A stretch of DNA of 35,046 bases from assembly GCA_003152075.1 (NCBI GenBank), contig PLZG01000037.1, positions 1 through 35,046 of the forward strand, written 5' to 3'. The translations under genes and the position numbers were made by a program. Below the pieces are notes generated by a model. It was given only the letters and a program-made list of their open reading frames with translations, was not told the DNA's origin and did no database searches. Position 1 is the first letter of the stretch; each line of letters starts with the position of its first letter. This DNA comes from a candidate division FCPU426 bacterium. GTDB taxonomy: Bacteria > Oederibacteriota > Muellerivitia > Muellerivitales > Muellerivitaceae. Below, in pieces: positions 1-35,046 of this stretch.

Positions 1-55
1 CCACAACTTTTGCAGAAGAGCCATTCAAAATTGCTGTTAGAAATTGGAGGAAGTT

Positions 56-1660
56 ATGGACCGCCGCCCATCTTTGTTGACGACCGCTTTTTTATTGCTG
101 GCCCTTTGCGGAGTGAGCTTCGCCGCCGGAGCGGCCACCCAATCCGCCGCCCATCCCAAGGAAAATTCCGAGGATGTTTACAAATACCTGAATCCCTTCG
201 TGGATGCCTTGGCCATTATTCGGGAAAAATACGTTGATATCGATAAAACCAACCCAAAGGACCTGGTTTACGGGGCTTTGCAGGGAATGGTCAATACCCT
301 GGATCCCTTCAGCCAATTCATGCCGCCGGACGACTATAAGGAAATGCAGACCGAGACTTCCGGGAAGTTCGGGGGATTGGGCATTGAAATCGCCATCAAG
401 GACGACCGCTTGACCGTCATCTCACCCATCGAGGGGACTCCGGCGGATAGGGCCGGGCTCAAGGCGGGGGACAAGATCCTCAAAATCGGCGACGAGAAGA
501 CCGACACCATGACCATCAATGACGCGGTCAAGCGGCTTCGCGGAAAAATCGGGACAAAGGTAACGATTACGATTGGAAGGGAAGGCATGTCCGAGCCCTT
601 GGACGTGACCCTTATCCGGGATTCCATCAAGATTGAGAGTATCCACTCCTATATGCTTCCCCACCAAATCGGTTATGTCCGTATTTCGGAGTTTATCGAA
701 AACACAACCGACGATTTCATCAAGGCGGTGGATGACTTAAAGAAAAAGTCCCCCTTGAAGGGCCTGGTGGTTGATTTGCGCAACGATCCGGGCGGCCTTT
801 TGAACGAGGCCGTCGGGGTTTCGGATTACTTCACGGAAAAGGGCAAGATGGTGGTTTCCACCAAAGGCCGCAGTGTCAACCAAACCCAGGAATTCAAAGC
901 AACGGACATGGAAAAGTTCGACAAGGGCAAGCCGGTGGTGGTGATGGTCAACGAGGGAAGCGCCTCGGGCGCGGAGATCGTGGCGGGAGCCTTGAAGGAT
1001 TGGAAGCGCGGGGTACTCATCGGCGCGAAGACTTTCGGCAAGGGCTCGGTACAAACCATCCTGCCCCTGGACAACAGCGACGGGGCGGCCCTGCGGCTGA
1101 CCATGGCTAAGTATTACACGCCCTCGGGCATCTGCATCCACGGCATCGGCATCGATCCGGACCTGGACCTGCGTAACCATGATATTTCCGAATCCACGAT
1201 CAAGGTTTACGCCAAGCAAATACCGGGCAAGTTCGCCAAGGTCCTGGTGAAAGAAGGTATGCTTGTTACCCGTGATACCGAGGTGACGCCCGCCTTGATG
1301 GACCGCTTTTACGGTTATTGCCTGAAGAACGTGAAAAAAATCGATAAGGACGAGCTCAAGAAGGATCAGGACTATTTGAAAAACAGTCTTTATGTTGAAT
1401 TGGTCCGCGAGAAGCTGGGTGAAAAAGATGCCCGTGAGCTGGCGGTTTTGAGGGATCCCCAAGTCGGTGTGGCCGAGCAGATCATCGAGAACGGCGGTAA
1501 GATCAGTGCCCAGTTGGTCGCCCTTTATCCCAAAAAGAAGGGTAAGACAGAGATTGCCGGCGAGAAAAAACTCGAGGATGCGCGCAACAAAAAAAACGGA
1601 AAAGAAGTAGAGGAAGATAAGGACCAAATCGAGGATAAGACCACCCCTGAGGATAAATGA
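56..1660 (+). CDS. S41 family C-terminal processing peptidase (CtpA/Prc-like)
   Basis: Periplasmic serine protease of the tail-specific/C-terminal processing family, which trims envelope proteins or cell-wall enzymes. The 534-residue product starts with a signal peptide (hydrophobic residues about 6-24). A PDZ domain follows at roughly 105-190, starting around GGLGIEIA, then the S41 catalytic domain. The nucleophile is Ser304 in NEGSASGAEI; the general base is Lys329 in FGKGSVQ, 25 residues later as in the family. The C-terminal tail is Lys/Glu-rich and probably disordered. I chose ATG at 56 because GGAGGA lies at 46-51; an in-frame TTG at 44 would sit on top of that site. The deacetylase gene follows 82 bp downstream, and this pairing recurs in other genomes, suggesting a shared envelope role. 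The exact substrate is unknown. Confidence 0.95.
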   Translation: MDRRPSLLTTAFLLLALCGVSFAAGAATQSAAHPKENSEDVYKYLNPFVDALAIIREKYVDIDKTNPKDLVYGALQGMVNTLDPFSQFMPPDDYKEMQTETSGKFGGLGIEIAIKDDRLTVISPIEGTPADRAGLKAGDKILKIGDEKTDTMTINDAVKRLRGKIGTKVTITIGREGMSEPLDVTLIRDSIKIESIHSYMLPHQIGYVRISEFIENTTDDFIKAVDDLKKKSPLKGLVVDLRNDPGGLLNEAVGVSDYFTEKGKMVVSTKGRSVNQTQEFKATDMEKFDKGKPVVVMVNEGSASGAEIVAGALKDWKRGVLIGAKTFGKGSVQTILPLDNSDGAALRLTMAKYYTPSGICIHGIGIDPDLDLRNHDISESTIKVYAKQIPGKFAKVLVKEGMLVTRDTEVTPALMDRFYGYCLKNVKKIDKDELKKDQDYLKNSLYVELVREKLGEKDARELAVLRDPQVGVAEQIIENGGKISAQLVALYPKKKGKTEIAGEKKLEDARNKKNGKEVEEDKDQIEDKTTPEDK

Positions 1661-1682
1661 GAGGGGCATTAAAAATTTTAAT

Positions 1683-1719
1683 CCCCCTCACCCTACCCTC
1701 TCCCTCCAGGGGCGAGGGG
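1683..1719. repeat. REP-like palindromic repeat, half unit
   Basis: The C-rich stretch CCCTCACCCTACCCTCTCCC is followed by a 4-base loop and GGGGCGAGGGG, so it can fold as CCCTC/GAGGG plus CCC/GGG. The same unit occurs at 4165-4198. In reverse orientation it forms part of the composite at 27093-27235 and, inside a gene, of the copy at 16235-16304. It lies between the protease and the deacetylase genes. Confidence 0.75.
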
Positions 1720-1742
1720 TTTAATGAGTACTAGAGGTCTCC

Positions 1743-2909
1743 TTGAAATTAAACAGGGTTAGTGAAAAAGGAGATGTCCGAGGTTCTTTAATCACCACCG
1801 CTGTGGTTCTGGTAGTCCTAGCCGTGGCGGCAGTTCTAATGTGGCGATACCTGGAAGCTCCATCGAAACCCGATGGTTCAGGGCCTACCTCTACTGTTGT
1901 CCCGCCTTCCACCGCATTCAAGGGTGATCCCGCCGAAGCCACGGCAAAACTTCTTAAGGCCTTGAACCAGAAACTCCAATCCTTGGACATGCTCAAATTG
2001 CTTTCAAAGGATGTGGAAATCAGGTCCGTCACGGTCCAAGGAAAAGTCATTTCTACTTACGTAGAGGAATTCCGGCTTCCCCTGCGTTATTCGGTGGAGC
2101 AACTGGCCTCGGAAATGGAAGAAGTGTCCCGGCCCTTGGGAGCCTCGGAAGATGAGTCGGCCAACGGGACATGCGAGTTTGTTTTCGATTCCCAGCCCTG
2201 GGTGGCGGTGGAAATCGCTTTTATCCGCACATCGAAGCCCCAAATATGCCTCATCATCGACGACGGCGGATACCAAAAGGGAGAAGCGCTCGATCACTTG
2301 TATGGGTTCAAGATTCCCGTGACGGTGGCCATCATTCCGGACGCGGAGTTTTCCAAAAATCTCGCTGAGGACCTGCCCGGCCATGGGGTTGAGGTCATGT
2401 GCCATATGCCCATGGAAGGCCATGAAAAGGGAATGGTTGGCGGCAACTATAAGGAGTTGTTGAGAAAGGGAATGGGGGATTCCAAGGCCAAAGCTCTGGT
2501 GGAAAAGGCCCTGGAAGACTTGCCCAACTGCCGGGGACTCAATAACCACATGGGAAGCGTGGCTACTGTGGACCCCGAATTGATGTGGGATGTCTGCCAG
2601 GTGCTAAAATCTCGGGGTCTTTTTATCATCGATTCCAGGACTACTGCGGAGTCGGTGGTGGAGCCGGTAGCGAAAAAAGCCCATGTTCCTGTTGCCCATC
2701 GGGATGTTTTCTTGGATAACGTGGAGACCCCGGAAGCCATCTTGAGGCAATTGGACCAACTGGTGGCCCGGGCCCGTAAAAAGGGATTGGCAGTTGGGAT
2801 TGGGCACTTCAAGACGCTGACCTTGAAGACGTTGGAAGAAGCAGTGCAAAAGTTGAAGGAACAGGGCATCCAATTTGTTTACGCCTCGGAAGTGGTAAGA
2901 GAAGAGTAA
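1743..2909 (+). CDS. Divergent polysaccharide deacetylase family protein (YibQ/DUF610-like)
   Basis: The 388-residue protein has one N-terminal membrane segment (about residues 16-36), a variable spacer, and a C-terminal NodB-like fold of the divergent polysaccharide deacetylase family. Diagnostic motifs include CLIIDDGGY, VTVAIIPD, CHMPMEG, LNNHMGS, FIIDSRTT and GIGHF. Members are found beside murein hydrolase regulators or S41 proteases, as here, and are thought to act on envelope polysaccharide; a substrate has not been firmly assigned in general and cannot be read here. The start is TTG at 1743 with AGAGG about 6 bases upstream, because no in-frame ATG precedes the membrane segment. A later start would shorten only the cytoplasmic tip. 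It is probably cotranscribed with the protease, although a palindromic repeat lies between them. Confidence 0.88.
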   Translation: MKLNRVSEKGDVRGSLITTAVVLVVLAVAAVLMWRYLEAPSKPDGSGPTSTVVPPSTAFKGDPAEATAKLLKALNQKLQSLDMLKLLSKDVEIRSVTVQGKVISTYVEEFRLPLRYSVEQLASEMEEVSRPLGASEDESANGTCEFVFDSQPWVAVEIAFIRTSKPQICLIIDDGGYQKGEALDHLYGFKIPVTVAIIPDAEFSKNLAEDLPGHGVEVMCHMPMEGHEKGMVGGNYKELLRKGMGDSKAKALVEKALEDLPNCRGLNNHMGSVATVDPELMWDVCQVLKSRGLFIIDSRTTAESVVEPVAKKAHVPVAHRDVFLDNVETPEAILRQLDQLVARARKKGLAVGIGHFKTLTLKTLEEAVQKLKEQGIQFVYASEVVREE

Positions 2910-2919
2910 AAATTTTTTA

Positions 2920-3009
2920 ACCACGAAGTTCACGAAATGAAAAAAGTCCAAATCTTTTGGTTTTAAAATCAGGGATTTTTAACTTCGTGACCTTCGTGTA
3001 CTTCGTGGT
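2920..3009. repeat. Interspersed ACCACGAAG inverted repeat
   Basis: The left arm ACCACGAAGTTCACGAA (2920-2936) is mirrored by TTCGTGACCTTCGTG and CTTCGTGGT ending at 3009. The arms enclose an A/T-rich centre that itself has an inverted segment around TTTTGGTTTTAAAA. This motif type is a common intergenic repeat in environmental bacteria. Its right end stops just before the ribosome-binding site of tsaD. Confidence 0.75.
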
Positions 3010-3023
3010 GAGAAGGATGTTAG

Positions 3024-4034
3024 ATGTTGAATAGCTTGGTGTTAGGAATCGAATCCTCCTGCGACGAAACCTCCGTGGCTATCGTCAAGGATGGCTACCG
3101 GGTTTTGGCCAATGAGACGGCCTCCCAAATGGCCCTGCACAGCCGCTATGGCGGAGTGGTGCCGGAGGTAGCCTCGCGACAGCATTTGGAAAGCCTGCCC
3201 TTACTCGTTACGGAAGTATTGAAACAAGCCCAAGTCACCTTTGATGACTTAACCGGCATTGCCGTGACCGGCATGCCAGGCTTGATCGGGGCGCTCTTGG
3301 TAGGCGTTTCGGCGGCGAAGGGTTTGGCCTTCACCCTTCACTTGCCTTTGGCCATGATTCATCACATCGAAGCCCACCTCTATGCTGTCCAACTGGATTC
3401 CGACCCGGTCTTGTTTCCCGCGCTGGGGCTGGCGGTTTCGGGAGGCCATACGGAGCTCTATCACATGGAAGGTTGGGGACAGTACCGCCTGCTGGGTTCC
3501 ACCCGGGATGACGCGGCGGGGGAAGCCTTTGACAAGGTCGCTAAGCTCATGGGCCTGGGATATCCGGGCGGGCCGATTATCGAAAAATTGGCGAAAAATG
3601 CCCCGCAAGTCACCGAAAAATTTTCCGTTTCCAGGATGAAAGACAAGAGCCAAGATTTTTCCTTTAGCGGTTTGAAGACGGCTGTGTCCTTGGAAATCAA
3701 AAAGACTCCCCTTCAAAGCGAGAAGGATAGGGAACATTTGGCCGCGAAATTCCAGAATACCATTTTGGAAGAAATCTCCAAGCGGGTCCGAATCGCACTG
3801 GAAGAATTCCAACCCAAGAGCCTGGTAGTGGGGGGCGGCGTGGCCTGCAACCAAGCCTTGCGGGAAGCCTTAAAAAAAGAAGCCGAACCCTTCAAGACGG
3901 TTTTACGGGTTCCTCCCCCGAAATACTGCTCGGACAACGGGGCCATGATCGCGGGTTTGGGTGCCTATCAAATATCCCAAGGCCGAATCTCCTCGCTTTC
4001 CGCCACGGCTGCGTCGCGCTCCACTTTCTATTGA
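3024..4034 (+). CDS. tsaD: tRNA N6-adenosine threonylcarbamoyltransferase TsaD
   Basis: TsaD is the catalytic subunit that transfers threonylcarbamoyl to A37 of tRNAs reading ANN codons, working with TsaB, TsaE and TsaC/TsaC2. The 336-residue length matches the family. The N-terminal IESSCDETSVA and SRQH motifs, the metal-binding HHIEAH (His114 and His118), the SGGHTELY nucleotide-binding loop and the late GGGVACN and DNGAMIA motifs are all present. The ATG at 3024 follows AGAAGG at about 3011-3016; the nearby ATG at 3016 is out of frame and terminates at once. No partner gene is visible in the window. A REP-like composite repeat follows the stop codon. Confidence 0.97.
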   Translation: MLNSLVLGIESSCDETSVAIVKDGYRVLANETASQMALHSRYGGVVPEVASRQHLESLPLLVTEVLKQAQVTFDDLTGIAVTGMPGLIGALLVGVSAAKGLAFTLHLPLAMIHHIEAHLYAVQLDSDPVLFPALGLAVSGGHTELYHMEGWGQYRLLGSTRDDAAGEAFDKVAKLMGLGYPGGPIIEKLAKNAPQVTEKFSVSRMKDKSQDFSFSGLKTAVSLEIKKTPLQSEKDREHLAAKFQNTILEEISKRVRIALEEFQPKSLVVGGGVACNQALREALKKEAEPFKTVLRVPPPKYCSDNGAMIAGLGAYQISQGRISSLSATAASRSTFY

Positions 4035-4105
4035 TTCCTAATCCTTCCGATACCGTTATAATTTTCACCGAACCTTTTAAAGGCGAAGCCGGTTTATGGT
4101 GTTTT

Positions 4106-4198
4106 CCCCTTCTCCCTTGACGGGAGAAGGATGGGATGAGGGTGATCTGAAAAACTGCAAGCATCCCTCACCCTACCCTCTCCCGCAAGGGGCGAGGG
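4106..4198. repeat. Composite REP/BIME-like repeat, short form
   Basis: Two palindromic units sit in a fixed order. The first is CCTTCTCCC, loop TTGAC, GGGAGAAGG (4108-4130), followed by a GATGAGGGTGA box. The second is a CCCTCACCCTACCC box leading into a hairpin whose loop is GCAA and whose right side is GGGGCGAGGG (4165-4198). The same order is found in reverse orientation at 27093-27235, where the second hairpin is longer. Together with flanking sequence it fills the gap between tsaD and the first RND gene. Confidence 0.75.
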
Positions 4199-4233
4199 AT
4201 TCACTAGTTGAACTGTCGTTTTGAGGAGCCTCG

Positions 4234-7200
4234 GTGCCAATCGAACGGATTGAAAAAGAAAATTGGCTGGTGGGCTGGGCCATGCGGCGCCCTTTAACAG
4301 TCGTGGTGGCGGTTATTGGCATTGTCTTTTGCTCCTTTTTGGCCCTCCAACAGATGAAGAAGGACATCCTGCCTAACCTGGGCATCCCCATCATTTACGT
4401 GGCCCAGCCCTACACGGGCATGGACGCTTCCCAGATGGAAAGCTACATCACCTATTATTTCGAGTACCACTTCCTCTATATCGCCGGCATCGAGCACATC
4501 GAATCCAAAAACGTCCAATCCGCCGCCCTCATCAAGCTCCAGTTTTATCCCGGCACGGACATGGCCCAGGCCCTTTCGGAGACCGTCAATTACGTCAACC
4601 GGGCCAAGGCATTCATGCCCGCGGGGATGGTGGCCCCCTTCGTCGTGCGGTTCGACTCGGGCGGCCTTTCGGTGGGGGACGTGGTGGTCTCAAGCCCCAA
4701 GCGGACACTAGCGGAACTCCAGGATTTCGCCTTGAACTACGTGCGGCCCATGTTCGCAACGCTCCCGGGCGTATCCGCCACGCCCCCTTTCGGGGCCGGA
4801 CAGCGAACGGTAGTTGTCAGTATCGACCCGGCCAAGCTGAGCCGGTACCACCTTTCCCCCGAGGACGTCGTGCTCGCGGTAAGCCGGGGCAACCAACCCA
4901 TGCCGTCGGGCAATATCATCAAGGACGGCATGTATCCCGTAATGTCGCTGAACTCGGTGGCGGGTGATATCCACGAACTGGATGAACTGCCCCTTCGCGT
5001 GGGAACCTACCCGGTGGTGCTCCTCAAGGACGTGGCCACGGTCAAGGATGGAGCCGACCTCCAAGTGGGGTACGCCCTGGTGAACGGCAAAAGGACGATT
5101 TACCTTCCTTTGACCAAGCGGTCGGATGCTTCCACTTTAAGCGTCGTGGATGAAGTCAAAAGGAACCTGGCCCGTTTCCAAAGCATGGTTCCAGAGGATG
5201 TGAAGGTCACCTATGAGTTCGACCAGTCCGGCTATGTCCGGCGGGCTATTAGTTCCCTGGTGTTGGAAGGCGTCCTGGGGGCCATCCTGACGGGCCTGAT
5301 GGTCCTTCTTTTCCTGCGCGATCCCCGAAGCGCCTTTATCGTAGTTCTCAACATTCCCCTGGCTCTGATGGGGGCCATCCTGGCCCTTTGGGTGACGAAG
5401 CAGACCATCAACATCATGTCCCTGGGGGGATTGGCCCTGGCCATCGGGGTTCTGGTGGATGAGACCACCGTCACCATCGAAAATATCCACACCCACCGGG
5501 CAAGGGGGAAAAGCCTGGCCCAGGCCTCCCTGGACGCTTCCAGCGAAATGGTGACTCCCCTCCTCATGACCATGTTGTGCGTCCTGGCGGTTTTCATCCC
5601 ATCCTTTTTTATGAGCGGGGTGGCCCATGCCCTTTTTGTCCCCGTGGCCTTGGCGGTTGGTTTTTCAATGGTCGCGTCCTTTTTTCTTTCCCGTACCTTG
5701 ATCCCGGTTCTTTCGGTTTGGATTCTCAAGGAAAAGCCCGGCCATACGCCGATGAAGAAGGGAATTCCTTTTTTCTCCGGGTTCCGGGAGAATTACGCGC
5801 GGATACTGGGCCGGTCCTTTCCCTTTCGCAAGCTCATCCTCGGGGTTTATTTGGCGGGAACGTTGGGAATCATTCTTCTGCTGTTCGGCTTTTTCGTCGG
5901 GCGGGAAATTTTTCCCCAGGTGGACACGGGACAATTTCAGGTGCGGTTTCGGGCCCCCTCAGGAACCTTGATCGACCAAACGGAGGCGGTCGTCCTGAAA
6001 GCCATCGATATCATCAAGGCGGAAGCCGGCCCGGAAAATGTCGAAAGTTCCCTCAGCTATGTCGGAACCATGCCGGATACGGCGCCGGTCAACATGATCC
6101 ACCTTTGGACCTCCGGGCCGCAGGAAGCCGTACTGCAAGTCACCTTGAAACCCCAAGCCCATGTCCGGATCGAGGCCTTCAAGGAAACCCTCCGCCGGAA
6201 ATTCGCCGAGAAAATTCCGGAAACGGAAATTTCCTTCGAGCCCAGCAGTATGGTGGACCGCATCATGAGCTTGGGGGCCAACACCCCCATCGAGGTGGCG
6301 GCCAGCGGGCGGGACCTGGCGGAGGTTCGGGCCTACGCCGAAAAAATCCGGGACGCCTTGAAGGGCCTACCTTTCCTGCGGGACCTCCAATTCGGGCAGG
6401 ACTTCGACTATCCGGCCGTCAAGGTCACCGGGGACCGGAAGAAAGTCGGGATACTGGGAACCACCCTGGCCGCCATTGGGACCGACCTGGTGCCCGCCAC
6501 CTCCTCCAGCCGGTTCATATTGCCCACCTTCTGGGCGGACATGAAGAAGGGAATCAATTACCAGGTACAGGTGGAAGTCCCGCCCGGGACATTCCAGTTG
6601 AAGGATATTCCCAACCTGCCCGTTTCCTTGAACGGGGGAGTGATTCCCTTGAGCCGGTTGGCCGATGTCCAAACGGGGACCACCATCGGGGAGTACGACC
6701 GTTACAACATGCAGAGGGTGGCCAGCGTCACCGCCAACCTTTCGGGCCTGGACCTGGGGCGGGCTTCCCAGCGTATTTTGGAGGCTTTAAAACCGTTGGA
6801 ATCGTCTAAGCCCAGGGGAGTGGAAGTTCATTTCAGGGGCCAGATGGAAGCCCTCAACAATATATTTTACGAATTGACCCTGGGTTTGCTTCTGGCCATC
6901 GGGGTTATTTTCCTCCTGCTGGCCGCCAACTTTGAATCGGCCAGCCTTGCCCTCGTCGTGCTTTCGGCCATCCCGGCGGTGTTGGGGGGTGTGGGGCTAA
7001 CGCTGTTTCTTTCGGGCACGACTTTGAACCTGCAATCCTTCATGGGGGCTATCATGGCCGTGGGGATCGCCGTGGCCAACGCCATCCTGCTGGTGACTTT
7101 CGCAGAACGGAGCCGCTTAAGCGGGGTGGGTGCCTGGAAGGCGGCGGTGGAAGGGGCCCGGGGGCGTTTAAGGCCTATCCTTATGACCAGCTTCGCCATG

Positions 7201-7431
7201 ATCGGCGGAATGCTGCCTATGGCCTTGGGATGGGGTGAGGGCGGGCAACAAGCGGCTCCCCTGGGCCGGGCGGTCATCGGCGGGCTTATCGGGGCGACCC
7301 TGGCCACCCTGGTCATCCTGCCCCTGGTTTTCGCGATGGTTCAAAAAATCAAGCCCGTCAAATCGCCTTCGCTTAATCCCAACGACCCCGAAAGCGGATA
7401 TTACGATGGGCAGAGGCGGTATAAGGGGTAG
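4234..7431 (+). CDS. RND efflux transporter permease subunit (AcrB-type fold), copy 1
   Basis: Inner-membrane proton-driven exporter of the resistance-nodulation-division superfamily, 1065 residues, the usual full length. It shows the first transmembrane helix, the porter region beginning DILPNL.IPIIYVAQPY, the TM2-TM6 block with GLMVLLFLRDPRSAF and GVLVDETTVTIENI, the duplicated porter half, and the TM7-TM12 block ending GRAVIGGLIGATLATLVILPL. By eye, the TM4 Asp-Asp pair of AcrB is Asp-Glu here, and the TM10 Lys position holds Glu (VTFAERS). The GTG start follows GAGGAG at 4223-4228 and matches the start of the paralogue at 8815. Substrate cannot be inferred. No membrane-fusion partner is encoded nearby; a TolC-like channel follows the second pump. 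Confidence 0.95.
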   Translation: MPIERIEKENWLVGWAMRRPLTVVVAVIGIVFCSFLALQQMKKDILPNLGIPIIYVAQPYTGMDASQMESYITYYFEYHFLYIAGIEHIESKNVQSAALIKLQFYPGTDMAQALSETVNYVNRAKAFMPAGMVAPFVVRFDSGGLSVGDVVVSSPKRTLAELQDFALNYVRPMFATLPGVSATPPFGAGQRTVVVSIDPAKLSRYHLSPEDVVLAVSRGNQPMPSGNIIKDGMYPVMSLNSVAGDIHELDELPLRVGTYPVVLLKDVATVKDGADLQVGYALVNGKRTIYLPLTKRSDASTLSVVDEVKRNLARFQSMVPEDVKVTYEFDQSGYVRRAISSLVLEGVLGAILTGLMVLLFLRDPRSAFIVVLNIPLALMGAILALWVTKQTINIMSLGGLALAIGVLVDETTVTIENIHTHRARGKSLAQASLDASSEMVTPLLMTMLCVLAVFIPSFFMSGVAHALFVPVALAVGFSMVASFFLSRTLIPVLSVWILKEKPGHTPMKKGIPFFSGFRENYARILGRSFPFRKLILGVYLAGTLGIILLLFGFFVGREIFPQVDTGQFQVRFRAPSGTLIDQTEAVVLKAIDIIKAEAGPENVESSLSYVGTMPDTAPVNMIHLWTSGPQEAVLQVTLKPQAHVRIEAFKETLRRKFAEKIPETEISFEPSSMVDRIMSLGANTPIEVAASGRDLAEVRAYAEKIRDALKGLPFLRDLQFGQDFDYPAVKVTGDRKKVGILGTTLAAIGTDLVPATSSSRFILPTFWADMKKGINYQVQVEVPPGTFQLKDIPNLPVSLNGGVIPLSRLADVQTGTTIGEYDRYNMQRVASVTANLSGLDLGRASQRILEALKPLESSKPRGVEVHFRGQMEALNNIFYELTLGLLLAIGVIFLLLAANFESASLALVVLSAIPAVLGGVGLTLFLSGTTLNLQSFMGAIMAVGIAVANAILLVTFAERSRLSGVGAWKAAVEGARGRLRPILMTSFAMIGGMLPMALGWGEGGQQAAPLGRAVIGGLIGATLATLVILPLVFAMVQKIKPVKSPSLNPNDPESGYYDGQRRYKG

Positions 7432-7461
7432 GTGGGGTTTTCAAACTGAAAAGCCCTCGCC

Positions 7462-7515
7462 TTGACCAACTCCCTTTCGAGTGCATATAATAAATGCATA
7501 TAGTATATATGCATA
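7462..7515 (+). promoter_or_regulatory. vapBC promoter with overlapping TGCATATA operator repeats
   Basis: A sigma70-like promoter is visible: TTGACC (7462-7467), an 18-bp spacer and a perfect TATAAT (7486-7491). Three TGCATATA-type sites overlap it or lie just downstream: 7482-7489, 7495-7502, and the inverted copy TATATGCA at 7506-7513. The last two form a perfect 8-bp inverted repeat with a 3-bp spacer. This fits autoregulation by a VapB dimer, alone or with VapC. AAAGGAG at 7515-7521 is the ribosome-binding site for vapB. Confidence 0.75.
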
Positions 7516-7527
7516 AAGGAGATACCC

Positions 7528-7734
7528 ATGCGAACCACCCTTGAACTTTCAAATCACTTGGTCAAAGAACTCATGTCCGTTGAAAAGTGGGCATCCAAAA
7601 CCCAGGCCATTGAGACGGCTATCGAGGATTTCGTCCGGCGGAAAAGGCTGGATAACCTCATTTCCGCCAGGGGGCGTTTGAAGGTTAAAGACGTTTCGTC
7701 CGAATTGCGGAAGATGGAACTCCATGCCCGCTGA
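7528..7734 (+). CDS. vapB: VapB-type antitoxin
   Basis: A 68-residue antitoxin. The N-terminus (MRTTLELSNHLVKEL) and the following helical segment ending in FVRRKR look like a short ribbon-helix-helix DNA-binding domain. The C-terminus (residues about 45-68) would wrap the toxin. It overlaps the following PIN toxin gene by 11 bases, the usual antitoxin-first order. A perfect TATAAT promoter and operator-like TGCATATA repeats lie immediately upstream. The pair sits between two paralogous RND pump genes, a location that suggests insertion into the efflux locus. The family assignment rests on size, order and motif, so a neighbouring antitoxin subfamily is possible. Confidence 0.88.
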   Translation: MRTTLELSNHLVKELMSVEKWASKTQAIETAIEDFVRRKRLDNLISARGRLKVKDVSSELRKMELHAR

Positions 7735-8113
7735 GATTCTGATCGATACGTCCGTTTGGATTGATTATTTCCGCAAACCCGAAAGTGAAACCGGAGATAA
7801 GATTATCAAGCATTTGAAGCGAGGCTCCTTGTCCACTTGCGGAGTCGTCGTTTTTGAGGTCCTGCAGGGAGCGGCCAATCCAGAGGAGTTTTCTTTCCTT
7901 GAGGAGAACCTAAAGGGCTTGCATTTCCTCGAGGCAAACGAGGAAGTGTTTTTCGAGGCGGGGAAGGTTTCCTACGATTTGCGCAAACACGGCATCACGC
8001 TTCCGCTAAGCGATATTCTTATAGCCACTTTAACCATGTCAAACCATCAAACCATTTGGACTAAAGACCAACATTTCAAGAAAATAAAAGGGCTTCACCA
8101 TCAGTTTTTTTGA
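7724..8113 (+). CDS. vapC: VapC family PIN-domain ribonuclease toxin
   Basis: A 129-residue PIN-domain endoribonuclease; VapC toxins cleave tRNA or rRNA when their antitoxin is lost. The four expected acidic residues are in place: Asp8 in ILIDTSVWID, Glu45 in VVVFEVLQG, Asp97 in PLSDILIA and Asp115 in TKDQHF, so the enzyme looks intact. ATG at 7724 lies inside the last codons of vapB, which indicates translational coupling. A degraded second copy of its N-terminal codons lies 44 bp after the stop, at 8157-8207. Confidence 0.92.
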   Translation: MPAEILIDTSVWIDYFRKPESETGDKIIKHLKRGSLSTCGVVVFEVLQGAANPEEFSFLEENLKGLHFLEANEEVFFEAGKVSYDLRKHGITLPLSDILIATLTMSNHQTIWTKDQHFKKIKGLHHQFF

Positions 8114-8156
8114 TCGGTCCTTTTCTACGTTGGGCACAGGAATCGAAAAAAGGGAA

Positions 8157-8207
8157 GCCGATGAAATTTTTGTCGGTTTGTCTGTTTGGATTGATAAAAT
8201 CCGCAAA
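8157..8207 (+). pseudogene. Remnant of a second vapC N-terminus
   Basis: Codons from 8160 to 8207 align without gaps to vapC codons from 7730 to 7777. Nine of 16 residues are identical, including the run SVWID and the following R-K pair, and 36 of 48 bases match by hand count. The catalytic Asp is replaced by Gly, and nothing resembling the rest of the PIN domain follows. It is in frame with, but upstream of, the probable start of the lipoprotein gene at 8256. It looks like the trace of a tandem duplication or of an older vapC replaced by the current one. Confidence 0.55.
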
Positions 8208-8255
8208 AGTGGTTTAAAGAATGGCACTAGGTTGACCACGACGAGGAGTCGTTTT

Positions 8256-8723
8256 TTGAGGAAAATTATATTAATTTCAATTGTCTCCATTTTCTTTGGC
8301 TGTGGACCAAAGGAGTCGACCATCGCGAGCCGTCACGAAAAGGAAAAGAGATTCGGCCAATATTTTAATGAATTGGTATCAGCTGTGGACAAAGGGGACG
8401 CAAAAGGTTTGGCTGGTCTAGAAGAACTTTGGGAAACTGAAAAACAAGGTGTCGAATATAAGGAAGTTTCGCGGGATAAGCTCGCCTATTACTTTTACAA
8501 AAGGCCAACATTCGTAATAAGAGCTTTTATTGCTTATGATCCAGATAAGTTGGACTGGATGTACCGGGTTCCGGAAGATAGTCCTGAAAATATTACGAAC
8601 AAGGAATATTACGAGAAAATATTAAAAGAGCTTAAAGGGTTTCGTGGGTCCGCAGATGAGATGGCATTTACTAAAAGGGTCATTATTAACCTTACGAAGA
8701 AGAAATATTTATACGGGCTTTAA
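8256..8723 (+). CDS. Hypothetical lipoprotein
   Basis: I do not recognise the family. From TTG at 8256 the product is 155 residues and begins with a clear lipoprotein signal: MRKI, a hydrophobic stretch, and the lipobox FFGC followed by GPKES. GAGGAG at 8243-8248 is well spaced for this start. The frame stays open upstream to 8130, but that part contains the vapC remnant, so the longer reading is probably not translated. The mature part is charged and mostly alpha-helical (residues about 30-150, for example VSAVDKGDAKGLAGLEELWE). Base composition is more A/T-rich than in the flanking pump genes, which suggests it arrived with the vapBC insertion. Confidence 0.7.
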   Translation: MRKIILISIVSIFFGCGPKESTIASRHEKEKRFGQYFNELVSAVDKGDAKGLAGLEELWETEKQGVEYKEVSRDKLAYYFYKRPTFVIRAFIAYDPDKLDWMYRVPEDSPENITNKEYYEKILKELKGFRGSADEMAFTKRVIINLTKKKYLYGL

Positions 8724-8814
8724 ATTATTTTAATTGGGCCGAAATCCAGATCGAAGACTGTCCGCGATGGGGATCAGTTGTGGAAGGTTACAAAGTTTAA
8801 TTTAGGGAGCATAA

Positions 8815-11800
8815 GTGTCAACTGATCGATATGAAAAAGAAAATTGGCTGGTGGGTTGGGCCCTGCGGAGGCCATTGACCGTGGTGGCCTTGGTCATTGC
8901 CATCGTCGCCTCCTCCTTCATGGGCCTGCGGCAGATGTCCAAGGACATATTGCCCAACCTGGACATTCCCATCATTTACGTGGCCCAGCCTTATGGGGGC
9001 ATGGACGCCGCCCAAATGGAAAGCTTCCTCACCTATTACTACGAGTACCATTTCCTTTATATCGCCGGCATCGAGCACGTGGAATCCAAGAACATCCAAT
9101 CCATGGCGCTGATCAAGCTTCAGTTCCATCCCGGAACCGACATGGCCCAGGCTTTGGCCCAGACCGTTCAATACGTCAACCGGGCCCGGGCCTTCATGCC
9201 GGTGGGCATCTTGCCGCCTTTCGTTTTGCGTTTCGACGTGGGAAGTGCCCCGGTGGGGGATCTGGTTTTTACCAGCGACAAGCGGACGCTGGGGGAATTG
9301 CAGGACTATGCCTTGAACTACGTGAGACCCCTCTTTTCCACCCTGCCCGGCGTTTCCTCCTTGGAACCCTTTGGGGCCAGCCAGCGGACAATTGTCGTAA
9401 GTCTCGACCCCCAAAAACTCCGTGATTACCACTTGTCACCACAGGACGTGACCCTGGCCGTGAACCAGGCCAACCAGGTACAGCCCTCGGGGAATATCAA
9501 CATGGGAAGCCTCTATCCCATCGTGTCCTTGAATTCCGTGGTGTCGGACATCCACCAGCTGGACGATGTTCCCCTGCGCACGGGAACCTATCCCACCGTG
9601 CTTCTCAAGGATGTGGCCAAGGTGGAGGACGGCACCGACCTGCAGACGGGCTACGCCCTGGTCAATGGCAAGCGCACGGTTTATCTCCCCGTCACCAAAA
9701 GGGCGGACGGCTCCACCCTCAGCGTGGTCAAGGCGGTTAGGGACAACCTGGCCCGGTTCCAAAACGTGCTTCCGGAGGATGTAAAGATCAGCTTTGAGTT
9801 CGACCAGTCGGGCTATGTGCGGCGGGCCATCGGCTCTTTGGTATTGGAAGGCATCCTGGGGGCGCTGTTGACGGGTCTTATGGTCCTGCTTTTCCTGCGC
9901 GACCCCCGAAGCGCCTTTATTGTGGTGGCCAATATCCCCCTGGCGCTGATGGGGGCGGTCCTGGCCCTTTGGGTCACCAAGCAGACGGTCAATATCATGA
10001 CCCTGGGCGGGTTGGCCCTAGCTATCGGCATATTGGTGGACGAGTCCACCGTCACGATTGAAAACATTCATTCCCACCGGGACAACGGGAAAAGCCTGGC
10101 CCGGGCCACCCTGGACGCTTCCACCGAGATTGTGGTGCCCCTTCTTCTCAACCTCCTTTGCGTCCTGGCCGTGTTCATCCCCTCCTTTTTCATGAAGGGG
10201 GTGGCCCACGCCCTCTTCGTGCCCCTCACCCTGGCGGTGGGTTTTTCCATGATCGGGTCCTTCCTTCTTTCGCGGACCCTGGTTCCCGTCCTGGCGGTTT
10301 GGACCCTCAAGGAAAGACACGCCTCTTCGTCGCTGAAAGGAATCCCCGGGAGGGGAACGGCCGGCTTCCTGAAATTCCGGGCGAACTACATGAAAATGCT
10401 GGGCGGGATTTTCCCGTTTCGTAAAATCATCCTCCTGGGCTATCTGTTGGGTACCGGGGGAGTGATTTATCTTTTGTTCGGCTTTGCGGTGGGCCGGGAA
10501 ATTTTCCCTCGGGCGGATAAGGGCCAACTGCAGATCCGGTTCCGGGACCCGGCGGGAACCTGGATTGACCACACCGAATCCACCGTGCTGAAGGCCCTGG
10601 AGATCATCAAGCAAACGGCAGGGCCGGAAAACATCGAAAGTTCGGTAGGCTACGTGGGAACCATGCCGCCCACCTATCCCATCAATATGGTTTATCTTTG
10701 GACCTCAGGCCCACAGGAAGCCGTCTTGCAGGTGAACATGAACCGTAAGGCCCACCTCAGCATGGAAAAACTCAAGGAAGCCCTGCGGAAAAAGTTCGCC
10801 GAGAAGCTGCCTGAAACTAAAATTTCCTTCGAGCCCAGCAGTTTGTTGGACCGTATCATGAGCCTGGGGGCCACCACTCCCATTGAGGTGGCGGTGAGCG
10901 GGAAAAACCTGGTGGACGTAAGGGCCTACGCCGAAAAGGTTAAGGGCGCCCTTGAGACCCTTCCTTTCCTCCGGGATATCCAATATCCCCAAGTTTTCGA
11001 CTACCCCACGATCAAGGTGACGGCGGACCGCAAGAAAGCCGGTATCCTGGGCATGACCCTGGCGGGAATCGGGAACGACCTGGTACCGGCCACATCCTCC
11101 AGCCGCTATATCGTGCCCTGCTTTTGGGAGGACCCGAGGAACGGCATCAACTACCAGGTGCAGGTGCAAGTGCCCCCGGGCATGATCAAGTCCATGGAAG
11201 ACATCCGTAACCTGCCGGTTTCGCTCAACGGCGGTGAAATCCTATTAGGTGGGGTGGCCGATGTGCAGGAGGGAACCAGCACGGGCGAGTTCGACCGCTA
11301 CAATATGCAAAGGGTGGCAAGCCTGACCGCCAATCTTTCGGGGAAGGACCTGGGGCGCGCTTCCCAAAGCGTCATGAACGCCCTTAAACCCCTGGCCGCC
11401 TCTAAACCTAAAGGAGTGGAAGTGAACGTGCGGGGCCAGACCGCGGATCTCAACCATATTTTCAGCGAACTCACCCTGGGCCTTGGCCTGGCGGTCGTGG
11501 TTATTTTCTTGCTGTTGACGGCTAACTTCGAGTCTTTGGCCCTTTCCCTCATCGTCTTGTCCACCGTCCCGGCGGCGATCGCCGGGGTGGGGCTGGCCCT
11601 TTTCCTCACGCACTCTACCTTGAACTTGGAGTCCTTCATGGGAACCATCATGACCATCGGGGTGGCGGTGGCCAACGCCATCCTGTTGGTGACCTTCGCG
11701 GAGAGAAACCGGCTTCAACAGGGAAACGCCTGGAAGGCGGCGGTGGAGGGGGCCCAAAGCCGCTTGCGGCCTATCCTCATGACCACGCTGGCCATGATCG

Positions 11801-12021
11801 CGGGGATGCTTCCCCTGTCCCTGGGCTTGGGGGATGGCGGGCAGGAAACGGCCCCGCTGGGCCGGGCGGTTATCGGAGGACTGACGGGCGCGACCCTGGC
11901 CACCCTGGTCTTGCTTCCTCTGATTTTCGCGGTCATCCAAAAAAACAGGCCTGTCCGGTCGGCGTCGCTCAATCCCAATGATCCGGATAGCGAGTACTAC
12001 AAAGAGCGGAGGGCAAAATGA
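8815..12021 (+). CDS. RND efflux transporter permease subunit, copy 2
   Basis: A full-length paralogue (1068 residues) of the pump at 4234-7431, similar over its whole length; both begin with the shared block YEKENWLVGWALRRPL or a close variant. The porter, TM and docking regions match the RND superfamily. GILVDESTVTIENI carries Asp-Glu at the TM4 relay position, and VTFAERN places Glu at the AcrB Lys940 position, exactly as in copy 1. The GTG start has AGGGAG at 8804-8809. Its stop codon overlaps the ATG of the TolC-like gene (12018), so pump and channel are translationally coupled. The two pumps may act separately or as a heteromer; RND heteromers such as MdtBC are known, but the sequence does not decide. 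Confidence 0.95.
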   Translation: MSTDRYEKENWLVGWALRRPLTVVALVIAIVASSFMGLRQMSKDILPNLDIPIIYVAQPYGGMDAAQMESFLTYYYEYHFLYIAGIEHVESKNIQSMALIKLQFHPGTDMAQALAQTVQYVNRARAFMPVGILPPFVLRFDVGSAPVGDLVFTSDKRTLGELQDYALNYVRPLFSTLPGVSSLEPFGASQRTIVVSLDPQKLRDYHLSPQDVTLAVNQANQVQPSGNINMGSLYPIVSLNSVVSDIHQLDDVPLRTGTYPTVLLKDVAKVEDGTDLQTGYALVNGKRTVYLPVTKRADGSTLSVVKAVRDNLARFQNVLPEDVKISFEFDQSGYVRRAIGSLVLEGILGALLTGLMVLLFLRDPRSAFIVVANIPLALMGAVLALWVTKQTVNIMTLGGLALAIGILVDESTVTIENIHSHRDNGKSLARATLDASTEIVVPLLLNLLCVLAVFIPSFFMKGVAHALFVPLTLAVGFSMIGSFLLSRTLVPVLAVWTLKERHASSSLKGIPGRGTAGFLKFRANYMKMLGGIFPFRKIILLGYLLGTGGVIYLLFGFAVGREIFPRADKGQLQIRFRDPAGTWIDHTESTVLKALEIIKQTAGPENIESSVGYVGTMPPTYPINMVYLWTSGPQEAVLQVNMNRKAHLSMEKLKEALRKKFAEKLPETKISFEPSSLLDRIMSLGATTPIEVAVSGKNLVDVRAYAEKVKGALETLPFLRDIQYPQVFDYPTIKVTADRKKAGILGMTLAGIGNDLVPATSSSRYIVPCFWEDPRNGINYQVQVQVPPGMIKSMEDIRNLPVSLNGGEILLGGVADVQEGTSTGEFDRYNMQRVASLTANLSGKDLGRASQSVMNALKPLAASKPKGVEVNVRGQTADLNHIFSELTLGLGLAVVVIFLLLTANFESLALSLIVLSTVPAAIAGVGLALFLTHSTLNLESFMGTIMTIGVAVANAILLVTFAERNRLQQGNAWKAAVEGAQSRLRPILMTTLAMIAGMLPLSLGLGDGGQETAPLGRAVIGGLTGATLATLVLLPLIFAVIQKNRPVRSASLNPNDPDSEYYKERRAK

Positions 12022-13340
12022 GGGTTCGAATTATCCTGGGGCTTTTATTCCTAACTTGGACGGGAGCCGCGTTAGCTGCGGAAAAGACAACCGCGAAAGA
12101 AACCGCCCCGCAAGCCGTGGCCACGGCGGGTGAATTAACCTTAGATAAGATTTTGAGTTCCGCTGAGGAAGTGAACCCCGGGATCAAGTTTTCTCAGGCC
12201 ATGGAGAAAAAGGCTGAGGCTTCCGCCAGCGTCGTCAGTTCCTTTGACTATCCAAATCTTGATCTGTCGGCGTCGGACAGCATCGGTCTTTCGACTCCCT
12301 ATTACCCTACACCTTTTGCTTATGACGGGCTTCTGAATTCCTCCTACCGCAGATGGGCTGGCGCGGACCTGGTGATCCGTTGGAACATCCTGGATGTCAG
12401 CCGCTGGCACGATTTGGACCAGCACCATGAAAAAATTCACTCCGCCGAGGAAAATATCCGCGTGAAGCGGCTGGAGATTTACCAGCAGGCCCTTCAGCTT
12501 TACCTGCAGGCGTCCCTCTTGCGGGGCCAAAGGGAAGTTTGGGGGGATATCGCGGATAAGTCCAAGGAGATACTCAAGGTGGCCTCGGGTTTTGTCCATA
12601 CGGGCGAATATAACGAGGACAAGATGCTGGTCATTAAGATTGAAAAGGAAGAGGCTGAAACCGAGAGGGATAGCTTTGAGGAAAAATACCGAAAGACTTT
12701 GAGGAAGCTGGCCTTGCTCACCGGCCTGGACGACAAGGGGATGGAATGTCCTTTGCCTTCCGCCCTGGACGAGGGAATACTCCGGGTTATTCAAGAAGGT
12801 TCCTCAAGCCCTTACCTAACCTTTGCCCAGTCGGAAATAAAAGCCGCGAGGGCCACCTACGACAAGTCCTCAGCCGAAAGACTGCCAAAGCTTTTCGTCA
12901 TGGGAAGCGTCGGAGCTCTCGAGGGACTCCCTTTAGCCCCTCAAGATGATTATTCCGCATGGGTGGGGATCAACCTTCCGCTTTTTGACGGCTATCGAAT
13001 CGGCTCGGAGGAGAAGGAAAGAAAAGCCGAGATCAATGAAAAGGAAGAGCGTTTGAAAGATGCCCAATTGGATGTGGATGAATTGAACACCCAGTACGAC
13101 GAAAAAATTAACGTGGCTCACATCCGCATCCCGCTTTTGGAACAAGAGAGCAAGGACGCCAATCGGTCCTTCGTCGTGGCCCGGCAACGGTTCCTTTCCT
13201 ATCGGGAAACGGTGGTGATCGTACGGGAATCGTTGCGGGACCTGTCCTTTATCGAGACTCAAGTCAACGATTCCAAGATCGAGTTACTCACCGCCCTGGG
13301 TTTGAAGAGCTTCCTCAATGGTGGAACGGTTCCGAAGTAA
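12018..13340 (+). CDS. TolC family outer-membrane efflux channel
   Basis: A 440-residue outer-membrane factor with a signal peptide (residues 1-20, cleavage near ALAA/EKT) and the two-fold repeated TolC architecture. Each half has long alpha-helical hairpins rich in Glu/Lys/Ala (about 150-235 and 345-430) and short amphipathic segments that would form the barrel, such as WAGADLVIRWNILD and YSAWVGINLPLFDGYR. It would provide the exit duct for the RND pump, whose stop codon it overlaps in an ATGA arrangement. An adaptor protein is required by known tripartite systems but is not encoded here. There is no lipobox, unlike some NodT-type channels. Confidence 0.92.
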   Translation: MRVRIILGLLFLTWTGAALAAEKTTAKETAPQAVATAGELTLDKILSSAEEVNPGIKFSQAMEKKAEASASVVSSFDYPNLDLSASDSIGLSTPYYPTPFAYDGLLNSSYRRWAGADLVIRWNILDVSRWHDLDQHHEKIHSAEENIRVKRLEIYQQALQLYLQASLLRGQREVWGDIADKSKEILKVASGFVHTGEYNEDKMLVIKIEKEEAETERDSFEEKYRKTLRKLALLTGLDDKGMECPLPSALDEGILRVIQEGSSSPYLTFAQSEIKAARATYDKSSAERLPKLFVMGSVGALEGLPLAPQDDYSAWVGINLPLFDGYRIGSEEKERKAEINEKEERLKDAQLDVDELNTQYDEKINVAHIRIPLLEQESKDANRSFVVARQRFLSYRETVVIVRESLRDLSFIETQVNDSKIELLTALGLKSFLNGGTVPK

Positions 13341-13344
13341 TTTT

Positions 13345-13471
13345 GTCATTCCGAGGAGCAAAGCCGATAGGCTTGGTTTGCGACGTAGGAATCTCAGGTT
13401 TTTCCCGACGATTTTTAACTGAGATTGCCACGGCCCAAATCGCCCCGATTGGGGCTGGGCCTCGCAATGAC
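13345..13471. repeat. GTCATT...AATGAC palindromic repeat, copy 1
   Basis: The element is bounded by GTCATT (13345-13350) and AATGAC (13466-13471). Inside are the inverted pair AATCTCAG/CTGAGATT and the hairpin GCCCC-GATT-GGGGC. It starts GTCATTCCGAGGAG and ends GGCTGGGCCTCGCAATGAC, as does the copy at 17266-17403; a variant lies at 15508-15656. This class of intergenic repeat is widespread in environmental bacteria. It directly follows the TolC-like gene. Confidence 0.8.
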
Positions 13472-13511
13472 ATCAAACTGCGTCACTAACTGACACAGCC
13501 GACCCTTTCAG

Positions 13512-13585
13512 CCCTTCTCCCTTCTTGTTACCCTCATTTACCTTATTGAAATCAGGCGAAGCCTGATAAAGGGTATGAGGGTGAC
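13512..13585. repeat. REP-like variant with nested hairpins
   Basis: It begins CCCTTCTCCCTT and ends with a GAGGGTGAC box, as in the first unit of the composite at 4106. The arms at 13527-13542 and 13571-13585 pair imperfectly, and between them ATCAGGC-GAA-GCCTGAT forms a perfect 7-bp hairpin with a 3-base loop (13551-13567). Confidence 0.6.
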
Positions 13586-13640
13586 ACCGTTCTCGTTAAA
13601 AGGGCCTATGGCCCTTTTAAAATTTGTAGAAGAACGGTGT
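13584..13640. repeat. Nested inverted repeat upstream of the mgtC-like gene
   Basis: The perfect 10-bp outer arms ACACCGTTCT (13584-13593) and AGAACGGTGT (13631-13640) enclose a perfect 11-bp inner hairpin TTAAAAGGGCC-TAT-GGCCCTTTTAA (13596-13620). The right outer arm ends at a TACAAT box (13640-13645) just before the mgtC-like start, so the structure may be regulatory or a terminator for the efflux operon. The remainder of 13472-13511 shows nothing recognisable. Confidence 0.7.
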
Positions 13641-13651
13641 ACAATGAATTC

Positions 13652-14326
13652 ATGCAAGACATTCCTTTTACCGATCATCTCGGCACGATTGCTTTCCGGC
13701 TTGTCCTTACTGTTTTACTAACAGGTTTTATCGGATGGGAAAGGGAACGCCTGGGAAAACCCGCGGGGTTTCGCACCCACATCCTGGTAGGCGTCGGTTC
13801 CGCCCTGGTAATGCTGGTTTCAATTTACATGTCTGACCTGTATTTGGGAAAGGCGGACCCAACCCGTATCGCCTCCAACGTGGTGGTGGGTATTGGTTTT
13901 TTGGGAGCTGGGACTATTATGCGTTCCCGGGAAGGGATCGTGTCGGGACTCACGACCGCCGCCAGCCTTTGGGTGGTCGCGGTCATCGGAATGGCCGTGG
14001 GATGTGGTTTTTATGCCGGAGCTCTTCTCACCGCGATTTTAGTGATGGTGGTTCTTTACCTGATGAATTTCGTCGACGATTATGTGGAGACCCATCTTTA
14101 TCACAGCGTGACCATACACGCGAAAATGAAGGTCCAGTTGATCGAGGATTTGAAGATGACCCTGAGGGGCTTCGGAGTCAAAATCGTCCGGACCGAGGTC
14201 CAAGCCCCCACTCCCTCGGAGAAATATATCGTGATACACTTCAAGCCCCTGCCGGTGGGCGAGGGCAAAAGAATCACCCAGCGGTTGGCTAGGCTATCGG
14301 GTGTCCGAGAAGTGATTTTTGGCTGA
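13652..14326 (+). CDS. MgtC/SapB family membrane protein
   Basis: A 224-residue protein with the MgtC/SapB domain: about four or five N-terminal membrane helices with the motifs IGWERE, GFRTHILVGVGSALVML, GIGFLGAGTI and GLTTAASLW, then a soluble C-terminal ACT-like domain (about residues 150-224). MgtC proteins modulate Mg2+ homeostasis, membrane potential or F-ATPase in pathogens; the role in free-living bacteria is less clear. I favour ATG 13652, although in-frame GTG 13637 is possible. No good Shine-Dalgarno precedes 13652, and a TACAAT box at 13640-13645 ends only 6 bases before it, so the message could be leaderless. Confidence 0.9.
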   Translation: MQDIPFTDHLGTIAFRLVLTVLLTGFIGWERERLGKPAGFRTHILVGVGSALVMLVSIYMSDLYLGKADPTRIASNVVVGIGFLGAGTIMRSREGIVSGLTTAASLWVVAVIGMAVGCGFYAGALLTAILVMVVLYLMNFVDDYVETHLYHSVTIHAKMKVQLIEDLKMTLRGFGVKIVRTEVQAPTPSEKYIVIHFKPLPVGEGKRITQRLARLSGVREVIFG

Positions 14327-14370
14327 AGCAATTAATAATTATTAATTCATAATTTATTTTTGAGGAAAAA

Positions 14371-15492
14371 ATGAGCGTTCTACCGAGAGAATCCCAAGAA
14401 AGCATCGACCGGACCCGGGCTGTTTCCCAAGCCCCGGAGCTATCCGAGGCGCCTATGATGGCTATGGGCAAATCGGCTCGTGAGCTTAAGGTCGGCAATG
14501 TGACCCTGAATGGCCGGGTGTTCCTGGCACCCATGGCGGGTTATACCGACACGGCCTTCCGCCGCCTGGCCCGTCGCTATGGAGCGGCCATGGTCATTAC
14601 CGAAATGGTGAGTTCCCGGGCTTTGATGAACGCGAAGGGACAGGATAAATCCGCTGAGTTGATGGAATTCACCGAGCCCGAAAGGCCGGTGGGTGTGCAG
14701 TTGTTCGGCGGCGACCCGGGCATCATGGGCGAGGCGGCGGCCAAGGTGGCCGAGGAAATCAAACCCGATGTCATCGACATTAATTTTGGTTGTCCAGTGG
14801 GGAAAATATTAAAGTGCGACGCCGGCGCGGCGATTTTGAAGGAGCCCCAAAGGGCGGGCTGGATCGTGAAGAGCATGGTGGAAGCCACCGGCGGGAAGAT
14901 TCCGATAACCGTGAAGACCCGCGCAGGGTATGACGCCATGGATAACGCAGTATTCGAGGTGTTGGAAGCCGTGCAGGAAGCGGGAGCCTCGGCCCTGGCC
15001 ATTCATGCCCGCACCCGTAACCAGATGTTCGAGGGTAAGGCAAACTGGGAAGTGATCAAGAACCTGAAGCAAAAGGCCAAGATACCCATCATCGGCAACG
15101 GAGACGTGAAGAGCGCCGAGGACGCCTACCGTCTTTTCAACGAGACGGGCTGTGACGGCATCATGATCGGCCGGGGAAGCATGGGCGCTCCCTGGATTTT
15201 TGAGGAGATCAACCACTACCTGGAAACGGGCAAGCCCATGGGCGTGCCTTCCCTCAGGTTTAAGATCGGCATCGCCCTGGAACAGTTGAAGTGCTCCATC
15301 GAGGTCAAGGGCCCCCGCATGGGCCTTTTGGAAATGCGCAAGCACCTGACCCATTACCTGAAGGGTTTTGAGGGCGCCCGTGAAATGAGGCAAAACCTGC
15401 TCACCTCCGATGACACGGAGTGGGTCGTGAAAACCCTTACCGATATCTATCAATCCATGCCGGAAGATAATTCCATATCAGTATCAGTCTAG
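14371..15492 (+). CDS. dusB: tRNA-dihydrouridine synthase (DusB type)
   Basis: An FMN-dependent enzyme that reduces uridine to dihydrouridine in the tRNA D-loop. The TIM-barrel motifs are clear: FLAPMAGYTDTAFRRL at residues 51-66, INFGCPVGKILKCDAGAAIL with catalytic Cys141, VKTRAGYD, IHARTRNQMF, GNGDVKSAEDA and GIMIGRGSMGAPW. The protein is 373 residues, longer than usual because about 40 residues precede the conserved KVGNVTL start. ATG 14371 is supported by GAGGA at 14362-14366, but an in-frame ATG near 14458 would give a normal-length enzyme. Upstream lies a perfect 18-bp palindrome of A/T bases (14330-14347). Confidence 0.95.
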   Translation: MSVLPRESQESIDRTRAVSQAPELSEAPMMAMGKSARELKVGNVTLNGRVFLAPMAGYTDTAFRRLARRYGAAMVITEMVSSRALMNAKGQDKSAELMEFTEPERPVGVQLFGGDPGIMGEAAAKVAEEIKPDVIDINFGCPVGKILKCDAGAAILKEPQRAGWIVKSMVEATGGKIPITVKTRAGYDAMDNAVFEVLEAVQEAGASALAIHARTRNQMFEGKANWEVIKNLKQKAKIPIIGNGDVKSAEDAYRLFNETGCDGIMIGRGSMGAPWIFEEINHYLETGKPMGVPSLRFKIGIALEQLKCSIEVKGPRMGLLEMRKHLTHYLKGFEGAREMRQNLLTSDDTEWVVKTLTDIYQSMPEDNSISVSV

Positions 15493-15507
15493 GGGTTTCT
15501 TTTAGGT

Positions 15508-15656
15508 GTCATTGCGAGCCTCGAATTTTGAGGCGAAGCAACCCCAGTTCATGGGTGGTTTTAGCTTTAGGTGTAGATTCCTTGAAACGGCATATTTAAA
15601 CTGGGGTTGCTTCGTCATAATCGTCCCGCTATTCGCGGGCCATTCCTCGCAATGAC
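15508..15656. repeat. GTCATT...AATGAC palindromic repeat, copy 2
   Basis: Bounded by GTCATT (15508-15513) and AATGAC (15651-15656). It contains a perfect 15-bp inverted pair GAAGCAACCCCAGTT (15535-15549) and its complement (15599-15613), plus the short hairpin CCCGC/GCGGG. The ends resemble the copies at 13345 and 17266, while the centre differs. Confidence 0.8.
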
Positions 15657-15679
15657 AGCTAACTTCTAAAGGCTTAATT

Positions 15680-16351
15680 ATGGAATCTTTCCTTTACTCA
15701 ATCGACGTTGCAATATTCCGTTGGGTCAATCAGGGCTGGTCCAATCCCATCTTTGATAAGTTCTTTTCCTTCATCACCGATTACCACAACTTTCTCCCCC
15801 TAATAATTCCATTTATCCTTTATTCGCTCATCTGGGGCGGGGCAAAGGGGCGCTGGCTGGTTTTGAGCCTGGTCCTGGGAATTCTGATCGCGGACCAAGG
15901 TTCGGGAACTTTTCTTAAGTCCTGGGTTGAAAGGTTGAGGCCCTGTAACACGTTGGATGGGGTGTTGACACCGGTGGGAAAAAGCGAAGCCTATTCCTTT
16001 CCTTCCAGCCATGCTTCCAACATGGGGGCTTCGATGTATCTCTTATCAATGGCTTTCCGGCCTTGGACACCCCTTTTCTTGGTGATCGCCTTTTTAGTGG
16101 GCCTGTCCCGGATTTACCTTGGGCTTCACTATCCCTCTGACGTGTTGACGGGCTATGCTTTCGGAATTCTAGTGGGTTACTGCGTTTGGTTAGCGGTGGA
16201 AAAAATGAAAGTCGCAGTTAAGGATTCTTTTTCGCCCTCGCCCCTTGGTTTTGAGGGTACACAGGGGGTTTCCCTTGTGAACGCCAGCCGGGAGACGGGG
16301 AAATTAAAAGCCAAAGCGAAAGGTCGCAAAGTTGCCCGAAAAAAGCGCTGA
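15680..16351 (+). CDS. PAP2 family phosphatase (undecaprenyl-diphosphatase or lipid phosphatase-like)
   Basis: A membrane phosphatase of the PAP2 superfamily, 223 residues with about five or six transmembrane helices. All three signature motifs are intact: KSWVERLRP (Lys80 to Pro88), FPSSHAS (His111 acid/base) and SRIYLGLHYPSD (nucleophile-activating Arg and His150). Such enzymes recycle undecaprenyl diphosphate or dephosphorylate lipid A or other lipids; the sequence does not tell which. The last ~40 residues are odd: codons from about 16235 to 16304 are a copy of an intergenic repeat, followed by a very basic Lys/Arg tail. The 3' end overlaps the rsmI start by 20 bases. Confidence 0.93.
   Translation: MESFLYSIDVAIFRWVNQGWSNPIFDKFFSFITDYHNFLPLIIPFILYSLIWGGAKGRWLVLSLVLGILIADQGSGTFLKSWVERLRPCNTLDGVLTPVGKSEAYSFPSSHASNMGASMYLLSMAFRPWTPLFLVIAFLVGLSRIYLGLHYPSDVLTGYAFGILVGYCVWLAVEKMKVAVKDSFSPSPLGFEGTQGVSLVNASRETGKLKAKAKGRKVARKKR
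16235..16304. repeat. REP-like repeat copy inside the PAP2 coding sequence
   Basis: This segment matches 27093-27164: both run CCCTCGCC, CTTGG, a TTTGAGGGTACA box, an inner hairpin, GAA.GC and GGGAGA.GGG. The inner stem is CACA/TGTG here and CATA/TATG in the other copy, a compensatory base-pair change. In the gene it is translated as the linker SPSPLGFEGTQGVSL and onward. Confidence 0.7.
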
Positions 16352-17261
16352 AAAAAACGCCATCCAACCTTCCACGCTTTACCTGGTAGCCACCCCCATC
16401 GGCAACCTGGAGGACATGACTTTCCGGGCACTGAAGGTTTTGAAAGAAGTGTCCCTCGTCGCGGCGGAGGATACGCGCAATAGCCTGAAGCTCTTGACCC
16501 ACTTCGGTATCAAACCCGCCAAGCTGATTTCCTGCTTTGAGCATAATGAGGTGAAAAGAACCGAAGAGATTATCGCCGCGCTGGCCCGGGGGGAGTCGGC
16601 GGCCCTCATTACGGACGCGGGCATGCCGGGCATTTCCGACCCGGGTTTTCAGGTGGTCAAAGCGGTGGTAGAAAAGGGTTTTGCCGTGGTGCCTATCCCC
16701 GGGGCCTCGGCCCTTTTGGCGGCCCTGCCGGCTTCTGGTTTTTCAGCAACTCCTTTTACCTTCGTGGGATTCCTGCCTTCCAAATCGGGGGAACGGCAGA
16801 AAGTCCTAAATCAATTGAGCTCCTCCGAACACACGTTGGTTTTCTTCGAGTCACCCCACCGGATGAGAAACAGCTTGAAGGACATGATGAACGTCTTCGG
16901 CAACCGCCAGGGGGTGGTGGGGAGGGAACTGACCAAACTACACGAGGAATTCGTGCGGGGGAACCTGCAGGAACTTTGGAAGCACTTCAAAACGAATGAA
17001 CCCAAAGGCGAGTTTGTCATCATCGTGGAGGGCGGAGAGCATGTGGACCATTCTGACCAGGAAAAGTGGGTGGGAGTTTCCATCGCCGACCAGCTGGTTC
17101 AATTGATGAAGGAACAAAACCTCTCCAAAACCGAGGCGGTCAAGGCCGTCTGCAAAATGCGGGGCCTATCCCGGGAAGTGGTGTACCAGATCGCCACTGA
17201 AATCAAGGGAGCCCCCGGAGAAGACAATGAGTCGATGGATAGCGATGAGGGGATGGATTAA
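16332..17261 (+). CDS. rsmI: 16S rRNA (cytidine-1402-2'-O)-methyltransferase RsmI
   Basis: An SAM-dependent methyltransferase that modifies the ribose of C1402 in the decoding centre of 16S rRNA. Length is 309 residues. The tetrapyrrole-methylase-like fold shows LYLVATPIGNLEDMTFRAL, AAEDTRNS, ALITDAGMPGISDPG, VVPIPGASALLAALPASG and FFESPHR. A helical C-terminal extension runs from about 240 and ends in a short acidic tail. TTG 16332 is used because the conserved N-terminus begins within 20 residues and no ATG lies between; it overlaps the end of the PAP2 gene, implying coupled translation. A nested palindromic repeat follows the stop. Confidence 0.95.
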   Translation: MPEKSAEKNAIQPSTLYLVATPIGNLEDMTFRALKVLKEVSLVAAEDTRNSLKLLTHFGIKPAKLISCFEHNEVKRTEEIIAALARGESAALITDAGMPGISDPGFQVVKAVVEKGFAVVPIPGASALLAALPASGFSATPFTFVGFLPSKSGERQKVLNQLSSSEHTLVFFESPHRMRNSLKDMMNVFGNRQGVVGRELTKLHEEFVRGNLQELWKHFKTNEPKGEFVIIVEGGEHVDHSDQEKWVGVSIADQLVQLMKEQNLSKTEAVKAVCKMRGLSREVVYQIATEIKGAPGEDNESMDSDEGMD

Positions 17262-17265
17262 ATGT

Positions 17266-17403
17266 GTCATTCCGAGGAGTGGAGCTGATTGACGTGAATT
17301 GAGACAACGTAGGGGCGGCCCCCGTGGCCGCCCTTGGGCAGGCGCAGGGGCCTGCCCCTACAGTCTTTTCTTCAACCCGATTGAGGCTGGGCCTCGCAAT
17401 GAC
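17266..17403. repeat. GTCATT...AATGAC palindromic repeat, copy 3, carrying a second repeat inside
   Basis: The outer element runs from GTCATT (17266-17271) to AATGAC (17398-17403) and shares both ends with the copy at 13345. Its middle holds a different palindrome, listed separately at 17309-17361. It occupies most of the gap between rsmI and the M50-like gene. Confidence 0.8.
17309..17361. repeat. GTAGGGGC...GCCCCTAC palindrome nested in the outer repeat
   Basis: GTAGGGGCGGCC at the left and GGCCTGCCCCTAC at the right form imperfect terminal inverted repeats around a GC-rich centre with its own GGCC/GGCC symmetry. This family is seen in many environmental genomes as a stand-alone intergenic repeat. 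Here it is nested inside a different repeat family, which is consistent with insertion. Confidence 0.7.
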
Positions 17404-17431
17404 AGCTAAACCACTGATTGGACATTAGCCA

Positions 17432-18133
17432 ATGAAAAAAATTAAAAAATTTATCCTCGGCTCCATCTTAAAAATCATCTTTGGTGTTTTGCTGGTCTGG
17501 CTCATCGCCGCCCTGTCTTGTGTCCTGGGGCCCGCTTTATTCCGGATTCATTGGCTCACCACCGAAAGCTTGGTTTTCTCTAGCTGTTTCGCCATTTATT
17601 TCATCATTCACTTCGCTCTCTATAAGCCCATATTGAGCCACGTGATGGCGCACGAGCTGACCCACGCCCTGGCCGCAATCTTAATGGGCGGGAAGGTCAC
17701 CTCAATCCACGCTTCCACGACGGGCGGGACGACTGTCATCAATAAATCCCATCTATTCATCAGCCTGGCGCCCTACATTTTTCCGCTTTACACCGCCGTA
17801 GCATTGGGACTTTTTGTCATCGCGGCGGACTCCTTCCAGCTTCTCTTTTTAGGGTTGACCGGGTTCACTTACGCTTTTCACTTGGCCCTCACCGTTTATT
17901 CACTTTCCCATCACCAGCCTGACTTAAAAGAAGGCGGAGTGGTGTTCTCCTTGATTTTCATTTTGGCGGGAAATATGATTGTCTTAATGCTCCTGATCTC
18001 GTTCCTTTGGCCGCATGCCCTGCCGTTTTCACAAGCTTTTTCCGAGACGTTCCAATGGGCCATCCGTTTGGCCCAGTCGCTTTATAACTTTGTAATTCCC
18101 CATCTCAATCATTCGGAGGGTAGGTCCTCATGA
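17432..18133 (+). CDS. M50-like membrane zinc metalloprotease
   Basis: A 233-residue membrane protein with about five or six helices and a membrane-embedded HELTH motif (His74-Glu75...His78) at the end of a helix. This is followed by GGKVTSI and, later, PDLKEGG, whose Asp could be the third metal ligand, as in the NPxPxLDG region of site-2 proteases. The pattern fits the M50B-like group of intramembrane proteases. It lacks a PDZ domain and is short, so the substrate is unknown. Its last codons overlap the ATG of the PhoH gene in an ATGA arrangement, so the two are cotranslated. The likely start is ATG 17432; no strong Shine-Dalgarno is visible. Confidence 0.72.
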   Translation: MKKIKKFILGSILKIIFGVLLVWLIAALSCVLGPALFRIHWLTTESLVFSSCFAIYFIIHFALYKPILSHVMAHELTHALAAILMGGKVTSIHASTTGGTTVINKSHLFISLAPYIFPLYTAVALGLFVIAADSFQLLFLGLTGFTYAFHLALTVYSLSHHQPDLKEGGVVFSLIFILAGNMIVLMLLISFLWPHALPFSQAFSETFQWAIRLAQSLYNFVIPHLNHSEGRSS

Positions 18134-19458
18134 AAAAAACCTTTGTCTTGGATACCAACGTCCTGATTCACAATCCCCACGCCCTGGAATCCTTCGAGGA
18201 CAACACGGTGGTTATTCCCTTGGGCGTTATCGAGGAACTGGACACCTTTAAGAAGTACGAGGACGAGCGGGGCCGTAACGCCCGTGAGGTAGCCCGGAAG
18301 CTGGATGAATTGCGGCATAAGGGTAACCTGCAGGAGGGGGTTCCCCTGCCTAACGGGGGCATGGTGCGGGTGGATATCAGCACCCCCAATGGCCATTTGC
18401 CGCCAGCCCTATCCCACATGAAGATCGACAACAACATCATCGGCATCGCCCTGGGGCTCAAGGAAAAGGGTGAGAACGTGAAATTCATCACGAAGGATAT
18501 CAACGTGCGCATCAAGGCGGACGCCTTGGGGGTGGTATCCGAGGATTACGAGAGCAACAAGATCAACATCGACGAGTTTTACCCCGGCTGGACCACCCTG
18601 CCGGTCAAGGACAGCGAGGTGGATGATTTTTACAAGGCGGGCAAACTTTCCTTGAAGGGCTATGTCGACCAAGTGAAGCTTTATGAGAATGAGTTTTTGC
18701 TCTTGAAGAGCGATATCCACGAGGCAAAGTCCGCCCTCGCGGTTTACAAGGACACCCTGAAAGAAGCCCAATCCCTTTGGTTCAAGGACCCGGAAGCTTG
18801 GGGCATCAAGGCCCTGAACCGGGAACAACATTTCGCCCTGAACCTTCTTTTGAACGACCGCATTTCCATGGTGACCCTGGTGGGCTCGGCGGGAACGGGT
18901 AAAACCCTCTTAGCCCTGGCTGCGGGGTTGTTGAAAACCCTGGATGAGAAAAAATACCGGCGGGTCCTAGTGTCCCGGCCTATCGTGCCCATGGGGAAGG
19001 ATATCGGTTATTTGCCCGGCACCAAGGACGAGAAGCTGATGAACTGGATGCAGCCTATTTTCGACAACCTGGAATTCATTTTGGATAAGGGGCACCTGCA
19101 GAGCGACACCGAGGACGTGGATGACAAGGTGCAGTACCTACTGGATTCGCACAAGCTGGAAATGGAAGCCCTCACCTATATCCGCGGCCGGTCCATCCCC
19201 AAGCAGTTCATGATCGTGGACGAGGCCCAAAACCTGACGCCCCATGAGATCAAGACCATCGTTTCCCGCGCCGGGGTGGGTACCAAAATCATCATGACCG
19301 GGGATCCCTACCAGATCGACAACCCCTACCTGGACGCTTCCTCCAACGGAATCGTGTACCTGGCCGAGCATTTCAAGGGCAACGAGCTCTTCGGGCACGT
19401 CACCCTGTCCAAGAGCGAGCGCTCTCCGCTGGCCGCGTTAGCTGCGAAAGTCCTTTAA
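18130..19458 (+). CDS. PIN domain-PhoH ATPase fusion (PhoH2-type RNA helicase/nuclease)
   Basis: A 442-residue fusion. The N-terminal PIN nuclease domain has acidic residues Asp8 (FVLDTNVLIHN), Glu35/Glu36 (GVIEELD), Asp100 and Asp123 (FITKDINVR). The C-terminal PhoH ATPase domain has Walker A GSAGTGKT at 252-259, Walker B FMIVDEAQNL and a GDPYQIDNPYLD motif. PhoH2 proteins studied in mycobacteria couple ATP-dependent RNA unwinding to RNA cleavage, and an antitoxin-like gene sometimes precedes them; here the upstream coupled gene is instead an M50-like protease. The PIN residues look intact, so activity is plausible. Position and ATGA overlap indicate joint expression with 17432-18133. Confidence 0.93.
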   Translation: MKKTFVLDTNVLIHNPHALESFEDNTVVIPLGVIEELDTFKKYEDERGRNAREVARKLDELRHKGNLQEGVPLPNGGMVRVDISTPNGHLPPALSHMKIDNNIIGIALGLKEKGENVKFITKDINVRIKADALGVVSEDYESNKINIDEFYPGWTTLPVKDSEVDDFYKAGKLSLKGYVDQVKLYENEFLLLKSDIHEAKSALAVYKDTLKEAQSLWFKDPEAWGIKALNREQHFALNLLLNDRISMVTLVGSAGTGKTLLALAAGLLKTLDEKKYRRVLVSRPIVPMGKDIGYLPGTKDEKLMNWMQPIFDNLEFILDKGHLQSDTEDVDDKVQYLLDSHKLEMEALTYIRGRSIPKQFMIVDEAQNLTPHEIKTIVSRAGVGTKIIMTGDPYQIDNPYLDASSNGIVYLAEHFKGNELFGHVTLSKSERSPLAALAAKVL

Positions 19459-19463
19459 AAGGC

Positions 19464-19938
19464 AATTTTGAATTATGAATTTTAAATTTTGAATTTAGGA
19501 ATTTCCGCTTCGCGGAAAATAGAAATATGGCCCAAAAACAAAACATTATCCAGGCAAAAACTTTCCATTTCGCTTTGGAAATAGCGAAACTTTGCAAAAG
19601 TCTGCGAAAAGATTCGGAATACATGGCCTCTAAACAGTTGTTTAGGAGTGGAACAAGCGTGGGGGCAAATGTTGAAGAGGCTCTAGCGGGCCAAAGCCGT
19701 AAAGACTTTGTTTCCAAGATGTCGATTGCTTTAAAAGAAGCGCGTGAAACGCATTATTGGCTTCGACTGCTCCAAGAATCCCAGTTGGTCGAAGGGAATT
19801 ATTCAAAACGTATCGATGAAATTAAGGAAATTATTCTTATTCTGACTTCGATTATTAAAACCACGGTAGAAAAATCATGATGAAAAGCAATGCTTTTCCA
19901 CCTCAATTCATAATTCATAATTCAAAATTCAAAATTTC
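19464..19938. mobile_element. Candidate small element: IVP gene bounded by AT-rich inverted repeats and hairpins
   Basis: The left end is an AT-rich block built from AATTTTGAATT and TATGAATT words (19464-19499), then the hairpin TTTCCGC-TTC-GCGGAAA (19502-19518). The right end mirrors this: hairpin GAAAAGC-AAT-GCTTTTC (19882-19898), then CAATTCATAATTCATAATTC and related words to 19938. Reverse-complementing the right end gives the same order of words, with a shared AGG between the AT block and the hairpin. The only gene inside is the four-helix-bundle protein. No transposase or clear target duplication is visible, so mobility is inferred. Confidence 0.5.
19527..19880 (+). CDS. Four-helix-bundle protein (23S rRNA intervening-sequence protein, S23/IVP family)
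   Basis: A 117-residue, all-helical protein of the IVP/S23 family, first known from intervening sequences inserted in 23S rRNA genes of Leptospira and Coxiella and since found scattered in genomes. The signature RSGTSVGANVEEA and the later FVSKMSIALKEARETHYWL are clear. Biochemical function is unknown. There is no rRNA gene in the window. The gene lies between inverted AT-rich repeats, and its TGA overlaps ATGATG, the apparent start of pdxA. Confidence 0.93.
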   Translation: MAQKQNIIQAKTFHFALEIAKLCKSLRKDSEYMASKQLFRSGTSVGANVEEALAGQSRKDFVSKMSIALKEARETHYWLRLLQESQLVEGNYSKRIDEIKEIILILTSIIKTTVEKS

Positions 19939-20926
19939 TGTTAAGTCGTTAATTGCCGTGACTCTTGGTGATCCTGCCGGCATTGGCGGAGAGGTGGCCC
20001 TCAAGGCCCTCTCTTTAATCGCTCCCAAATCAAAATCCAACTTTGTTCTCATAGGCGACTACCGGCATTGGGTTTCGTTAGCTAAGAAATTCAAATTTCG
20101 CCTTCCGCTCATTTGGGTCAATGACGCTGAGTTGGGCCGGGAACTTAAAAATGGCGTAGCGGTCCTGGATATGGGCGGGGTCAAGAAGCTCCAGTGGGGC
20201 AAGATATCCGCCGCCAACGGAGCTGCCGCCGTGCGCTATATTTGCGAAGGGGCCCGGCTGGCCTTGGAGGGGGAAGTGGACGCCCTCGTTACAGCCCCTA
20301 TCAGCAAAGAGGCCATCCATAAGGCGGGCTGTCCCTATCCCGGCCATACCGAGTTATTGGCTACCCTTTCCGGCAACCCATCCTTTGCCATGATGATGGT
20401 GGGTGGGCCATTTAAAATCACACTTCAATCTATCCATGTGGCTCTCAAGGATTCCCTTGCCAGCGTTAAGCCGGACTTGGTTTGGGAGAAATTGGAATTG
20501 ACCCACAAGACCATTCGGAAATGGTTTGGAATCAAAAATCCCCGCATTGCCATCGCTGGGGTGAATCCCCACGCCGGTGAGAATGGTGCCTTTGGGAAGG
20601 AAGAAATTAAAATCTTAAAGCCGGTTATCGCGAAAGCCCAGAAGCTGGGCTGGAAAGTCAGCGGGCCCCATCCGCCTGACACACTTTTTTATTGGGCGTC
20701 CAAGGGAAACTATGACGCAATCCTCTGCATGTACCATGACCAGGGTTTGATTCCCTTTAAGCTGGCGGCTTTTGACAGCGGTGTGAACCTCACGCTTGGT
20801 TTACCTTTTATCCGCACCTCGCCTGACCATGGAACCGCTTTCGACATCGCGGGAAAGGGAATCGCCAAACCTTCCAGCATGGTGGCGGCAATCCAGCTGG
20901 CTGAAAAGCTTTCGATTAACCATTGA
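19877..20926 (+). CDS. pdxA: 4-hydroxythreonine-4-phosphate dehydrogenase PdxA
   Basis: PdxA oxidises 4-phosphohydroxy-L-threonine in the DXP-dependent pyridoxal-phosphate pathway. The conserved parts are present: LIAVTLGDPAGIGGE, LVTAPISKEAIHKAG, GHTELLA and SIHVALKD (metal-ligand His), GVNPHAGENGAFG, the third metal-ligand His in MYHDQGLIPFK, and RTSPDHGTAFDIAG. The 349-residue ORF begins at ATG 19877 or 19880. Its first ~25 residues are encoded by the hairpin and AT-rich repeat of the adjacent IVP element; the normal enzyme begins near SLIAVTLGDP. No ATG, GTG or TTG start lies between the repeat and that motif, so translation probably starts in the element. Homologues usually lie beside rsmA, which here is 2.7 kb away. 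Confidence 0.95.
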   Translation: MMKSNAFPPQFIIHNSKFKISVKSLIAVTLGDPAGIGGEVALKALSLIAPKSKSNFVLIGDYRHWVSLAKKFKFRLPLIWVNDAELGRELKNGVAVLDMGGVKKLQWGKISAANGAAAVRYICEGARLALEGEVDALVTAPISKEAIHKAGCPYPGHTELLATLSGNPSFAMMMVGGPFKITLQSIHVALKDSLASVKPDLVWEKLELTHKTIRKWFGIKNPRIAIAGVNPHAGENGAFGKEEIKILKPVIAKAQKLGWKVSGPHPPDTLFYWASKGNYDAILCMYHDQGLIPFKLAAFDSGVNLTLGLPFIRTSPDHGTAFDIAGKGIAKPSSMVAAIQLAEKLSINH

Positions 20927-21113
20927 AAAGCGCTTCGATGAAAGGCCCTTTTCAGCTAAAAGGTCTCCGGTTATTGGCCTTTTTCCAACCAAACTTGCCT
21001 TCCAAAATTTTGATCTAGTGGTACAATTTCATTCGCCGTGGTTGTCATTGTTTGCCAAGTTTTGAAAGTCGCCGCATCGAAATCCCCAGGCTATGCCCAG
21101 GGAAGAGAGGCGT

Positions 21114-21156
21114 CCCAGCCGGAGGCTGGGTCCCCAAAGGGGAGACTTCGGCGAAG
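21114..21156. repeat. Three consecutive short-loop hairpins in the pdxA-to-secreted-protein gap
   Basis: The 314-bp gap 20927-21240 has no gene I can support. It holds three adjacent perfect hairpins with 3-base loops: CCCAGCC-GGA-GGCTGGG (21114-21130), TCCCC-AAA-GGGGA (21131-21143) and CTTC-GGC-GAAG (21146-21156). Upstream is a TACAAT box near 21022-21027 without an obvious -35 partner. Confidence 0.6.
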
Positions 21157-21240
21157 CCGCCCGGTAAAACAAGCTAAACACAATCCAAATAGGCCGCTTA
21201 GGTTATTTTTGCCTTACATCAAACCGCCGGGAGGGTGGAC

Positions 21241-23520
21241 GTGAATATTGGAAATAACTGGAAGTTTTTTGGAGCCGCGACCATCTTTATCTCTTTAGGT
21301 TTTGTCGTCAGTTGCACCAGGACGATTGCCATTCCCGTCAGCCCTTCTTTCCCCACTAACACTCCGATCGTTGTCGGTACTCCGACCAATTCGCCCACCA
21401 CTACTCCAACAAACACTCCCACGAATACGGTCACTCCTACCATAACCAATACACCTAATGGACCGACTAATACCCCCACCAATTCGCCGACGGTGACCCC
21501 TTCCAACACCCCTTCCAACACCGCGACTCCCAGCCCCACTAACACCATTACATCAACGCCCACCGCCAATCCCAACGCGATTGCCGATTTCGAGGCAGGC
21601 CTAATGAAAGATAATTCAACCAATGGCTTAAGCGGGGTTTGGTACGCTGTTTTGGATACAACCGGCTCGACTACCGGTGTAACGGCAATCCTTGCCGGGG
21701 GAACCGGATGCAGTTCCGGTAATTATGTTTCCATGGGCGGCAACACCGCTGCGACAGGAAATATTTTCGCGCAACTTCAAGGTGATTTTTTAAGTCCTGC
21801 GGCTCAATACAATATCAATACGACCGCTCCGGGCGGCACCAATGCCTTCGTTTTCTGCATTAAGGGTTCGGCTCCGGGTAATCAAGTTTGGTTCTCCGTT
21901 GCCGACGCGGCCACAAGCTTTACTTCGGCTGATGCCGGAGTAAATGTTCCGATCTCGGCCGCTTGGACATCGGTTACGGTTTGCTTTAACCATATGCAAA
22001 GCCCCAATTGGGCTCCTGCCAGCCTTACGGGTCATGTGTTTGATCCGACAACGGCTATCCATTTCTCTTGGAAGGTGACTGCCGCATCTTCGCCCTATGA
22101 GATCGATATTGACAATTTCCAATTTGCCCAAGTGGTCGGTGCTGTTTGTCCCACCCTAACCCCTACCGCGACGGTCAATCCCATGATGATCGACGATTTT
22201 GAGACCAATACCGCGAACCTTGACCCTGGTCCCTTTGCCACCTTTAACGGCAGTTGGTTCACCACGACCGACGGCTCGGTGGCTATATCCCCGGTGACCA
22301 ACGCCGGGAGCTGGACCGATTCGTCTCCTGGACAAACAGGGGGAGCTGGGGATTACGCGGCCCATGTGACGATTGCCGGAGCCCCGGTTTCCTTCGCCAA
22401 TTTCGGCTTCAACTTCATCAATCCCCCGACTACCACTTCCACAGTGGATCTGTCAGCCTATACGGGCGTTATTTTCTACGTCAAAGCGGATGCGGCTTAT
22501 CCCAACATTGGTAATTATTTGAAGGTATCTTTCCCGGATGCCGATACCGCTTTGGCCGCGGGAATTTGTTCCATGTGCAGCGATTTCCATTCTGCCAATG
22601 TTTGTTTAACCACTTCTTGGACGCCTGTCACCATCTTCTTCAGCCAATTGAGCCAGGCGGGTTGGGGTGTTCCGCAGGTAGCCTTTAAACCCGCTTCCAT
22701 CTTCGGCATGCAATTTGAGTTCCCCGTGGGCCAAAACGCCGGCGGGATGGGGGTTTGGGTGGACGACGTCCAGTTGACCACCGCACCGGCGCCTGCTCCC
22801 TTGGGCGCGAATGCCATTTCCAATTTCGACTTCAATAACGGTGGAACCGGGTTAAACCCCAACCTCACCAACTATCCTCCGGCGGGTGCGAAAGGGTTCG
22901 CGACATATGTTCAAACGACATCCACGGTATTTGGAGTAATGATGGCCCCTTTCATTCTTTGCGGTTCGGGTGACGCCTCCAATTTTTCCGCGGCCGTCAG
23001 TTGCAAATGGACCGATGCGGCTGATGGAACTTATCCCGGGGCCCAGTTGCAATTATTTTTGATGCCTAATCCATCGGGAGGGGTGACCAACTACTACAAC
23101 CTTCCATCTGGTTTGACGGGCATCCAATTCGCATGGAACGTTTTGATCAATTCAACCACCGGGACCACTTCGGCGGGTATCAACCTCCACTACAACAACG
23201 CCAATATTGATGCGACGGGCGCTTATGGCACCTGTACTACGGGCTGTTACGATGATTATCTTGCCGCCATTCCAAAGGCGGCCGGCGGGGGTTGGAGCAA
23301 CCAATCGGTACCCTTCACGAGTTTCAAACAAGGCTATCCTTCCACGACTGTTCCCGCGGACGCTTGCGAACCTGGCGGTGGCGCTTCAAACGCTGTTTTC
23401 GCCTACTCGGGCGGATGCTACAACAATACGACCATTGGTTTTTCGTGGCAGGCCCAGTCCGGCAATGGCGCGGGCAGTTACACTACTTATTTCGAAGTGG
23501 ACAACGTCTCCTTCTATTGA
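21241..23520 (+). CDS. Secreted lipoprotein with Pro/Thr linker and three CBM11-like modules
   Basis: A 759-residue surface protein. A signal peptide ends in the lipobox FVVSC. A low-complexity linker of TNTPT/TPTNS repeats follows (residues about 35-115), then three beta-rich modules of ~170-250 residues. Each module opens with an AIADFE, MIDDFE or AISNFDF motif and closes with a VDNFQF-, VDDVQL- or VDNVSFY-like strand, as in carbohydrate-binding family 11/CIA30-type jelly rolls; repeated [16 protein letters not shown] strands support this. Cys pairs are frequent. GTG 21241 is chosen because GGGAGG at 21229-21234 is spaced 6 bases from it. It probably binds polysaccharide at the cell surface; no catalytic domain is seen. 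It ends with a strong terminator and separates pdxA from rsmA. Confidence 0.8.
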
Positions 23521-23534
23521 TCGGATAAGTCTTC

Positions 23535-23566
23535 AAGCCCGGTTCCGAAAGGAGCCGGGCTTTTTT
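23535..23566 (+). terminator. Intrinsic terminator of the CBM-like lipoprotein gene
   Basis: A 12-bp stem AAGCCCGGTTCC/GGAGCCGGGCTT with a GAAA tetraloop and one G-T pair, followed by a T run at 23561-23566. Confidence 0.92.
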
Positions 23567-23603
23567 GTTTTAGGGCTTCCTTCGTGGGGGAGGGGTCAAC
23601 CGC

Positions 23604-23609
23604 TATAAT
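23604..23609 (+). promoter_or_regulatory. Perfect TATAAT -10 box directly before rsmA
   Basis: TATAAT ends 7 bases before ATG 23617. Transcription from it would start at or next to the A of that codon, giving a leaderless message. No convincing -35 lies 16-18 bp upstream. Confidence 0.5.
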
Positions 23610-23616
23610 GCATCCC

Positions 23617-24537
23617 ATGGAATCTATCTCTGCCCTCTTCAAAGAGTTCTCCTACCGACCCCGGAAGTCCCAAGGGCAAAATTTTCTCACCGATCCGAAA
23701 ATCCTGGATCAAATCGACCAGGCCATTCAATGCCCCCCCGGTGATGTCCTATTGGAAGTGGGCGGGGGATATGGGGTACTCACCGAAAGGTTGGCGAGAA
23801 AGGGTTGTCCCCTCATCGTGATTGAACCGGACCATAAGCTTTTCGCAATGCTGGAGAGGAAATTTGTGAAGGCGGCCAATTCCGCTGAGGAATTGGCACA
23901 GAGTGCCTCTGTCGAGGCACACCACCCTGGCCCTCAACTTGTGGTTTCGGGCCAGGCGCCAGGCGTTTCGCTGGTGAAGGCGGACATCCTCAAGCTGGAC
24001 CTTCTTCCTTTGGCGCCGGCCTTGCCCGCCAAGTTGACCGTCGCCGGGAATATCCCCTACTACCTTACGACTCCCTTGATCACCCGCCTGCTGACCCAAT
24101 ATGGCCCTTCCATCCGGAAGATTTATTTGATGGTCCAAAAGGAAGTTGCCGACCGGATGGCCGCCAGGCCCGGAACCAAGGCTTACGGGGCCCTGACCCT
24201 CTGCGCCCAATATTATTCCGTGGTGACCAAATTAGTGGATGTCCCCTCCCGGTGTTTCAGGCCAGCCCCCAAGGTGGATTCGGCCTTCATTGAGATGGAA
24301 ATGAAAAGTGTTTATCCGCTGGCGGGAGAGGCCGAAAAGTGTTTTTTCCGCTTGGTCCGGGCCATCTTCCAAAGCCGCCGCAAGATGCTTTCCAATTCCC
24401 TGAAGTCCCTGGGAAAACCCCCGGACCAGGTGGAGGCGGCCTTGAAAAAACGGGGAATTGATCCGCAAATTCGGGGAGAACGGTTGGGATTGGAAGAATT
24501 TATCCAGCTCTCGCAGGCACTCGAACCGCCGTTATAA
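23617..24537 (+). CDS. rsmA: 16S rRNA (adenine1518-N6/adenine1519-N6)-dimethyltransferase RsmA (KsgA)
   Basis: RsmA dimethylates the two adjacent adenines in helix 45 of 16S rRNA, a late step of small-subunit assembly. Diagnostic motifs: KSQGQNFLTDP at the N-terminus, SAM motif I as LLEVGGGYGVLT, IEPDHKL, and the catalytic NIPYYLTTP, then the C-terminal CFRPAPKVDSAF. Length is 306 residues from ATG 23617; ATG 23608 is an alternative. Between the ERKF helix and VKADIL there are about 25 more residues than usual, encoded by a hairpin-rich segment (23903-23955). It lacks a Shine-Dalgarno and has a TATAAT box 7 bases upstream. Confidence 0.96.
   Translation: MESISALFKEFSYRPRKSQGQNFLTDPKILDQIDQAIQCPPGDVLLEVGGGYGVLTERLARKGCPLIVIEPDHKLFAMLERKFVKAANSAEELAQSASVEAHHPGPQLVVSGQAPGVSLVKADILKLDLLPLAPALPAKLTVAGNIPYYLTTPLITRLLTQYGPSIRKIYLMVQKEVADRMAARPGTKAYGALTLCAQYYSVVTKLVDVPSRCFRPAPKVDSAFIEMEMKSVYPLAGEAEKCFFRLVRAIFQSRRKMLSNSLKSLGKPPDQVEAALKKRGIDPQIRGERLGLEEFIQLSQALEPPL
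23903..23955. repeat. Double-hairpin segment inside rsmA
   Basis: Two perfect inverted repeats lie within the coding sequence: GTGCCTC-TGTC-GAGGCAC (23903-23920) and CTGGCCC...GGGCCAG (23927-23933/23949-23955). They coincide with residues that are extra compared with ordinary RsmA proteins and look like an in-frame repeat insertion. Confidence 0.55.
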
Positions 24538-24545
24538 TTCGTTTT

Positions 24546-24561
24546 GTCCACGACGGGGAGC
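24546..24561 (+). repeat. 16-bp direct repeat, left copy
   Basis: GTCCACGACGGGGAGC occurs here and again at 24952-24967. The two copies bracket the 94-residue membrane-protein gene. Confidence 0.7.
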
Positions 24562-24654
24562 GCCACGCACCGCAGTGTGACGCAGTGGGATTGGACGATA
24601 AAAAGGGAATCTTTCGTCGAGTTGGATTTTTCATCTTATCCCAGGGAGTGAACC

Positions 24655-24939
24655 ATGACAAAAGACGAGTACGAGAAAGTCTTCCAGCACATCAACGACT
24701 TGGCTCAAAAAAACGCCCTCGGTAAAATCTCTCACCAAACTATGTATGAAGGTTTGAAAAAATTGCTTGAGGAACTTATTGCGGCGGCTACGGCCCACTC
24801 CGCTAAATTTGAGAGGCGCAGGGCCTTTTGGCGGGGTTGCTTCATCGGTGCCGGTTTCCTCGCTGTCCTTGCGTACGCGGCGTTCGTCCTGTGGCAAAAA
24901 GGATGGCTGAGGGGATGGATGAAAGGGATAGGAATCTAG
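24655..24939 (+). CDS. Small hypothetical membrane protein
   Basis: A 94-residue protein that I do not recognise. Residues 1-50 are helical and charged (TKDEYEKVFQHINDLAQK and a LKKLLEELI segment), compatible with a short coiled coil or soluble domain. One transmembrane segment follows at about 61-80 (FIGAGFLAVLAYAAFVLW), then a short basic tail, so the N-terminus is probably cytoplasmic. GGGAG sits 6 bases before the ATG. The gene is flanked by two identical 16-bp direct repeats, which suggests it was inserted or duplicated as a unit. It lies between rsmA and glmS and shares no obvious function with either. Confidence 0.65.
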   Translation: MTKDEYEKVFQHINDLAQKNALGKISHQTMYEGLKKLLEELIAAATAHSAKFERRRAFWRGCFIGAGFLAVLAYAAFVLWQKGWLRGWMKGIGI

Positions 24940-24951
24940 ATGGTAACTCTC

Positions 24952-24967
24952 GTCCACGACGGGGAGC
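24952..24967 (+). repeat. 16-bp direct repeat, right copy
   Basis: Identical to 24546-24561 and 406 bp downstream of it. It begins 13 bases after the stop codon of the small membrane-protein gene. Confidence 0.7.
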
Positions 24968-25069
24968 CGGGTTGGAGGTGATAGAAGGGCGCTTCAAGGG
25001 CCCTAATTGTAAGTCTCAACCGGCTTTGTTAAGATGCGCCTTCCGTAAAAGCAATTTTGAATTGTGGAA

Positions 25070-25101
25070 AAATTCGTTTAACGGCTCCGTTAAACGAATT
25101 T
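25070..25101. repeat. Perfect 14-bp hairpin in the glmS upstream region
   Basis: The arms AAATTCGTTTAACG (25070-25083) and CGTTAAACGAATTT (25088-25101) surround the loop GCTC. It is preceded by GCAATTTTGAATT, a word also found at the left end of the IVP element (19462-19474), and followed by A-rich CTTAAAACTAAGAACTC words. It could be a repeat remnant; I see no glmS-ribozyme-like sequence. Confidence 0.6.
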
Positions 25102-25153
25102 CATAAACTTAAAACTAAGAACTCAAAACTTAGAACTTTTTTCGAGGTTTCTC

Positions 25154-27043
25154 ATGTGCGGAATCGTCGGCTATACCGGCCCAAAGCCAGCGGCCCCCCT
25201 ATTATTGAATGGGTTGGCGAAGCTGGAGTACCGCGGTTATGACTCGGCCGGTCTCGCCCTTTTAACCCCCCAGGGCCGCCTCAAGATTATTAAAAAAGCC
25301 GGGAAGATCGGAAATCTGGTCGCGGCGGTGAAAAAAGCCCACATTTCCCCCACCATTACCGCCGGCATCGGCCATACCCGCTGGGCTACCCATGGCCATC
25401 CCACGGACCGGAACGCCCATCCCCATACGGACTGCGGCGGGGAAGTGGCGGTGGTTCACAACGGGATTGTGGAAAATTACGAAAAACTAAAAAAACAACT
25501 CCAGGCCAAGGGGCATCACTTCAAGTCCCAGACGGATTCGGAGGTTCTGGCCCATTTGATTGAGGAAGGCCTAAAACATCAGTCGGCAGTCCACAGTCGG
25601 CAGCCGGCAGGTAAGGCCAAGGCATGGGTGGAAGCGGTGCGGTGGGCCCTATCCCAAATTGAGGGCACCTATTCGGTGGTGGCGGTTTACGAGAGGGAGC
25701 CGGAAAGCCTGATCGGCGCCCGCGCGGGTGGGGGAGGGTTGGTGGTGGGGTTGGGCAAGGACGAGAATTTCCTGGCCTCGGATGTTCCGGCCCTTTTGGC
25801 CCACACCCGCCGGGTTTATTACCTGGACGACAATGAAATGGTCATCCTTTCGCCATCAGGCACCCGCGTGGTCAGTGTCTTGAACGGCAAACCCATTCCC
25901 AAGAAGGTTTCGGAAATCCAGTGGTCCGCCGAGCAGGCCGAAAAGGGGGGCTACCCCCACTTCATGCTCAAGGAAATCATGGAACAACCCCGGGCCTTGG
26001 AAGACACCTTCAACAGCCGGTTGGACCTGGGGACGGGGGAAGTTTTACTGGAAGGGAAGTTTTGGTCCTCGCCCTTCGTGCGCGAATTCAAGAAGATCAC
26101 CCTGCTGGCCATGGGCACTTCCTTCTACGCGGCCATGGTGGGGAAGTTCCTGCTGGAAAAATACCTGCGCGTTCCCGTGGAAGTGGACAACGCCTCCGAG
26201 TTCCGCTACCGGGACCCGATTATCGGCAAGGACACCCTGGCCATCGTTATTTCCCAAAGCGGGGAAACGGTAGATACGCTGGTGGCCCTGCGGGAGGCCA
26301 AGGCCAAGGGCGCCAAGATTGCCGCCATTTGCAACGTCATGGGAAGCTCGGTCACCCGGGAGGCGGACGGGGTTTTGCTGACGAGGGCGGGGCCGGAAAT
26401 CGGCGTGGCTTCCACCAAGGCTTTTACCACCCAATTGGGGGCCCTTTGGCTTTTAACCCTTCATTTGGCCAGGGTTCGCAAGGCCATGCCGCCAGCCGAG
26501 TTAAAGAGGAAGGCCAGGGAATTGGCCCGGCTTCCCATGATGGTCGGCGCGCTCTTAAAGCAACGCAAGGCCGTTGAAAAGCTCGCGAAACTTTACGCCA
26601 AGTACTTCAACTTTTTATATATCGGCCGGGGAATCCAGTACCCCATCGCCTTGGAAGGGGCCCTGAAGCTGAAGGAAATTTCCTACATCCACGCGGAAGG
26701 CTACCCGGGCGGCGAAATGAAACATGGGCCGATCGCCCTGATCGACTCGAAGATGCCGGTGCTAGCCATCGCCCTGAAATCCTCAGGCGTTTACGAGAAG
26801 ATTTTGAACAACATGGCCGAAGTGAAGGCCCGTTCCGGGAAATTAATCGCGCTCGTGGAAAAGGGCGACAAGTTGGCGGGGAAGAAGGCCGACCATGTCA
26901 TTGAAATCCCCGCGATATCCGAGGACCTTTCCCCGTTGCTTTCGGTGGTTCCGCTTCAGCTATTGGCCTATGAAATAGCGAAATTGAAACACCGGGAGAT
27001 CGACCAGCCCCGCAATTTGGCCAAAAGCGTGACGGTGGAATAA
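25154..27043 (+). CDS. glmS: Glutamine-fructose-6-phosphate aminotransferase GlmS
   Basis: GlmS makes glucosamine-6-phosphate from fructose-6-phosphate and glutamine, the first step toward UDP-GlcNAc for peptidoglycan and LPS. Cys2 of MCGIVGYTG is the glutaminase nucleophile; RGYDSAGLA and GHTRWATHG complete the N-terminal domain. Two SIS isomerase domains follow (LLAMGTSFYA, SQSGETVDT, then YIGRGIQYPIALEGALKLKEISYIHAEGY in pieces), ending DQPRNLAKSVTVE. At 629 residues it is about 20 longer than typical, and the excess is in the glutaminase domain where tandem CAGTCGGCAG repeats are translated. ATG 25154 has GAGG at 25144-25147. Confidence 0.97.
   Translation: MCGIVGYTGPKPAAPLLLNGLAKLEYRGYDSAGLALLTPQGRLKIIKKAGKIGNLVAAVKKAHISPTITAGIGHTRWATHGHPTDRNAHPHTDCGGEVAVVHNGIVENYEKLKKQLQAKGHHFKSQTDSEVLAHLIEEGLKHQSAVHSRQPAGKAKAWVEAVRWALSQIEGTYSVVAVYEREPESLIGARAGGGGLVVGLGKDENFLASDVPALLAHTRRVYYLDDNEMVILSPSGTRVVSVLNGKPIPKKVSEIQWSAEQAEKGGYPHFMLKEIMEQPRALEDTFNSRLDLGTGEVLLEGKFWSSPFVREFKKITLLAMGTSFYAAMVGKFLLEKYLRVPVEVDNASEFRYRDPIIGKDTLAIVISQSGETVDTLVALREAKAKGAKIAAICNVMGSSVTREADGVLLTRAGPEIGVASTKAFTTQLGALWLLTLHLARVRKAMPPAELKRKARELARLPMMVGALLKQRKAVEKLAKLYAKYFNFLYIGRGIQYPIALEGALKLKEISYIHAEGYPGGEMKHGPIALIDSKMPVLAIALKSSGVYEKILNNMAEVKARSGKLIALVEKGDKLAGKKADHVIEIPAISEDLSPLLSVVPLQLLAYEIAKLKHREIDQPRNLAKSVTVE
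25580..25610 (+). repeat. Tandem CAGTCGGCAG repeat inside glmS
   Basis: CAGTCGGCAG at 25580-25589 and 25594-25603, with the variant CAGCCGGCAG at 25601-25610. It lies in frame within the glutaminase domain, adding a SAVHSRQPAG-type linker. It resembles tandem CAGTCGGCAG-type repeats of bacterial intergenic DNA. Confidence 0.6.
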
Positions 27044-27092
27044 TCCCAATAAGGCAATTGTAACTCCGCACTTAACAAGCCACCTCAATAAA

Positions 27093-27235
27093 CCCTCGCC
27101 TCTTGGCTGTTGTTTGAGGGTACATAGGGGAATTTTCCTATGAATGCTCTCAGGGAGATGGGTAGGGTGAGGGGGTTGGAAGTTGCCCAAACCACCCTCA
27201 TCTTAGCCTTTCCCCCTCAAGGGAGAAGGGGGAAA
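27093..27235. repeat. Composite REP/BIME-like repeat, long form, reverse orientation
   Basis: Read on the minus strand this has the same order as 4106-4198: CCTTCTCCCTTGAGGGGG, a GATGAGGGTGG box, a CCCTCACCCTACCC box, a hairpin section, and GGCGAGGG. The hairpin section is about 50 bp longer and includes CATAGG...CCTATG; its plus-strand sequence matches the copy in the PAP2 gene. The rest of the 306-bp gap 27044-27349 is A/T-rich with a TTAATTAATTAA stretch and no gene. Confidence 0.75.
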
Positions 27236-27349
27236 AACAAGGCGAACGGCTTTTATTAAAAGGATTTGCCAAGTGCATAGATCCGATATTTTTTTGTCGA
27301 TTAATTAATTAAGTTCAGGATGTTCTTCCAGCAACCGGATGAGGTGCTT

Positions 27350-27996
27350 TTAAAACCCGAAGATTTTTTTAGCCACCCCGCCCGCGATATCCCCGATAGC
27401 TTTATTGACGCCATCATCTTTTTGCTGTTTGACTTCAGCCTTCGGGGAATCGGCGTCCTTCTTGGGCGCAGGATTACTCGACGCGGAAACATCCGCCGAA
27501 GCTGGGCTTTTGGAAGCGGTGGTCTGGGTACCAATTCCTTTTTCGGGAATTGGCACTCTCAAACCTTGCACTTCAGCTTGTGGCTTTTGGGCAGAGGTAT
27601 TGACGGATTACGTTTCCGGTTTCTTCGGAGCCGACGCGCTCGCGGCCGGTTCGGTTCTCATCGAAGGGGACTGCCCTGGGGAAGCACCCGATTTGGCGTC
27701 AACCAAAAGGGTTTGAGAACCTGGGGCAGGGGCTCCTTTATCTTCCGAAGCTTTGGTGTTGGAAGATACAAGCTCAATCGGTTTTGGGTTTTCAGCCGCC
27801 GGCTTTCTTTCTGCCCAATGGACGGGCCATAAGGCCATCCCTTTTATCTTCCCGGTCACCGATCCGGGTCTTCCTGGCCTGGGAACTTGTCTCAAGTCAA
27901 TATCCCTCTTCCGGTCCCTTATGGTCCTGGAAACGAGGTCGAGGGGGTTCGGGTATCCCTACTGACCAATGCCAATAGCAACATAGCTTTCCTCAT
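27350..27996 (-). pseudogene. Broken gene for a secreted Pro/Ala/Lys-rich protein
   Basis: On the minus strand, ATG 27996 opens a signal-peptide-like MRKAMLLLALV. A frame change near 27960 leads into a frame reading PNPLDLVSRTIRDRKRDI and KGMALWPVHWAE, then low-complexity Ala/Pro/Ser/Lys segments. A single in-frame TAA at 27608-27610 interrupts it. The same frame continues past the stop (codons ending with GGVAKKIFGF) to 27350, so the halves clearly belonged to one reading frame of about 215 codons. I do not recognise the family; the YPNPLDL start vaguely recalls secretion or pilus-assembly periplasmic proteins, without support. Sequencing error could explain one lesion but less easily both. 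Confidence 0.6.
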
Positions 27997-28133
27997 CAAT
28001 TTCGGGATTGACTTTTAAAAGGCAAAAACCCTTTGTTTTCAAGGTTTTATGGGATTAAACACCACTTTTGGTTGGGAAAGTCTTTTCCAACCACCGCCCC
28101 TAGCGTTATTGGCCCCAAAAACCCCGTTTAACC

Positions 28134-28162
28134 TTGACAGTCCTTTGGGCAAGGTTTATATT
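28134..28162 (+). promoter_or_regulatory. Sigma70-type promoter of leader A / NHL lipoprotein 1
   Basis: TTGACA (28134-28139), a 17-bp spacer and TATATT (28157-28162). The same hexamers with the same spacing occur at 31234-31262. Upstream, TGGTTGGGAAA/TTTTCCAACCA around 28069-28093 forms a hairpin of unknown role. Confidence 0.85.
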
Positions 28163-28474
28163 TTGCCAATTGTTTGAAAGTTTCCCCGGTTTTTCAATGT
28201 TTTTGTTGAAGTTTGGCCAGGAAAACAGGGGGGTTGAACGTAAATTTCATGTGAATGGGGTTTACGGTCTTCGACCCAAGCGGATTTGTGACCACAACCG
28301 TTTGAAGTTGGGGAAAATACCGAGGGTGGCGCTTTTTTGGGAAGCGGTCACCTCTCGAATTGATCGTTGGAAGTAGGGTTTTTCAAAAGCCCTATGGCAG
28401 TCAGTTCCGGGTTTGGCATTCTTCCCTGAGGATTGTCGGCCCAAAAAAGTTTCACCAATAAGGAGAGAGAAGAA
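28163..28474 (+). promoter_or_regulatory. Leader A: long conserved, structured 5' untranslated region
   Basis: About 305 bases between the promoter and the ATG at 28475, related along its length to leader B (31263-31572). Identical blocks are 28278-28308 and 28322-28347. Predicted helices: CGTAAA/TTTACG; an extended hairpin closed by CTTC/GAAG with AAGCGG/CCGTTT and TTGT/ACAA; GAG...CGCTT/AAGCG...CTC around a TTTTGGG loop; TAGGG/CCCTA; and an ATTCTTCCCTGAGGAT hairpin before the AAGGAGAGAG ribosome-binding site. It does not resemble a riboswitch class I know. A cis-regulatory or mRNA-stabilising RNA is inferred. Confidence 0.65.
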
Positions 28475-29401
28475 ATGAAAAAGATATTTTTGGGAGTGTT
28501 TTTGGCTTTAGCTTCGGTGGTTTTGGTACAGGTTGGTTGTGATCCTAAAGCGACCCCTGCTTCCGCCACGGTTCCGGTTGGGCCTTCATTAGCAGCCACC
28601 AAGAGTAATTTTAACACGACGGTAAACCAGCCTTATGGCATGTGCATGGATGCCTCTGGAAATCTCTATGTGGCCGAAAGAGACAACATGGACATCGTCA
28701 AGATTACCCCCGCCGGCGTCAAAACCGTTTTTGCGACCGGTTTTATCGGGCCTAGGGATATTCAACTTTCCCCCTCGGGCGTCTTTTATGTGGCGGATGA
28801 AGGGCCGCAAAGCAGCTGTTGCAGCGGCGGTTTACTCAAAAAAATTGTCGGTGGCGTTGTTTCAACTATCGCCGGACCCTGGGCTGGTCCCCGGGCGCTG
28901 GCCATTGACGGAGCTGGAAACGTTTATGTGTCCGACAATTTCGGCACTAAGATCTATAAGGTCACTGCGGGCGGCGCGATTTCCACCTTCGCAGGTACCG
29001 GCACTAGAAGTTATGTCGACAATACCTCAACTGCTACCGCAACTTTCAATTACCCCTGCGGTATCGCGGTAACCAAGGATGGAAACACGGTTTATGTGGT
29101 TGACCGGAATAACTATGCCATCAGAAAAATTACGGGTGGAATGGTTTCGACATTCCAGTCGGGTGGGTGGAGTTGGCCGGAAATGGCCGCGCTTGATGCC
29201 CAAGGAAACCTTTATGTGACGGATAATGGCAATTCCCTTTGGAAGGTCACCCCAGGGACAAGAACTATGGTGACCAACGGCTTTAGCTGCCCCATGGGAG
29301 TTTTAGTGGTCGGCAATCCTAAGGCCGGCGGCAAGATTTTTGTGTCGGATAATTGCTCTACCCCGAACAAAATCTGGTCGGTAAATTATCCTTCCTTCTA
29401 A
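28475..29401 (+). CDS. NHL-repeat beta-propeller lipoprotein 1
   Basis: A 308-residue exported protein with a signal sequence ending VLVQVGC, a probable lipoprotein site although the -3 Gln is atypical. After a short linker (DPKATPASATVP), residues about 45-305 are NHL repeats of the pattern PYGMCMDASGNLYVAE, GPRALAIDGAGNVYVSD, YPCGIAVTKDGNTVYVVD. This predicts a beta-propeller of about six blades at the cell surface or periplasm, usually a binding scaffold. ATG 28475 is chosen because AGGAGAGA precedes it; the frame stays open upstream without a site. It is monocistronic: its own promoter and ~300-nt leader, and a strong terminator after it. The first 34 residues are identical to the paralogue at 29699. 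Confidence 0.85.
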   Translation: MKKIFLGVFLALASVVLVQVGCDPKATPASATVPVGPSLAATKSNFNTTVNQPYGMCMDASGNLYVAERDNMDIVKITPAGVKTVFATGFIGPRDIQLSPSGVFYVADEGPQSSCCSGGLLKKIVGGVVSTIAGPWAGPRALAIDGAGNVYVSDNFGTKIYKVTAGGAISTFAGTGTRSYVDNTSTATATFNYPCGIAVTKDGNTVYVVDRNNYAIRKITGGMVSTFQSGGWSWPEMAALDAQGNLYVTDNGNSLWKVTPGTRTMVTNGFSCPMGVLVVGNPKAGGKIFVSDNCSTPNKIWSVNYPSF

Positions 29402-29421
29402 AAGTAGTAGTAAAATTTTTT

Positions 29422-29456
29422 AAAGCCCGCAGGGGTTTCCCTGCGGGCTTTTTTTT
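29422..29456 (+). terminator. Intrinsic terminator of NHL lipoprotein 1
   Basis: A 13-bp perfect stem AAAGCCCGCAGGG/CCCTGCGGGCTTT with loop GTTT and eight Ts. Confidence 0.93.
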
Positions 29457-29533
29457 GTTTTCTAAGCCTCGAAAAGGTTAAAATAGGCTATTATTAGGCA
29501 ATGGATAAGGCCTTGGGTTTCCATTTAGTGGAA

Positions 29534-29698
29534 TTTGGGGAACCTATCGAGGGGGCGCTTTTTTGGGAAGCGGCCTAAGCTCGTTTAGTTTAAAGGTTGA
29601 GGAGTTTGAAAAAGTTGAAGGCTGTAAAATCTGGGTTTGGCGTTCTTCCATGAGGAATCCCGGCCCGATAAAGCTTCACCAATAAGGAGAGAGAAGAA
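29534..29698 (+). promoter_or_regulatory. Leader C: shortened copy of the conserved leader
   Basis: It matches only the 3' half of leaders A and B: TTGGGGAA, the GGCGCTTTTTTGGGAAGCGG hairpin (29554-29573) with outer CGAG/CTCG arms, GGGTTTGGC, the TTCTTCCATGAGGAA hairpin and the TTCACCAATAAGGAGAGAG site. The 5' half with the AAGCGG hairpin is absent. A TATTAT box is at 29489-29494 without a clear -35. Confidence 0.6.
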
Positions 29699-30613
29699 AT
29701 GAAAAAGATATTTTTGGGAGTGTTTTTGGCTTTAGCTTCAGTGGTATTGGTACAGGTTGGTTGCGATCCTAAGGCAACGCCCGCATCCGCCACAGTTCCT
29801 GCTGCGGTTAATTTCCCTAGTACAACGGGAACTGTTTTGCGCACACCTCCAAGTCCCTATGGAATAGTTCTGGATCCCGCAGGCAATCTTTTTGTTGTTT
29901 CCAGGTGGAATGGCAATGTCCTCAAGTACATGCCGGGGTTTGGTGCTCCAGTTACACTTGCGAGCGGCCTAAACTATCCAGCCGCCATAGTTCGTGATAC
30001 CGCTGGAAACCTTTATGTGGGGGATGAGAACGGAAAAATATTCAAGATTACCCCATCAGGTGTTCAATCGATCTTCGCGTCTGGGTTTAATTATCCACGC
30101 GGATTAGCGATGGACGGGGCCGGTAATATTTATGTCGCGGACGATTATTCCTACGGAATTTATAAAGTGACAACGGCGGGAGTCGTTACCAATATCGCGA
30201 ATCCCCATGGCAACAGTTCTCAAACCGACGGGCCCGTGGCCTCGGCGGGGTTCTACTATCCCCAAGGCATCGCGGTGACCAAGGATGGTTCCACGGTCTA
30301 TGTGGGTGATTATTGGTACCGGGTTTCAAAAATTAATGGTGGCCAGGTTACAACCTTGACCAGCTCCCTTGGCTATCCCCAGTACCTCACCTGGGATACC
30401 ACCGGCAACCTGATCGTATCGGATAATACAAATGGGCTAGTTCAACTCAATGTGACTACGAACGTCATAACCCCCCTTTCCACTTTCACCACCAATCCAA
30501 GGGGAGTCGTTGTCGTGGATAAGAATACCTTGATCGTGGCTAATTCGAATGGGAGATATAACGCAGCCAATCAGCCTATTTACAAGATTACTTTATCTTC
30601 ATTCGTAAAATAA
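29699..30613 (+). CDS. NHL-repeat beta-propeller lipoprotein 2
   Basis: A 304-residue paralogue of the preceding gene. Signal peptide and linker (first 34 residues) are identical in protein; in those codons the two genes differ at ten bases, all synonymous third positions, and the first 13 codons are identical in DNA. The propeller region is much more diverged but keeps NHL blades such as YPAAIVRDTAGNLYVGD, YPRGLAMDGAGNIYVAD, YPQGIAVTKDGSTVYVGD and NPRGVVVVDKNTLIVAN. Surface binding is likely; the ligand is unknown. The upstream leader is a shortened version of the shared leader; a perfect terminator follows. Confidence 0.85.
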   Translation: MKKIFLGVFLALASVVLVQVGCDPKATPASATVPAAVNFPSTTGTVLRTPPSPYGIVLDPAGNLFVVSRWNGNVLKYMPGFGAPVTLASGLNYPAAIVRDTAGNLYVGDENGKIFKITPSGVQSIFASGFNYPRGLAMDGAGNIYVADDYSYGIYKVTTAGVVTNIANPHGNSSQTDGPVASAGFYYPQGIAVTKDGSTVYVGDYWYRVSKINGGQVTTLTSSLGYPQYLTWDTTGNLIVSDNTNGLVQLNVTTNVITPLSTFTTNPRGVVVVDKNTLIVANSNGRYNAANQPIYKITLSSFVK

Positions 30614-30626
30614 TTATTGTTTTGTG

Positions 30627-30658
30627 AAACCCGCGGGGATTTCCCCGCGGGTTTTTTT
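30627..30658 (+). terminator. Intrinsic terminator of NHL lipoprotein 2
   Basis: A perfect stem AAACCCGCGGGGA/TCCCCGCGGGTTT with a minimal loop, then a run of seven Ts, built like the terminator at 29422. Confidence 0.93.
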
Positions 30659-31233
30659 ATTTTTAGCCTTCTTCCGGATTTTCACGATACCCTTAATTAA
30701 ATAGTTATATTGGATAGAAGAATCGGATTTTTCAATATTGGCTTAGGTTTTTGACCCCAACCCGTCCCCGACTGTCTTCCCTTTAATCCTTTCGGTAGAA
30801 GTTGTCGTTGTCTTTTTGAGTTAAAAGTCATGTGGCTCGATTAAGCCTTGAGAAAATCTTCACCCCGTAAATCAAACCAGAAGGAATTGCTCGGTCCTTT
30901 CAAAATGAGAGCCTCTATTCTGGAGGTGTGGTTTTGGCCCCCTCTTAGTTAGGCAGTCATCATGGCCAGAAAAATCACTTTTTTATCACCCTGGGTTTGA
31001 CCCGCCGATTCCCTTGGGAAAGGGACAAAACTAGGGAAAAGGGAAACCGGAAAACCTCCAATTATTTGAGTATGGTTTCATTTTGAAAACTATTGAAATA
31101 TATACCCTTCTGAGGCCTCTGAAATAGGCCTCATATTGCTGAGTTTTTGGTTTGACCCACTAGAAATTGATGGAATAAGGCCTTTGACCCACATGGGGTA
31201 GGGTTGTTTTAGCTTTAAAATTGGTTTTTAAGC
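30659..31233. other. Gene-free stretch with four TTTGACCC words
   Basis: No convincing reading frame on either strand. The 8-mer TTTGACCC occurs four times in the same direction (30750-30757, 30996-31003, 31151-31158, 31183-31190). GAGGCCT-CTGAAAT-AGGCCTC near 31112-31134 is a perfect 7-bp hairpin. It could be an upstream control region for the barrel gene, or decayed DNA. Confidence 0.4.
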
Positions 31234-31262
31234 TTGACAGTCCCAGAGGCAGGCTTTATATT
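31234..31262 (+). promoter_or_regulatory. Sigma70-type promoter of leader B / outer-membrane barrel gene
   Basis: TTGACA (31234-31239), a 17-bp spacer and TATATT (31257-31262), identical in hexamers and spacing to 28134-28162. The spacer sequences are similar as well (GTCC at the start, TT before the -10). Confidence 0.87.
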
Positions 31263-31572
31263 TTGGCCAATTGTGTTTGGGCTTTCCTCAGGTTTTTCAG
31301 CGTATTTATGGTTGTTTGGCCGGGAAAACAGGGGGTTTGAACGTAAATTCTATGTGAATAGGGTTTATGGTCTTCGACGCAAGCGGATTTGTGACCACAA
31401 CCGTTTGAAGTCGAGGAATTTGTCGAGGGTGGCGCTTTTTTGGGAAGCGGCCCACGCTCGTATTGTTCTTCGGTTGTAGGGGTTTTCAATAACCCTAGAG
31501 CAGTGAAGTTCGGGTGTGGCACTCTTCCCTGAGGAGTGCAGGCCCAAAAAAAAGCTATAAGGAGAGAGAAGC
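31263..31572 (+). promoter_or_regulatory. Leader B: long conserved, structured 5' untranslated region
   Basis: About 300 bases ahead of the barrel gene, homologous to leader A. Identical blocks are 31381-31411 and 31425-31450, and the same helices can be drawn. In the last hairpin, C-G here corresponds to T-A in leader C at the same position (GCACTC...GAGTGC here), and TTTATG replaces TTTACG in the first helix while keeping a G-U pair. AAGGAGAGAG precedes the ATG as in the other two leaders. Confidence 0.65.
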
Positions 31573-33135
31573 ATGAAGAAAGTACTGGTCTTGATGGTGC
31601 TGTTTGTAATGGCTATCGGCGCGAAAGTCGCGTCGGCGGATGCCATTATCGCCGCTCAGCAGGCTGATGGCCGTATCGTTAACAGTGTCGACGTGATTTT
31701 CGCGGGATACGTTAACGAAATTTTGAATTACAAAAACACGGTTGATTTCCGCTTGAACGGTGCCGGTGGCGGCTTTGGAGCTGGCGCTGGTGAGTGGGGC
31801 GGAATCATCGATGGAAAGCACGATTCCATCGGAACGATTGGTGTCTACATCAATCGCCCATCAACAGACGTTTCTTTTAACGGCGAACCGACCCTTTGGG
31901 GCCCGGTTGCCGGTGTCGCGGCTTGGACCGGAACGGGCGTTGGAGTTCCTACCGCTATTAGTGGTGGTGTTTGGATCGGTGGAGCTGGTTCACAAGTAGG
32001 TACTGTGGCTAATGTGAATACTGCTTATCCCTTAATGAATGGTTTAATTCCTACCCCCAATAACAAAGTCGATGTTATGTGGGCTACCACCTCCGGTGAT
32101 TCCATGAATTTTGGCGTTGGTTTGAGCTATGGCGATAACCAAGCCCTTAATACTCCGGGTGCTGGCGGAAACGCGGTTGTTTCGAACAGCCCCGCGACTG
32201 CGTTTACTAATATTGCGGACACTTCCAATACCTATGCCCGTAACCTTGCCTTGAATGTCGGCTTGGGTTTGAAAAATATGGGTTTCAGCGTGTTCGATGT
32301 CCATGCTGGATATAACTACGGAACCTTTGCCGTGAGCGATGTCACAAGTGCAGCTTTGCCATCGGTACCCGCGGTTCATAATTACAGCATTCAGGACAAT
32401 GGGATTTCCTCCATTACCTTGGGCGCAATGGCCCAAAGCGACATGGACAAGGACAGCAACCTCCGCATGTTCTTGGACGGCGCTTTGAACAGCTTTGGCA
32501 CCAAGGCTTCTTTCATGGATTCCGCCACTAACGACGGTTATCATGCTGCTGTCGCCGGGGATGCGGATTATGAGAACACCACCAGCTGGAGCCAGTTCGT
32601 CTTGAACGCTGGTTTTGGTTGCAACCATTCGGTGAACGATGGAGCTGCCGTCGTCGGAAGCAGCCTCTTGGGAACCTTTCAGTCACAGGGAACTTCCGCG
32701 ACAGAAAGCTTGCAACAAGGGACTGTGAATGCTAACGCTTCGGTGCCGACCACCTTTACCGGTGCTAATTCCATTAACCTCTCCTCAATCAACATTTCGT
32801 GGGGCGCCAATGTGGATGCCAAGGTTTCGGACTGGTTGAAAGTCCGGGCCGGTATCCGAAAGAGCATCTTCAATCGCTCTGGCTATCACGTTACTGTCGC
32901 GGGTGGTACCCCCGTCGTGACGACCACCTACACGGGCACCGCGGACGCTCTCGCGGCTGCTGGCGCTTCCTTCAGCACCGGTTTTGGCATTCACTGGCAA
33001 AACTTCGTGTTGAACACCAACGTGACCGCGGCCTCGTTGGAAAGCTCGATCGCGAACGTTGCTCCTGGCAATGGAATCTTCTTTGCCGGAAACATCTTGA
33101 CGGTTGCCGAGGCCGATCTCGGATATGCGTTCTAA
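31573..33135 (+). CDS. Predicted outer-membrane beta-barrel (porin-like) protein
   Basis: A 520-residue protein with a signal peptide (MKKVLVLMVLFVMAIGAKV, cleavage near ASA/DA) and then alternating short amphipathic strands rich in Gly, Asn, Ser and aromatic residues. Examples are VDFRLNGAGG, LALNVGLGLKNMGFSVFDVHAGYNYG and WLKVRAGIRKS. The chain ends DLGYAF, with a terminal Phe, as expected for BAM-recognised barrels. I recognise no specific porin family. The strong promoter, ~300-nt leader, excellent ribosome-binding site and strong terminator suggest an abundant monocistronic envelope protein. Confidence 0.72.
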   Translation: MKKVLVLMVLFVMAIGAKVASADAIIAAQQADGRIVNSVDVIFAGYVNEILNYKNTVDFRLNGAGGGFGAGAGEWGGIIDGKHDSIGTIGVYINRPSTDVSFNGEPTLWGPVAGVAAWTGTGVGVPTAISGGVWIGGAGSQVGTVANVNTAYPLMNGLIPTPNNKVDVMWATTSGDSMNFGVGLSYGDNQALNTPGAGGNAVVSNSPATAFTNIADTSNTYARNLALNVGLGLKNMGFSVFDVHAGYNYGTFAVSDVTSAALPSVPAVHNYSIQDNGISSITLGAMAQSDMDKDSNLRMFLDGALNSFGTKASFMDSATNDGYHAAVAGDADYENTTSWSQFVLNAGFGCNHSVNDGAAVVGSSLLGTFQSQGTSATESLQQGTVNANASVPTTFTGANSINLSSINISWGANVDAKVSDWLKVRAGIRKSIFNRSGYHVTVAGGTPVVTTTYTGTADALAAAGASFSTGFGIHWQNFVLNTNVTAASLESSIANVAPGNGIFFAGNILTVAEADLGYAF

Positions 33136-33156
33136 ATTCTTAGAATAGTTCGTAAG

Positions 33157-33190
33157 ACCCCGCCTCGGTTTCGAGGCGGGGTTTTTTTTT
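33157..33190 (+). terminator. Intrinsic terminator of the barrel gene
   Basis: An 11-bp stem ACCCCGCCTCG/CGAGGCGGGGT with loop GTTT and nine Ts. Confidence 0.94.
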
Positions 33191-33228
33191 GCCTTGGGAA
33201 GTCAGTTTTAAAATTCTTACGGTTTCTC

Positions 33229-33257
33229 TTGAACAGGTTGAATCGTCTAACAATTAT
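33229..33257 (+). promoter_or_regulatory. Possible promoter of the coiled-coil protein gene
   Basis: TTGAAC (33229-33234), a 17-bp spacer and AATTAT (33252-33257), a four-of-six -10 match, 29 bases before the start codon. Confidence 0.35.
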
Positions 33258-33286
33258 CAATCGTTCCGGTTGGAAGGAAAAATTTG

Positions 33287-34138
33287 ATGACCACGGTATT
33301 TTTCAAAAGAAAGTTTTTACTTATTCTTAGCTATTGTGGTTTGTTATTGTCAGGCTCTGGAAATCTTTGGGCACAAGTCGACTCAGCAACAGTAGTTCCA
33401 CCTAGACCAACGGCCTCCTTAAACCCAGAATATTCACCAACTCCCACGGCTACCTTCTCTTATGAAGAGGGAAAGAAAAAATTAGAACTGGAACGCCTTG
33501 AGTTGGAAAATGAAAAACTCAAGTTTGAAATAGAAAAACTAAAAGCCCAGACAACCAAAACGACGACGGAAGAAAAGAAAAACGATAAAAAAGAAATGAT
33601 GTTGTACCAGGAGAAATGTTCTGAAAAGGCCGAGGGTTTGGCAAAGGATAACAAGGATAAGGCCAATTTGTTAATCTTGGATCTGGTCAACGGAGAGGCG
33701 TGGAATAAGGGGGTTCGTTACCACCTTAATGATATCTATTCCATGGCGGAGGACCAAAAAATAGAATTCAAAAAATACTTGGATAAAAGGGACATGAACG
33801 GTGACGACCGGAACCGTTATGTGATTCGAAATGTGTCTCTCTTACGTTATAACCAACGGTCAAGGGGGATTTTAACTTTTAAAGCGCCTGTCAAAGACGA
33901 GGATTATCGAGTTCTTTCCATTGACGGTGTTTCTTTTGCCTCCTCCATTGGCGATATCAGAAGCGCCCATCAGAATATTTATTTTAATTACGAAGGGGAA
34001 GGGAATCGGGATAAATTGAAGTTGTTAAAGTATAAGTTCGCTAAGGATTTTTTCAGTTTTTCTGATAAGTTGGAATATGGTTTTGATAAGGACGGGAAGC
34101 TGTTGGAAATAAAATTTGGAGTTTTGGACGAAAACTAG
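33287..34138 (+). CDS. Hypothetical exported protein with coiled coil
   Basis: A 283-residue protein of no family I recognise. A signal peptide (hydrophobic stretch LLILSYCGLLLSG, cleavage near LWA/QVD) is followed by a short Pro/Thr spacer. A heptad-rich coiled coil follows at about 60-85 (KLELERLELENEKLKFEIEK), then a Lys/Glu-rich segment and a soluble C-terminal domain (about 110-283) with alternating strands and helices, e.g. RNVSLLRYNQRSRGILTFKAP. ATG 33287 is preferred over the in-frame TTG 33284; GGAAGGAA lies about 8 bases upstream. It precedes yajC by 52 bp, so the two may be cotranscribed. Confidence 0.7.
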   Translation: MTTVFFKRKFLLILSYCGLLLSGSGNLWAQVDSATVVPPRPTASLNPEYSPTPTATFSYEEGKKKLELERLELENEKLKFEIEKLKAQTTKTTTEEKKNDKKEMMLYQEKCSEKAEGLAKDNKDKANLLILDLVNGEAWNKGVRYHLNDIYSMAEDQKIEFKKYLDKRDMNGDDRNRYVIRNVSLLRYNQRSRGILTFKAPVKDEDYRVLSIDGVSFASSIGDIRSAHQNIYFNYEGEGNRDKLKLLKYKFAKDFFSFSDKLEYGFDKDGKLLEIKFGVLDEN

Positions 34139-34190
34139 TTGGGAGTGATCCCAATTAAACACGGAAAAATAATTTACGGAGGATTTAACA

Positions 34191-34520
34191 GTGGATACAG
34201 CATTCGCGCAAACAACCCAAGTGGCAACTAAGGCGGTCCCGGGGCCGTCCTCTCCCATGTCGGCAATTATTTCCTTCGCGCCATTCCTGGCCATCATGGT
34301 CTTGTTTTACTTCTTGATGATTTACCCCCAGGGAAAAGAGAAGAAAAAAAGGGAAGAAATGCTGACTGGAATTCAAAGGGGGGACCGAGTTTTGACCCGA
34401 GGCGGTCTTTATGGAACGGTGGCGGACATCAAAGACCATATTTTAATCCTTAAAATAAACGAAAATAACAAGGTTGAGATCGACCGGGCCTATATTGAAA
34501 CGGTTCATAAAGTTTCGTAA
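34191..34520 (+). CDS. yajC: Preprotein translocase subunit YajC
   Basis: YajC is a small accessory of the SecDF-YajC-YidC holotranslocon in the inner membrane. The 109-residue protein has one transmembrane helix (about 26-45, ending FYFLMIYPQ), the basic segment KEKKKREEM and the conserved cytoplasmic part LTGIQRGDRVLTRGGLYGTV, VEIDRAYIE. The N-terminus is longer and Pro-rich compared with many YajC proteins. GTG 34191 follows GGAGG at 34179-34183. In many genomes secD, secF or tgt are adjacent; none is present here. Confidence 0.93.
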   Translation: MDTAFAQTTQVATKAVPGPSSPMSAIISFAPFLAIMVLFYFLMIYPQGKEKKKREEMLTGIQRGDRVLTRGGLYGTVADIKDHILILKINENNKVEIDRAYIETVHKVS

Positions 34521-34556
34521 TTCATAATCACCAAGGTTTTTATTGCACGAAAAGAC

Positions 34557-34714
34557 TGACAAATAAGGTTTGGTTAATTCAAGAGTCCCAAGCCGCCAAT
34601 TAGTTATTGCTTTATTCACGATATGAAATTTTAATTATGAAACATGACAATTTAGATGAACCAATATTTGTCAGAATGCTTAAGGAAATAAAGATCCCAT
34701 TTGTGAATAAAGCA
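34557..34714. other. Interleaved inverted repeats between yajC and the HTH-receiver gene
   Basis: Two perfect inverted pairs occur in interleaved order: TGACAAATA (34557-34565) with TATTTGTCA (34665-34673), and TGCTTTATTCAC (34608-34619) with GTGAATAAAGCA (34703-34714). As RNA this is a pseudoknot topology or two mutually exclusive folds. A 41-codon frame (34637-34762) overlaps it but has no Shine-Dalgarno, so I do not call it a gene. Confidence 0.45.
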
Positions 34715-34789
34715 TTGGGCAAAAGTTTTTTGCGATATAATCCCTTCATCAATAAGTTTTAATTATTTAAACAGGCATAGGCGGGAATT

Positions 34790-35046
34790 ATGACTGAAAT
34801 CATGACGGCCCAGGAACTTTCAACCTACCTCAAGATCACCACGACCACTATTTATAAATTGGCCCAACAAGGTGAAATCCCTTCCTTCAAAATCGGTAGT
34901 GAATGGCGTTTCAAAAAAGAATTAGTGGATCGCTGGCTTGAAAATGGCGCGGGCCACGCACCCAAAAAAGTCCTGGTCGTGGATGACGAACCCTCTATTT
35001 GCGAGCTATACAAGAGGGCCCTGGACCGGAAAAAATACACCGTGGA
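34790..35046 (+). CDS. Excisionase-type DNA-binding domain fused to response-regulator receiver (3' truncated by window)
   Basis: The start of a gene that runs off the window, 85 complete codons visible. Residues about 4-52 form a BldC/excisionase-like winged helix-turn-helix: MTAQELSTYLKITTTTIYKL, then GEIPSFKIGSEWRFKKELVDRWL. From residue 61 a receiver domain begins (KKVLVVDDEPSICELYKRAL), with the acidic Asp pair of the phosphorylation site pocket; the phospho-acceptor Asp is beyond the edge. In this order the DNA-binding domain is N-terminal, the reverse of most response regulators. AGGCGGG precedes ATG 34790. It may be a DNA-binding response regulator or a hybrid with further domains. 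Confidence 0.85.
   Translation, partial: MTEIMTAQELSTYLKITTTTIYKLAQQGEIPSFKIGSEWRFKKELVDRWLENGAGHAPKKVLVVDDEPSICELYKRALDRKKYTV

Follow-up and report, generated by a model that had tools for sequence, protein, structure and literature searches.

The 5' untranslated region (UTR) of ompA in E. coli is a growth-rate-regulated stabilizer of its mRNA, and strong Shine-Dalgarno (SD) sequences stabilize the transcript even when a start codon is lacking (PMC7509114). The leader described here resembles it in being structured, in its strong SD sequence and, if the model-based assignment of the encoded β-barrel is accepted, in belonging to the mRNA of an outer-membrane protein. It differs in its greater length (about 300 nt) and its invariant sequence core; furthermore, no consistent 5'-terminal stem-loop is predicted for it and no sequence relation to the ompA UTR was found. 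In E. coli, ompA mRNA is a target of Hfq, a protein that was not detected in the organism studied here. By analogy, the barrel leader would work most like the ompA 5' UTR, without our claiming membership in that system or in any Rfam family. As outlined for Yersinia (PMC8245352), the ompA 5' UTR carries an RNA thermometer, which the leader resembles in placing a putative regulatory structure within the 5' UTR that belongs to a gene for an outer-membrane protein; unlike the thermometer as outlined there, its SD sequence is not consistently sequestered. Orphan candidate structured RNAs (PMC2864571, PMC8632094), compared here by their descriptions, likewise are intergenic, conserved, marked by compensatory changes and located upstream of one class of genes, whereas the leader is confined to a single family of FCPU426.

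The window, a stretch of 35,046 nt from the source genome (G000), contains the following features:

28134-28474, plus strand: promoter and leader copy in front of NHL1
28239-28266, plus strand: hairpin D of the NHL1 leader
28272-28310, plus strand: hairpin A of the NHL1 leader
28321-28357, plus strand: hairpin B of the NHL1 leader
28416-28436, plus strand: hairpin C of the NHL1 leader
28460-28472, plus strand: SD box of the NHL1 leader
28475-29401, plus strand: NHL1, NHL-propeller lipoprotein (Pfam NHL, E 7.5e-21)
29422-29451, plus strand: terminator between NHL1 and NHL2
about 29531-29698, plus strand: partial, degraded leader in front of NHL2 (B 29548-29583, SD 29684-29696; no promoter, D or A)
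29699-30613, plus strand: NHL2, a duplicate of NHL1
30626-30655, plus strand: terminator after NHL2
31234-31262, plus strand: barrel promoter TTGACA-17-TATATT, 11 of 12 consensus matches
31269-31572, plus strand: barrel leader (5' UTR), predicted to start about 7 nt past the -10 box; homologues in four other genomes
31342-31369, plus strand: hairpin D, 12 bp with a GNRA tetraloop (GUGA; GAAA in G001, the congener of the source organism)
31375-31413, plus strand: hairpin A
31413-31419 with 31465-31471, plus strand: further outer stem of hairpin B
31424-31460, plus strand: hairpin B, loop UUUUGGG, invariant core
31462-31505, plus strand: hairpin M
31519-31539, plus strand: hairpin C, CUCUUCCCUGAGGAG, loop CCCUG, present in all leaders
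31559-31571, plus strand: SD box AAGGAGAGAGAAG, invariant
31573-33135, plus strand: barrel gene, predicted outer-membrane β-barrel protein of 520 aa
33154-33185, plus strand: terminator after the barrel gene (14-bp stem with 9 G-C pairs, T tail)

The original prediction had proposed that two unrelated genes, NHL1 and the barrel gene, share a promoter and a structured leader, and this is borne out. Both leaders are preceded by TTGACA-17-TATATT (28134-28162 and 31234-31262), and these are the only promoters matching 11 of 12 consensus positions between 27000 and 35046. From the -35 box to the SD box the two can be aligned with a local score of 350, the maximum among 200 dinucleotide shuffles being 30; positions 28171-28448 and 31274-31551 are 82% identical over 278 nt without a gap, and the identical blocks of 31 nt (28278-28308 = 31381-31411) and 26 nt (28322-28347 = 31425-31450) are exact, with mismatches at both edges. 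The proteins encoded downstream are indeed unrelated (best BLASTP E = 0.9 for NHL1 against the barrel protein). The third leader that had been counted does exist in front of NHL2, but only as a degraded 3' half devoid of promoter, D and A. Since NHL2 is 45% identical to NHL1 and has an identical signal peptide, this remnant probably arrived with the duplication of the gene. All three copies lie within 3.4 kb.

The product of the gene at 31573 is a predicted outer-membrane β-barrel protein, an assignment that derives from modeling. Its N-terminus is signal-peptide-like, no Pfam or NCBIfam family matched, and the AlphaFold model consists mostly of β strands at low confidence (pLDDT 54); among PDB entries, this low-confidence model best matches pentameric OmpA from Bdellovibrio (TM 0.4). 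A broad scan of genome contigs returned no relatives of the protein, and the orthologues, present in four other genomes, came only from the search of related genomes.

DNA and covariance-model searches detected the leader in five of the eight genomes of the family (G000, G001, G003, G005 and G007), whereas 37 genomes from elsewhere in the phylum gave no match. The homologues and the restriction to one lineage envisaged by the original prediction were both found, the former in four further genomes. In every leader-bearing genome the leader is located immediately 5' of the barrel orthologue, with one copy in each of the relatives and three in the source genome, which is the only one with NHL copies. 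The gene further upstream varies: G001 and G003 have glmS there, G000 has glmS and then the NHL genes, and G005 and G007 have other genes. No barrel homologue was found in the three family genomes lacking the leader, one of which is 99% complete. The linkage in five of five genomes together with the lack of a detected barrel homologue in the leaderless ones therefore indicates that the leader belongs to the barrel gene and that the NHL copies are peculiar to the source genome. The notion of a leader shared by envelope genes thus holds for a cis-acting leader in front of barrel orthologues but not in general, the NHL copies being duplicates restricted to one genome. The statement that the leader matches no riboswitch class agrees with our search of Rfam 15 (4227 families), which gave no match at the gathering threshold in the window and, at E values up to 1, none inside the leaders. 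Judged against these 4227 families, the leader is a new RNA family, predicted from comparison of homologues to be a structured cis-acting element of unusual sequence invariance. To our knowledge, FCPU426 is a candidate phylum without a cultured model, and the leader would represent a regulatory RNA family from such a phylum. A scan of genome contigs for exact matches to a 20-mer of hairpin B returned G001 and G005 and also five sites in unrelated phyla, where little matched past the seed and hairpin C was lacking; the latter were treated as chance.

Conservation is strongest at the SD box and in a region well 3' of the promoter. Hairpin B is 100% identical in G000, G001, G003 and G005, which represent three genera, as is UAUUGUUCUUC following it, and hairpin C is almost wholly identical across the same genera. 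The barrel orthologues, on the other hand, share 25-38% identity with the protein encoded in the window; for the pair G000 and G001, identity amounts to 94% in the matched leader and 25% in the barrel proteins. In terms of sequence identity, the leader is better conserved than the predicted barrel protein that it precedes, which inverts the usual pattern for an untranslated leader and its protein. The 13-nt SD box occurs seven times in the eight family genomes, every time at a leader, and a 13-mer of hairpin C is equally leader-specific save for one match inside a coding gene of G002.

Folds of single sequences are more stable than those of shuffled ones for the barrel leader (z -4.3) and the NHL1 leader (z -2.7), while the remnant in front of NHL2 is no more stable than its shuffles (z +0.43). 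Comparison of seven leader copies from five genomes, evaluated by shuffle controls and not by formal R-scape tests, provides good though not formal evidence for the predicted pairing of D and weaker evidence for M and, above all, A. In hairpin D, 97% of cells are paired and four of the 12 pairs are changed on both sides (in three leaders); these values were reached by seven of 500 shuffles, and pairing dropped to 25-57% when the partner strand was slid. Four of the seven upper-stem pairs of hairpin M are likewise changed on both sides, and the earlier observation that changes tend to keep pairs is thereby extended to both hairpins. Hairpin A has 98% of cells paired and a single compensatory pair and is missing in G005, so that comparison backs its predicted pairing only weakly. 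Hairpin B is mostly uninformative for covariation because it is invariant in most leaders; in the NHL1 leader its strands pair anew with a shift in register, and in G007 the same loop sits on a rebuilt stem. No consistent hairpin is predicted within the first 25 or so nucleotides of the transcripts, the starts of which are themselves predicted.

On balance we favor, with moderate confidence, the view that the leader acts in cis as a lineage-specific 5' UTR, raising or protecting the expression of an outer-membrane protein. The transcription unit predicted from sequence comprises promoter, leader, barrel gene and terminator. The transcript made from a near-consensus promoter would fold into hairpins D, A, B, M and C one after the other, and an A-rich linker would lead from these to a strong SD box. 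The hairpins would guard the barrel mRNA against decay and expose the ribosome-binding site, resulting in a high level of the protein, as in the case of the ompA 5' UTR. Hairpins B and C might be recognized in a sequence-specific manner by some factor or by one another, and the invariant loops indeed suggest such recognition. As a pure stabilizer would not need an invariant sequence of 50 nt, regulation may be the larger part of the function. In the source organism, promoter and leader would have been copied in front of NHL1, bestowing the same expression on the lipoprotein, and the NHL1 region would later have been duplicated to yield NHL2; an expression cassette consisting of promoter and folded leader would thus have been reused for an unrelated envelope gene. 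The promoter of the barrel gene resides at the same position in G001, G003 and G005 and is present as TTGACT..TATAGT in G007.

Several established modes of control do not fit the leader well. Models for Hfq and CsrA matched in none of the eight family genomes, the control genomes being positive for both, and classical control by Hfq-dependent small RNAs or by the Csr system is unlikely for this reason. This raises the question of what might recognize hairpins B and C. Attenuation is improbable, as terminator-like sites were not found between the promoter of the barrel leader and the barrel start codon. An expression platform of a riboswitch or attenuator is not apparent either, given that there is no such terminator and that the accessibility of the SD box varies among homologues without a common pattern. 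An RNA thermometer would be expected to pair the SD box, but no conserved SD pairing was found: the box is nearly all unpaired in G003 and mixed in the others, and its sequestration in predicted folds is not conserved among homologues. A stretch of hairpin C, CUCUUCCCU, could pair with the SD box at eight of nine positions by eye, yet the predicted folds have no SD pairing in common.

The most serious alternative, which we consider possible though rather unlikely, is a two-state regulatory RNA that sets translation or decay by alternating between locally folded hairpins B and C and a joint duplex of the two. In the first state, an extended hairpin B (GAGGAA pairing with UUCUUC) and hairpin C would fold locally; in the second, both would open and base-pair with one another, enclosing hairpin M, and a ligand, a protein, temperature or another RNA would select between the states. 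RNAalifold picks the joint duplex, whose share of the ensemble is 0.94-0.99 in G000, G003 and G005 and 0.49 in G001, and the two folds differ by only about 1-4 kcal/mol. Not one of 1000 shuffles attained the energy of the duplex (-41.5), and among 2000 random hairpins that kept the flanks and the loop, 14 did; folding of successively longer prefixes keeps hairpin B local until C has been transcribed. Against this, four consecutive pairs of the duplex are broken in the NHL1 leader, from whose ensemble it is absent, and hairpin C remains local in G007; both leaders retain the local hairpins. The duplex is devoid of compensatory changes, B and C barely varying elsewhere, and a switch would have no apparent expression platform, since there is no terminator and SD accessibility is not consistently coupled to it. 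Because the NHL1 and G007 leaders lose the duplex and keep local B and C, we take the local fold to be better conserved than the duplex and treat the switch as the less likely reading. Slightly more doubtful still is the extended proposal that the leader represents a new, bistable class of 5' UTR: the hyperconserved hairpins B and C, complementary in both loops and stems, would alternate between standing apart and forming one long-range duplex, thereby tuning an outer-membrane protein in a bacterium without detectable Hfq or CsrA.

Returning to the cis-acting leader, the same conservation might in principle reflect DNA: a strong promoter together with a regulator-binding cassette, copied or gene-converted, the transcribed part of which has no RNA function. 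The promoter is conserved and was copied together with the leader, and the copies in the source genome are clustered within 3.4 kb. However, the compensatory changes in D and M, the rebuilt stem of hairpin B and the fact that conservation is highest far from the promoter and at the SD box render this explanation improbable. Even less probable is that the leader serves as the source of a processed small RNA acting in trans on other mRNAs. Its several stable hairpins and the seed-like, invariant loop and hairpin sequences of B and C would suit such a role, but there is no terminator inside the leader, Hfq was undetected in all eight genomes of the family, and the searches of these and of the 37 further genomes found the leader away from the barrel gene only as the NHL copies.

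A short leader peptide has next to nothing to recommend it apart from the open frames of about 80 codons noted originally, which are present with 80 and 81 codons in the two copies. The TTG with which the frame opens is part of the -35 box, and the predicted transcript would therefore lack its start codon; moreover, stops occur in every frame within the last 300 nt of all five leaders, and length changes in the M region are not multiples of three. Differences at codon positions 1, 2 and 3 amount to 6, 3 and 4 between 28230 and 28348, compared to the 6, 2 and 4 reported before, and to 15, 16 and 9 between 28171 and 28390; there is no excess at the third position, and the argument against selection on a protein stands despite the corrected count. 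A mobile repeat was rejected in view of three clustered copies in the source genome, one in each relative and none in phage, plasmid and viral-contig collections.

Two features of the barrel locus in the relatives deserve mention. A protein of about 270-300 aa is encoded 3' of the barrel gene in all leader-bearing genomes, and G007 possesses a barrel paralogue (on C27) that is not preceded by a leader. Within the leaders of G005 and G007, hairpin C is succeeded by another C-like hairpin, which contains UUCCCUGAG.

The barrel leaders of two relatives in the eight-genome family, G005 and G007, carry an additional hairpin resembling hairpin C, the element with the loop CCCUG near the 3' end of the leader. 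It has the sequence CUUUUCCCUGAG and lies immediately upstream of the Shine-Dalgarno box:

L009 (G005 barrel-leader sequence), 1640-1680: extra C-like hairpin
L010 (G007 barrel-leader sequence), 1583-1617: extra C-like hairpin

In this arrangement the C element looks like a countable module, putatively for binding. Among RNA-binding regulators, neither Hfq (PF17209) nor CsrA (PF02599) was detected in any of the eight family genomes (0/8 each).

The window contains further repeats, among them a hairpin-forming 50-nt sequence (TTTGAGGGTACAYAGGGG...), whose two copies show paired changes, and two intergenic families:

16250-16299: 50-nt repeat, within the 3' end of ORF 15680-16351
27113-27162: 50-nt repeat, directly after glmS
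1685-1721 and 4165-4201: intergenic family CCCTCACCCTACCCTCTCCC...
13338-13384 with 13444-13477, and 17259-17305 with 17376-17409: intergenic family TGTCATTCCGAGGAG...CTCGCAATGACA

The 50-nt repeat resembles a small palindromic mobile element, and both intergenic families look like palindromic repeats of the REP or MITE type. On a larger scale, the genes at 4234-7431 and 8815-12021 (about 1065 codons each) have extended stretches of repeated DNA in common, 70-79% identical, and appear to have arisen when a gene for a large membrane protein was duplicated in tandem.

As counted by match stretches to the NHL-propeller protein, NHL-type proteins are expanded in G000, the genome containing the window, with 38 stretches genome-wide versus 7-12 in other well-assembled family genomes. 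Finally, the database record JAJPJW010000084.1 (L028) is titled 'Proteobacteria bacterium', a title that looks wrong; its length and match coordinates are identical to those of contig C36 of G005, a member of the window's family.
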